A stretch of DNA of 64,000 bases, taken from the NCBI RefSeq assembly GCF_000003815.2, contig NC_049988.1:9989788-10053787 (forward strand). The letters run 5' to 3'. Both the position numbers and the translations under genes were made by a program. Shown one piece after another: positions 1 through 64,000 of the stretch (position 1 is its first letter; every line of letters starts with the position of its first letter). A model generated the notes under the pieces. The model did no database searches. It had not been told where the DNA came from and was given only the letters and a program-made list of their open reading frames with translations. This DNA comes from Branchiostoma floridae (lineage: Eukaryota; Chordata; Leptocardii; Amphioxiformes; Branchiostomatidae).

Positions 1-1
1 A

Positions 2-727
2 ACAACACATCTGCCAACCCCAACAACAACGAAACAGACTACACGGCTAACAACAGATAGAACAACCTTACAATCCTCACAAGTAACCACAGGATCTACT
101 TCAAAAATAACATCAATAGTGACTACAGAATCAACACTGCCGCCAACGTCACTAACGTTGCTGTCTACTCTTTCTAAAACAGGTACATCTTGCCGAGTGA
201 TAAGAGGAGTGGAGTTCGACAGGCAGACAGATTCTGGACAGACCACGGGGTGCCGATCAGTGCGTCGCTGGCCGCTACCCTGCACAGGGATTGTTCGCCT
301 TTGGTCTTGCACAGCCGCAGCACAGGAAAATCACATCTTGCTATCTGAGCGCTTGCCTTGTCTGCTATCAGCACACACCGCACTCACATCTCTGTCTCTA
401 CCACACGTCTAAGTGTATAGATGTAGTTTCTTTCATTCAGATTGTTCTGCAGGTCCTTCGCAAGCCCGTCGTCTACTGAGATGTAAAGGTTACTGAGCAG
501 ACTTCACGTATCCTTTGAACAAAGTGACGAACCCTGTCATTGGTTTATTACAGAATACTGTAGGAAAACACTTAGTCAACCAAACGTGGAAAGGGACGGA
601 GCTCATGTATCCTTTTTGCGAAGTGTTACTGTTGTTGTTCTTGTTGTTCTTGTTTGTTTTAGCTTTGTTCTTGCAGTCTCAAGAGAAGATGCAGCGATTG
701 TGGATACAGTGTGCTTGTGGATAGATG
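2..727 (+). CDS. 3' end of a Thr-rich mucin-like gene (5' part outside window)
   Basis: The window opens inside a Thr/Ser/Pro-rich reading frame (frame of base 2) with TT-x-x-TT spacing, as in the gene at 2769-8333. It reads open to a stop at 410-412. A CAG|GTACAT donor after base 182 matches in place and phase (phase 1, codon split after G) the CAG|GTAGTA donor at 8283 of the neighbour, so the Thr-rich exon probably ends at 182. Candidate later exons are a 12-nt microexon 441-452 (reads D-C-S-A), then 677-727 (17 codons, phase 1 in and out, good GTGAGT donor), then perhaps 910-923 ending in TAG. Thr-rich tracts of this kind are O-glycosylated in secreted or surface mucins; this role is inferred from composition. 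The Thr-rich part is solid, the small downstream exons are tentative. Confidence 0.5.
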
Positions 728-968
728 GTGAGTATTCGCAGTCATGTGCACACATATGTTTGCATGGCATGTGTCTTATTGATATATGAATGATACCCCA
801 TTGCCATATTGTAGAGGTATTCTTTTACAGAGTGAAAGTATATATCTTTGTGCCAATGTCTATGACACTTCTAATATCATAATTTTCTGCTTTCTTGTCA
901 AATATAAAGATAAGAATAACTAGCTACCGACTTCCAGTGGTCCACTTTTGACCCGGTGTTACTCTTTG

Positions 969-974
969 AATAAA
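969..974 (+). terminator. Poly(A) signal AATAAA, candidate 3' end of first mucin-like gene
   Basis: AATAAA lies about 45 bases after the candidate last stop codon (921-923), and a second copy lies near 1008. No other gene on this strand needs it. Confidence 0.4.
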
Positions 975-2768
975 AGCTGTACAAAAGAGTGTGTTGTATT
1001 TTTTTAATAAAATGCATTTGGCCATTTTACTGCATACTGCATTGCTTGTAACGTTGATAGTGTACGTTATCTCTTTATAGGTCATTGACCGAGAGTTGAA
1101 AGGTTAAACCGATTCTGGCCATCATCTTCTCAATGAACTGACGTAAGTATCTGAACAAAAAGAGCAAAACATTAAAATTGCGCACGTGTGCGTGTGTGTG
1201 AAGAAGTGATTCAACAATAGAAGGTTATCATATGAAGAAGCACATACACAGTCATATGAAATCATGCAAAACAGATCAATAATAACTCCCACACAGATTA
1301 GTTGGTCGCTTAAATTTAATTCAATACAGAAGTGCTGTTGTGTGATGGAATGATACAGATGAGGCGCTTGGCGTTGCCAAAGTAGAAAATAGAACAGAAC
1401 AGAACACCTTGCGCCCTCCAGAATTGTTATTATTCTGATTAAGGGGTCGGCCTAGGTTTCTTCGTCTCTTAAACTCATCTTGTATGTTGATTTTAAATGT
1501 GTTGCGTTTATATGTCAATAAAGATGATGTCAACCCCCCCCCCCCCAACACTTTAAATGGTGCAGTGACCATATCGCACTATTTGAATGGTTGTTTTCTT
1601 CACAATGACTGTCTCCCATTTACTGGTATTCAAAGTAAGAAGGGGGGGTGTTTTTTTATTGGAAGATCTCGAGTTTCGAAGCTGTTTTATGATCTTTCAG
1701 CTATTCTACCTAAGTTCATAATTCTTAAAAGTATTTTCCTAGATCATTAGAAAAAATAAACAAAAGGCTAGGCTGTATCTATTTCACAAGTATCCATTTC
1801 ACTGCCTTTGTTGAGTGGACAAATTACGCAGATGGCTTAACACAAGACAACTAGAAGGGGAGGGGGGCTCCGTGACATTTGTGTGGCTCGGTGAGTCTAT
1901 CAGCAGGATCAGCGTGCGTCATTAAACCTTTTGTGGTGACAGGGAGGCTACCTGAAGAGAAATGTCATGTGGGGTGTGCCCTTGAGAACACAATGACATG
2001 TGCGTCAGCGATGAATCAGAACTGCCAATTATGTGCGCCTATCAGTGCACCAATTTGAACCAAACCCTCCACGTTGCCAAAAACCTGTTTTGCAAGACAC
2101 GTACGCGCCTATTCAGGTGACAGGAAAGGCCGCCATGATTAACTACCCAGATGATTAACGGTAATGCCAGCAAGGTCGTTCATTATAGGCGCTAGACATG
2201 CAAAGATAATGCCTTTTATTCAACTCTCATTTTTCTAATTTGTTTTCTCCGTGTTCTTTGATACGTGGCATCGCGTCTCTACCCTTAAAACGTCTTCAGA
2301 TAATTTTAATGTCTTTCTTTTGTTCCCTTCTGACGTTTTTGAACACGCGATTGTAAGTCAACAATGTCCCACCCAACTGTACGTGTCACCGGGCAATAGT
2401 GTTGGAATGTGACACCCGCAGGTTATTGGCTAGTTTTGGGCATTTTTCATCACAAACTGTGTCTTGTAGGATCTTCTGACAGAATCTTATTAACGTACAC
2501 ATTGTACTTCTTGTTCTTTTTCGCTATTTTATTTGTGAAGCATGAAATTTGGTACAAACTTGTTTGAGTGCCAATCACAGTCAGGTATTCAACAAGGTCG
2601 GTCAGTCATGAAATTACACTAATTAGTGGCGTCACACGCTTAGGGACCTTTGGCTGGTCTTGTGACGTTTTCATGAGAAACGTGTCATTAGAGCCACACC
2701 TAGGTGGTTTACAGCAAAGTCAGTACTGAGAAGGTAGCAATGCTAGCTACACCACGCGTCCAAACAAA
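975..2768. other. Intergenic region between the two mucin-like genes
   Basis: No coding exon is recognised here. It contains a run of 13 C (1534-1546) and a G-rich patch near 1857-1867. No clear TATA box was found before the next start codon at 2769. Confidence 0.5.
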
Positions 2769-5700
2769 ATGTTGAAAATTTCAGACTGCAGATTTGTCGT
2801 TGTGGTGGGCCTTATCATGGTCCTACTGTCGTTTGAGCCATGCGGGATGGTTAAAGCACAAGGTAAGCCGTGTCACGTCTGGTTCATCTGATAAAGGTAA
2901 ACGTTAGTGCAGTTCCGTAGTATTTTAGAGGCCATAGGAGCAGTGAGATGTTAGGCACAGTATTGAATGTAGTACCCATCCCTCTCCTTCCACCGCCTTT
3001 ACCTCCCCAACCCAACCGATACTCATTTTTTACCCCTGGGTGGAGTGAAAAGTGAAAAAGTCGTGTTAAGTGCTTTTCCCAGGAACATAATTTGCAACGT
3101 CTAGCCGGTTATCTGATAGCGACATCAAAATAATACCGACATGGTTTGCCAAATATCATCTCAAAAGTTGATGTTCGCTCAGATAGCCAGAAAACAGTTT
3201 ATCAATGTCAAGATAGACTTCGCTTCAGACCTGGACGAATTGGCTGTTATTGGTTGTCTTTACTTGAGTCAATTTGGTCCTATACTGGGAGTTACGGGGA
3301 GATGCCAATGCAATGCACATTCTTAGCTGTAGTCTTAGTCATTTCAATCATACTGTATTAAACAAATCTTGTATCGTTAAGCCGGCAAATGGGTAATTTA
3401 GTTATACATGTCTGAAATCAAAATTCAACATTAAAGACTGTGTGACTCGTGTCATGTAAGCTCGACCTCCACGAAAAGCGGCCTAGCAGGCCGATGGAGT
3501 ATTTATCGAGTCAAAATAAAGGCACAAACAAACAAACAAACTCCTGCGGACGGCGTAGGTACAGCATTGCACATGTGTGAGATTTTGTATCAACCGTTTG
3601 ATCTAGACATCCTAGTTGTAATGTGTGACGGAATGAACTACTTACTATTAGACGAAAATGAATATCAAGGACATCAAATATAGTTAGATTTGAGCATTGG
3701 TTCGGATAGGTGTTTTTAATGAACACGACAATGTAGGGCGGGGCCAAGTATGGTTTGATAGATAGGGGAGTGTACATTATTTGTCAAGACCCTCATGACA
3801 TATGTGGAGGGGACATGAAGCGTTTTCTTCTGTGACATTTTCATGCTCGTTTTCGGCTTCCTGTATTCTTCTTCTAACTGATAGTGATTGGCATCATATC
3901 AAATGTAAATTGGCTTTGCACTGAGAAATTCTGTTAGTTTGAACTCTAGTATATGTATTCTATGTACGGGTATACTTGTTTACCAACAGGATAGATTTAT
4001 GTGTAAAAAGCGGTGGCAATCGTCTCTTGTCACTGATTTTTGAAAAGTTAGGCGTTTGGATGCACTCTCTTGCAACAGCGTCTTCTACTGATCGCCAACG
4101 GAAGTGCATGGTCCCACATGCTTGCTGTTTGACGACTCCATGTTTATAGCAGGGGTTAGGTCAACTTTGTATGGCAATCAATGGAGCTTATGAAAGGCAT
4201 TGTACAATTTTAGTGAAATGGGAAAACTACATCATTCGTCTTGTCTATAAAAAGATGACAGTTATATTCAACTTTTAAATTACTAAACTTTTCTGTTTTC
4301 AGGAATGACCACGGCGACGACGGTCCCAACGACGCTGCATGTAACAACAGCAGCACAGACCACGATTCCAACGACACGACATGTAACAACAGCAGCACAG
4401 ACAACGATTCCAACAACACGGCATGTTACAACAGCAGCACAGACCACGATTCCAACAACACGGCATGTAACAACAGCAGCACAGACAACGATTCCAACGA
4501 CGCGGCATGTAACAACAGCAGCACAGACCACGATTCCAACGACTGTGAATCCTACAACCCACTTGACCACGATTTCAACAACAGAACTAACAACTCAGCA
4601 GTCGACTCAACAGACCACGAAACAAACTACTCAAGAAACTACTGAAGAGACGACAGAACAAACAACGATCCCAACAACTATTGTGCCAACGACACTGATT
4701 ACAACGGTTCAACCAACAACGCAGGTTACTACGGAGAAGACAACGCCTATAGAGACCACGAAACAAACAACTCGGCAGTCGACCCTACTGACTACTGAAA
4801 AAACAACGATTCCAACAACTGTTTTACCAACGACACTGATTACAACGGTTCAACCAACAACGCAGGTTACTACGGAGAAGACAACACAGCCGACTACTGC
4901 AAAAAGTACACAAGATACTACGAAACAAACAACGAGGCAATCTACATTACTGACTACGGAACTGACTACTCAAGATACTACAAAACAAACGACTCGGCAA
5001 TCAACCCTACTGACTACTGAAAAAACAACGATCCCAACAACTGTCTCACCAACGACACTGATTACAACGGTTCAACCAACAACGCAGGTTACTACGGAAA
5101 AGACAACGCCTATAGAGACCACGAAACAGACAACCAGGCAATCGACTCAACCGACTACCGAAGAAACTACTCAAGATACTACAAAACAGACAACAAGACA
5201 ATCAACACTACTGACTACCAAACTAACTACTCAAGATACTACAAAGCAAACAACGAGGCAATCGACTCAACAGACTACCGAACTGACTACTCAATATACT
5301 ACGAAACAGACAACGAGGCAATCAACCCTACTAACTACTGAAAAAACAACGATCCCAACAACTGTCTCACCAACGACACTGATTACAACGGTTCAACCAA
5401 CAACGCAGGTTACTACGGAGAAGACAACACAGCCGACCACTGCAAAAAGTACACAAGATACAACGAAACAAACAACGAGGCAATCTACATTACTGACTAC
5501 CGAACTGACTACTCAAGATACTACAACGCAAACAACGAGGCAATCGACACTACTGACAACTGGGCAAACTACTAGTCTGACTACTGAACAAACAACAGAA
5601 CAAACAACGCTCCCAACAACTTTTTCGCCAACGACACTGATTACAACTGTTCAACCAACAACGCTTCGTACCACAGAGGTCACAACAGAGATGACAACGC

Positions 5701-8333
5701 CTCTAGAGACAACGGAGAGGACAACGCAACCAACCACTGAGAAAACTACGGATGAGACCACGGAACTAACAACTGGGCAGTCAACCCTACTGACTACTGT
5801 ACAAACTACACTTCCGACTAGTGCAGAGACGACAGAACAAACAACTCGGCAATCAACCCTACTGACTACTCAACAAACTACTGTCCCAACTAGTGTAGAG
5901 ACAACAGGACAAACAACGTTACCAACAACTTTTGATCCAACGACACAACCGATTACAACGGCTCCTCCAACAACGCCGTTCACTACCGAGCAAACTACAC
6001 GTCCGACTAGTGTAGAGACAACAGGACAAACAACGTTACCAACAACTTTTGATCCAACGACACAACCGATTACAACGGCTCCTCCAACAACGCCGTTCAC
6101 TACCGAGCAAACTACACGTCCGACTAGTGTAGAGACAACAGAACAAACAACGTTACCAACAACTTTTGATCCAACGACACAACCGATTACAACAGTTCAA
6201 CCAACAACGCAGCTTACAACGGAGAAGACAACAATACCACCGACTACGCCTATAAAGACCACCAAGAAAACGACACAGTTGACCACCGAAAGGACTACAG
6301 ACGAGACCACAGAACTTACAACTCGGCAATCTACCCTGCTGACTACTGTACAAACTACACGTCCGATTAGTGTTGAGACAACAGAACAAACAACGTTACC
6401 AACAACTTTTGTTCCAACTACACAACCGATTACAACGGCTCCACCAACAACCCCATTCACTACGGAACAAACTACAAGGCCAACCACTAAAGAGACGACT
6501 GTTGTCGGTACTACTGAGGGGACCACAGCACCAACAACTGTTGAAACTACAAAACAAACAACTCGGCAATCTACCGAACAAACTACACGTCCGACAAGTG
6601 TAGAGACAACAGAACAAACAACGTTACCACTAACTTTTGTTCCAACTACACAACCGATTACAACGGCTCCACCAACAACCCCATTCACTACGGAACAAAC
6701 TACAAGGCCAACCACTAAAGAGACGACTGTTGTCGGTACTACTGAGGGGACCACAGCACCAACAACTGTTGAAACTACAAAACAAACAACTCGGCAATCT
6801 ACAGAACAAACTACACGTCCGACAAGTGTAGAAACAACAGAACAAACAACGTTGCCAACAACTTTTGATCCAACGACACAACCGATTACAACGGCTCCTC
6901 CAACAACGCCGTTCACTACCGAACAAACTACACGTCCGACTAGTGTTGAGACGACAGAGCAAACAACGATCCCAACAACTCTTGATCCAACAACACTGAT
7001 TACAACGGTTCAACCAACAACGCAGCTCACAACGGAGAAGACAACAATACCACCGACTACGCCTATAGAGACTACCAAGAGAACGACACAGTTGACCACT
7101 GAAAGGACTACAGACGAGACCACAGAACCAACAACTCGACAATCGACGATACTGCCTACTCAACAAACTACACGTCCGACTAGTGTAGAGACGACAGAAC
7201 AAACAACGCTCCCAACAACTTTTGTTCCAACTACACAACCGATTACAACGGTTCCTCCAACAACCGCGTTCACTACGGAACAAACTACAAGGCCAACCAC
7301 TGTGGAGACGACAGTTGCCGGTACTACTGAGGGGACCACAGCGCCAACAACTGTTGAAACTACAAAACAAACAACTCAGCAATCGACCCTGCTGACTACT
7401 GTACAAACTACACGTCCGACTAGTGTAGATACGACAGAGCAAACAACGCTCCCAACAACTCTTGATCCAACGACACTGATTACAACGGTTCAACCAACAA
7501 CGCAGCTTACAATGGAGAAGACGGAACCAACGACTCGGCAATCGTCGCTACTGCCTACAGAACAAACTACACGTCCGACTAGTGTTGAGACGACAGAACA
7601 AACAACGCTCCCAACAACTTTTGTTCCAACGACACAACCGATTACAACGGCTCCACCTACAACCCTTTTCACTACGGAACAAACTACATATTCCACTAGT
7701 GTAGTGACAACAGAACAAACAACGATCCCAACGACTTATGATCCAACGACACAACCGATTACAACGGCTCCACCAACAACCGCAGAGACCACAGGTCGAT
7801 CAACAGAACCTACTACGGCCTTGACAACAAGTAATCGTACAACCTACATAAGTACGGTCCTTTCAACAATCTTCCCAACGAGCCTACCTTCGACGCTTCT
7901 CCCAACCCTGTTCACTACGCAAGGAACTACAAGGCCAACTACTGACGAGACGACACTAGAGACGACAGTTGTCGGTACTTCTGAGGGGACCACAGCGCCA
8001 ACAACTATTGAAACTACAAAACAAACAACTCTGCAATCAAGTTTTCCTACAACGTACTTTACAACAATCCCTACAACAGCGAGCTTCACTACTCCGAAAG
8101 TCACAACGGTTGTACCAACGACGCATGTCACAACGATGCCACCGCTGTTAACCACAGAGCCGGGTACCACAGTAGAGACAACGCCTGTAGATGCCACAGA
8201 AAGGACAACACAGCCGACCACTGAGAGGACTACAGTCACCACTGTTCGCACGAGCGTTGTAACCTCCCAACCACCATCGACAGGTAGTACACAAACGGGT
8301 GACTTTCAGGATAGACCACGTGATCACTACTAG
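2769..8333 (+). CDS. Secreted Thr-rich mucin-like protein, two exons
   Basis: Exon 1 (2769-2862) codes for 31 residues: MLKISDC, a hydrophobic core VVVVGLIMVLL, then a small-residue region, a typical secretory signal peptide. It ends at AAG|GTAAGC in phase 1. Exon 2 begins at 4303 after TTCTGTTTTCAG, completes a Gly codon and continues without a break to TAG at 8331-8333, giving about 1374 residues. Nearly all of exon 2 is TT separated by two or three residues, with Pro, Gln, Glu, Val and Ile, and no Cys. It is built from nested tandem repeats of 42, 117 and 228 bp. No folded domain or membrane span is visible. The likely product is an O-glycosylated secreted mucin (inference from composition). 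A CAG|GTAGTA donor after 8283, conserved with the left-edge paralogue, could splice out the last 16 codons in favour of exons further right, so the C-terminus is uncertain. Confidence 0.8.
3455..3541 (+). repeat. LINE-like 3' tail in mucin intron 1
   Basis: A GC-rich hairpin (GCGGCCTAGCAGGCCG) is followed by AATAAAGG and a short ACAA repeat. This is the usual look of 5'-truncated LINE 3' ends that carry microsatellite tails. No reverse-transcriptase coding sequence is seen upstream. Confidence 0.35.
4317..4526 (+). repeat. 42-bp coding tandem repeat, 5 units
   Basis: One unit TTVPTTLHVTTAAQ is followed by four units TTIPTTRHVTTAAQ at exact 42-bp spacing, at the N-terminal side of the mucin-like repeat domain. 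Units differ mainly at synonymous sites. Confidence 0.9.
5891..6241 (+). repeat. 117-bp coding tandem repeat, about 3 units
   Basis: The TAGTGTAGAGACAACAG word recurs at 5891, 6008 and 6125, exactly 117 bp (39 codons) apart. The unit codes for SVETT-QTTLPTTFDP-TTQPITTAPP-TTPFTTEQTTRPT. The third unit diverges in its second half. Variants of the same unit recur singly up to about 7790. Confidence 0.85.
6393..6848 (+). repeat. 228-bp higher-order repeat, 2 units
   Basis: ACGTTACC/ACGTTGCC recurs at 6393, 6621 and 6849, a spacing of 228 bp (76 codons). The unit joins the 39-codon module to a KETTVVGTTEGTTAPT block, showing recent unequal exchange inside the exon. The two full units are nearly identical. 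Confidence 0.85.
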
Positions 8334-8757
8334 CCACTGCCTATGAGTCTATATGCGCGATGCGTTCGCTTGGTCTTGTACAGCTCCCATTTCGGCAAAG
8401 GCACAGGCGTAGGGACAAAAATGGCGCGATGAATTTTCTTGGAAATTCTGCTGGCGATAGCAGCGTGCAGCATGCGCCATGTTCACCGCTCACACAAACA
8501 CAACGTGCCGTTGTCTTGTTTGCCCGGTGTTCTTTCTTTCAGACTGTTCTACAGGTGTTGTCGCCAACGGTCGGAACAAGTCCTTCTAGAGACTGTGGAG
8601 TGAAGGTAGCGCCTGTATCCTTTGTAGCTATCACTAACCTAGACACGGCCCTTTGTTTCAGCCTTCCCTCAGCTTTTCTACAGGTAGGTCTACCGGGATG
8701 AATGGATGCTGGCTTGGTCTGGTGCAGGGGGAAGAACAACGGATTCCACAGTGTCAC

Positions 8758-8972
8758 GGATAGAAGGTATGGCTACAGTCACGTGTTGTACTATTGTCAC
8801 GGATAGANNNNNNNNNNNNNNNNNNNNNNNNNNNNNNNNNNNNNNNNNNNNNNNNNNNNNNNNNNNNNNNNNNNNNNNNNNNNNNNNNNNNNNNNNNNNN
8901 NNNNNNNNNNNNNNNNNNNNNNNNNNNNNGGATAGAAGGTATGGCTGCAGTCACGTGTTGTACTATTGTCAC
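8758..8972. repeat. 43-bp tandem repeat, about 5 units, interrupted by Ns
   Basis: GGATAGA recurs at 8758, 8801 and, across the N run, at 8930. The distance 8758 to 8930 is 172, which is 4 x 43, so the flanks are in register. The unit carries GGTATGGCTRCAGTCACGTG and TTGTACTATTGTCAC. Confidence 0.7.
8808..8929. other. Assembly gap, 122 N
   Basis: Run of N inside the 43-bp tandem repeat. Confidence 0.99.
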
Positions 8973-9545
8973 ATCAGAGACTTCGGTGTATGTCTGTTTG
9001 GGGGGGGGGGAAATAGTGGCTGGGATATCTTCATAGCGAAGAGAGGTATCCTGCCGGTTCGGACGGGGTAAAGACTCGCTATCACGACAAACTCCCTTCC
9101 ACAGCAAACTCCCTTCTTCGGCAAAGTCCCTTTCTCGGCACAAGAGAACATCTCCAACGTTCAACATTGCGAACTAACGCCCCCCCCCCCCCCAAAAAAA
9201 AAAACACAGCCCCGTTGCAAAAACTGCAATGGAGGCTAGCCCGGGAAGGAGAATTGAGAATAAATGTTCACCTGTCACATTTAGGCCTTTGCTTCACTTC
9301 AAGGCTATCACTAACTTCTATCTTTTCTATACATCCACAGGAAGAACATTTGAAGTGACTGCCTTTGAGTAACATCCTCAAACCAACCCAAGCTTCAGTG
9401 AAGAAGGTATGCATATCTTGTGTCAAACACTTCATGGCAAAAGCTCAATTTTCTTTAGAAAACAACGTTATGCTTCTAGATGTAAGGTATCAAATCAGTT
9501 CCTATACATAACCAACCTGTTCGGTATTTTTCTTTCTTTGTGCAG

Positions 9546-9653
9546 CGGATCACAACGGACATTTTCCCTTCTTTTCCCCAGGTCATCTGGGAGCCCAACA
9601 GCAGCCACATTGTATTTGCTGACGACCTGATGGCCGACGACATTTTGAATTGA
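9546..9653 (+). CDS. Coding-like terminal exon of an unrecognised gene
   Basis: After TTTCTTTGTGCAG the frame reads RITTDIFPSFPQ, then VIWEPNSSHIV, then FADDLMADDILN and TGA. Third positions are mostly G or C, an AT-rich 3' region follows, and a poly(A) signal lies 116 bases on. The same frame continues upstream over a possible intron (donor GAAG|GTATGC after 9406) into SNILKPTQASVKK, but an in-frame TGA at 9356-9358 limits that exon. The other open frame of this exon gives a Ser/Leu-rich tail ending at TGA. I do not recognise the family. It may be the last exon of the mucin-like gene or of a separate gene. Confidence 0.35.
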   Translation, partial: RITTDIFPSFPQVIWEPNSSHIVFADDLMADDILN

Positions 9654-9768
9654 TTTTTTTTTTGTTTATGAATTTTGTCTTATTATTGCAATTTTCATCA
9701 CTTTTGATTCATTTCTGTAGCATTGTATTGTAATATTCCATTCCAGATATTGATACCATAAAAAGTGT

Positions 9769-9774
9769 AATAAA
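9769..9774 (+). terminator. Poly(A) signal AATAAA
   Basis: Canonical AATAAA after an AT-rich stretch downstream of the terminal exon 9546-9653. Confidence 0.5.
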
Positions 9775-10334
9775 GATTATATTCTCAACAGGAAATGGTA
9801 CGTTGTTACTGGATATATCCATTACAGTTTCCTAGTCCTAGAGTTCTTAGTTGTTGAACTATGGGTATTTAAACCCCATTATAAGTTTTTTGTGAGACAC
9901 AAATTTGATGGTCGTTTTATACGATCACATTGCGACCGGGAGGGGTACTGCAGATCGGGTTGTGATAGAGAAATTGATTACACCATTGGATCCATCACAT
10001 TTCCTATAATAGCTGAAATCCATTGCGCTACTTATGAGCTTGAATTCAATATCTACTTCAGTACCTATCCATGAATTATTGTCCCTAATGTTTAGATCTT
10101 TCCTACTGCCTTGAAATGACATGGAGGCTTCTTGCCTTTCCTGATAGGAATCAATCCATATCTGAAGACAACACTCAACTCCAATCAGATATTGGGAGTA
10201 ACAAATATTAACACTTTCTATGAATTTATCAGAGAAGAGAAGTCTGGTTAGTCATAGCATCACAGTAGTCCAACCCTTGAAGATGTAGAGTCTAGTGGCG
10301 CATGGCTCTGAGCCCGACCGTCATGAGAGCCCCC

Positions 10335-10365
<31 letters not shown>

Positions 10366-12537
10366 ACACATCTTGTCAGGTAGTCATAGTATACTCGTAA
10401 TCACCTAATTACTTTTAAACGCCATCCCAAATACCCTGTGAGGAATGAGGTATAAAATACAATCGATCATCATACGTCATCATACCATGACAATCACATC
10501 CGGGTTACATCGACCGGAGGTCATATTTACTCGAACGCGTGAGCAACTTCTGCAAGCCAGACTTTGTACTGAGGGACAACAACACGGCGTGCAAGTGGAC
10601 CGGCATGTTTTAGCGATATACAACACATGGTGTTCTGTGGGGATATATTATAGTGGTGGACTAACAATCACAGCTGAGTATGAATGAAGGTGAGGTGAAT
10701 ATGTTGTTGTCCTCGTATAGAGCAAGGAATAATTCCCTGAAACAGTTATGACATGCTTTTAAAGTGTCGTCACCGTCCTCTAACCCCCAAGCAGATGCCG
10801 GGTGGAATATTGTGATATTTTCGGACTGTCAGGATTTTCATGGCTCGTCAAAGAATCTCGGTTGTCAGAAAACGTTATGATTGTGAACCCTGTATCTGCT
10901 TGGAGATAAGAGAACAATAACACTTTAGAGATTACGGCTGTTTTGCTGTTCTAGCTTCTCAGCGTCTTGTATCTTGAACAACGTCTAAGGGATCTCTCTT
11001 TCTCCTCGAAGACGTTCCGATTGCTGCATTTTCTTTGATTATTTTCTTATGTTATCTATTATTGCTACAGTGGCCCTCTCTTCAAGCAAAACTCTTTCGT
11101 TATGCCCTATTTAAGGTGTACCTATGTGTACCGACACTGGGTTTGTAAGTCGTCACTTTCCTTAAGAGTTTGGAGAGGTCGGTGTAATTGTAATAGGGTG
11201 CTGTGTCCTGTTTACTTTGGTCGCTGAAAGCCCTCAAACCTAAGCTGAACACGCGTCTCTGTGGATTCGTTCGCTAGCTTTTAACAAATGGAAACATGTT
11301 AAGTACGTAGACTTGTTGAAAGACGGGGTCCAAACTTGAGTTTTGTCCTGTCAGCTAAAATTAAAAAACGCTACCATGTCTACGTCTATATGGGATTAAT
11401 TATGGGTACAACTCTGATTTTCTGAGGCCCAGTTTATCTTATTTTACCTGTATATGCTTCTAAATTTGTTATGCAGAAAAACGATAATTAGACNNNNNNN
11501 NNNNNNNNNNNNNNNNNNNNNNNNNNNNNNNNNNNNNNNNNNNNNNNNNNNNNNNNNNNNNNNNNNNNNNNNNNNNNNNNNNNNNNNNNNNNNAACAGTA
11601 GATTTTTTTATTATTTTCTATGGATAACGGGTAATTCATCTTGAAATGGAATATCTTTTTTTTTCAATCAACATTCACAAAACGTTTCATATTTCATCAC
11701 TGACATTGACTGGCAAAACAAGCTATAAACATCACACAAGAGTGACAAATTGCTGTATATTTTCATAGCACTTCAACTATTTTCAAGTCTGTTGACAAGA
11801 CAGTTATTTGTACCGGCCGTCTCAATCTCCAAGCAGATGTAGGTAGAGAAGGTGGTAACGCTTCCAGACGACTAGCTTGGGGGTGGGTAGAAATGGCGAA
11901 GTCGTTAGGAAACGGCCTCCTGGAGGTTAACACCGTCTTCTATTCATATCGTGCACACAATCATTGCTGTATTCAAGCCAAACTTTTCATGTCTTGACAA
12001 AGAATTTAACGTTTACTCCCAATCGTATCAGTGGCAAAGTCGTTTTACATCACCCCTCACAAGATAGTCGCAAGTGCACCATTAACGGCTAATGCCTATA
12101 GGCGATTGGAGGTCTCTGTGTCAAGTTCTTTCGTGAGTATGAATTTAGAAGTGGTGAAACGGAAGAAAGACTTTGTTTGGATGTAGGAATTCCACATAGC
12201 TAAGGGGTCAACCAACCATTGTTAGAACTCAAACACTACTTTAACAGGCACTGCATGGTAAATACTAAGTTAATATGCGAGAAACATATGTTTGTACTAT
12301 GTGTGTAGCATATTGTAATGACACTAACTGATCATAATGCATGATGATGTCACCATTTTGCTTATGCTTTAATGCCTTTTTGGATTAACCAAAAATTCAC
12401 AGTTTTGTGGGTCACCTATCGCTAGGCACAATAAACTACTTACAAACTGAACCAACTGACTGAGGACCAATCATGGCCTTTATTGAAGACAAGACAAGAC
12501 GAACAATGCATTTACATCGTATATACAGTTAATGTGG
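9775..12537. other. Non-coding stretch without recognised genes
   Basis: No supported exon. It contains a C run followed by a CA repeat (10330-10370) and two single ends of the CCAAGCAGA TIR family (about 10786 and 11825), which look like truncated copies, plus a gap at 11494-11593. Confidence 0.5.
11494..11593. other. Assembly gap, 100 N
   Basis: Run of exactly 100 N, the usual placeholder for a gap of unknown size. Confidence 0.99.
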
Positions 12538-12762
12538 TATCTCACTGCACTTGCGGCACCGGTGCGGCACTACAGGGTTGGAAAGATATTCAACGAATTT
12601 CAGAGATAAAGAACGAATTTTCTTACGTTTTGGTATTTTGTTGTCTTCTAAGTCAAATGTAAGTCATACTTTGAAGTACTACGCAATATCTAATATCTAT
12701 CAACAGTGCCGCAGTGAACGAACCCCGCAGTGCCGCACCGGTGCCCCAAGTGCAGTGAGATA
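12538..12762. mobile_element. TIR element (MITE), CACCGGTGC family, copy 1
   Basis: The left end TCTCACTGCACTTG and right end CAAGTGCAGTGAGA are inverted copies flanked by TA on both sides. Inside each end lies a GGCACCGGTGC palindromic word. There is no transposase frame, so it is non-autonomous. A second copy lies at 18545-18736. Confidence 0.75.
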
Positions 12763-14857
12763 TCACGTCTTTTCGATTGTCTAGCAATTCATCATCAATT
12801 CAGACGTCTATAAACAAGTCCTTATCTCAATTTCCTTCGCAATGAATGACGCTGATGACTAGATAATTGCTGATGACTATCTCACTTAAGCAGTTCAAAG
12901 TCATCTGCTTTTTCCCATTCATGAATTATTTACAGTTGTGTCGGCATCCAGCTGACATCCTTTGTGATTCAAAGGACACACGTTACGTCAGTTTCTGCTC
13001 GAGTGAAAGTACAAATAAGTGTTACCATAATAACAATGATAAACATAGTTTATTTTCTTGTCTGAGCATACATGTATGCATCTATCGCTTATGGATTGAA
13101 GTGATACGGTGCGGTGCACTGCTAGCTACTCACTATGTCGTATGCTGACTAGTTAAAGAATAGCACAACATCTTGACGATTCTAGCACGCAGTTATGGTA
13201 GACATTCCTACAGATTATGTTCGGTAGCATACTTGAATTGTCTGTTCGGCACGGGTATGTTTCTGTCTGCAAAACCAAAACAAATATCACATCCGCCAAC
13301 AATGAGGCGGGTGAAAGGTTGTTTGAAAAAATGCACTCTCTCTGTTTTCAGAATGGCGGACAAGGGCGCCAGAAACACAATTTGAGAGACGGATGTTTAC
13401 CTCTGCTCGCATATGGCGGCCCAAACAAATTCCGTGACATTTGAAGGTTATCTTTTCAAATCATGTAGTACATAGTCCGTATTTTCTATTCCAACAAGAT
13501 TGAGAGAAATGCCAAACGCTGAAAGGGTCGGGCTAGGATTTCGTTCCCTTCCCTGGACGTAAAGATGATAATCCTACTTAGACAAGCCGTAAGCCTAAGT
13601 CGCTACTGACCTTCTCACGACTTAATATTCACCCATAATATTCACGTGACTTCTGAAACACCTGTCGCTGTGGATTGTGCCACTTCTTTGGGGGGAGGGG
13701 GGTACCTCGCTCATTTATCATTAAAACAATTTATATCCATTGCTCAATAGTGTAACCCCGTTATGAAAATGCAGACGTTCTTGACTTGGTAACCAGCGAA
13801 TCATTTTTTTTTTTTTTAAATTAGAGTTAGTTGTAGATGAAACGCACCTAGATACGGATACTGGGTGGAACATCCCATCATACACTATTTACACTATTCG
13901 TCTCCGGACAAAGTATCGGGTCAGTCGTCCGAGTAGCGAGCAAAGAAAAGGTGTTGTGCTGTTTGTTTTTCGTTCTGTGGGAAGATTTTCAGGTGAGCTT
14001 ATCAATACGTTTTACATACGGTATAAAGCATTACAGTCAGTGGCATATCCCGTTTTTGGCGTATATGAATGTAGAGGAAGTGTGGCTTGAAACGTGGAAG
14101 AAGACTACATTTAGGACTTCTTCTCGCAACATTCTCACAGCAGAGACAAGTGTACAAAACAGTAGCGACAAGTGTACAAAACGTGTTGAGTCAAAGTATA
14201 CGCCCTATTTTTAGGTTTCAAAAGGGACTTTAGTCCGTGCCAATGGCCCATGTAAACTAGTAGTGAAGTAGTGCTCAACACTATTCTCGATCTGTGCATT
14301 TTCAAACGGGCCTTGGATTTAGAACTGCATATGTGGAACTACATTTAACGTTGCTGGCCGGCCTTTACGGTGGAAGGTTTTTACGGTCATGCTTATGTAG
14401 TGACAAATGTCATATTAGTGTTCCATGATATTTGATTATGTGTTAACACTCAAATCATTATTTCCACATGAGGGTATAGTACACCATGACAAAACAGATA
14501 TTAGCTGTATTTGTTTGTTTATTTATACCCTTGTTACTGACGCAGAAGCGTTCACTCTACAGATAGTACCCTATTTTTCACAAATACTTTTCCTTTGAAG
14601 GACCAACTGTTTGTGTGTAAATTTTGCATGTGCATATCTGACATAATGCCCAGTGTTTGTACTACGCTGGAGAACTCGCTGGAGTGTGAATACATGTACA
14701 AGTATGGATATTGTCAGGGCAGATGTCAAAAGTCACTCTTTTCACCACAACGTTGAGGGGCATGTACTTGAAGGTTAAGGTCAGCACAACTCTAGATACC
14801 CCATATTCCTCGACTGTTGACGATTACCGCGTTGAAAAATGGAGGTATTGTTTTAGG
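12763..14857. other. Non-coding stretch without recognised genes
   Basis: Only short unremarkable open frames are present. It has a G-rich patch at 13689-13701 and a T run near 13806. Nothing else was identified. Confidence 0.5.
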
Positions 14858-15110
14858 CTTGTCTGTGTGTGCGTCTGCATCTGTCTGTTTGTGTTAATGG
14901 AAATTTGTGGTCAGTATAACTCAACAACGGCTAGATGTGATGATATTTGGCGTGTGGTTAGGTCTTGGGAAGACGAAGGTCAAGGTCAAGTTGGGACCTC
15001 TTTCCAGCGATTCTTTGTTACTGCAGCAGAACTTCCTATCTTTATGTCTTTTATCCTGGACGAACTGTGGTATTGGCATTTGGTGACAGATTGATTTTGT
15101 CGGGAAGAAG
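14858..15110 (+). repeat. Interspersed repeat family R1, + copy
   Basis: A GT-rich start, a CAGTATAACTCAACAACGG word, GATGATATTTGG and GAAGACGAAGGTCAAGGTCA are followed by a TACTGCAGCAGA word. The same ordered words occur at 50008-50165, 53925-54115, 49258-49470 and, reversed, at 60930-61146. The 127-codon open frame here is probably a by-product of the repeat. Confidence 0.6.
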
Positions 15111-15178
15111 TACTATGGATTTGAGCCCCCTAGTGCCAGTGGCTTGTTCTGGCAGGTGAATTATTGAAGATAGCCAAG

Positions 15179-15504
15179 CATGTTTGTGTCCTGTTCACGT
15201 CTTTGACCAAAACGTTAAGGACAACACCCAACACCGTTAATCTTCAAGCAGAGCCTACGGTGGCATAAGATAGTATCAAAACTGGCAAAGGAGTGTAGTC
15301 AGCGAAGAGGTGTATTTGCCACGTAGGGTGTGCCCCCAGTCAGCTAGAACTTCGTAGCAAATGTACACCGTCCTTGGCTGGCTACACCCCTTGGCCAGTT
15401 TTGATACTGTCTTAGGCCACAGTACGATTTGCTTGGGGATTAACGGTGTTGGGTGTTGTCGTCAACAACGTTTTGGTCAAAGACGTGAACAGGACACAAA
15501 CATG
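15179..15504. mobile_element. TIR element of 326 bp with arms of about 120 bp
   Basis: CATGTTTGTGTCCTGTTCAC at the left is mirrored by its reverse complement at 15485-15504, and pairing continues inward through AACACCGTTAATC, the TTCAAGCAGA core and GATAGTATCAAAACTGG. It has no coding potential. The inner core is related to the CCAAGCAGA elements at 25826, 26370 and 49833. Confidence 0.8.
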
Positions 15505-16441
15505 TTTCTCTCTATAATGAGGATAAAGCGATAAGATCTCGTGAGGAGAAAGTACCGTGGGAAGTCAGTTCAGCATGACGTGAGCGGTGGGTAGAATGCG
15601 CCATTGATCTCTGTTATCTGTTTTTGGTATGCCCAAAAAGAGGATGTACGTGTAATAAATTTGAGTGAAAGTAGATCTTATCTGATGTTACCCTAGCCCC
15701 TTGGCGTTTTTTCGGACGACACTTATCCGGGGTATAAATAATAACTTTAAACGGATTGTTATGGCACGCTATAAATTATAACGTCCGTCAGGGGAACGGG
15801 TTAGCTAGAAAGTCATACATAATACGGTGCAAAACGGCAAACGTCTTTTTATGATTGCATGCGCAAATATTGCTTTGATAAATCTTTTATCATTGTACAC
15901 TGTCCTTTCTGATAAGGTTATCTTGTAAAGCTGTATCGAAACGTAGAGTGTAACTTTCCGGACTTTATACGCAAATGCGTCGCAAGGGAATTTGACCCCA
16001 AGTCGCAAGTGGATGCAATTTTTCAACGCAATAGGGCGCAGTCATTTCAGACAAATCAGACACCCGCTTAACTTCTCGTGCAGATTATTCCCCGTAAACT
16101 AAATATTTGTAGTATTTTCACATCCCCAAAAGTAGTCTGATAGATACTAAGGGTCCTCTATCCCAATGCTTTTTAAGAATTTCCGTTTCTTTTCAGCCAC
16201 TCGTTCTATATTAGCCTGGTGCCACCCCACTTAATTTACTATGGCAACTATACACCCACTTACGTTACCAAGGGAAGCTATTACCAGGATATGTCTCCCT
16301 CTACATCTCCATCATTGTCCTACCATGGCGGTAGGTTAACTGTATCATGAGTCTCTGGGGAAATGTTAATTATCCCAGTGGTATGTTCATTTACAAGCTT
16401 CCGTAGGTCGTACATTTGTCGCGAAAAGAACACTATTCAAT
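15505..16441. other. Non-coding stretch without recognised genes
   Basis: No supported exon or repeat was found here. A minus-strand open frame at 15805-16026 has no recognisable domain. Confidence 0.45.
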
Positions 16442-16518
16442 TTGCCAAAAAGCAGTTACTCAATCAAGCAACTGGATATGATTTTGGAAACAGTTGCTTG
16501 AGAAACTGCTTTTTGCCA
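16442..16518. repeat. Inverted repeat (hairpin) around AGCAGTT / AACTGCT
   Basis: TTGCCAAAAAGCAGTT with the following CAAGCAACTG is mirrored by CAGTTGCTTGAGAAACTG and CTTTTTGCCA. The arms are about 30 bp and the loop about 15 bp. ACTATTCAAT occurs just outside on both sides (16431, 16560), which suggests part of a larger interspersed repeat. Confidence 0.55.
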
Positions 16519-16824
16519 TATCTTATCACCTGGATGTCTAACCAACCTCCTTGGACGCACTATTCAATTGTGGCTGAATAGATCTTAATTTCCCAATGGT
16601 GTCAATTCCTCTCATGGTTCATTGATACAAATGATATATGGCTGTTGGCAGCTATAAAGTTCCAGGAAGCCAAGAGTTTGCGTGTACGAGAAGGGTTTAA
16701 TAAAGATTTCTTCTAACCGACGTCCAGTGATTGTAGGAGCCTGGAATTGTACATATACATACCAATATGCATGTATGCCACATTTTACATTTCTTAACTT
16801 TTTAGTTTCCCCTGACCAAGCAGG

Positions 16825-16895
16825 CAACTAGTCTGTGTAACGCAAACCCCGCTGTCTAGGGCTGTAATTGGCCCCTCCCCGCACTAATATAGTAT
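16825..16895 (+). repeat. Interspersed repeat fragment split by the fold-back element (left part)
   Basis: GTCTGTGTAACGCAAACC through TAATTGGCCCCTCCCC matches 48450-48500, where it runs straight into ATGTTGGGCGGGCTG. Here that second half lies at 17855-17905, beyond the 884-bp element, so the element and an adjoining LINE-like tail interrupted this copy. Confidence 0.55.
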
Positions 16896-16907
16896 GTTTA
16901 TACCATG

Positions 16908-17791
16908 TACGAGGGGGGTTCAATAAGTTCTTGGCCTCACCAAGAAATAACAAGCACAACTCAGATTTTCAGGCACAACTTCATAGTATGAAGTCTTTTA
17001 TCAATATCCTCCAAATTTCAAATCATTGGAGTCATTACTTTCCAGGCATTCGTTTTTCCTAAATTAGAAAGTAAGTGGCGAGAAAAAAGTTGTGTGAATT
17101 GTGATCAGACATGTGTGGGTCTAGTTTCCCATGCCATAAATTAACAAAAGACGTTGTCAAAATGTTTGATAATGATTCTCTTCCTATTTCAAGCAAAAAG
17201 AATTGGGTTTCTAACTTCCAGCAGCGCAAATTGACCCACACACTCAGGTCAGGTCAATTGTCCACGTTTTTTTCCTTCTCCCTCACCTAACGTTACTGGG
17301 TGTCGCCTGCAAAGTAATGATCACACTAATTTGAATTTTGGTACATATTTATATAAGACTTTATACTTGACATCTATGCTTCGAAATCTGAGCTGTGCTT
17401 ATTTTTTCTCGGTAAAGTCGGGGACTTATTGATAACCCCACGTACATGTATCAAGTCTTATATAAATGTGTACCAAAATTCAAATTATTGTGATCATCAT
17501 GTTGCAGGCGACACCCAGTAACGTTAGGTAAGGGATAACGAAAAAAAAGGTGGACAATTGATCTGCAACCTGAGGTGTGAGGTCAAATTGTCTGATCACA
17601 CTTCACCCGTCTTTTTCTCCCCACTTACCTTCTAATTTAGAAAAAACGAATGCCTGGAAAGTAATGACTCCAATGATTTGTAATTTGGAGGATATTGATA
17701 AAAGACTTCATACTATGAAGTTGTGCCTGAAAATCTGAGTTGTGCTTGTTATTTCTTGGTGAGGCCAAGAACTTATTGAACCCCCCTCGTA
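16908..17791. mobile_element. 884-bp fold-back element with mariner-like ends
   Basis: The left end TACGAGGGGGGTTCAATAAG and right end CTTATTGAACCCCCCTCGTA are perfect inverted copies beginning and ending in TA. Complementarity runs almost to the centre, apart from an arm difference near 17106-17235. The centre (about 17398-17450) holds a diverged extra copy of the element end (GGACTTATTGATAACCCCAC), as if two elements joined head to head. There is no transposase. The TACGAGGGG start resembles the mariner remnant at 46495. Confidence 0.8.
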
Positions 17792-17840
17792 CTTGCAATT
17801 AGCCCTCGGGCACGAACTTGCAAATAAACTTCTTTTATTG
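17792..17840 (+). repeat. LINE-like 3' end (AATTAGCCC...GGGCA motif), copy 1
   Basis: CTTGCAATTAGCCCTCGGGC followed by GAACTTGCAAATAAA matches 40158-40205 almost base for base, including the position of the AATAAA-like end. This is a short shared 3' tail of a retroelement with no coding part. Confidence 0.5.
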
Positions 17841-18544
17841 TTCTATGATAGCAATGTTGGGCGGGCTGTATAGAAGCTTGCTTAAATCAGGCTAGCAGAC
17901 AACTGACATGTCCAGTTTGCATTATAACACTAGAGAGAGCTCAAAATCACAAACCATTTGTCAAGAGAGCAGCAAATCGAAATAAATTGATCTTGAAAAT
18001 GCCTCAATATCTTTTGGTTCATCTTCATAATAAGAGTATTCATGTATTGAGACCTAGTTTCCCAACATTCCCTATATCCTTATATTAATACCCGGCTTGA
18101 ATACCCGGTTTAGCCAATACAGCTCTGACAGTCACTTGTAACGCGTGGTGCTATGATACATGGTTTGATTAATACTTTCAATACACAGCGGCAGATAATT
18201 CAGCAAACCGTGTAATGCTATATATATTTCCATCACTCCAAAATCGTACCCCGGAGCTCAGACTTATTGATCCCGGTTGGACCCGTTTATCTTGTGACTA
18301 GGACCGACGGGTAATTCTGACCGTTGGAAAATTTTAAAATGCCTCCGGAGCACGTTTGACCCATTTTGTTGGGCTATTAACTAACTGTGCGCGCAATATT
18401 TTATCAGCAAACTCACGGTTTACACATAACGACGTGAGACCGCTGTCAAATGCACCTGCCGGTAAGATGCAGGGGGTCATTTCAAAGATAAGCAAGTTGT
18501 CGTAGCCTGAGTCCGCTCTCTCGGTCGCTTCCGTATTAAAGCGT
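17841..18544. other. Non-coding stretch
   Basis: Positions 17855-17905 are the right half of the repeat described at 16825-16895. The rest shows no exon or clear repeat. Confidence 0.45.
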
Positions 18545-18736
18545 TATCTCACTGCACTTGGGGTACCGGTGCGACACTGCGGGTTACGTTTTGTGTATTT
18601 TGTCTTCTAACTGATACTTTTACGTATACATTATGCAATATCTAAATTACAAAAAAAAATCGGCAAAAACAACACAACAGTGCCGCAGTGAACGAGCAAC
18701 GCAGTGCCGTACCGGTGCCCCATGTGCCGTGAGGTA
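18545..18736. mobile_element. TIR element (MITE), CACCGGTGC family, copy 2
   Basis: TCTCACTGCACTTGGGG and GGTACCGGTGC at the left mirror GTACCGGTGCCCCATG and GTGAGG at the right, with TA on both sides. It shares internal words CGCAGTGCCG and CAGTGCCGCAGTGAACGA with the copy at 12538-12762 but has drifted more. Confidence 0.65.
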
Positions 18737-19304
18737 CCACCAATAACGTTTAAATTTCTACCCTTTTCGAAGTTTGCAGCTATTGCATGTGAAGTAAACC
18801 ACTATGACGCCCTGGCGAATTCTTTAAGTGATAGCAGTAACATCTCCTGTGTCGTGAAGTGCAAACAGCAAATGTGTACTAAAGACGTTAAAATGAATCC
18901 TCCATGTTTACTTCTCTTGTCTGACCGTGACCGCTGACCCCAGAAACGTAAATAAAGGACATTAACTGGACTGGAAATGTCACACCCAATAAAAATAAAA
19001 ACTGAGGTGTCTTAAAAAAGACCAATGACTGACCGCCCAAAACAACCACCCCCCAAACCCCACCCCCCTTGCCCCCTCCGTCGGATATCGCTTAAAAAAA
19101 TCACTGGCAGGATTACATCATAATGTGACTTTCACGAGAAACAATTCTCCTGAGCCCAGAGGTTATCAAGTAGCCATCACTCACGTGTCCCATGTTGTAA
19201 TCTGGCGTCACGGGGCCGCTACATGAACACATAGTGCCGACCTGTTACCGGGAGAGCTCGCGGGCGGCGTCGCTATTTGTTTAGCGGATCTGGAGGCCAC
19301 GCGT
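18737..19304. other. Non-coding stretch, GC-rich towards its right end
   Basis: C-rich patches occur at 19049-19080. Base composition becomes GC- and CpG-rich from about 19200 to 19370, which could mark a promoter for the candidate exon at 19305. Confidence 0.35.
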
Positions 19305-19380
19305 ATGAATTCTCGTTCGGCGATGTTTGGGAAGGGTCGAGTAGGTTCAGCTGGCGACGTACAAATGGTTCTGTGCAAAG
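19305..19380 (+). CDS. Candidate first coding exon of an unrecognised gene
   Basis: ATG at 19305 opens 25 codons (MNSRSAMFGKGRVGSAGDV, then QMVLCK) ending at AAAG|GTATGT in phase 1, inside a CpG-rich stretch. No family is recognised and no next exon can be assigned with confidence. It may equally be a chance open frame before a donor-like site. Confidence 0.25.
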
Positions 19381-20635
19381 GTATGTTAACAAGTCTAAGG
19401 TTCGTGTTTTCAAGTGATTTTATTCTACCTTAGAGATAAACGTAGGGACCGTAAGCTTGGGGACCGCAATGCTCTATCACTGTGTTGTCGTGGTTACTGA
19501 AAACCATTGCCACACATTCAGGACCTTGCCGCAACCTACCTCCCGACAAATAACGCCCGACCAAGGTCGACACTGAGTTTGGAGTAGCCTGAAATCCATA
19601 CTGTCCTAGCTCCAGTTCGGTCACTGATCTAATTGCTGTCAAGCAGAATATGACTCTCATGAGTTAAGTTTGTCAAAGCCTATGGTCGGACTCGTGCCGA
19701 CGACTTTCAAAGACTTGTAGGCAACCTCGCCGACCAACTCCCAACCACAGATGACGTTGCACACAACTAACTCCCAACCATGCTCTGGAGAAAAGGCCAT
19801 GGTTGGCTACATGTACGTGTAACAGGGTTTTAGATGGCCAAGGCTTTCCAGTCCCGGTAAGGTACGTTTCCGCCATTTAACATATTTGTCCCGTTGGCCT
19901 GCTCTATCGTAAGCTTATTCTGTGTAGGGTCTTTTCAGTTCATGTTAATACCTCATGTATTGGCGATTTGAAAGGCTTTTATACAATGGAAAGATTTGCG
20001 CACAAATTGTACATCGATCAAATCTCTGTATCCGTAAAGCAGCATAAAGGATGTGTAATAATTCTCCATGCCCAGCACTGCTCGCCCATATTAGAAAGGT
20101 GTGTGTTTGTGCAACATTCACGATCATTACCTGTTATAAACGTGGTCCTGCATATCATAACACAGTCAAATGATACAATTTCAGCACGACTTAGGCGTAG
20201 AGGGATCGCACATTTGCTCCCTAGCTTCACACCAACGGATTCTTCTACTAAATTCAGCAATATTTATCGGCTGTACATCTTGCCTGCATGCGATACGATA
20301 GTCATATATGACAAATCCCTCCATCTAGTATGTAGGAATCCTAGACCCGTAAGTAGATAAGATAAACCTGTTCCATAATTTCAATGTCACTGCTGTTAGG
20401 GGTTGTGTTCGGGTCGATTGAGGCCTGTGACTTTTAACCTTGTAAGTCACAGTTGTACATGTATCAAATGCATGTCAAACATGTGTGAGGTCCCTCAAAA
20501 GTCGCTAGCTATTGCAAAAGGCAAGATATTCTACGCATTGCTCGAGTTCAGGCAGTGCTAAAGATTTATTTTTGTCGTGCATCTGAATTCGTATTTGCTA
20601 AAGAATTAGCTGCCTTCTCAAGTCGTGTGTCTCAG
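19381..20635. other. Non-coding or unassigned stretch
   Basis: An open frame crosses 19968-20360. Part of it (20185-20348) lies between an acceptor-like TTTCAG and a donor-like GTAAGT and would accept phase 1, but it has no recognisable domain. Confidence 0.3.
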
Positions 20636-20772
20636 AACTTGCCATGCGTTCATGGGAATAGCGGCGAATCCGGTGGCCTCAGCCGGTATTTGGGGCGACA
20701 CAGATTGGCTGATAGCTGATAGGTAGGTCTGCTGCTGCAGCCGATTATGTGTATGTATATAAAGTGTGTGTC

Positions 20773-20824
<52 letters not shown>

Positions 20825-21574
20825 TGCGTGTGTGTGTGTGTCTATCTCTCTCTATCTCTCTGTATGTGTATATAGGTTATGTGTCTATGAACACGATAAC
20901 CCGAGAAGGCTTAATCTTAACTAAGTGTTCAAAACTTCTCAGAATAATCAAGATGGACTCTTAGAGGTTTGCTATATGGTACGGTCACTAGATTACAGTG
21001 GTAGTAGATCTTGTTCTGTATAATTCAACAGTGCCTGTAAAAATGAAAGGCAAGCTTAAAGCGGAACCTAGCTACGTTGCAAGTTGGCCTTATGATGATC
21101 TCAGTCTGAGGACTGGAGTACTGTAAATGCAGAAATGTTCGCGGTGCATGTTCGCTGTTTTCGCGGTGACCACTTCACCGCGAACCTAGAACCACCGCGA
21201 ACATTTTTCTATTATTGTATTAGACTGCAGTCTATGGTGTTACCGCAAATTTAAATCCACCGTGAAAAGTCCTTTTACCCGCTACCGCGAAATTAAATCC
21301 CCGCGAACTTAGATGCATTTACAGTAACTGATTGACACTTATCTATTTCAGAGACGGTCAGTTTCCGGTGGCTCTAACGTCTGTAGATGTCCTCGGCACC
21401 GTTGACTTAGCTAACCTCCAAAACAGGCATGGGGCTTTTCTTCTGATGGCATATCAATTCTATCGCATGCACTCTGCTTTTAGAGCACTCGGTTTCTTGA
21501 ATGGCCGAGCCTCTACAAATACAACTATAAAACAGAGTTCAAAAGAAACAGAACCGATTTGTCATCAGAAATAG
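20636..21574 (+). CDS. Speculative two-exon reading, unrecognised
   Basis: 20636-20722 (87 nt, after GTGTGTCTCAG and before GTAGGT) reads open as TCHAFMGIAANPVASAGIWG and on to LIAD, entering and leaving in phase 2. The stretch starting at 21352 after CTATTTCAG continues in that phase as DGQFPVALTSVDVLGTVDLA to a stop at 21572-21574. The intervening 629 bp hold a GT microsatellite and a MITE. No domain is recognised, and in-phase matches of this kind arise by chance. Confidence 0.15.
20764..20842. repeat. (GT)n microsatellite
   Basis: A long GT run with a few C interruptions, followed by CTAT/CTCT repeats to about 20862. Confidence 0.95.
21119..21326. mobile_element. TIR element, CTGTAAATGCAG family, copy 1
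   Basis: TA-CTGTAAATGC at the left and GCATTTACAG-TA at the right are inverted. The body carries repeated TTCGCGGT / ACCGCGAA words and CTGCAGTCTATGGTGTTACCGC. The same words occur in reverse at 48009-48222 and in decayed form at 37605-37803. Confidence 0.85.
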
Positions 21575-22168
21575 AGCCTGATAAGGAGGGTATACCTAGC
21601 TTGGGATCCAAATCTACTATAGCTGCTCCAAATCTAATTTGTCTTCCGTGCATAGGCTTGTATACATGGCTGCTCTTGCCCGTATGGATTTTTTTGTGGG
21701 CTAATTGGAAGTAACGAAGCTATGATACTTAATAAGTAGTATATAAAGGTCTATAAAACTTACTACTTTAAAGTTATAATGGTTCCCTATTCTCAGTGTA
21801 TCATCGCGACGTTTTAGCTGAACAAAAAAGACATCGTAACAACTTCGGTCGCATTACGTATATATCCAGGTAAATTGCGCAAAACACGCATTTTTCTCGG
21901 AAGGGATTTCCAACTGTACCATCCTTTGCAGACAGGCGGCACTCCGGCACAAGAACCGAGCGCTGTTAGATGTCTTCGAAGGAGGCTAATTCCTGGCCAT
22001 CTTGTAAGTTTGTAGATAAACCCAGACCCTACCTCCTTGTCAACACTCTGGAACAGAGACAAGAGCTGAGAGGACCACGTAACACAGTTATTTCAAGGAC
22101 ACCCGTGCATGGCCACTACCCCATAGCCAATCATCGCCCTTCAATTACTGTGTTTATATCCCCATAGT

Positions 22169-22283
22169 GCAGACAAGTGTGATACTATGAAAAAAGTGTG
22201 GTACTATGAACTGATTTACATAAAATAGGGCCACACTTTTTCATAGTACAACACATTTTTCATAGTACAACACTCATTTCTGC
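22169..22283. mobile_element. Short TIR element with doubled arm words
   Basis: GCAGACAAGTGTGATACTATG and then AAGTGTGGTACTATGA at the left are mirrored by TCATAGTACAACAC, given twice, and CATTTCTGC at the right. Each arm contains the same 16-bp word twice. The centre is about 30 bp. Confidence 0.6.
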
Positions 22284-25200
22284 ACCCCTTGTGGGCGGAG
22301 CAGCCCTATTTCCCATGTAGAAGGTTTCGTCCCATGTTCTAAATTTTACATAGGGCAGCCTATATAGCTTGGATAACAGTGCGGTGGTCATTAAACCAAC
22401 CTGTGAACCCACCAGCAGTGCCCCGGACACACTGTATATAGGTCTGCTACCGGTTTATGGCCTAATTCAATCTCCATCTTTAGTCATTTCCCTCCGCATA
22501 TCTGCCTCGCCCCCAGAAGTATCCTAGAAACTCGGCCAGCGTGTTGCAGTCACCCGTCACTAATATCGGGGTCACGGGGTCAAATCATTACATCTCTGCG
22601 CCGAGAAGGACCGCTCTATCATTGAGCGTATGTGGCCAAGCTGCAACTAGAAATTGTGCCAACTGCATGGACGCTGGCCATGTTTACGTCTTTTACTGCG
22701 ATCATCTGCTGTGTTGTATAACTTCCAACAGTGAGGATAGGGTTCAAATAGGGCTCCTTACTACCGCTGTGGTCGTTTGAGTTGGACCCTTACTGACTTG
22801 AGGTATGTTGTGCTCTGTTTCCCCATGCTGGATATGTCCCCTGTGACTGGTTTTATCGTACTTCAACTAACCGTTAAAATTTCACACGCGTTGAGTATTC
22901 TAGAGTTTTAGGCAAGTACGTACTATAACGTGACTTTATAATACATCTCTTATATTTCACCATACGTGTGCACTTGTATCATTACAATATTTTCAGATGT
23001 AGATTCAGTCATCTCAACTTTTAGGGAAGAGGGAGAGAGTAGTGGGGGATTACTTTTCTAATCCTTGCAAAACGTTGCTGCACAGTTAACCCCTTTGTAT
23101 AATACTGTACAGATTTAGAAAAGGAGACTGTGTCTGTTTTCTCTACTAGTAAGCACCCCCCCCCCCCATCCCGTGCTGCATCTCAATGATGATAGATGGC
23201 TTTGTCATTTGTCATGACTACAGAGCTATAGTAGTCCTACTGAGGTATCCAACCGTAAAGATAACACATGCTGGGGCCGGCCTTTGTGGACACGTTCACT
23301 TTCATTCACTGTCAATGATAAGCATATGATTTATGATTCCCGTCTCGTATGTGTACATGTGCCATGTCACAGCTGTACCTAGGTCCTCACGAAACTACAT
23401 ATGATAAAATTGTTGTCTTTTAGATTCTTTTGCAAGGACAAGGTCGTGCGTGTATTCAGTGTGTGTGTGCGGGGGGGGGGGGGGCATCTCTAGATCTCTC
23501 TACTCTACATCCACTAGTTTTGGAAAGGGACAAACATTTAGAGTTCTATGGTTGTTTTCTATCATCACATAGATGTTCCAATGGTGTGGAATATTCATAA
23601 TTCAACAGGTGTTCAACACATTTCGCCTGGATTTGACTACGGCACCCTAATGCGTCCGATGTGTGCTGGCATGAGTTGCCCTACAAAATATCTCAAATCT
23701 CAAAACGCCAGTCTTAAGCCAGTTAAGGAGATATTGCAGATCAAGTGGCACATTATTGGTTCGTCTGGGGCAACGTTTTATACCATAGTTTTACAGGGCA
23801 TCTGTGCTCGTTATCATTTAATAACGTGGAAAAGTTCGACCTGCTATGAGTTATCCTCTTAACACCTTAAAATTCCAGGTTTAGCGAGTAATTGGAGATC
23901 AAAAGCCATGTTATAAGTTCGTCTGGAGCAACTTTATCATTGTCGTTGGAGGGCATCTGTGCTCGTTATCATTTTATAGATGTTCTGTCCTCAGACGAAC
24001 CCATGATATCCCTCCTACTCTCACCGAAAGCCAGTCTCTGTCATCACTAAGTAGCGTTGTTGGGTGGAATGCCCACAACATTTGGCCAAGCACAAAGCTA
24101 GTGAAGGTCTTGGACTGCTCTCAAGTCTTTTCTGTACTTCTCTCAAAATAAGGTAATTTGTTCCAGCTGTAAGATCACCTGAGGGTCAGGAGAGGAATTA
24201 TCACCTTAAATGGTCCCAGAGGAAGCAGTAGTCTTAAGCGGATTCATTCCATGTGGCCTGTTTTATATGGACTCTTCCACTGTTTATCAGCGTTATGAAA
24301 TTAATGAAAGTTTATTGCGAATTCTTGCGCGTGGGTTAATTAATTCCTGGTAACAAACGAGTGAATATGATATAGCAAGTGTCTACTACAGTCACAAAAC
24401 TAACTCTAGATTTTGGGTTATTTCATGGGTTAGACTTATTTTCCGAAGACAGTGAAAGACGAATGATCCCACCTTGTATATGTGGGTTTTGTGATGTTAG
24501 AAGGAGCACTGCTTTTGTCAGTGAACGTGGAGAAATTTTGGTGACATACATTATATTTGCCTAGTGTGTGTGAGTACGATAACTTGAGAATGCCTGGATG
24601 GATGGTCTTTAATATTTGGTGTGTTCCTAGGTCATGATGAAACCTCGTTTCTAAAATAAAGTTTACAAACGTCGTTCACGAAATCTTATGTCTCGGAATT
24701 GATATTCGAATGAAGCATTTTTTACCTCTTCACTTTTCCCGGGCTAGGATTTTGATCAACATTAAGGCCTAGTATTAAAGACTAGTGGTTACAACTGAAC
24801 CCGATGTTCACTGGGCTGTATGAAAGGTCGTGTGAGAAGTCGTCCGGTTGAGTTAGACACAAATGACAGACAATATGGAGCTTTGTGAAGCCGCTATTGT
24901 ATGTATCTGGCTTGTTCGACATGAAAGGCTTCAAGGATTAAGATACGAACCACATGTGATGAAGAATTAATCTTACTAACAATGGCGAGGTTCCACATCC
25001 CAAGTGCCATTTCTATTCGTATTGTACTTCTTCCAGTGGAGATTACAAGCATCTTATTTGTGTCACCTTTCCGTATATAGTCTTCTCCCCTTGTGTAAAT
25101 ACATTATTCGTGTCATGTATCATGTAATTTGTGACGCCGTGAGTCAACGGCTTACAATGTAGAACACACGTATGGACTAAGATTTTGATTTGATTATACT

Positions 25201-25417
25201 TTGGAATTTCCTTCAGATGAAGAAATATGCTAAATGTGGGGGACAAAAGGGAGGAAGAGCATTCCTTGTCCATAAATGTCGTTCTCAGGTGGTAGTAGGT
25301 TACCTTCCCCCAGGCAGATACTGAAATGCATATATGGTAGATTCTGACATTTTTCTGTTGTATTCTCACATAACGTTACTTGTCCCCACTGTGGTTGTGT
25401 AAGGCGCAGCTTTGTTG

Positions 25418-25460
25418 TTTGGTTTGTTTGTTTGTTAGTTTGTTTGTTTGTTTGTTTGGT
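25418..25460. repeat. (GTTT)n microsatellite
   Basis: Tandem GTTT units with one interruption (TTAG). Confidence 0.9.
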
Positions 25461-25825
25461 GAACCTTTGTTCATTCATGAAAGCTGAAATCGGCCCACAG
25501 ACCACTTTTTATTAAGTCATGAGGGAAGAGGTAAGTGTCAGACAAAATATCATACAGAGTGCAGAGTTACAGTTTACATCGTTTAAAGTCCTATTAAGTC
25601 TATGTTCATATGATATTTTACGCATGGTGCAAAATACATATTAGTGAGTTTAGTGGTCTGTGTTGACACATCACTCCAGCGTTGCCATAGCGACTAAAAC
25701 AGTACTTCCGTGTCCCATTCTTTGCCTACTCTACGAGGTAGGCACCCCTGTTGTGAGCTACTGGGTAAGTGGTACAAAATGACTACAAGGTATTATCCTT
25801 TTTAACCCGTTTGAGACATAGCTAG

Positions 25826-25985
25826 TCGAGCAGATCCTACGGTAGCATAAGATAGTATCAAAAGCTGCCAGAGGAGTGAAGCCGGCCTAGGGGTGTGTTT
25901 CTCTATCGGAGTGGCTGATGACTCCCTTTGGCCAGCTATCACTCCGTTGCCACTTTTGATACTGGCTCATGCCACTGGTAAATTA
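25826..25985. mobile_element. TIR element, CCAAGCAGA family (decayed ends)
   Basis: GAGCAGATCCTACGGTAGCA, GATAGTATCAAAAGCTG and GGAGTGAAGCCGGCC at the left are mirrored by GGCCAGCTATCACTCC, CACTTTTGATACTGGC and ATGCCACTGGTAAA at the right. The outermost CTCCAAG word is mutated on both sides. Confidence 0.6.
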
Positions 25986-26359
25986 GGCGTGCCTTCAAGA
26001 CAACCGCTTTCCATATCTAGAAACATTTGTGTATTTGTCAGCAACAGTCAACAAATTGCAACAGAGTGCTTCTCTTTCGTATGTGTGCGGTGTTTGTGCA
26101 AGGACGTTATATCACTTGGTTTGTGTGAGGTTTTTTTCCAAGGTATGACAGAATACAAGGAAGCTCATATCGATGGGGAAGAAGATTACCTTTAATGACA
26201 TCATTTATAACGATGTAGTTCCGGGTAATTACCAACATGATTACGCGCCCCCTGAGTGACCTGACCTCATTTCGCAGAAAAGGAACAATTTGCTTTGCGG
26301 ATTAAGTCTCTTGGGTCTCCTTCGCTGGATCGTCAAAAATCGTTAGGGCTTAATCCGAC
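25986..26359. other. Non-coding stretch
   Basis: No supported exon or repeat. Confidence 0.4.
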
Positions 26360-26369
26360 GTTTGACAGT

Positions 26370-26834
26370 TGTCTCCAAGCAGACCCTGCGGTGCCTTAAA
26401 GATAGTATCAAAGCTGGTCAAGAAGTATAGCCGAGATTAAGTATGTATTGAGATTATTCTTGTTTACAATTTACCATTAATTTACACTGATGTTACTTTT
26501 CTTATGTAAACGATACTACCTTATACTGCTGTATTAGTTTATTTGGTTGGTATTATTTTCTTCCCGCTGTAGTATTGTTATCTATTTTTGGATCCGTGGT
26601 TTATGTTTATGTTTTGTCTCAGTTATTGTCTCCATCTCTATTGTCATTATGTATTCTTCTGTTATTTCTGTTTATTTGAAATGCAATAAATATTAAAAAA
26701 AAAAAGAAGTATAGCCGGTAAAATGGAATCAAACGGACACCGGAGGTCTGACGGCCCTCCTCTTGCCGGCCATAACTCCTTGTCCGGCTTTTGTACTATC
26801 CTATATATGCCACCGGGAATCTGCTTGGAGATAG
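26370..26834. mobile_element. TIR element, CCAAGCAGA family, carrying a nested insertion
   Basis: The ends TGTCTCCAAGCAGA and TCTGCTTGGAGATA are inverted, and the element is flanked by the 10-bp direct repeat GTTTGACAGT (26360-26369 and 26835-26844). Without the insertion at 26434-26703 and its duplicated target, the element would be about 180 bp, like its relatives at 25826 and 49833. Confidence 0.8.
26434..26703 (+). mobile_element. 5'-truncated retro-insertion with poly(A) tail inside a TIR element
   Basis: It is flanked by the 14-bp direct repeat AAGAAGTATAGCCG (26420-26433 and 26704-26717). It is T-rich, has AATAAA at 26685-26690 and ends in a run of A, which are the marks of target-primed reverse transcription. 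The body has no coding frame and is best read as the 3' untranslated end of a LINE. Confidence 0.8.
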
Positions 26835-26922
26835 GTTTGACAGTACAGTGATAGTCTAGATGCCAGACTGTTACCAGGGCTACACACGCCTATTACACAA
26901 TCCTACCACAGTAACCCCCTTA

Positions 26923-27024
26923 AACACACACACACACACACACAAAACACACACACACACAATCACACATACACACATAACCACAGAGAGAGAGAGAGGC
27001 AGACAGACAGACAGACAGACAGAC
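26923..27024. repeat. (CA)n and (CAGA)n microsatellites
   Basis: CA runs at 26923-26961, then GA and CAGA units at 26984-27024. Confidence 0.95.
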
Positions 27025-27780
27025 ATATGCAAGTATCAGTTTTCTAAGTACTGTTACCTGGTTTCTAGTAGACGCACGGCCATCATGCCTGTTTGGAGGC
27101 AAGGATACAGGCCGGTCTTACGACAGCTAACTTCAGGATAGACTTGCGTTATACAAAACTGAAATATATGTGACGCAAGTCCTTGACGGCGAGAGGTTTG
27201 TCGCACAACTGCAAGGGGCTTTCGCCTTTGTGAAATCGTCCTGTTCGTCAATAGTATATTCAAGAACTTTCGGCAACCTTCAATCGTTGTAAGATGCCAT
27301 ATACATAGATATAAGCATATGTATAATCATAACAACTATATAACATAGCGTGCGATATTTTGCTACATTGACACTTATAATAATCACAGACACTGGAAGT
27401 GAGAGAGACGGAAATCGATAGCTCATGACGTCACTTGCTGAGGATTGCCAACGTTATCAGTGAGTTAATCACGTCAACCCTGGTTTTGTCACGCCAGGCA
27501 ATTGTGTTATATGGTTACCTGTCACACACCAAACGCCTGAACACACACTTAGATATTTATCTTCAAACGGGTCCGTTATAGGATTACTTATCCGGTCTGT
27601 CATCAGATTTGCCGCTAGGACGGCTAAAAGGTTTGCGGACAGACGCGTTTCCATCGTGGTAAGATCGTAAACGGTTCTTAGGCTACTCGTGCGTGAGTCG
27701 TCAAACTTCAACTGTCTTTTTGCCGAATAATGTTGACCTACATTCTTGTTGGTGGTCGGTTAGGTCACAACCTTCTTGGA
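27025..27780. other. Upstream flank of the RAMP-like gene
   Basis: A minus-strand open frame at 27469-27711 shows no recognisable domain. No TATA box was identified. The promoter of the RAMP-like gene should lie in or near this interval. Confidence 0.35.
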
Positions 27781-27833
27781 AATTCTTCGACATCAAAATC
27801 CAACGACGGTTTGCTACGAATGTGACCGCAACG
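27781..27833 (+). other. Candidate 5' untranslated exon of the RAMP-like gene
   Basis: CGCAACG|GTAAGTC at 27834 is a strong donor, and TGTTCTGCTCTGTAG at 27954-27968 is a strong acceptor, leaving a 135-bp intron before the coding first exon. The 5' border given is arbitrary. This is inferred from splice sites only. Confidence 0.35.
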
Positions 27834-27996
27834 GTAAGTCAAGAATAGACACCGAATAGACACTGCTAACATCCACGGCCACTAAAACAGTAGCTTTTAC
27901 ATACGCCATGGCTTCTAGTTGATTACAATATTGATAGAATGTGTGTTATCTGCTGTTCTGCTCTGTAGGTGAGAGACAGAAGCATCTAGGCGGAAA

Positions 27997-28029
27997 ATGA
28001 CTGCAGGAAGATGGCGTCCACACGAGTGA
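27997..28029 (+). promoter_or_regulatory. Upstream ORF overlapping the RAMP-like start codon
   Basis: ATG at 27997 opens a 10-codon frame (MTAGRWRPHE) ending in TGA at 28027-28029, overlapping the main ATG at 28011 in another frame. If the 5' untranslated exon model is right, this could lower translation of the main frame. Confidence 0.4.
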
Positions 28030-31000
28030 CGGTGTTATCTTGCACGTTCGGTAAGTTGTGTCTTTCTCATCTGTTGATGTTCTGTGTATCATGTACGGAT
28101 TTCTGATTATGTATTACGTTATCTTTGATCCCATGTTATTTTAAGAAATGTGTGTTCTTTAATTGCGTCTATAGTTTTCTACTAATCTCGGTATAAGAAA
28201 TGCAACAAGTTACAACACGGGCACGTCTTACTACTTACTACTATTATATTTTGTAGCTGCAAGTTAAATGCATTTTGATAGGAACTGTATGCCTTTAAAC
28301 TCAGTAATGTTTAGATGTCTGTAGCTAATGATGATATGGTGATAAAATGACAAAATATACATGAAGGAAAAAGGTAAAGTAGATTTTTCAATTGAAACTA
28401 GCCATCAGCAGCTCTGTCGAAAAGGCCTGTCATAAAATACAAAATTTATGTGCCAGGGTTATTTTTATAAAGGGCAAACTAAGCTAACATGGGCATCAAG
28501 GTTTTCTTGACTAACTGTAAAATAATTGACCCATTAATACTTCTCTGTTGATATGTTATGTCCGTAGGTGTTAAGTAGTATTCTGTTCAGAATTAAGTCT
28601 TCGCTTTATCTATGTGTGCCAACAGAGCTTCACCAAATTTGACAAATCTTACAATGCTACAGTGATCTACATGTTCAAAGATGTAAATGAGCTAGAGAAT
28701 CTGTGTCTATCTAGAAAAAAGAAGGTGCCAAATGATCTATTACTAAAGCCTCAGCGTGAGTCCATACTGTTTGTCATTTATCATTGCGTGATGCCGCTAA
28801 ATTGTCCAAGTTTACTAACAGGGTGTCATCACTAGCACACCGCGAATCATCGGACACTCCACAGATCAGCTCAGAACCAGGGTTCGCATAAAGGTCAGGG
28901 AGCGCAGGAAAACGGTTTCATCCATTAGAATTAATGCTGATCTCATAGTTTATTAGCGTATCCCTGCGTTGCTAAAATCTGTAGTCGAACAATGCACGCA
29001 AATGTGCATGCAACACTACAACAGTAACATTGATTTTGATAGATTACGTTCATTCTTTAGAAACAAAGCATGGAAAAATGGATTGCTTTTGTTTCTTAAA
29101 GAAAGTCGATTTCTATACAGTCAAGGTGGGTTTGTGATCCCCCTGCTTTGTCTGATAATCTTCGCCATCGGTTGGCTACCAGACTCCGGCCTGGCCGAAT
29201 AGTAAAAAGGGACTTTTACCAAGTTAGGAATATAAGTTTAGTAGGAGTTAATTGGCCCAGGAGTGAACTGAGCAGATAGCTGGATAGTCTGCAAAAGACT
29301 GAAATCCCATGGCAACTTATTTGTCCCTATATGGCCAAACTCTTCCCTTTTTATCCAGCCAGCTGACACGTCTACTTGGAGCCTCTAGATAGAGAGATGA
29401 TAGTAGACACAAGGAAAGTGTGAACATGTTTTACGAAAATTCATGCCTACCGAGACCTCACAAATTGACGATGAATTGTAGAAATCTAGACTCAACCTGG
29501 CTCCAACCGGAGCTTTATAGATGTCAGTTCTAAGAGGACCGATCGTGAAACTGGGTGAGTGGTCTTCAAAAGAGTCAGCCGGCCAAAGAAAATCGGGCTT
29601 CAGGAATTTCTTCTGGTTGGCTTACCCCTTTTTGGCAAATTGTTCATCCAGTTTGGGGGACTTCAACTATAGATTCAGCCCCGAAATGAATCCTGCACAG
29701 AATACTCCGTCTTGTTCCGACACAAACCCGAGATGTTCATGACTAATTCGGCCTCATATCCATTCAAAACTGCCGGGTACATGGATAAGGAAAGTCTTGC
29801 CCATTGCCAAGGGTACACGGTTCTAAGTCATGGAAAAGATGGACCATTAAATATGCAACTTCTTAGAAGCAAAAGGAATGGTAAGTTGCGTGACAGCGCA
29901 AATAGCTTTGTTTATTTGTTTTCTGTCCCTACCTAGCTTTTGGTGTATATGACGAATATGGTGAAAACAAGACCACAAAGGGAAGTAATAAGACCACAAA
30001 GTCCACAAAGGAAAGTAATTAGAAAGGGATGTTTTTGACAGCGTAAATGCCTTTATTTATTTGTTTTCTGTCTCTACGTAACGCTTGGTGTGACGAATGT
30101 TGAAAACAAGACCACAAAGGGAAGTAATAAGAATGGGGATGTTTCTGTTTACGATTTTTGACATACTATGTCACCACGGTAATCTTCTTCACTAAGGCAG
30201 TGTTTACAAGGTCTATCCCTGACCCTAAACACTTTGATAAGCACCTACTTGGGCAAAACGCTTGGGGTATTTGTCTGCATTGCTCCTACTTTTCTAGTGT
30301 TCTTGTCAAATTTAAGAAATACCTTTTTGGTCCTGTAGTGGAATGAAGCTTTCTGAGTGAGATTCTTAAAATACCTATATTCCGCAGGGCAGAATTGATT
30401 TTGAAATCCTATTCAACCGTAGAGACTAGAGGTTGACATGTTGATAAAGTTACGCGTATGCCGCACGCTGTGTATATATATATACATGAAGTCCTGTGTT
30501 CTGTTTTCTATCTTTGTCACAACGGTTTAGAAGCAGGTGGTGAGTTCAAAGCCTTCACTGAGCTGGGGTGTTTCTCATCTTTCAACCGCTACAATTAATA
30601 TGACATCTTTACTATGTAAATTGAAATTGACATTACAATTAAGGCATCACAGTAATTGAATGAACTCTTGAGGCTTGAAGACATTCCAGTTTCATGAGAA
30701 GTTATTACTGTAACAGTTCCTTTGAGTCGCTTAACGCAATATCTAAGTAGGTAGAGTTCGTGGACTTACAGCCGGGTAGGTCGTGAGTTTTATCCCAGGC
30801 CGAGTCATGCCACCAAAGACTTGGTACATGCTCTTTTCTCTGCTTATCTCTCAACGTTAGGTATCTAAACCAATGATAAATGTTGAGTCTCTTTGTCTCG
30901 GCATCTATAAAAGGTTTGGATACTTGGTATCAACATTTCGGAAAGAGTATCAGTCGATCACACGGACCACTGCCGACTCGTCCTCTTAAACCCAGAATGA

Positions 31001-32771
31001 CGTTACGTATACTCTCACGACGGTTGTTTCCATTTGGAAGGCTTCCGTCTAGAGCGAAGTTGAGAGATTAAAACTGCTGCCCCAGAATTCACTCCGCCAC
31101 ATTCTGCAGTACTATTAACCTGTGCACTGATACTGAACGGACACACGAGACTACAGATCAGCTGGAGGCACATTTACAGACTAGTCAGGACTTATACTTG
31201 CACACAAACAAGACATCTAACACTTCTGGGTCATATTCTTAAGAATTCTCGTAAGGCCTACGTCACATGTCCAAACCGGTGCCCGGTACCGTCGGACAGC
31301 TTTCGGAAACGAAAAGTGATATAGATACGTCAAACAACACAATACGTAAAGAAAATAGTGGTGGGCATTATTTGTGTATATTTTAAGAATACATTTGTAT
31401 TTTTCCTTTCCACAAGCAGCCCGGCCGGGCCCCGGTTTGGAAATGCGACGTTAGCCTTAGAAAATATATTGTCCCACAATTTAGAGCGCCACAAATGTTT
31501 TGGCATAAGGACGCAGATGGGGAAACGACGTAGATTGAAGATGTCTGTGCTTGTCTTTGGTATCGGTGCACTTGATTTACACGTGATCATAGCCATGGCA
31601 TCAGATTGCTCTATCTAAAGTATAGGCGTGACATGTCATTAGAAGATAACACTCATCTTCAATACGATCTCCACAGTGATGCTCCAGTTACTGTTGGCGG
31701 CGGGTCTGTGTCCGGATATGCAGACGTACGACAGTTGGATGGCCTGGTGTGAGGACGAGTTTACCTACTCAGTCAACATCTCTTACATATGTGACTGGAC
31801 ACAGACTATAGAGTGAGTTTCCACGGTCTATTTCTTTCCTAGTTAAGTAGCCAGGTGCTTCCGTTCCAGCTTCCAAATGACGGATAGGTGTATTTAGAAA
31901 CCGGGACAAAGGCTGTACACGACTGGATTTCAAACAAATGTATTTCTCCCTTGCACTCTGCATATTCTCTGTGTCAAGCCAGCTCTAACAGACTAAAGGT
32001 GGGTTCACACGGTCGTATACATTCAATTTGTATAGGGTCCGTATGGAAGTCTTAGCCCACACCAGGCTCCACAGGTCGCTGCAAAGATGATAGAATTTGG
32101 ACAACTATCGACAGATAACGTGCCAGACGAGTTAGCTGGGTCACAAATCATACTACTCGGCCAGTTAACTTCTCTGGCGTATTATGCGTCTATGTTTGTC
32201 CAATTTGTACTATTTTACTAGCGACCTGTGGAGCATGGTAGAGGCTAAGACTTCCATACGGACCTCATGCCGACTTGAATATATACGCACGTGTGAACCC
32301 ACCTTAACAAATGTGTGACCGCTTTTTGAAGACTTGGGAATGTTGATTCACAGTTTTCCTCTCTGAAAACGAAGAAGGTTGACAATTCTTTGTAAGTCAC
32401 TTTTTATTAAGCCATCGTTTTCAAAGTCTAGTCAGTACGTATATGTTTCTCTCGGTGCATGCTCCATATCTATTGATATATCTATTACACTTTATAAACA
32501 CATCCTGTTTATGTTTTACTCCAGACCGTACAGTCGAGTCACCAAGTGCGCAGAGGCCGTGTCGCTGACTCTGAACTGCACCGACAGGAGGCGCTTGTTC
32601 GACGTGTTCATGTTGGACCTGCACAGACGTTTCTTCGCGAACTGCACTCCTCTCCAGGAGCCTGATTTTGACGCGCCAGACGACGTCTTCGCCGCCGCGG
32701 TGGCCATTCCGACCATCCTGGTGTGGGTCGCCGTGTTTGCTTGGACCTACTGGAACGCGAATAAAAGATGA
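28011..32771 (+). CDS. RAMP: Receptor activity-modifying protein (RAMP)-like, three coding exons
   Basis: Exons 28011-28050, 31677-31812 and 32525-32771 join in frame (intron phases 1 and 2, all GT-AG) into 140 residues. Residues 1-24 form a signal peptide (core VMLQLLLAAGL). The ectodomain has Cys25, 38, 52, 67, 77 and 99, matching the six-cysteine RAMP pattern, with CDWTQTIEPYSRVTKC (52-67) aligning to the CDW-RTI-Y-L-C stretch of vertebrate RAMPs and FDVFMLDLHRRFFANC (84-99) to their F-HGRYFRSC stretch. N-X-S/T sites are N47, N76 and N98. Residues 113-135 form one membrane span with the internal Pro (VAIPTILVW) typical of the family, then the short tail NANKR. RAMPs escort class B calcitonin/CGRP-type receptors and change ligand choice; that partner is inferred from the family. 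The length is close to the usual 148-175. Intron 1 holds a TIR element at 31252-31459 and intron 2 one at 31996-32305. Confidence 0.9.
29885..30147. repeat. Local direct duplication in RAMP-like intron 1
   Basis: TTTATTTGTTTTCTGTC and then GAAAACAAGACCACAAAGGG, AAGTAATAAGA and GGATGTTT occur twice (about 29890-30035 and 30036-30147) with small differences. Confidence 0.75.
31252..31459. mobile_element. TIR element, CCCGGCCGGGC family, copy 1
   Basis: TA-AGGCCTACGTCACATGTCC at the left mirrors GGTTTGGAAATGCGACGTTA then GCCT-TA at the right. Sub-terminal GGGCCCCGG / CCGGTGCCCGG blocks are shared with the copies at 40207, 43907 and 63449. It is 208 bp, TA-flanked and non-coding, and ends 217 bp before RAMP-like exon 2. 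Confidence 0.8.
31996..32305. mobile_element. TIR element in RAMP-like intron 2, Harbinger-like
   Basis: AAGGTGGGTTCACACG at the left mirrors CGTGTGAACCCACCTT at the right, and inner arms (TCCGTATGGAAGTCTTAGCC; CCACAGGTCGC) pair as well. A TAA on each side could be a 3-bp target duplication as made by PIF/Harbinger elements (inference). There is no transposase. Confidence 0.75.
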
Positions 32772-33313
32772 CAATGCCACAATGGAATACTACAACATAT
32801 ACAAGATATCAGTTTATCGGAGGAGGATGTTGACAAGAGATCTTTGCTGTTTGGTTACCGGTTTACCTCAAAATCGTTGCCAGCTACTTCATGAAAAAGT
32901 CACGTATCGGCGGGGCAGAATGTCTGGATGGGTATCGATCCAAGACGTGTTCCAATACTTAAAGTAAGGATCATTATCTTCGCTGGAAAAGGATGCCCAA
33001 GATCGATCTATATCTTGAAGCGCCAGAAGGTAAACTGAGATCCTTGTGCAAAACAAAGACGTTATGAGATACATGTATCCACGTGCCAGTTGCTTCGCGG
33101 TTTACATCGTACGTATGGATTTGCCACATATATTCACTTATATGCCTTCTTTGTGGGTCATACTTGGTTCGTAAAGATAAGCGGAAAATACTTATAGTCG
33201 TGTATATAGTTGTTGTTTAAACTCGTGGTGTAAATAATAACATAAAACATGTTAAAGTTATTTTGTTCTCTCGGAAGCCGAAAGAAAACATAGGCCCCCT
33301 CACTCAGTTGTAG
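32772..33313 (+). other. 3' flank of the RAMP-like gene
   Basis: No canonical AATAAA was found before the gap, so the true 3' end may lie in the gap or use a variant signal. Confidence 0.4.
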
Positions 33314-33413
33314 NNNNNNNNNNNNNNNNNNNNNNNNNNNNNNNNNNNNNNNNNNNNNNNNNNNNNNNNNNNNNNNNNNNNNNNNNNNNNNNNNNNNNNN
33401 NNNNNNNNNNNNN
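33314..33413. other. Assembly gap, 100 N
   Basis: Run of exactly 100 N. Confidence 0.99.
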
Positions 33414-33417
33414 ATGC

Positions 33418-33443
33418 AATCGACACCGGTGCCGGTGTCGATT
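33418..33443. repeat. Perfect 12-bp-arm palindrome beside the gap
   Basis: AATCGACACCGG, TG, CCGGTGTCGATT. It begins four bases after the gap. Two CCAATCAG / CTGATTGG words follow at 33452 and 33531. Confidence 0.85.
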
Positions 33444-36400
33444 CATTCTGACCAATCAGGGGAGCGATACCCACCTGCCTTGCCTGAATCTACGTGTTAC
33501 GGCGTCATAACCAACGTGGAACGGGGCCTTCTGATTGGTCCGCGGCGCCTGGCTATATGATAATATTGTATATACGTGACTGGAATACTTAGATATTCAT
33601 ATTTATTGCTACAACGTAGCATTGGTGTTCGGTATGAGGGGGTTTACCTTAACTGTAAAACAGAAAAACACATGATATAGTTGATGAATGTTATGTTTAT
33701 ATAGAAAAAGGATAAAAGATGAAACAAACAAACTGAGAAAAGTCTACTTCTTTTTATGTCATATTTCTTAAGTTTTCAACTTTTTTCATTAAGATAATCC
33801 GATATTTTGCAGCATGTTTCCTTCATCTATGGATCATATTAATAATCTGTCCTCAGGCACAGGTCTATAGGGCCTTGTGTTAATATAAATCCTCAATATG
33901 TGCAAGAGGGTACCTTCAAACTGTCTCTGATTTCGACGTTTTTCAACATTCCTGTTGAAACAATAGCGGAACCATTATGATAATACACTTCCATATCTTC
34001 TATTACATAACGCTGTTGTACTTAGTGTCTACCAGACTGAATACGCTGGCTATTATAGGGAGAACAACTTGCCAGGGGAGTTCGCTACCAGAGGAGTTGG
34101 CCGACCGGAAAAAAAAAAAAAACTTAGCGTGGACTGACTCCTCTGGCCAATTTTCCGATCATTTTTCTGAATTCTACGATCCCCGCACCCCCGTAGGAAG
34201 GCCTGGTAGAGGCTGATTGTACTAGAGCTAGTAACGTTATATCACCAGACCTACCAGACCTGGCGTACCACCGGAGGCTATCTCATTAGTACGTTACCAT
34301 AGCATCGCTAAAGACTAATCACCTAAAAGATGTCCAGCCTGTTGTCTGTTGTCTGAGACAGCTGCGTGGCTGGCAAGTCAGTTTCTTCAGCTACCCGAGA
34401 ACGTTTTGAATTTGCTTTCCTTGAGGACCCCCCCACGGGCGACAGAAGTGTCTGTGCGTGTGCCGTGCTACAGGTAAGTTCTTGAGTTACAATTAAGCAT
34501 GGTTTTACCTTTGATACAGCGATAGGGAGGGTTGGTAGATTAGGGTTGCCCAATTAGCATTCGTTGTCCCAGGCCAAGCTTTGGTCAGACCAAGGACGTT
34601 CAGACATGTTACAAAACGCTTGCAGTGACAGTGTTACCACTCAATGTGTACAGGGCGTCCTACAATACCAGGCTAGACGTGTGTTTAGATATCATTTGAT
34701 CAGGGTTATTTCCGTGTCTAATCATTTCCGTGTCTACTCTAGCCTTAGATATGTCAATGCTTCTTCCCCGGTGCCAAGTCTAAATGTAATTATATACCGA
34801 TTTTATGGTATTTGGTTCTGCCAAGGACACTATGCCCTTGGTTCTGTCGACCTACTTTCTTTCATCTACAAATGAGGTCAAGGAATACATATCAATGAAA
34901 ATAAATGGCCAATACAAAAGATATGACCCGGCTGTTACGTGTTGCTGTATTGTTATTGTTTTTTGTCGGTATTTTAATCCTGTGGCCACGTGGTATATGC
35001 TTCTGTAAATGTGTTTGTGGTACTCTTTCCGGAAACCTCCCAGCACCAACGGAGAACTGTGTCTGTGCTTGGTGCATATTCTCTAACATTTGTTTGTTAC
35101 TTTTTATCAAGGGGGTTAATTACTTACCACGTGCAGATAACGTACAATTTTTTTCTCAAACTGTAATGATGCAGATATCTATTGTCGATTTTAGAGAAAC
35201 CCCAGCGAAGCCTGAGTTTATAACAAAACATCAACAGGCCTAGATTGTGTTTTATTAGTACAGGGAAGCCCTCTTGCAGAATGTATGGCATGGACATGCT
35301 AGTACACACGCATGGTTGTGAGCAGTGCTTGACTGTCCCCTGTTTGTCCTTTTAACCTTACCTCTGTATCTGAAGTCCCAGAACACGCTGATAGATTGTT
35401 GAGAAGACAAGTTTGCAATGTTAGTATAAATGTGGTACGACATACCTAGTCCTACTAACGTTTTGTTGATACAACCACCATGCTGTTCAAAACACAAAAC
35501 GACATTATTATCTCTGGGACTCCCCTATTATTTACTTTATCCTCTCTTTCAGTCAATATTGAAATGTCTAAGCCCTTCCTATCCCCTAGTGTCCAACTAA
35601 AATGGAGTGGATATCTTAAGTGATACCGCACACTGCATACATATCCGATAATTGACTAAACCAACGGGTTGAGTGTGTGGTTTATAGCAGTCGGTAAATA
35701 TGGTGTTTCTTTAAATGACTCAACTTTGTCGTGTAGTCTGAATCTTCAGTTTATAGCCGAGTTATATCTATTTAACGTTAGTTGCTATCTAACTGTGTAA
35801 GTTAAGCAACGAGAGCGAATACTATAAGGTTTGAATTTTTCGGCACAGTACATGTATATATTCTGATATTCTACTACATGTACATTAATTTGTTATACAA
35901 TTAAAATGGCGACTATTCTTGTAATTATGAGTTAAAAACAAAGAAACCACATATCTAGATGCAGATTGGGCAACTATTACCTTCTAATTATTTGTCTTTG
36001 TCGGGATCAAAGACCGTATGAGCGTATGTATGTATATTTTATTTGTTTGTATTGTTAGTATTGGCAACTGCATACCGGGTAAACCGCCTCATGGCGCAAC
36101 ACACCAGGTTTGTACTGAACAACGAACTGTTACAAGCTGCATACCGGGACAAATTTATTTGATCCACTTACACCGGGATGGACCCCCTTCTCTTTTCAAT
36201 TAAGCGTAGGTTATTTTTGAGTGCCTTGTGGCTCTCCTCAAACACGGGACCTCCATTTAACCTCATATCCGAGGAACGTCCTTAACCGAAGCTAGGTACT
36301 CATTTTCACCTGAGTGGAGTGAGGAAATTCGTGTTGAATTAGACATCTACGTATACATACAGTACAACTCTCCGTCCAAGTCCGCCTGAAGATTCTATAA

Positions 36401-37604
36401 TTTGGGTACTAAGTATGTAGTTTTAGAGTTAAACCAAACTCCATGTTTAAACCAATGTAAATAAGATTATTCACACGTACTGCCACAATGATGTCTCTTT
36501 AAGCATCAAAGCACCTGTAAAACCTGATTATTCAAACCAAAACACCGAGACATTCCGAAAATACTACTACTTTACGAGTTCTCTTCACTTCACCTACAGT
36601 CGGTTTGTGGCTGATCGAATCATTCCAGTTGGCTGAACGAAACAACAAGTTTGTTTTTTAGACGTTCCGTAGAAGAGAAACTTAGAATAGAGCCCTATCC
36701 TACTGCAGTGTAATGGCTACGAAGCATATGAAGTGTTTTGATCTTAACGCCCTGTTGGAGAATTATGAGACAACTCTCAGCTGTTAAAACAAAGGAGATA
36801 CCAAGAAAGACGTAGATGTTACGTAGGTGTACTCGAGACGAACGTCACACGTTACCTAGTCACGGCCACCATACGTTAGTTCAACTACACTTACGCACGA
36901 GCTCCAATGGCCCGAGAGCATCGCCATTGTTCTGCGGAGTCCAAACTTAGTTTAATGCCTCGGGGCTTATGTGCGTGTGAGAAAAAAGGGAGGTGGCGAA
37001 GAACATCGCCTGTCATGGGTCAATGCGTTTGGATGCATTCTGGAAATGTCGCCATTTTGAAGACGACGTAATTAGGGAAAAATTCGTGGCAACATGATTT
37101 TGTCTTCGTTCGAATCTTCGACTTAACCTTGGCGTCTTCCAGAAGACCAATCCGGCAACTGGTTCTACAGACATTCGGGAGAACAACACGGCTATAAAGG
37201 TGGGTTAGGTCAAACAGCTATGTCCTGCATACAACATACAATTAATGGCGCCCTGGCCAGTAATTACTTTTATCGTAATGCAAATCTCGAAGAATCCTTG
37301 ATATACAGTAACAATCATGTTTTTGAATAGTTGGCATCAAGCGTCAACTGCGTAGGAAATATGACGTCATCGTAGGTTTCAAAAGACGTTTCTGCATTGA
37401 ATAATTAGTTTACCATTTTCTCAAATGGCCTACATGTTAGTCCTTTGTATGTTCTTCGCATACTAACTGAAACCTTGACGTTTCATACAAATGCTCTTAA
37501 GTCTAGAAATCAAGAAGAGAACAGATAGGGACGAGATTTGAATATTTAAGACATAAGTAGGGACAGAAACTCGCTCTGTTCTAGTACCGTATCATTGGAA
37601 ATTA
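33444..37604. other. Non-coding stretch without recognised genes
   Basis: An imperfect inverted repeat lies at 34068-34167 around an A run (CCAGAGGAGT and ACTCCTCTGG). An open frame at 34905-35243 begins with a hydrophobic stretch (LLRVAVLLLFFVGILILW) but lacks a known domain and good codon bias. Nothing else is supported. Confidence 0.4.
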
Positions 37605-37803
37605 TTGCAGGGATTCAATTTCGCGGCAGTGGAAAATGGAGTATTCACGGTGGGTTTACGGGTTGAAACTACCATGTAGGGTTTTACTGTGAAAGAGGAA
37701 AATTTCGATGTGGCTTTTGGTTTACAGTGAAGAGATCACGACGAGAACCGCAAACATAAATTGGTAAAAAAAAAAGCATCGCGAACGTTTGTCCCTTTAC
37801 GGT
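37605..37803. mobile_element. Decayed copy of the CTGTAAATGCAG TIR family
   Basis: TTGCAGGGATTCAATTTCGC, GGAAAATGGAGTATTCACGG and ATCGCGAACGTTTG keep the order of words seen at 48009-48222, but the ends have lost their clear inverted pairing. Confidence 0.4.
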
Positions 37804-39519
37804 ATTCTCCTATCATTCCACAACCACTTGGAGCTACGAGACAACCTACCTTATCATCTACCACAAACAACAAAGTACTAGGGTGGCAAGAGCTTTCGTG
37901 AGCGTTACTATTACATTATATTCTTCTGACTAGAGGATCAATATCTTAGAATTGGGACGAGGTACGACTTGACACAGTGTTCCTTCACACATTATTCATT
38001 TCATGGATGGTTTCATACAGAATTTCTGCTTACGAAGTCACGAGTGTTGACAAGACAGTGTTAATGGCTACTTAGTTATGGATCATAGGTTTAATCTAAT
38101 GTCACATTTGGACACATCATGCATCCAATGGTCCTTCAAACCACCCTAGGGGTTATAAAAACTTGATCTGTTTGGTGGCTTGGTGCCTAGATAAGGCCAG
38201 TGCAGATAAACTTTATGTTGGGCATCCTTTGCAGACTCCAAATCTAATGCGAGAGTGCGAAAAAATCACGATGGGCAAATTTTCAATGTAACGTCAGAGA
38301 TATTGACAGGAATCGAAGGGACAAAACAACTGGCATCGCAGCCTACATGTCTTATATACTGTATTCCAGAATTAGTGCAGGAAGTGAATGTAGGCCAGCG
38401 TGGTAGCCAGCTTACCAACTACACAGGTATCATTTTTTCAACTCCCGACCTAGCTATACTTGCACACCTATAGTCATTGCTGCCTCACTTGTGTCACTCC
38501 CTCCGCTACATGCAAGGGTACCACACGACATATAGTCCCATTTTGGGGTATATTCTTGTTATATCGTCGGAGAGGTACGATGTTTTGCTTGCCTGCCGGA
38601 TGTGATCCTTGTCACCATGAATGCTGTGCCCCAAACACATGTTTACTGGTCCCCCCGTGGACTGTTCCCGCGGTTCGAGTGGCCTTGAGTTTACGGGTAG
38701 TTGCAGACTGGCTTCATTTGGGTCACTTCCTTGACCCCGTGACCTGGCCCCATTCTGTCGCCATGCTCTTGTTTGTCTTCTCGTGTTATACAGTCGTTTT
38801 CTTGTCTTTCCAAAACATTAAGTTTACGTCTACAAACTTTCTGTAATCAACTATGCCCCTGTGGGCTACTAGTGTGGGCTCTATACAAACATGCCACCCA
38901 GGTGTACAATGGGACCAACCACCCTAGCCTACTCCTAACCTAATTTCAGACCACAGCTCACATCAGTTAAACCAATTTCCTGCAAAGTTCAGTGACTTCT
39001 TACGTACATCTTACGCTAGGTACTTGACCCTAAGTCCTATCCAGACGGTACTTCCCTCAGTTTATATTGGAACGCCCGAAACAGTTGCACGCCCCAATAA
39101 TGTTTACTTACTGATACATTATCTTTAATGACTATTTTGCCACATGCCACTTTCTAGTATAAAAAGATATATACGATTTGGTAGAGTCGTGAAAAGGTGT
39201 TTGACGTGTATGTATCAGTGTCAGGTTTCCGTCAGTGTAGGGTTGTGTAGTGGTGCAAAACTTACACTGAGGAGGACAGGGCATGTCAACACTCCCGCGT
39301 TGTTTTGTGGGTTAGAGGATAATTCGACCCTCCTTTGGCCATGACTGGTGTGACAAGACGGGACAGCAACAAACTAAAGCAAGCATGCTGTGTGACACAT
39401 GTATGATCGTATCATACTGGACTACCGTGAAGCAAGATCTGTAGTACTTTGTTTTCATATATATTGTAACATTGGGGTTCAAGCGCCGCCAAACTGACCT
39501 TGCCAAATGGTCCTACCTT
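37804..39519. other. Non-coding stretch without recognised genes
   Basis: An open frame at 38460-38846 is Cys- and hydrophobic-rich, but it has no signal, splice context or recognised domain. No repeats were recognised. Confidence 0.4.
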
Positions 39520-39590
39520 TTGGCGTAGTGCTTAGCGATGTTGGGTTTGTGAGCTGGCGGCAGGGGGTTCGAATCCCGTGGACTTTTTTT
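39520..39590 (+). repeat. tRNA-derived SINE-like head
   Basis: TGGCGTAGTGCTTAGCG resembles an internal A box, and GGTTCGAATCC at 39566-39576 is a perfect polymerase III B box, 45 bases on. The cloverleaf ends do not pair, so this is not a functional tRNA. Confidence 0.5.
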
Positions 39591-39599
39591 TACTCGCCT

Positions 39600-39672
39600 C
39601 TTACACCGGGAATTGAACCCGGGCCTGGGCAGTGATAGCGCAAAACCCTAACCAATAGACCATATCTACAAC
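39600..39672 (-). repeat. tRNA-Glu-like pseudogene or SINE head
   Basis: On the minus strand TGGTCTATTGGTTAGGGTTT, then GCGCTATCACTGCC and CCCGGGTTCAATTCCCGG closely follow eukaryotic tRNA-Glu. The anticodon loop reads CTATCAC rather than CTCTCAC or CTTTCAC, and the anticodon and acceptor stems do not pair, so it is not expected to be functional. Confidence 0.55.
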
Positions 39673-40157
39673 AATTCACATGATTACGAACGTGGTATGC
39701 ATGCGGTTCTCTCTGCTGTACCGTTACTACTTCCGTTAGGTGATGGAAATGCAGTGCATACAGAGAAGTCCATAGTCTTTGACTCTTTAGTTTGGTCCAA
39801 CAGGTGGATTCGGGTGCTGTGTCCAGTATTAATTATCATTATGGTGCTAGCTTATAAAGTCTGATGCCCACTCACCCAACGCCAACAGGCCTAACTATCA
39901 CCCCTCCCTTATCTATATGCTTTCCGAAGTGGAGACTTTATGACTGGACGTATCATGTAGGGTTATCGGGGTCAAATGACCTGAGTGTTCTCCCCTCGTA
40001 AAATAGATAACACGAAATACAACTGTGACCTTAGATAACACACGATCGCCCACGTCGCTGCCCTAACGGAATATTGTTAGAATTTAGATTATTTACCTGT
40101 TTTCAATAACTTCATGTACAGTTATGTACAATCATGTACTGTATTTGATTTTGTTCA
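39673..40157. other. Non-coding stretch
   Basis: No supported feature. Confidence 0.4.
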
Positions 40158-40205
40158 CTTGTAATTAGCCCATGGGCATGAATTTGCAATAAAAACATTT
40201 ATTGT
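40158..40205 (+). repeat. LINE-like 3' end (AATTAGCCC...GGGCA motif), copy 2
   Basis: CTTGTAATTAGCCCATGGGC followed by GAATTTGCAATAAA matches 17792-17840. It directly abuts the TIR element at 40207. Confidence 0.5.
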
Positions 40206-40206
40206 T

Positions 40207-40429
40207 TAGGCTGACGTCACATGTCAAAACCTGGGCCCGGCCGGGCTGTCACAAGCTGTGGAAACGAAAAATAGAAATGTATGACGTAAAATATGCACAA
40301 ACAATGCCTACGACAATTCTCTTAACGTCATTTGTAGTTTGGTGTCTTTTACATCATACTTAATTTTTGTTACAGAATTCCCGAAAGCTGCCCGGCCGGG
40401 CCCCTGTTTGGAAATGTAACATAGCCTTA
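40207..40429. mobile_element. TIR element, CCCGGCCGGGC family, copy 2
   Basis: TA-GGCTGACGTCACATG with CCCGGCCGGGCTG at the left mirrors CAGCTGCCCGGCCGGGC-like words, TTTGGAAATGTAACATAGCC and TA at the right. It is 223 bp with an A/T-rich centre. Confidence 0.75.
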
Positions 40430-42718
40430 CGGGTGGTCCAAATGCAGTTATAGAAACCAAACTTTTTCAACTATCAACTGATACTCAAGTTAAATTCACT
40501 ATGATTTTGAATAAAGAGAATTGCTGAGAGGGTGATACGCGTTCCGGCATAATAAATTCTATTGAAAGTTTTCCTTGTAACATGATACCAAATGAATAAA
40601 AATGTCGTGCAAATGGGAAAACGTTGTCCAAGAGATCTAACCTCACAAAATATATCTTAAGTAATTAATCTCTCTTTTTACCATTCATAACACTAAACAC
40701 AATCTGAAAATGAAAAAAAGTCCAATTGACCACAAAGATTCTCGAAATTGTCTGAAAACATTTTTTTTTCAAAAAGCCACATTTAATGCCTGAGATATTA
40801 ATAATGCAAAAGACTGAAGATCATTATTGATGATGGCAACCTTAACAACTGGAGGTCACACCATCCTTGAACCCATTGTTTACCAAAGTGTCATCATTTA
40901 CGCCTACGTCATCGTCTGGGTTGAAACCAATGAGAACGATTGTAACAATATCGTTCGGTGTGTCCTAACACTTGCTGTAGATAAATCATGTGACCTTTTA
41001 TATATTTCACCATGCAATGACAGAGGTGGGTGACAACTGCGACTGTGACAGGGTTGTCATTTGCTGAACCGTAGCCATGTTTCACGATAAATATAATAAT
41101 AATGGATGTCAGTGACATTTATGTCGTTAGAAGCAGAGTAATAATGTAAAAAGATTATGTGTTTGATTGAAACTAACGTGATTTCATGAACCGTAAAAGT
41201 GATGTCGCAACAGGCTATTGTTATCTGTACACCCCGATTCATCCTAAAGTGGTACGTTCCTATACCCCGTTCTCACACGATGAAATCCCCCTAGACAGAA
41301 CGCGATACCCTATCTCTGAACTGTGCCCTGACTAGGCGTGGTACACTATTTCTGTGCAGCCAGATACAATATATTGGCTATTCCAACGTTCTGATTGAAA
41401 ATCCAGACTTGTAGGTTTCGTATTGGACAACAAAACTGGTAACTCCGGAGTACAAAGCCCAAACGACGGAGTGTCAGGGCTTAATTTTTCGTGGAAGCGG
41501 AAGGTTGTCTTACTTCCTCCTCCGTCCTTCAGAAGTAGGTGGGCTGAAATTATGAGAAGGCGCCGGCAATATTCGTGCTTCCTCTACTCACAGCTGTGAC
41601 AGACTTGAGTTCCTTCGGTCACCGATGTGTTGAAACTGGATTTTCCTGATGGTAAGATATTTTGTTCATAGAGTTCTTTGATGAGTTCAATGTAGTCACT
41701 CAAGACATGGTAGAAGGAGCTCACTATTAATGTTGTTTATGCTATCAGTATAACGTTACATATAACGTTAGCGGAAACTCGTGACCTATAGAAATTCTAT
41801 ATCAGATGCGTTGTTGTTTGAGATAAGTGTATCTTACATTTGGTCAGAAAATCGTGATAGATCAGTAATAACAGTGATAGCATTGATCATCATGTACAGC
41901 ACGTGAGGGGTGCAGTATATGTTCCATAGCTTACATGTCTTACATGTACATAGCCATTCATTCTTGCGGATTTGGTTGTATTTTTGTACCATCTCCACCT
42001 TCCAATTGAGTGTCTCTTTTCCACTGTAACCTAAAAATCTTAATTCCGATTCTGTCTTGCTTTTTAAAGACATAAACCTTCTTAACCTTGACTTCACTTA
42101 CATTGTTGTTGAATCCAGCGGCCTTTGCCATGCCCACCAGCATGGGACCAACGTGCAGAAAAACGGTTCCACATGTACTCGTATCATTACGCTACTCTTT
42201 TCTAGCATTTCTCACTGCCTTGAATTGAATGGTCATATCAGAGGACTTGTAGCAGTATGAGTAGCACTTTGATAAACTTTGGAGAAGGGTAGAAGTATAT
42301 CTAATCACTAGCGTTCTCAAATTTGTCTCAGAAGTTAGAATACCACTACGATCGGGACTATATAGTAAAGGGCTTCCTTGTTAGCCTCCAGGTTGAGTTT
42401 TCTAAGTCGTTCCAGATTTCCCGTTGACACCTGATCGCTACTGTTTGATTTGTCCGTGTATGGTCTATAGTTCTAGGCCAAGGGCAATTCTGCGCAGATG
42501 TGGTGATAATTTGTGCCAAGAATAGAAACGGTAAGGTTGTTTACCTCCTTAGCAAGGCGAAAGATGTAAGTTTAAAGAAATGAAAAGACACCGATTTTGG
42601 TCTGGGCCCAATTTTTGTTATGAAACAAACCAATCATGCCTAGGCCTAGATTTAAAACAACTAATCGATAGAATATGAACTTTAACGGTTATTGTCTTTT
42701 ACTCGAAAGCCGTTTATT
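40430..42718. other. Non-coding stretch without recognised genes
   Basis: A GC-richer interval at 41500-41650 ending in a donor-like CTGATG|GTAAGATA could be a 5' untranslated exon, but no coding part was found. Short open frames have no recognised domain. Confidence 0.35.
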
Positions 42719-42808
42719 TGTGTGTATGTGTGTGTGTGTGTGTGTGCGTGTGTTTGTGTGTATGTGCTTGTGTGTGTGTGTGTCTGTGTGCGCGTGTGTG
42801 CGTGTGTT
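42719..42808. repeat. (GT)n microsatellite
   Basis: Interrupted GT run. Confidence 0.95.
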
Positions 42809-43906
42809 TATTTACAAAATTTAATGTGGAGCTCATAGCATTTCTTGCTTATCGGTGTTCTAATATATGCTACGATATGTACGATATGCTGAGAGAATAG
42901 TCAGAAGAATAGTTATTTATCTGAAAATCACGTCCGAAGGCTAATTGCATGAACATTTAAGAGAGAACGAAAAGGATATATGTCTAATCAACTGAAGGTG
43001 CATCTATTATTGGATTTGACTTCTTAGAAAGCAGTGGTTGCTGACCTCACCGGTCCCATAGCCTCACCGGCCGTAGGGGCAGCACTTCCATCCACATATG
43101 TCATCCAACTGTCCCACACACTGGAAAATAAGCGGGTTTTGTGATATATGTCAAACGTCCTTTCTTGGCAAGCGAACGAGACGCGTGGATCTTTCCCAGT
43201 CTGTGCTTCTGTTTGTAATTGACCATTGACTAGTGGTCCATTTTTAATGCACTGGGAAATGTCGTACAGAGGGGTTGTGTGAAAAAAATAAGTATCATTA
43301 AGTTATTCTAAAACTGTTTTCAGTTGAAAGTGTGCAATATCTGCAATAGTTACACTTCGCGTGATGCCTCTGCCCAATAACGTCCTTGCTCTGCCCCTTG
43401 CCATTTTATGTAAAACGTAATGTAGTACTGCAACGCGGCATTGGGATTGCCTATCCTTACTCCAGTATTCTGTCCTGCGGTGGACCCATATATACACCAT
43501 ACACCACAGTCACGTATAAATAAGGCAGGCCTTTCTCGGCATTTCCTCAAGCATGAAAACCAGTCTGGGGCGCTAAACGATAACCTTTTCCCCTCCGTTA
43601 CCCAGTTATTGATTAGCGACCGTCTGACTTGGCGCAGGCAGAGGTAGTCTGATTCATACAGAAGTTACAGTAATTATTTCACGTTCCGAACAGTGAAAGC
43701 GAGTGAAAGTGTGATAAACGGTTGCTAGGTGATGACTATTGCTTCCATGCTGTAAAAGTTTGATGCAAGAACGCGGCAAAAGGTTAGCCGATAATTCCAA
43801 ATCTCACCCCGTTTTTATCGCTATACTTATTCATTTTGGCTCGCTTCAAGTCCATAGGTCACTATGTAAAACAGTGCAGCCGGCAGTCGTCTGTTCTAGA
43901 CTTACT
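42809..43906. other. Non-coding stretch without recognised genes
   Basis: No supported exon or repeat. Confidence 0.4.
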
Positions 43907-44112
43907 TAGACTTAGGTCACATTTCCAAACCAGGGCCCGGCCATGCAGCTTTCGGGAGGGAAAAGTATGATATAAAAGACATCAAAACATACAAAATGTC
44001 GACACAAGATTCATTGGCAAAATTTGTGCATATTTCTAGGTATACACTTTAATTTTTCGCTTCTTTCAACATCCCGGCCGGGCCCCGGTTTGGAAATGTG
44101 ACCTAAGCCTTA
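43907..44112. mobile_element. TIR element, CCCGGCCGGGC family, copy 3
   Basis: TA-GACTTAGGTCACATTTCC with AAACCAGGGCCCGGCC at the left mirrors CCGGCCGGGCCCCGG, TTTGGAAATGTGACCTAAG and CCT-TA at the right. It is 206 bp with no coding frame. Confidence 0.8.
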
Positions 44113-45400
44113 GCAATATCATCATGATGATCAAACTATCTTACTGTTATTGATAACATCCTCTAGATTGATATCATTTTACTCCAAACATGTAAAGAGA
44201 GATGGAAAAAAACGGAACTGGTTTAGAAGAATGCATGAGTTTTCCGAATAACAAATGTTATAGTAAACATCAAATGCAAAGAACATTTTTATTGACAGTC
44301 AGTTATTCGTTTCTTTTGCTTGAGGGGCATTGAGACAACAACAAAAACACCTGTAAAAGTTTTGTAGGCTACATAAAAGTGTTTTCCTTTTGTATATCTG
44401 TTGCCTGACGACTTTTCGACTTCTGACAACTTCTACTGGGGGAGAACACTCCTTTGTATTGTCGTACATTCTTCAAGAGAAAGAGCCTTTCACAAATATG
44501 TCAACACGGATGCACACTGCGAGTATCGACCATAGACTGGAGAGTGCCATGCCTCGTTAGCGCGCAATAGCTGACAAGTCCCGGTCTCTGGCGTTGTGGC
44601 ACGTACGGCAAAGTTTATTTTTAACCCGTGACCTTGGTGACCCCTGTAACGCTTGACTCCCCCCAGACGTCAATCAAACACAATAGACGGCTTACCTGTG
44701 GATCAAAGGTGAATGCGAGGTGGAGGCTAAAAGTTCCGACGTTATTACTAAACTGTTTATGCATTTGTCCAGTACCTAGCGCCTTTGTAATCTTGTTTAC
44801 TTAAAAGATCATAGTTGTGTTTTGATGAGGGGTCGTATAAAAGGCTAGCATTATGTTTAAGCGGCTTCCTCATATTTGTGTATGTATTGTATTGTATAAA
44901 TCCAAGGTAAATCCATCTTGACATAACAATGTTCACTCATGACTGGACATGTATTTCTGACACCGCCCGTGAAGGCGGGACCCCTGAAAGTCAAATATAG
45001 GCTAGCACAATGGGAGGTTTGTAAATAACAGAAGACTGTGACAGGGCGGGTATCTATCATGATGATTTCAGTGGCTATAGGCGGGGCACTACTGTATGTA
45101 AATGTAGAAGTGAGAACCTCATCATTCTGTTGGTTTATCCAATGACCTTGGTGTTTTTTTTCAATGAACTCGCCACTCAGACGGTTAACACGTGTTTGTG
45201 TGTTTGTGCAATGTTTCTGTGCATGTTCACTAAGCTCGGTTGTAACTCATATCTGACTACTCAAGCGCACGTGTCTCAGGTATCTAGAAATGTCTGGAGA
45301 TGGACATCTTATTGTTCTGATAGATAAGGATCAACATTCCAACTCAGGTATTTTACCGTCGGCTACGTGATGGGGAAGGGAGCGGTGAAGGTAATTACAG
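44113..45400. other. Non-coding stretch without recognised genes
   Basis: No supported exon or repeat. Confidence 0.4.
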
Positions 45401-46008
45401 GGCCTGATAGTACATACCAGTCACCATCATCATCGTCTCAACAGGCAAACACAATGGGCATTAGAACTATTATAGAGGACAACAACACAACAATTAGTCG
45501 GCTTGCTACATTTTATCTGTGGTTCTTAAAGATTATTGAAAGATTAAACTTGGGCCTGATAGTACATACCAGTCACCATCATCATCGTCTCAACAGGCAA
45601 ACACAATGGGCATTAGAACTGTTATAGAGGACAACAACACAACAATTAGTCGGCTTGCTACATTTTATCTGTGGTTCTTAAAGATTATTGAAAGATTAAA
45701 CTTGGGCCTGATAGTACATACCAGTCACCATCATCATCGTCTCAACAGGCAAACACAATGGGCATTAGAACTGTTATAGAGGACAACAACACAACAATTA
45801 GTCGGCTTGCTACATTTTATCTGTGGTTCTTAAAGATTATTGAAAGATTAAACTTGGGCCTGATAGTACATACCAGTCACCATCATCATCGTCTCAACAG
45901 GCAAACACAATGGGCATTAGAACTGTTATAGAGGACAACAACACAACAATTAGTCGGCTTGCTACATTTTATCTGTGGTTCTTATAGATAACTCAAAGAT
46001 TAAACTTC
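45401..46008. repeat. 152-bp tandem repeat, 4 units
   Basis: GGCCTGATAGTACATACCAG starts units at 45401, 45553, 45705 and 45857. Units 1-3 are almost identical and the last unit differs only near its end (CTTATAGATAACTC). The unit includes CACCATCATCATCG and AACAACACAACAATTAGTCG. Short open frames inside are by-products. Confidence 0.95.
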
Positions 46009-46060
46009 AATGTGTGGGTGTATATACGCTGTTTTTTTGCGCTGTTTAACAGGGTGTGCC

Positions 46061-46274
46061 TACTCTCCAAGCAGAGGTTAGGCTCCGGCTCCGGCTGTTT
46101 TTTTAACGTTTTTTTTAGTCGATTTTATCGGGCTTTCTATTTTTTTTCTTATATCTTGCTGTGTCAAAACCTGTTTGGCTGGCGTACTTCAAGAAAAATG
46201 ACAAAATAGAAAGCCAGATAAAAACGACTAAAAAACGTTAAAAAAACAGCCGGAGTAACCTCCGCTTGGAGAGT
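46061..46274. mobile_element. TIR element, CCAAGCAGA family, with 10-bp target duplication
   Basis: TACTCTCCAAGCAGAGGTTA at the left mirrors CCTCCGCTTGGAGAGT at the right. Inner arms (CGGCTGTTTTTTTAACG; GACTAAAAAACG) pair too. The direct repeat AGGGTGTGCC flanks it at 46051-46060 and 46275-46284, a size seen with Mutator-like elements. Confidence 0.8.
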
Positions 46275-46494
46275 AGGGTGTGCCCACTTAAACTTGTACG
46301 TACTAGCGTTACAGGCAAGGATGTCTCTGAGTGCAGAGAAGTACAACTTGTATTAAGAATCAGACGGATATTCAATTCATTCGTTACCAGCATAGTCAAC
46401 ATAATGTATATGTAGTAATTAGTTCATAATACATTGTAGGGACAGAAAGACTTGTAACAATTGTTAGACACATAAACAGACACTTAACAGCATG

Positions 46495-47072
46495 TACGAG
46501 GGGCGTGCAATTAGTAATGGTGCTGACCCATTTCCCATAGCAGGAGATTAATGAAACTTGGCACAGTTATTAGTCTTTCTCTTCATAGGAATCACCCAGA
46601 GTTATGCATTTCTCCCATCGTTTGATGCAGCTCTGGACACCGATTTTGTAGGACACCCCAGGTTGGTCCTCCAACTGATGCCTCATCAATGGCACAAGAG
46701 GGACGACCAGGTCTGGGAGCTGTTTCCACAGACTTCCAGCCACGTTTGAATTCAGGATGCCAGCGTTTTACAAGGTCATATGATGGGGCATCATCACCAT
46801 AAGTTTCATTTATTTCATCAAAAGTCTTCTTTGGTGTGCGTCCTTTCAAATACAAAAACCGGATCACTGCGCGACACTCAACTGGTTCCATTTCACACCT
46901 GGTCCATTTCGCACCTGACTAAGTTCAAACACCAGTAAATCAGAAACCACAGTTCAGAGCTGTCTTTTGCAACATAACCCATAGAGATATGAATTATTAC
47001 ACATACAAAATTTCATTTAGATCAAACAACTGGAAGTGGGTCAGGACCATTACTTATTGCACGCCCCTCGTA
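46495..47072 (-). mobile_element. Internally deleted mariner-family transposon
   Basis: TACGAGGGGCGTGCAAT at the left and its mirror ATTGCACGCCCCTCGTA at the right start and end in TA, and arms pair over about 36 bp with few mismatches. It encodes the N-terminal transposase part on the minus strand. At 578 bp it is less than half of a usual 1.3 kb mariner. Confidence 0.85.
46592..46891 (-). pseudogene. Mariner transposase fragment, N-terminal helix-turn-helix region
   Basis: The frame reads MEPVECRAVIRFLYLKGRTP, then ETYGDDAPSYDLVKRWHPEF, then KRGWKSVETAPRPGRPS. This is the mariner DNA-binding pattern (I-FL-G-T, YGD-APSY-TVK-W--EFKRG, D-PR-GRP). The catalytic DDE/DDD domain is absent: after about residue 70 the frame runs through unrelated sequence to a stop. 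It is non-functional and lies in the deleted element 46495-47072. Confidence 0.85.
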
Positions 47073-48008
47073 ATTTTTACGGATCGGCGAATTTCAATCT
47101 TGCATTTGAAATATTCTCAATCAGTCAGAGGTCTGCAGCAATGACGTCGAAGTCACCCTGTTTTGCACGACAGAGCGGCGCCAGACACTTAATGGGCTGG
47201 GAAATTATTGACTTTTGACTTTCCTTCATCAAAGTATCGGGAGAAGATGAGTCAAGCTGGTAGATCAAAGCTTGTTCATTACTTCCGTCTGGTTACGTAA
47301 GTGCACCTGTAATTACATGTGTGTTTAGTATCAATGGATGCGTCAAACAATCGTTTACGCGGAAAACATGTGCAATCAACGTCAACTTTTATGTGAGGTT
47401 ACTGGGTTCTGGAGGACTATTACTAGTACTTCACCAGAGGTCAACATTGTAGGAGGAGTTCGAGAAAGAGAAGGAAAGGACCATAATTTCATCAGCTAAA
47501 ATGTCCCAAGCCACGCAATGTACGCGCCCAGAACATGTCATTACACCATATTTCGTATGTAAATGTCATACTTGACAATGGTAAAGTAGCTATAGTTCTA
47601 CTGGATTAACCCAATGAACTGTTCATCAAAATTCCCACAATTGTCTTACAAACAATGAAAAATACGTGACCTTAAGCGAACAATAAAAAGTCTTCGCTGG
47701 CCACTTCAAGGATTCAAGGATTAAAAGTCTAGAAAAGGCATGAAGTTGAAGGTTGGTAATATTTCAGTCTGGACACGCAGACCTCCAGTATATCTTACAT
47801 ATCCATTAAATGGAATCATTTTCAGCAACGTAATTTATAAGGATTTGAAGCGCAAGTATGCCCACCCACCCCTCACTGTTATTTCATATATCATCTTCTT
47901 ATTTTGGCAAATTGAATTCCTTCTGCGCTAGGTCCCGTTCCACCCCAGTGATATCTGGAGTTGCCTCTAATTGTTTTGGACAAGAGCGTATCACTGAACG
48001 TCGGTGGG
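47073..48008. other. Non-coding stretch without recognised genes
   Basis: No supported exon or repeat. Confidence 0.4.
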
Positions 48009-48222
48009 TACTGTAAATGCATTGAAGTTCGCCGGGGGATTTAATTTCAAGGTAGCGGGAAAATGGACTTTTCGCGATGGTTTTAAGTTCGCGGTAACAC
48101 CATAGACTGCAGTATAATACCATAATTGAAAAATGTTCCCGGTGGTTTTAAGTTCGCGGTGAAGTGGTCACCGCAAAAGCCGGAAACATTAGTCAATCGC
48201 GAACATTTCTGCATTTACAGTA
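48009..48222. mobile_element. TIR element, CTGTAAATGCAG family, copy 2
   Basis: TA-CTGTAAATGC at the left and GCATTTACAG-TA at the right. The body is the reverse complement of 21119-21326 in word order (ACACCATAGACTGCAGTATA, AAGTTCGCGGTGAAGTGGTC). It is non-coding. Confidence 0.85.
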
Positions 48223-49257
48223 TTATTGCAAAACGTGCAGCTATATATAGACCATGAGAACAATAGCCTACACAATAATATCCATCAATAGCCGTTTTAG
48301 TACAAGATGGGAATATTCCGCAAAATACGTTTTAAGGACAGCGCTTAAGACACTTAGGGTTTCCCTCAACTTCAATTATATCAGTCATCGTCTCTAAATT
48401 CCCTTTAGTATGTAATAGATTCTCTTTAGTATGTAATCTTTTAGTCTGTACGAGTGTAACAAACTCTGTTGTCCGGGGCTTTAACTGGCCCCTCCCCATG
48501 GATGTTGGGCGGGCTGCTATAAGCGAGATTCAATCAGGTTAGCAATCTTTCTTCAAGTCAGGTCATATTTTACTTACGATCATCTCTGCTTATGAAGTAA
48601 GCTAAATGACAGTAGTGTACTAGTAGAGATCTTCTAGGGAACCCTCATATCTAAGCATTCATTTACCATGACATAGCCCACCAGCAAATAAAAAGAAAGC
48701 ATACAATCATTCAATCATAGAACAAATTAACGGACGCCAGTGAAACCTAATATAAAACTGTGCAGGCAATGATTATACGTTTGCTAAGGAGAGTATTATC
48801 GCAAAGAAAGCCGCCCCTGAATACACCCAGTTCAGACGGTATATGTTATACCAACAAAATTCTACGATCCGGGATTTTCAGAGAGCTTGCTGCATAGAAA
48901 GTGGTGTAGGTTTCGTTCGCATAAAAATCGTAATAGTTCATGTTAAGGGAGTATTCTATGATACCTTCCATGTAATATAACCGTCGGTAAGATGTCGTAC
49001 AGGTGAACAGATGTCACCTGTAGAATCGACTGCACATTTATTTCAGAGGCAATGTCTGGGTGCCAAATTATTGCAGAAGACATCAGTCAACTCAATGCGT
49101 TGGCATTATTGGCATAATCTCCAAGCTGATGTTGTGGGTCATATTTCCATTTTTCCCTTTTGTCTTGCCCTCTTGACACGACGAATCGCTTGCACCGCAT
49201 TTTTCACTATGAAAGCTAGCGCAACATATCATGTCATACGGACTAGTATATATTTAC
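48223..49257. other. Non-coding stretch with one interspersed repeat
   Basis: Positions 48450-48555 are the uninterrupted version of the repeat split at 16825-16895 and 17855-17905. No exon is supported. Confidence 0.45.
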
Positions 49258-49470
49258 CTTCGCCAAGAAGGTTATATTTTGGGTAGCTTTTGTATATGTG
49301 TGCGTGTTTGTGTGTTTGTAGAAGACCAGCATAACTCGAGACGCCTGGGTGGCCTGTATGGACATTCTATACAGTATGGGCAGGTCTTGTTTTGTCTTGT
49401 TATGTGCAGAAACAATGTCTTTTCTCATATATCAGTAGATTTTAGACCACCGACAGAGATCTAGTGAAAT
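49258..49470 (+). repeat. Interspersed repeat family R1, + copy with 5' end
   Basis: CTTCGCCAAGAAGGTTATAT starts the copy, then GT-rich sequence, CAGCATAACTCGAGACGCC, TGGGTGGCCTGTATGG and GGGCAGGTCTTG. CTTCGCCAAGAAGATTATG also occurs alone at 52592, a fragment of the same 5' end. Confidence 0.55.
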
Positions 49471-49822
49471 ATATTGTCCTATTGCCTGGTTTAAATCTCT
49501 TTACGACCAGTAAACCTGATGTGGTGCCAGACGAACATAGCACGGGCCGTATCACAGTACCGTCGACATCGATATCGTATAAAAGCCCTGTGCAATCTAA
49601 AAGGCCGTCCTCGTTATAGGCTGTTGATTGTAAATGTCTCAGATTTAATGATTTCCTACGGTGTTAGGCTGGCTTCAATTTCTTCAGTTCTCACTGAATC
49701 ACCGCTGGGGCGTGAACAACACGGAGAGGGTGGCCAAGGTCGTCAGTGTTGTTCGTGTAGGAATGGCCATGCTGTGTCTGTAGTACTCTGTACTCGTTCT
49801 TGGTACCTCCGTAGAAAATGGA
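49471..49822. other. Non-coding stretch
   Basis: An open frame of 115 codons (49519-49866) runs into the TIR element at 49833 and has no known domain. Confidence 0.35.
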
Positions 49823-49832
49823 GGTTTTGCTT

Positions 49833-50000
49833 AATCTCCAAGCAGATTCCCGGTGGCATAAGATAGTAAAGGTGGCAAAGGAGTAAAGCCGGCCTATTAA
49901 AGGGAGTTAGAGGGGAGGCTGCTGGCCTCCTATGGTAGGCTATACTGACTCAAAACTCCTTGGCCAGCTTTGACGCCACAGGGAATCTGCATGAAGATTA
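49833..50000. mobile_element. TIR element, CCAAGCAGA family
   Basis: AATCTCCAAGCAGATTCCCG and GGTGGCATAAGATAGTA at the left mirror the right end (GACGCCACAGGGAATCTGC, ATGAAGATT). GGTTTTGCTT (49823-49832) and GGTATTGCTA (50001-50010) look like a diverged 10-bp target duplication. Confidence 0.75.
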
Positions 50001-50007
50001 GGTATTG

Positions 50008-50165
50008 CTATAGATCTTTCTGTCTGTGTGTTTGCTTGTGTTTACCGGTATTTTTACATGGAGTGAGTTGATATTTGGTTTGCGGGTAGGTCTGGAGAAA
50101 ACTTAAGGTCAAGGTAGATTATTGGCCCTGGTGATTTTCCTCGGTACTACAGCAGAGCGCCTGAA
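50008..50165 (+). repeat. Interspersed repeat family R1, + copy
   Basis: GTGTGTTTGCTTGTGTTTAC, then GATATTTGGTTTGCGGGTAG, GTCTGGAGAAAACTTAAGGT, CAAGGTAGATT and TTTTCCTCGGTACTACAGCA in the family order. Confidence 0.55.
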
Positions 50166-52270
50166 AATTCAGCCGCTGTTTAGCCACAAAAATGAACCTT
50201 TGAAAAACAAAACAGACAATTCACTGTTAAAGTTCTTTCTTTTTACTTTAAAGCAGGCCGTATCTACGATTTCACATTGGATTGCGATGCTGTAAATGAG
50301 GTGCTAATGTTTAACAAATACAAATAACAAACACCATTAATTGTTTACACAGTATCTTGTAAATGACAAGGGCTTTCATTTACTTCTAAAATGTCAATAA
50401 CGTTATGTGACAACTTTTCACTCAACTCAAGTAAATGTTAGGTCAATGAATATTTGACCAACTAATAACTGAATAACTAACGACCAATTAGATAAGCATC
50501 ATATGAAGATTGTTTGTAATTCAGTATTTTAAATAACCAATGGTCGCTACTCTAAGCGACGCACTCATCAGTTATTTGTGTTTTCGGCAGCCGTCTGACG
50601 TTTACTCTGGGTACGTTTCGGGTTTGATTTTTGCTTCCGACTTCATTCAGTCCGTTGTATAAATGTTTGTAGGTAAATTTGCTGTGTGATCTTTAAAATG
50701 GATCTTTAAAATCATCGTCATGATTTTCATAAATTTCGTCAGCTGTCCGATGTCAAACTCATTTACACATACTACTGATATACATATGCGTGATGCTGTA
50801 CTGAATATTTTTGTAACAGTGAGGTTTAAGCACCTAAGCAACCGATTACGCCAAAAGGCGTAATCGGTTGCGTACTGGGTTTGTGGTCTGAGGTTATTCA
50901 GGATATTGTTTCTGCCTGTTTCTACTTCTTTCTTACACGTTCGCCATGGGTCTCTTTTTTGGCTCGTCTTCACCTCACCTCACATCACCCTTTGTCACTG
51001 TTTATCTAAAGTTAACTCTGTTGGCGAAACCTTTGATGTGTAAATATAGTGAAACCCGGTTGATCCCTATGTATGAGGTAAAGATAAACATACGCTGTAC
51101 GTTACAGTTATTTCAGTAAGCTCAAAAAGGTCTGTAACAGTTACATCTGTTTATACATGGACCGCTGTACATGACATGTTCAAGCACGGTAAAGAATCAA
51201 TCACTTGTACTCAAGGCTGGACATGAAAGGATGTTTGGTGTGTTCCTGAAAGTGTTGTGCTGTGGAAAGACTGTGACAGGATGGCAGGTAGGAAGACTCT
51301 ACTGTTCCTCTGGGATAGTTACTAGTACCAAGGACGTTATATACGTCCTTGCTAGTCTTCAGTCTTCTTTCAGTTGTATGTCCTTTTAAGATAAAGGGAA
51401 ACTGTTCGGTATTTCATGCTAAATCTAAACTTTGAAATGCCAGGAACGTTTACCGTTTGTCGTTGAGTAATTGCTGTTGCATAAATCAAACTGCTCTACT
51501 GTAGTATATTAAACATAGATACATGTATATATACTCGTAGGGTATATAATCAAAGACTAGCGAACGGTGCCTTTACCATCATAGCTTTTTACTACTGCCA
51601 ATAAAACGTTATCTGTTTCAGTCCTATTTCAGTCCTCAGATCAATGCATATGCCACATTTCTTATTTGTTGCAAAACTTGTTGTTTGTCTTTTGGGTATA
51701 CAGGTGCGTTTAGCTGCGGTGTGTTTATGTCTAGTAATACTACCAATCCACGCAAATGTTCTCATCAGAAATCCAATGCTAATGCGGGTCCTTTTGATCC
51801 TCTTATAGGGGACGTATTCAACTGTGCAAATTCCACCTTTTCACAAGTTCAGCTAGCTCACGTTTTGCAACCATTGCTCGACATTGTTATGACATGCATA
51901 CTGAACATTGTATCTTCCAGGCGAACCAGTCTAGACTGGCTTACAAAGCTTATTGAGTGATAGCCAGACTCGCCATATGGTTTAAGGAGTATCAAGAAAA
52001 GCTCACCCTATGATCACAGTGTAAGGCGTGTTTATTAGAAAAATCCTTCGTCGCTAGAGAAGCTAATCGTCTCGTGTCACCCGGTCTTGCTAAACATCTC
52101 TCACAATATCGGGTTTTGTTGGTCTTGACGGCTTTCCAAGAGTTACAAATGTGTTCCATTTGGATAGACTGACTCGAAGTTGTTTGCCATTGACTTTGCT
52201 GCTCGGTGCAAGATGTTGTGTACAGTATCAAAACCCCGGACGGGATCCGGAGTCTCTATAATACTCAAAG
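50166..52270. other. Non-coding stretch without recognised genes
   Basis: Holds the perfect hairpin 50838-50871. Short open frames carry no recognised domain. Confidence 0.4.
50838..50871. repeat. Perfect 15-bp-stem hairpin, AAAA loop
   Basis: GCAACCGATTACGCC, AAAA, GGCGTAATCGGTTGC. It is isolated, with no further flanking complementarity and no T tract after it. Confidence 0.9.
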
Positions 52271-52342
52271 GCCCCCATTCCACTGGGACGGCGCTCTCAC
52301 AGAGCTAGAGAGCGCTAGCGCGCTGTCAAGTGGAATGGGGGT
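52271..52342. repeat. Short inverted repeat, CCCCCATTCCACT arms
   Basis: GCCCCCATTCCACTGGGAC mirrors GTCAAGTGGAATGGGGG. The loop itself contains AGAGCGCTAGCGCGCT. A related single end (AGTAGAATGGGGGCCTTA) occurs near 58525. Confidence 0.7.
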
Positions 52343-53358
52343 ATAAACAGATTGAAAAGCGCCCCTGTGTACGTGCGTACCAAATTGTCTACAATCTCTG
52401 CTCTAGTTCCAGTCACGGATTGTCGAGATCTGTGTTTTCTTACTCATCACTCCCCAAGTCTCGCGAGACCTCACGAGACACTTACCTTGGAGGATTCACA
52501 AGTATGCTGGAAGTTTTCACAATTGACATTCAATCGTCTCAGTCGGACCGACCGCTCGGTCGAATTTCTTTCAAGTCATCTCTCGTTACCTTCGCCAAGA
52601 AGATTATGTTTTCTAACGAGATATGATGGGATCTAGTCTGAATTTAACTCAATCCTCGCGCAATTGCTGACGGAGAGTGGGATGATGAGCTTGTTCCTTT
52701 ACATAATTGTCAGACTCAAACGCACATGCCGCCTGTCTGACTGCATATACACGTGACATATGACGCACAGTTGTAAAGGCGACGACCATTCGAACAGTTC
52801 GTAATTATCAAGCTAACCATATAATTCATTATGGTGGCGATTGCAGTCTGTACACATAAGGTCTCGTGAAATAATTTTTACTTGATTATCAACATATCTG
52901 AAGAAAAATAACTTCTCAGTTGCGTAGTTTCCAGTTGACGGTCAGTCTTACGTCAAGTCTGAATGTTTAGAACCATATCTCATACCACGTTTATATCCTT
53001 TGACATAATTGTAGGGCATGATTGTGGAACATACGACGTCAGAGTCATTTTTGGCACTTTCGGGCGTGACCTCTAAGTGGCTCCGTGGGACAAATTGTGG
53101 CTCCCGGGGGCATTTTAGGGCCCTGCTGGTTACCGGGTTGAATTTATTATTAATTAAGTCGAACTTAAAATGAACCCGGGACCCGGTAACAGATAGACTC
53201 CGTGACCTACCCGTGAGGATCACCATAGGTTACCCACCGGTATCCGGCAGTCCACTGGAGTGGCTTCGGTGCCCGGCCGGGATTACAACCCTGACGGACA
53301 CCGGTGCAACGGGGACCTAAGCCTAAGCAAGGGTTTTGATTGCATTTTGTCTCTCCTG
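52343..53358. other. Non-coding stretch
   Basis: An imperfect inverted repeat lies at 53128-53191 (GGTTACCGGGTTGAATTT and GAACCCGGGACCCGGTAAC). A minus-strand open frame at 52948-53226 overlaps it and has no recognised domain. Confidence 0.4.
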
Positions 53359-53573
53359 ATAGAGTCGATTCCGAGGCACCGTGTGGGTTTTTTGATGACA
53401 TTTGTAATATTTTCCAATCATTGTCAAATAATTATAAATTGTTATGAATATTAATAATTACTTAGAAAAAAAGGAAAACCATGTAATGTACATTAGAAAT
53501 ACATACAAAGATTTCAAATGAAATGTAAACAATGGCAACAAACATCCGCGCGGTGACTTGGAATCGACTCTAT
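53359..53573. mobile_element. TIR element, ATAGAGTCGATTCC ends
   Basis: ATAGAGTCGATTCCGAGGCA at the left mirrors GTGACTTGGAATCGACTCTA at the right over about 30 bp with mismatches. The centre is A/T-rich and non-coding. Confidence 0.6.
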
Positions 53574-53924
53574 GATGCAAAACATGGTTCCTCCATGGAA
53601 AAAAAGTAGGAAAGTAAGACTGGCAGGTTCTACGTAAACATGCTTGTTTTCACATCCAATTATGTTAAATGCGCATGGCGCAAAACCCGACAATGAACGT
53701 GTTGTCCAGACATGGACATGCATGAAGTATGACCTATTTTCGTCGCGCCTCTGGCACAGAAAACAACAGGTGTCTGCGCCACGCGGCTTTTGACTGCCGG
53801 AACTAAAGCCGGGACGGAAGCAGACGGGCTTTGCCCTAAGGACAGGGGCATTTATCTTCATGCAGATGAATGACTTGTTTTAGTTCGTCTACTAGTATTT
53901 TCTTGTTTCCATCACAGATAAGTC
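53574..53924. other. Non-coding stretch
   Basis: A Cys-rich minus-strand open frame (53514-53861) has no recognised domain and overlaps the TIR element. Confidence 0.35.
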
Positions 53925-54115
53925 TTGTTTTGGGAGTGTTTGTTTGTGTATCAGTGTGGACAGCATAACTAGAGAATTCAGAGATGGATTTATATGATAT
54001 TTGTTAGGTGGGTAGGGGTCGAGAATACGAAAGTCAAGTTCGATAACGGTCTTCCTGGCGGCGTTTTACGGTACTACAGTGGGGCGTTAGCTCTTGATAT
54101 CTCGTGTTCTGGACT
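53925..54115 (+). repeat. Interspersed repeat family R1, + copy
   Basis: GTTTGTTTGTGTATCAGTG, GACAGCATAACTAGAGAATT, GATGGATTTATATGATATT, GGTGGGTAGGGGTCGAG and TACGGTACTACAGTGGGGCG follow the family order. Confidence 0.55.
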
Positions 54116-55555
54116 TGCATTGGTCGTGATTGACGAAAGATAGCTCTTGGTGAGAGTAAGAAAGAGAGTAAGTGATGTAGGTTTGGGTCCCCTATCGCCT
54201 TTTTAGGCCGGTTTTGTTTGAGACTTTATTTTGTATGTCTTTAACAATACGGGTGCATAATCAGTGACCTGGCGTCTCTTGCCTGCCCTATACCACTCTG
54301 AATGTTTAGGCATACTGTTCAGTTGAAATTGTACTTTATAATATCACCCCTCGTTCTTTTTTCAAGTAGGATCTTGAAACGTTATGGACTTGGATCCTCA
54401 TTCAAGTCCACTGTGGAATACTCTATGAGATCTAACAGATGGGCCAGAGTTGACAATGCCATTGAAAACCGTTGTGAGGTGACGCACGTGGGCATATAAC
54501 ACTTTAAACCCGTCATTCATTACCGCAATGTTAACATTCGACAAACGGCTTTTATAAAGGATTCTTCCCGAGTTCAACGACCCAGTACAAAAGGATACTG
54601 ACCTTGTTGCTGAGCGGTTTAGAACATGTACCAGGCCCTGGAGGATATGTTAATTAGTCCTAAGGGGATATGTTCATTGTCATTAGTGTTATCAGACAGT
54701 GCTATGGGTCATTATAATCTATCGGTTCATCCAATTCCGAGTTATGTTTACACAGACTACAGATCGCATTTCGTAAACAAGAGAAAGAAGATATTTCTCA
54801 CGACCCAGGTGAACCAAAGGTCCGTTTTTGCCCCGTGTGGTCTACATGCAGCATGGTGTGATTCGGACGGGATTTAGACCTAGTCCTGTAGATTTAGAAG
54901 TAGATAAGGCTAACCAAGTAGGCCAAGGTTCGATCCTTTGGGGACATTCAGGCTCGCAGAACATCTGACTCATATATCCTGCTTCGTGAGAATGTAGCAA
55001 ACATAACGTTATCTCAGTTAATTTCGTTCCGATAGGACAGAAATTCTATGTAATCTAGTTAAGCCCATAGTTTCTGACTAAAGCCAGACGCCATTATTTT
55101 GTTTTTCATTTCTATAAAAGATTTTCACATTCATTTTTGTATTTAAAGTGGTTATATCCTGCTAATTCAGCGTAATGATTATAGTTGTAGATTCTCAACT
55201 GGCATACTGGACGCATTTCAGATCTCAGTACACACACGAGTTTTCATGTTGGGACTTTGTCATGATTACATGATACATTAGGAACGCGTCTTTTGGCGCC
55301 TTAATCTTACACTGTCAGCGTTTTATCAAATCAGACGTCGGTCATTGCCTCTTGAGTGGCACTTGTGCGATAGATATGTGATTGAATGAATAAAGTCCAG
55401 AATGTGGAAACACTTGAACTCTGTATTCGCCATCTAGGGTATCACAGGTGCACGAACCAAACTTTGAAAGACCACACCCCAAACTGTAAAAAAAAGGTCA
55501 AAGTCCAAAACATGGCCATTTGAACACTGAACTCCTAGGTAGGAACATTTCATAG
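54116..55555. other. Non-coding stretch without recognised genes
   Basis: No supported exon or repeat. Confidence 0.4.
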
Positions 55556-55599
55556 CTCATAATTTTCTATGTTGGTGTTCTCTTGTGAGAGTTTGTTTC

Positions 55600-55857
55600 C
55601 TCAGACGTGGAAAACCCACGTGCCGTGTTGTCCTCTCCACCCGTCAATCAATCAAGCGGCACAGATCACGTGGTCTCCACCCGGGGCCTGTAAGTGGGCG
55701 GACGTGGCCTCGGCCTAGTTCCGAGCGGGGCGCGAAGGGAGTACTGCCGACTGACGAGGAGTCATGTGGGGATAGCCTCGGAGTAGTACACAAGCCAGTG
55801 TTTCTGTACTCACCATGCCGTCTGCTTTCTGTTGACAGAATTGAAGACACGGGGACC
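55600..55857 (+). promoter_or_regulatory. CpG-rich promoter-like region
   Basis: GC- and CpG-rich compared with the AT-rich surroundings, with two CACGTG E-boxes (55616-55621 and 55667-55672). It lies just before the signal-peptide exon at 55866. TTTCTGTTGACAG at 55827-55839 could be the acceptor of a 5' untranslated intron. The promoter role is inference. Confidence 0.4.
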
Positions 55858-55865
55858 ATGATGAG

Positions 55866-55905
55866 ATGGGCCGTGCACTAGTGCTGGCTGCCATGTGCCT
55901 AGCAG
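55866..55905 (+). CDS. Signal-peptide first exon of an unrecognised secreted or membrane protein
   Basis: ATG at 55866 (G at -3 and +4) opens 13 codons, MGRALVLAAMCLA, then GCAG|GTAAGAC, a strong phase-1 donor. A short hydrophobic first exon with a phase-1 end is the usual arrangement for secreted and membrane proteins, as in the mucin-like (2769) and RAMP-like (28011) genes here. An upstream ATG pair at 55858/55861 opens an overlapping 7-codon frame (MMRWAVH). No further exon could be assigned before 64000, so the gene probably continues to the right. The family is unknown. Confidence 0.5.
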
Positions 55906-58900
55906 GTAAGACATTCTTCTACACCCTGTAATATCTTATCCCCAAGTACATATGTCCGTGCATCTCAGCGGTTGCTTAGAAGGGAGTGCTACCGTGTGTT
56001 TAAGTGCATTTGGCATGTTTGGCACAGTTTGCAGGTGATTAGACACAGACAGCCCGCATGCATACCGTCTTCAGCGAACCGTTTTCATTTCCAAGTCCAC
56101 CCGCACGAAATGCTTGGCAAGATTACCCCCATTTACAACATAGATGGCGCTCCATAGATACATAGATAGCTATCGTGACACACCCTGTTCGTTTGCTCAC
56201 ACGATTGCGCAAAGTCAACATCAAATAGCCGACATGCTGTCGTTCAACAAACCCAAGTACACCGCTGGCGGTTTGTGTTGGATCAGTCGCGGTGTACCGC
56301 CACTATTCAAAGCCATAGTCGCACTCGTTTCTAAGGACCTAGGGGAACGCCATTATGATTTAAGCTATTAGTCTTACGTTCTATACAGGCCATTGATTTG
56401 TGTGTATATTTGATTTAAAGCTACCAGCAATAATGAACTAGAAGACGGCAAACGTAACTTCCGACCCCAAGCTTGCGACAGGGAGCAAACAAAGTTGTTC
56501 TGCTGACGTGACATGTCTCAATCTCGCATGTTATACGTGCATTCATATAATATCATAACAATAGGGAATTCCAACATCACTGTCGTTAAATGTCCTTAAA
56601 GACATTGGCTATATCTAAGACACGTTAGGGTGTGTAGCGTAACACTCTTATACAGTAAACAGCGCTTACCCATACATGTAAGTATCTCCTCGTAACATAT
56701 TAAAACTCGTGTATCTACATTTCAGGACTGCGAACTTTATCCGCTCGTATATACCTTACCAACAAACCCTTTAGCTAGTTTGTAGTGTATGAAAGAGGAT
56801 TTAACGCACATACATAAGTTAGGCCACATTGTGCGGTATTTAATGTTGTTCTCAGTAAGTATACCTCACCGTGGTATCGGACTACAGCCCCATATCGATC
56901 GAACCAAGGTTCAGCCTACGCTGACAACAAATTGTAGCTCGGTATTGATTCAATTCTGAGAATTCTCATACTCCTGACATGCGATCTATGGAAGCAGAAG
57001 AAAATCAGCTGATGTCATGTAACAATGCATATCAATTGTTGTATATCTAGTCTATTGATACCTAAGCCCATGTTATGTGGTAGTGGGTCAATTACAATGT
57101 CACTGTAATACATAAAATCCCTGTAATAAAAGCTGTTCAGTTCAATCCGTTTCTATTAAAATCGCCAGACTTGTAAAGGTTGTAAAAGCAAAAGCACGTT
57201 TCGAAATTATTTTTACGCTTGACAATAATCTAATATATCAATAATGATTTATTTCTATTTCTTTGAAACAAATTCCTCTCCGGTATTACGAAATGAGGCA
57301 TAGTAATGCGCGCGACAGTAATTGAATAGAAAGTCACCCAATTAAAGGGATTTTTCATGTGTCTCGCATCTTTCCTTCAGATAATGAATATATGAACGAA
57401 CCAACAGCACAAGGGTTACCCTAACTGTACATCATGAACCGAGACTCATTAATTACCGAGAATCTATTGTCGTTGTTCGTCGCTTTGCCGCCGTTTCAAC
57501 GTCGTTAGACTGTCTGAGAAAGAAAGACACGTTTCCCATCGTTCACGGTTCACTGTGCTTGGTCGTTACTGGAAGTACTGTCGGCATCCCACAGCGCCTT
57601 CCATGATTGTACAATTAGTTCCACAACACGATGACAAACTGTCATTATCATGAAGAATTTGAACTTTTCGCCAACCAAAATCATCGCCAACATTAGATTC
57701 ACCGGAATTTACGACTGAATGAATTGCTCAATCCTAAAGCTCTCTGGCTCAATCGTTCTGGCAATTAGGGACTTATGCACTTGTGACGTCAGCAAAGGGT
57801 GAAAGGTCACAGGAAGTCAATATCGCCTCCCGTCCCGGTTGAGAGAAGGTTGTTGCGCCACGATGTAGATGGCCTCCTTTATTCATCAGTCTAAAATTCC
57901 AGTGAGTCAAATGTTTTAGAGTTAGTTTTCGAACAGTTTTAGTTCTCCATAATGTAATTTACCGACTCAAAACATGAATATATGGAAAAGAGTCCTGTAT
58001 TAAAAATCTTTGTTTCTCTCTCTCTTTGAAAATGGCGATACGAAAACAACAACTCGGGATCAGGCCATATGGAACCTTTTAATGACCCGCCCTAGAAAAC
58101 AGTAAGCCATCCTCTGGAAAACAGGACTAACCTGGAAAGTCTTGTCAACAGCTCTTTTCTCTAGTGGTCGCAAAAATGCGGCTCGCTTCTCTGCACTCGG
58201 TTCCAGATGATCTTTGACCTTCCTCTAGGCGCAAACGACTAGCCTCCATAGCAGGCTTTCGGAGGCTACTAATACGACCACGGGCTGAAGGCGATAGGCG
58301 CGTGGTGTAGCATCCATTTACACTATTTACTGCACCCCATTTTTACTCAGGCGCCGACCCCGCTGTGACTAAACTTGGACGATCGCTCAACGAATTCCAT
58401 AGATTATAAACCTCTTCTTATCCTCTGCATTTAATTGTCTCTCTAGTCAAATACCAATTATGACGTCAAGGGTTGTACAAATCCAATTTCGGTCGCAAGG
58501 AGGTCACCGAGCGATTGCAATCTAGTAGAATGGGGGCCTTACGGCGCTTGGAGGGACTTGTTACAAGTTTATGTACCAGCCATACATACATGCCCCCCTG
58601 AGGACACGATAATGTGGGCGGGAGAACCACTTCTCGTGATCGCAATGCGGCGAAGCCCTAGCTGTAAAACACGGGTGTCGGGTTTCCAGACCTGCATGCT
58701 TTCCATCTTTGACATAGCCATGTTTCCTTTAGCTTTGCGGGAGTCCTGCAGGGCCATTCCTCGGTCAAGCATCGGATTCAACGATTATGTAACCGCCCTA
58801 TAACACAAGGGAGTTCTTTGTGTATGTGTGTGTACTCTCCAAGCAGAGGTGGGATGGGGGAGCGTTAGTCTGTATGTGTTATAACATCTTATGATGTATT

Positions 58901-59580
58901 ACGGTATTTTAAAGACCCACAACGCCTAATTTTTACTGGTATAGACAAAATTCAAACCACGATAATGGGTTTTCTCTGTTTTTCCTTCTCATAACAAGAA
59001 GTAGGCTAGAAGCATTTAACTTCAACCCTGGCGACGCCCCAAATGTCACATGTATCATTGTTTATGTCTGAACATATCGACCACACGGAATCAAGTCAGG
59101 GGAGTATATATACTACCGTGGAATTGCCAAATATTTTGACAGTATAAATCCCATATTCGGATGAACTATCAGCAGAGAGCCGGCTCGTGTGTATTTGTCT
59201 TGTCGCAGGAATAATTTAGAGGCCAAATTACCGCCATGTGCGACGATCCAGACTGCTATACCTGACAGTAATTCTGTCACAACTGAGATATTACCAAGGG
59301 GACTAATGGGTTCTTTCGTAATGGTTATAACAGTGCACTTACACACTACCCAAATACACGGCAGTGCACATGTGCCGATATGTACATCGCGTGGTTTGTT
59401 TTACGTAACGGAAGTCATTACAAGTTAACCTTGGGCTGACCAAAGGTCCTTTTTTATAGTGGACCTGTCGGAGTTTCCGTCAGTTCCAAGTCCTTATGTC
59501 GTATATTTCCCATTATATTGTTGTATCAACACAAGCGAATAACCATGGTGGAATGCAAAACTTTAATGTGTAACGTTTGT
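55906..59580. other. Non-coding or intronic stretch
   Basis: Possibly intron of the gene starting at 55866. It contains a single end of the CCAAGCAGA family at 58837-58860 and a GGGGGCC end near 58530. Open frames (such as 58558-58803) have no recognised domain. Confidence 0.4.
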
Positions 59581-59826
59581 GGGGTCGGTTGGCGTAACTG
59601 TAGGGTGTTCGGCCCAGAACCCAGACGCCTTGGGCCGGTTCGAATCCTGTCATACCTCCGATCTTGTGCCCTTCCCCACTCCACTCAGACGTGAAAATGG
59701 GTGCCTGACTTCGGTTGGGGATGTAAAATTCGGTGGAAGGAGAGGGTTGGGCTCCGCGCCTCCTTATACCATGCCCAAGACACATTGGATAAATACCCAC
59801 TACCCCTACCCCTTAGAAAGGCTATA
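59581..59826 (+). mobile_element. tRNA-derived SINE-like element
   Basis: GGTTGGCGTAACTGTAGGG is A-box-like, and GGTTCGAATCC at 59637-59647 is a perfect B box. A non-tRNA body follows (CCACTCCACTCAGACGTG to about 59826). The open frames on both strands here are repeat-derived. Confidence 0.6.
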
Positions 59827-60929
59827 GGACCACACACCTTAACATTTGATACTCAAAAGGCTATACTAGTTAGATACTAGTTAAAGGCAATTATCGTACT
59901 GTAGGCTTGCCATTAGTCTTCGGGCAACTGTGTAACTTTAACTTAGTAATTGGCAAATATACAATTCTCAGAAGAACGCACCTGTTTCTAGTTTATGGCG
60001 TCTATTTTTGAGCTTTGACTTTGCATGTGTATTTTGTTATCCCAGGCATGCTCTTTACGTGTCTTTCAGAACAGCGCAATTCTGGGAGGGAGTTTAACCA
60101 AGATAGTCATTCTTTTAATCATCTGCAAACCCCAGACGCCATTCAGAGATAATTGTTTAGTCGTTCAATTTCTAAACTCACTGAGAAGAATTTCCGTTCA
60201 GAGACATCATATAGTTTATCTGTAATTGCTTTAGACCCAAGGACAATTCAGTAAAGTACCTAAAGCTTCATATACATTCCACATGCATCCACGATGCCCT
60301 ATCCCTGGAGTAGAAAGTGCAGGTTATTCCCTATCGCCTTGCAGAAAGACACGGTGGATTTCTGTGTTTACATGATCAACGCTTTGGTTGCGAGTGCAAA
60401 TACAGATAGTACCGCTCTCTAATGGCTAAGGCGACCACTGTTTAATAGCTCTCGAGCCAGGGGAATCTAAATGCATTGATAACAGGGTGGCATGCGCAGA
60501 ATGTTGTTGTAGCGTGCACAAGAAGTTGACCTCGGAAGGCCTCCGGAGGGTGATCGGTGCCCTTGTCCTATATATGTATCAATCACATGCGGAAAAAAGA
60601 CACAGATGGACAGAATAGCTAAAAAACAATAGGTGTATTCTCCAAATCGTTGTCTGTTTAAGGAGAGTGCATTTTTTACCTGATCTGATACAGGACAAAT
60701 GTTCAGGTATTTTGCAACATCACTCACATAGCGCCCCATCTACTTTACTTCGTCTTCCCAACGACTACCCACATACCAAATACATGTATCGTCTAAATTT
60801 GTCGTTCCCTTGTTCAGTTATCCTCTTTAGAAGATTTTGGCAAAAACGCCCCTGCAGTTCCAGAGCCACCTGTCAAACACACACCACGTATCCCATACGT
60901 CACAAGCCATTTGTCACCAAAAAATCAAG
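59827..60929. other. Non-coding stretch
   Basis: No supported exon or repeat. Confidence 0.4.
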
Positions 60930-61146
60930 ACCATTGCACATCCAAGTCAAAAGATTTAAAAAAAAGAATTTCTGCTGCAGTACCAAGGTCACTTACCAGG
61001 GACCCAAAAATTGACCTTGACCTTCGTCTTCCCAACACTATACCCACCGTGATACAAAATATAATCGGAATCCATCCAGAGGTTCTTGAGTTATGCTGAC
61101 TACGAAAATCCGGAAACACAAACAGACAGACTGATAGACACACCCA
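60930..61146 (-). repeat. Interspersed repeat family R1, minus-strand copy
   Basis: Read on the minus strand: CTGTTTGTGTTTCCGG, GTCAGCATAACTCAAGAACC, CTGGATGGATTCCGATTAT, GGGAAGACGAAGGTCAAGGT and CTTGGTACTGCAGCAGAAAT. It is the best-preserved copy when set beside 14858-15110. Confidence 0.65.
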
Positions 61147-62452
61147 AAACTATGTCTCAATTTTTTTATGGAGATAGATATCCAATTCTCTAAAGACTGA
61201 TAGATAGTACTGATGCATGAAAAGCCCGAAACCCACAGTACGTCTGTTAGGGTGCTAGTCTAATTTTTCAACAGATAGTTAATCATTGTAGTGTTAATGG
61301 ATGAGTGGCTTTGTCCACCAACTGGAGGCTATTGATGTGGTCTTCTGATATATCATGATTCATAGTGGGGATTACTGGATTTTCTCTTGTTGCTATGCCC
61401 TTGAGTTCAGAGCTTAGATTTTCGCGCATGGTCTTAAGATAGAGTCAATCCTGGTAGGTCGGTCTGTCGGAGGTCTTTGTAACAAATCGTCGGTCAATAC
61501 AAGAGCAGTGACCGTGAGGTTGAATATTTATGAGCCTTTGCTAACTGGTCTCGCAATTACCGCACGATTTGAGAAGCTTTTTACGCATAATTGGGGATTT
61601 TATACTTAGATTCTAAAAATAGTAACATTGACTTTGAGCCATATAATGATAATAGCCTAGCCACTGACAATGTCGAGCGTAACGTAATAATACATATTCT
61701 ACTTGTATAGTCATATTTCATACGTTCAACGGATGTTCTTTGTATTCGTCATCCCTACCACATATATTTATTTCAAGTTACATCGCCCAATGTTATGCAC
61801 TTAATGTAATTGAACATATATAAATATATAGATGTAGCCATTGTATTGTAAAGATAACAGCATATGTAAACGGAGGACATTGTAGTTGGTCCCATGGGAA
61901 TATTGCTACATTATTGTAGCATTTTAGACGCCATGGGCACTTAAGTGACATAATTGAACTTGTGCCATGCAAATTGGGGGTGGTGGGAAAATGGCGTTCA
62001 GTACAGGTGTCTGACATTAGAGAAACGACGTATTGTGTATCTTTGACAAATTTTCTTGTCAATATAAGATGTTTATTTTTTTAAACACATACACATGACA
62101 AACCTAACAAACGTATTTCAAGCGTATTTGCCATGCATGAAATTTTAATTATAAAAATGATATGCTTTTACCTGCTGAGTATATAGATCTAGAATTTTTT
62201 ATAATTCAAAGACTCCGCTACAATTATGTAGCCATCTGAGTATGTCCCATGGCGCTGTGTTTGACGTTTTGACATTAATAGTTATGAAAGCCCATTGTTT
62301 GTTAGATAGTCACCGTAAACCATAGATGTCCGACCTTTCAAACCTCTTATAACTGTTATTAGATTAGTGAAATCAAACTGGATGGACTTAAGAATTGTTT
62401 AAAGCTATCAAGAGTCTATTTGATATCGCATAACCCTAATTCTAACTTTTCC
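61147..62452. other. Non-coding stretch
   Basis: AT-rich, with no supported exon or repeat. Confidence 0.4.
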
Positions 62453-62998
62453 NNNNNNNNNNNNNNNNNNNNNNNNNNNNNNNNNNNNNNNNNNNNNNNN
62501 NNNNNNNNNNNNNNNNNNNNNNNNNNNNNNNNNNNNNNNNNNNNNNNNNNNNNNNNNNNNNNNNNNNNNNNNNNNNNNNNNNNNNNNNNNNNNNNNNNNN
62601 NNNNNNNNNNNNNNNNNNNNNNNNNNNNNNNNNNNNNNNNNNNNNNNNNNNNNNNNNNNNNNNNNNNNNNNNNNNNNNNNNNNNNNNNNNNNNNNNNNNN
62701 NNNNNNNNNNNNNNNNNNNNNNNNNNNNNNNNNNNNNNNNNNNNNNNNNNNNNNNNNNNNNNNNNNNNNNNNNNNNNNNNNNNNNNNNNNNNNNNNNNNN
62801 NNNNNNNNNNNNNNNNNNNNNNNNNNNNNNNNNNNNNNNNNNNNNNNNNNNNNNNNNNNNNNNNNNNNNNNNNNNNNNNNNNNNNNNNNNNNNNNNNNNN
62901 NNNNNNNNNNNNNNNNNNNNNNNNNNNNNNNNNNNNNNNNNNNNNNNNNNNNNNNNNNNNNNNNNNNNNNNNNNNNNNNNNNNNNNNNNNNNNNNNNN
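62453..62998. other. Assembly gap, 546 N
   Basis: Run of N. Open frames called across it are artefacts. Confidence 0.99.
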
Positions 62999-63448
62999 AA
63001 GACAACTTGAGACACAAAGCGTAAAAATCGCCTGTGATCTATGAAATTCTTTGAGCGCTCTGGTCAAATCGCTCTGTCACAGAAATAGGTCTCAGTCCTA
63101 ACGGAATGGAGATGTGAGTACAACTGGGTAACTTATAGCCAAACTGCGAAGCTAGGCATGTTCCCTATAGATTGAATGCTGTAGTCAGACTTTGATTGAT
63201 GCTAATGTCAGTTTGGGTTAGCTTGTACACTTGTCTTGTTGAACCCTGTGGGTATTGCGGGCAGTTCATTCTAGACGACAACCCGCTATTACCGCGATCA
63301 ATATTTGATACATTATCGTCAAGATTTGTCTCAATGTATTAGTGTCACTGCAATGGTGAGTGATGGAGGGGGGTGGAGGTTTCAGAAAGGTGAAAAGGTT
63401 TCATTCTTCTAAATAGAGCCACGCTTACTGCATTTTGGGAGGATTTGC

Positions 63449-63493
63449 TAAGGCCTACATCACTTTTCCAAACCAGGGCCAGGCCGGTGTGAC
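63449..63493 (+). mobile_element. CCCGGCCGGGC-family TIR element, left end only
   Basis: TA-AGGCCTACATCACTTTTCC, then AAACCAGGGCCAGGCCGG match the left ends of 31252, 40207 and 43907. The rest of the element is replaced by the C-rich palindromic units that begin at 63494. Confidence 0.65.
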
Positions 63494-63654
63494 AGCGATC
63501 TCGCCCCCCCGTGATCTCGCCCCCCCGGGGGCGAAATCACTAGCGATCTCGCCCCCCCGGGGCGAAATCACTAGCGATCTCGCCCTCCCCGGCTAGTGAT
63601 CTCGCCCCCCTACCTCGCCCCCCTTTAGCGATTTCGCCCCCCCCCAAAAAAAAC
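63494..63654. repeat. Cluster of C-rich palindromic units (GCGATCTCGCCCCCCC)
   Basis: The word GCGATCTCGCC with a C tract occurs about seven times in direct form with variants (GTGATCTCGC, GCGATTTCGC) and as the mirror GGGGCGAAATCACTAGC, giving alternating head-to-head units. The spacing is irregular, so it is neither a CRISPR nor a simple satellite. Confidence 0.85.
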
Positions 63655-64000
63655 GGGTTTACATGACATTTTAGAAGTTGATTGGTATAAATCACAAAAT
63701 GCAGTTTCAGAATGATATAAGTACACGAGTTTGATACATAACTCCATTCATAGTATCAATATTAACGTAATTACATGGTAATAAGATAGTTTCAGACAAG
63801 GAGGGTTGGTTCCCTTGTATTCCCATTATTGCATATACCTGAGTCTTGACATAAAATGTATTTCATTGTATTCACCTGTCCTCAAGCAACCTATATATCT
63901 CCAATATGAAGTCTCTACCATGAAGTGACCACAAAAGAACTATGTAATGTCTTTATTAATTATGCAAATATTAGGTATTAATTAGAATAACGCACATTTT
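63655..64000. other. AT-rich non-coding right edge
   Basis: No supported feature. Confidence 0.4.

Follow-up and report, generated by a model that had tools for sequence, protein, structure and literature searches.

Receptor activity-modifying proteins (RAMPs) in related animals carry hormone receptors of the calcitonin/CGRP type to the cell surface. Positions 28011..32771 of the window, the 64,000-nucleotide stretch of Branchiostoma floridae DNA analysed here (contig C10:9989788-10053787), raise the question of whether three small exons form a gene of this family, and what its product would do in the lancelet. We conclude, with a probability of about 0.93, that 28011..32771 is a lancelet RAMP gene whose product likely escorts a CTR/CLR-type receptor and helps to set its peptide preference. 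The family to which the gene belongs is a known one, and both this family and its function have already been described in lancelets.

The three exons join in consistent phases into 423 nt encoding 140 amino acids plus a stop, exactly at the coordinates proposed by the sequence-only reading. The splicing predicted from the DNA uses GT/AG at four of four ends (TCG/GTAAGT, TCCACAG/TG, AGA/GTGAGT and CTCCAG/A, the slash marking the boundary). That reading had also warned that simple ORF calling would miss the first two exons, and exon 3 alone of the three lies within an ORF of at least 120 aa. Exon 2 was also matched when the genome (513.4 Mb in 431 contigs) was searched with the 140-residue protein as the query. 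Within intron 2, window positions 31996-32305 hold nested inverted repeats resembling a small foldback mobile element (31996-32026 with 32275-32305, 90%; 32036-32139 with 32161-32264, 78%). A short upstream ATG frame from window position 27997, out of frame with the gene, overlaps the proposed start codon at 28011.

Table. Features of the proposed gene (window positions) and genome-wide matches to the RAMP family (contig positions).
Feature	Position	Strand	Description
Exon 1, coding part	28011..28050	+	start codon and first half of the predicted signal peptide, phase 1 end; predicted from the reading frame and GTAAGT donor
Intron 1	28051..31676	+	3626 bases, phase 1, GT/AG ends
Exon 2	31677..31812	+	remainder of the predicted signal peptide, ectodomain cysteines 1-3, CDWTQTI
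Intron 2	31813..32524	+	712 bases, phase 2, GT/AG ends
Exon 3	32525..32771	+	cysteines 4-6 of the ectodomain, the one membrane span, the five-residue tail and the stop codon; E=1.3e-11 with Pfam RAMP when searched by itself
RAMP matches	C10:10022307 (28011..32771 gene), 10063606, 10093766, 12910772	+	Pfam RAMP

Against the Pfam RAMP profile (PF04901) the spliced product scores 59.9 bits, with a cut-off of 27 (E=2.9e-16), residues 38-130 aligning to positions 4-99 of 110, and the family call made from the letters is thereby upheld; exon 2 alone gave no match to Pfam. When the product was compared by phmmer with the chains of solved structures, RAMP3 (4e-8), RAMP2 (2.7e-7) and RAMP1 (2.3e-6) were retrieved, and the first non-RAMP match had E=0.12. 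The marks on which the call had been based are all present, namely six ectodomain cysteines (residues 25, 38, 52, 67, 77 and 99), the CDW-T-TI and F-FANC blocks (here CDWTQTI and RFFANC), a Pro-containing span and the five-residue tail NANKR. A seventh cysteine, Cys11, sits in the putative signal region. Judged by hydrophobicity, the membrane span is the top 19-residue stretch, VFAAAVAIPTILVWVAVFA, which lies near the C end, has a mean of 2.47, contains one Pro and is preceded by a D-A-P-D stretch. There are three N-X-S/T sites, one of them followed by Pro.

Vertebrate RAMP1 and RAMP3 have six ectodomain cysteines. Cysteines 3-6 of the lancelet product align with the human RAMP segments, as do the CDW/CNL, F-C and D-P stretches of RAMP1 and RAMP3, with which it also shares a Pro-containing span. 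The identity over the aligned segments is, however, 22-26%, which makes the earlier label of a divergent RAMP a fair one, and the human rows stand apart in a small, poorly resolved tree. RAMP2 shares the CDW and FANC blocks, whereas its aligned segment lacks cysteine 5, which the lancelet product has. The part of PMC6283891 available to us gives four conserved cysteines for the vertebrate RAMPs. The other five lancelet copies that were modelled lie similarly far from the human segments (16-28%).

Exon 1 is the least secure part of the gene model; its frame, Kozak context and donor are support for it rather than proof. Candidates were required to begin with ATG, to end in phase 1 and to carry a donor with at least 7 of 9 consensus positions within window positions 20001-31660. 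Thirteen candidates pass this donor filter, and 28011..28050 is the sole one with a purine at -3 plus a G at +4. The candidate signal region that it would open is a hydrophobic stretch with a mean of 2.29 over 11 residues. A second scan, which covered 9 kb, placed this exon second of six by hydrophobicity. It is nevertheless unlikely that the RAMP gene is real and its exon 1 wrong, the start lying in another upstream exon or at the in-frame ATG at 31679 and giving a different signal peptide. Such a start could draw on the 12 further phase-1 candidates, two of them slightly more hydrophobic (2.40), or on the ATG with which exon 2 itself opens (MLQLLLAAGL), whereas only the proposed exon combines the two favourable Kozak positions.

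The relatives also speak against a different start. An AG acceptor fits in phase 1 at the first ectodomain exon in six of six modelled lancelet loci, at places chosen by eye, and since it does so at the matching exon in five relatives, an upstream coding exon is to be expected. Signal-like first-exon candidates lie upstream of the 9972k, 10086k and 10091k genes on the same contig, and that of the 10091k gene is of like shape (MLDIEAYQLAIALLSV, with a GTAAGT donor). The 10060k gene has a first-exon candidate too, but one without a purine at -3, and the upstream scan of the 12909k gene gave no convincing signal-like first exon.

With the proposed first exon in place, the product would work as follows. 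The signal peptide would direct it into the secretory pathway and would probably be cleaved, the ectodomain would fold and be held by disulphides, and the one membrane span with its very short tail would serve as the anchor. The product would most likely pair in the ER with the CTR/CLR-type receptor of the animal, bring this receptor to the surface and help to set which calcitonin-type peptides the complex prefers. The source study for three B. floridae RAMP-like proteins, Bf-RAMP-LP1, -2 and -3, is reportedly that of Sekiguchi et al. 2016. In the portion of PMC6283891 available to us, these three are described as cloned and as escorting the CTR/CLR receptor Bf-CTFP-R; they carry it to the surface of COS-7 cells, and the potency order of the peptides depends on which one is present. 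That escort in COS-7 cells is a feature of the clones. Going by the partial description in the same source, they resemble the 28011..32771 product in their membrane span, conserved cysteines and low similarity to human RAMPs; the product, known here from DNA, may be one of the three.

The genome contains candidate partners, in keeping with the calcitonin/CGRP-type accessory system that the sequence-only reading had inferred for this animal. The hormone-receptor domain (HRM) has at least 16 matches, 12 on C10, three on C18 and one on C15, all counts being lower bounds; C10 makes up 23.9 of the 513.4 Mb. The HRM exon at C10:8538437-8538547 has the calcitonin receptor as its best solved match (3.6e-14); CLR reaches 3.3e-13, and the glucagon receptor is clearly weaker (3.6e-8). 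From this exon it is 265 kb to the seventh RAMP-type exon described below and about 1.5 Mb to the 28011..32771 gene. Comparison with solved structures covered three of the 16 HRM exons, of which this one alone was calcitonin-type; the other 13 were judged by eye or not resolved, so that the single CTR/CLR exon is a lower bound. On C4, two calcitonin-family Pfam matches score weakly (E=0.09 and 0.99), and their peptide exons read ...KCESGTCVQMHLADRLRLGLGHNMFTNTGPESPGRKKR and ...CKTAWCMNNRLSHNLSSLDNPTDTGVGAPGRKRR; both show a Cys loop, and their Pro-Gly-basic ends would yield a Pro-amide.

These HRM counts bear on another possibility, that the product is a RAMP by descent and has as its partner a class B receptor other than the CTR/CLR type. 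The presence of 12 of 16 hormone-receptor-domain matches on the contig of the RAMP gene speaks for it; however, each of the three B. floridae RAMP-like proteins functioned with the CTR/CLR receptor in the account accessible in PMC6283891, and we regard a different partner as improbable. The accessible part of PMC3961327 describes linkage between class B receptors and Hox clusters in vertebrates, a nematode and a beetle. A Hox linkage of the RAMP contig was considered and rejected: homeobox matches run densest on C16, and two of the 135 fall on C10.

A CTR/CLR escort remains the preferred reading. The gene has several relatives on its contig. The genome-wide Pfam RAMP search gave four matches at E<=0.001, all on the plus strand of C10, and exon 3 of the 28011..32771 gene is the top one (E=1.9e-9). 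A profile built from our own lancelet models was run on 7133 six-frame ORFs from selected regions (240 kb including 15,785 N, plus 54 kb), which adds loci at C10:9972588 and 10086804. The genome search with the 140-residue protein returned C10:10086855 (E=1.6e-4) and C10:8272992 (E=0.006); the 9972k locus was absent from its results, and a match on C15 (E=2.08) was taken as chance. The last exon of C10:8272992 reaches 25.7 bits with Pfam RAMP, just below the cut-off of 27 (E=1.3e-5). The exon 2 filter found its exon in three of five regions and missed those of the 10086k and 12909k genes; exon 2 of these two and of the 9972k gene came from the lancelet-profile ORF search. As judged from sequence, six RAMP-type loci on C10 are well supported and a seventh is likely. 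Five of them, including the 28011..32771 gene, form an array of about 122 kb (C10:9972488-10094077).

All six modelled lancelet products are recognised by Pfam RAMP at E<=0.01, the best of them at 2.3e-16, and have 13 invariant columns in common; the 28011..32771 product has 25-28% identity with the other five. Their junctions, read by eye, put phase-1 and phase-2 introns at like places in the six loci, the phase-2 intron standing before (x)PY at the same place in the five others as well. That the 28011..32771 gene is a decayed or silent member of this tandem array of five, without a working protein, is very improbable, as its three exons are all open, its four splice ends are GT/AG, its six cysteines are kept and it tops the four loci found in the genome-wide family search. 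In a tree of ten rows the three human sequences separate from the seven lancelet ones (99/97). The branches are long, which drew a program warning about long-branch joining, and of seven inner branches four are open. The split agrees with the statement, in the accessible part of PMC6283891, that the lancelet RAMP-like proteins diverged independently.

In the 9972k gene (C10:9972488-9973194), an additional phase-2 intron seems, by eye, to interrupt the last coding exon downstream of the IHK block. The 10091k/10093k gene (C10:10091322-10094077) has two extra upstream exons whose phases fit and whose cysteines are RAMP-like, as though the ectodomain were present twice. A two-domain RAMP at this locus can be kept as a lead only. 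The two upstream exons, when joined, score with DUF1397 (0.0085; 15.9 bits, cut-off 25.7) and not with RAMP, and with a profile built from six lancelet and three human sequences their score did not rise above the best of 2000 shuffles. DUF1397 itself had no match in the B. floridae genome or in 14 controls, and since the controls were blank as well, this genome search says little.

The modest new point seems to be a RAMP gene set that is larger than the three described and lies together on one contig: three proteins cloned, according to the partial account cited above, compared with seven RAMP-type loci here, one of them below the Pfam cut-off. Judged by titles and abstract openings, the literature on lancelet RAMPs yielded none naming more than three. 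We tentatively suggest, at slightly less than even odds, a reading in which seven or more genes of RAMP type, five of which form one tandem array, share their contig with the single CTR/CLR exon recognised and with 12 of the 16 class B receptor exons, so that ligand diversity would arise mainly via expansion of the accessory protein and less via the receptor; by count, at least four of the seven would lie beyond the three reviewed proteins. According to the accessible part of PMC12638048, neither the echinoderms searched nor protostomes nor Ciona yielded RAMPs, which, within the literature consulted here, would make lancelets the sole invertebrates with RAMPs. Independent acquisition in lancelets and vertebrates is one of the scenarios listed in the available portion of PMC6283891, and a full lancelet RAMP count that takes in the introns and the chromosomal neighbours would help in testing it. 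The full count may also show how one receptor serves several peptides.

Elsewhere in the window, positions 4305-8333 of the plus strand hold a 1342-aa open frame that consists mostly of Thr-rich, mucin-like repeats with nested tandem repeats. Positions 45400-46007 carry four copies of a 152-base tandem repeat with 98% matches, and one of the 123 window ORFs scanned has a match to the HTH domain of the Mos1 transposase (E=1.3e-10).
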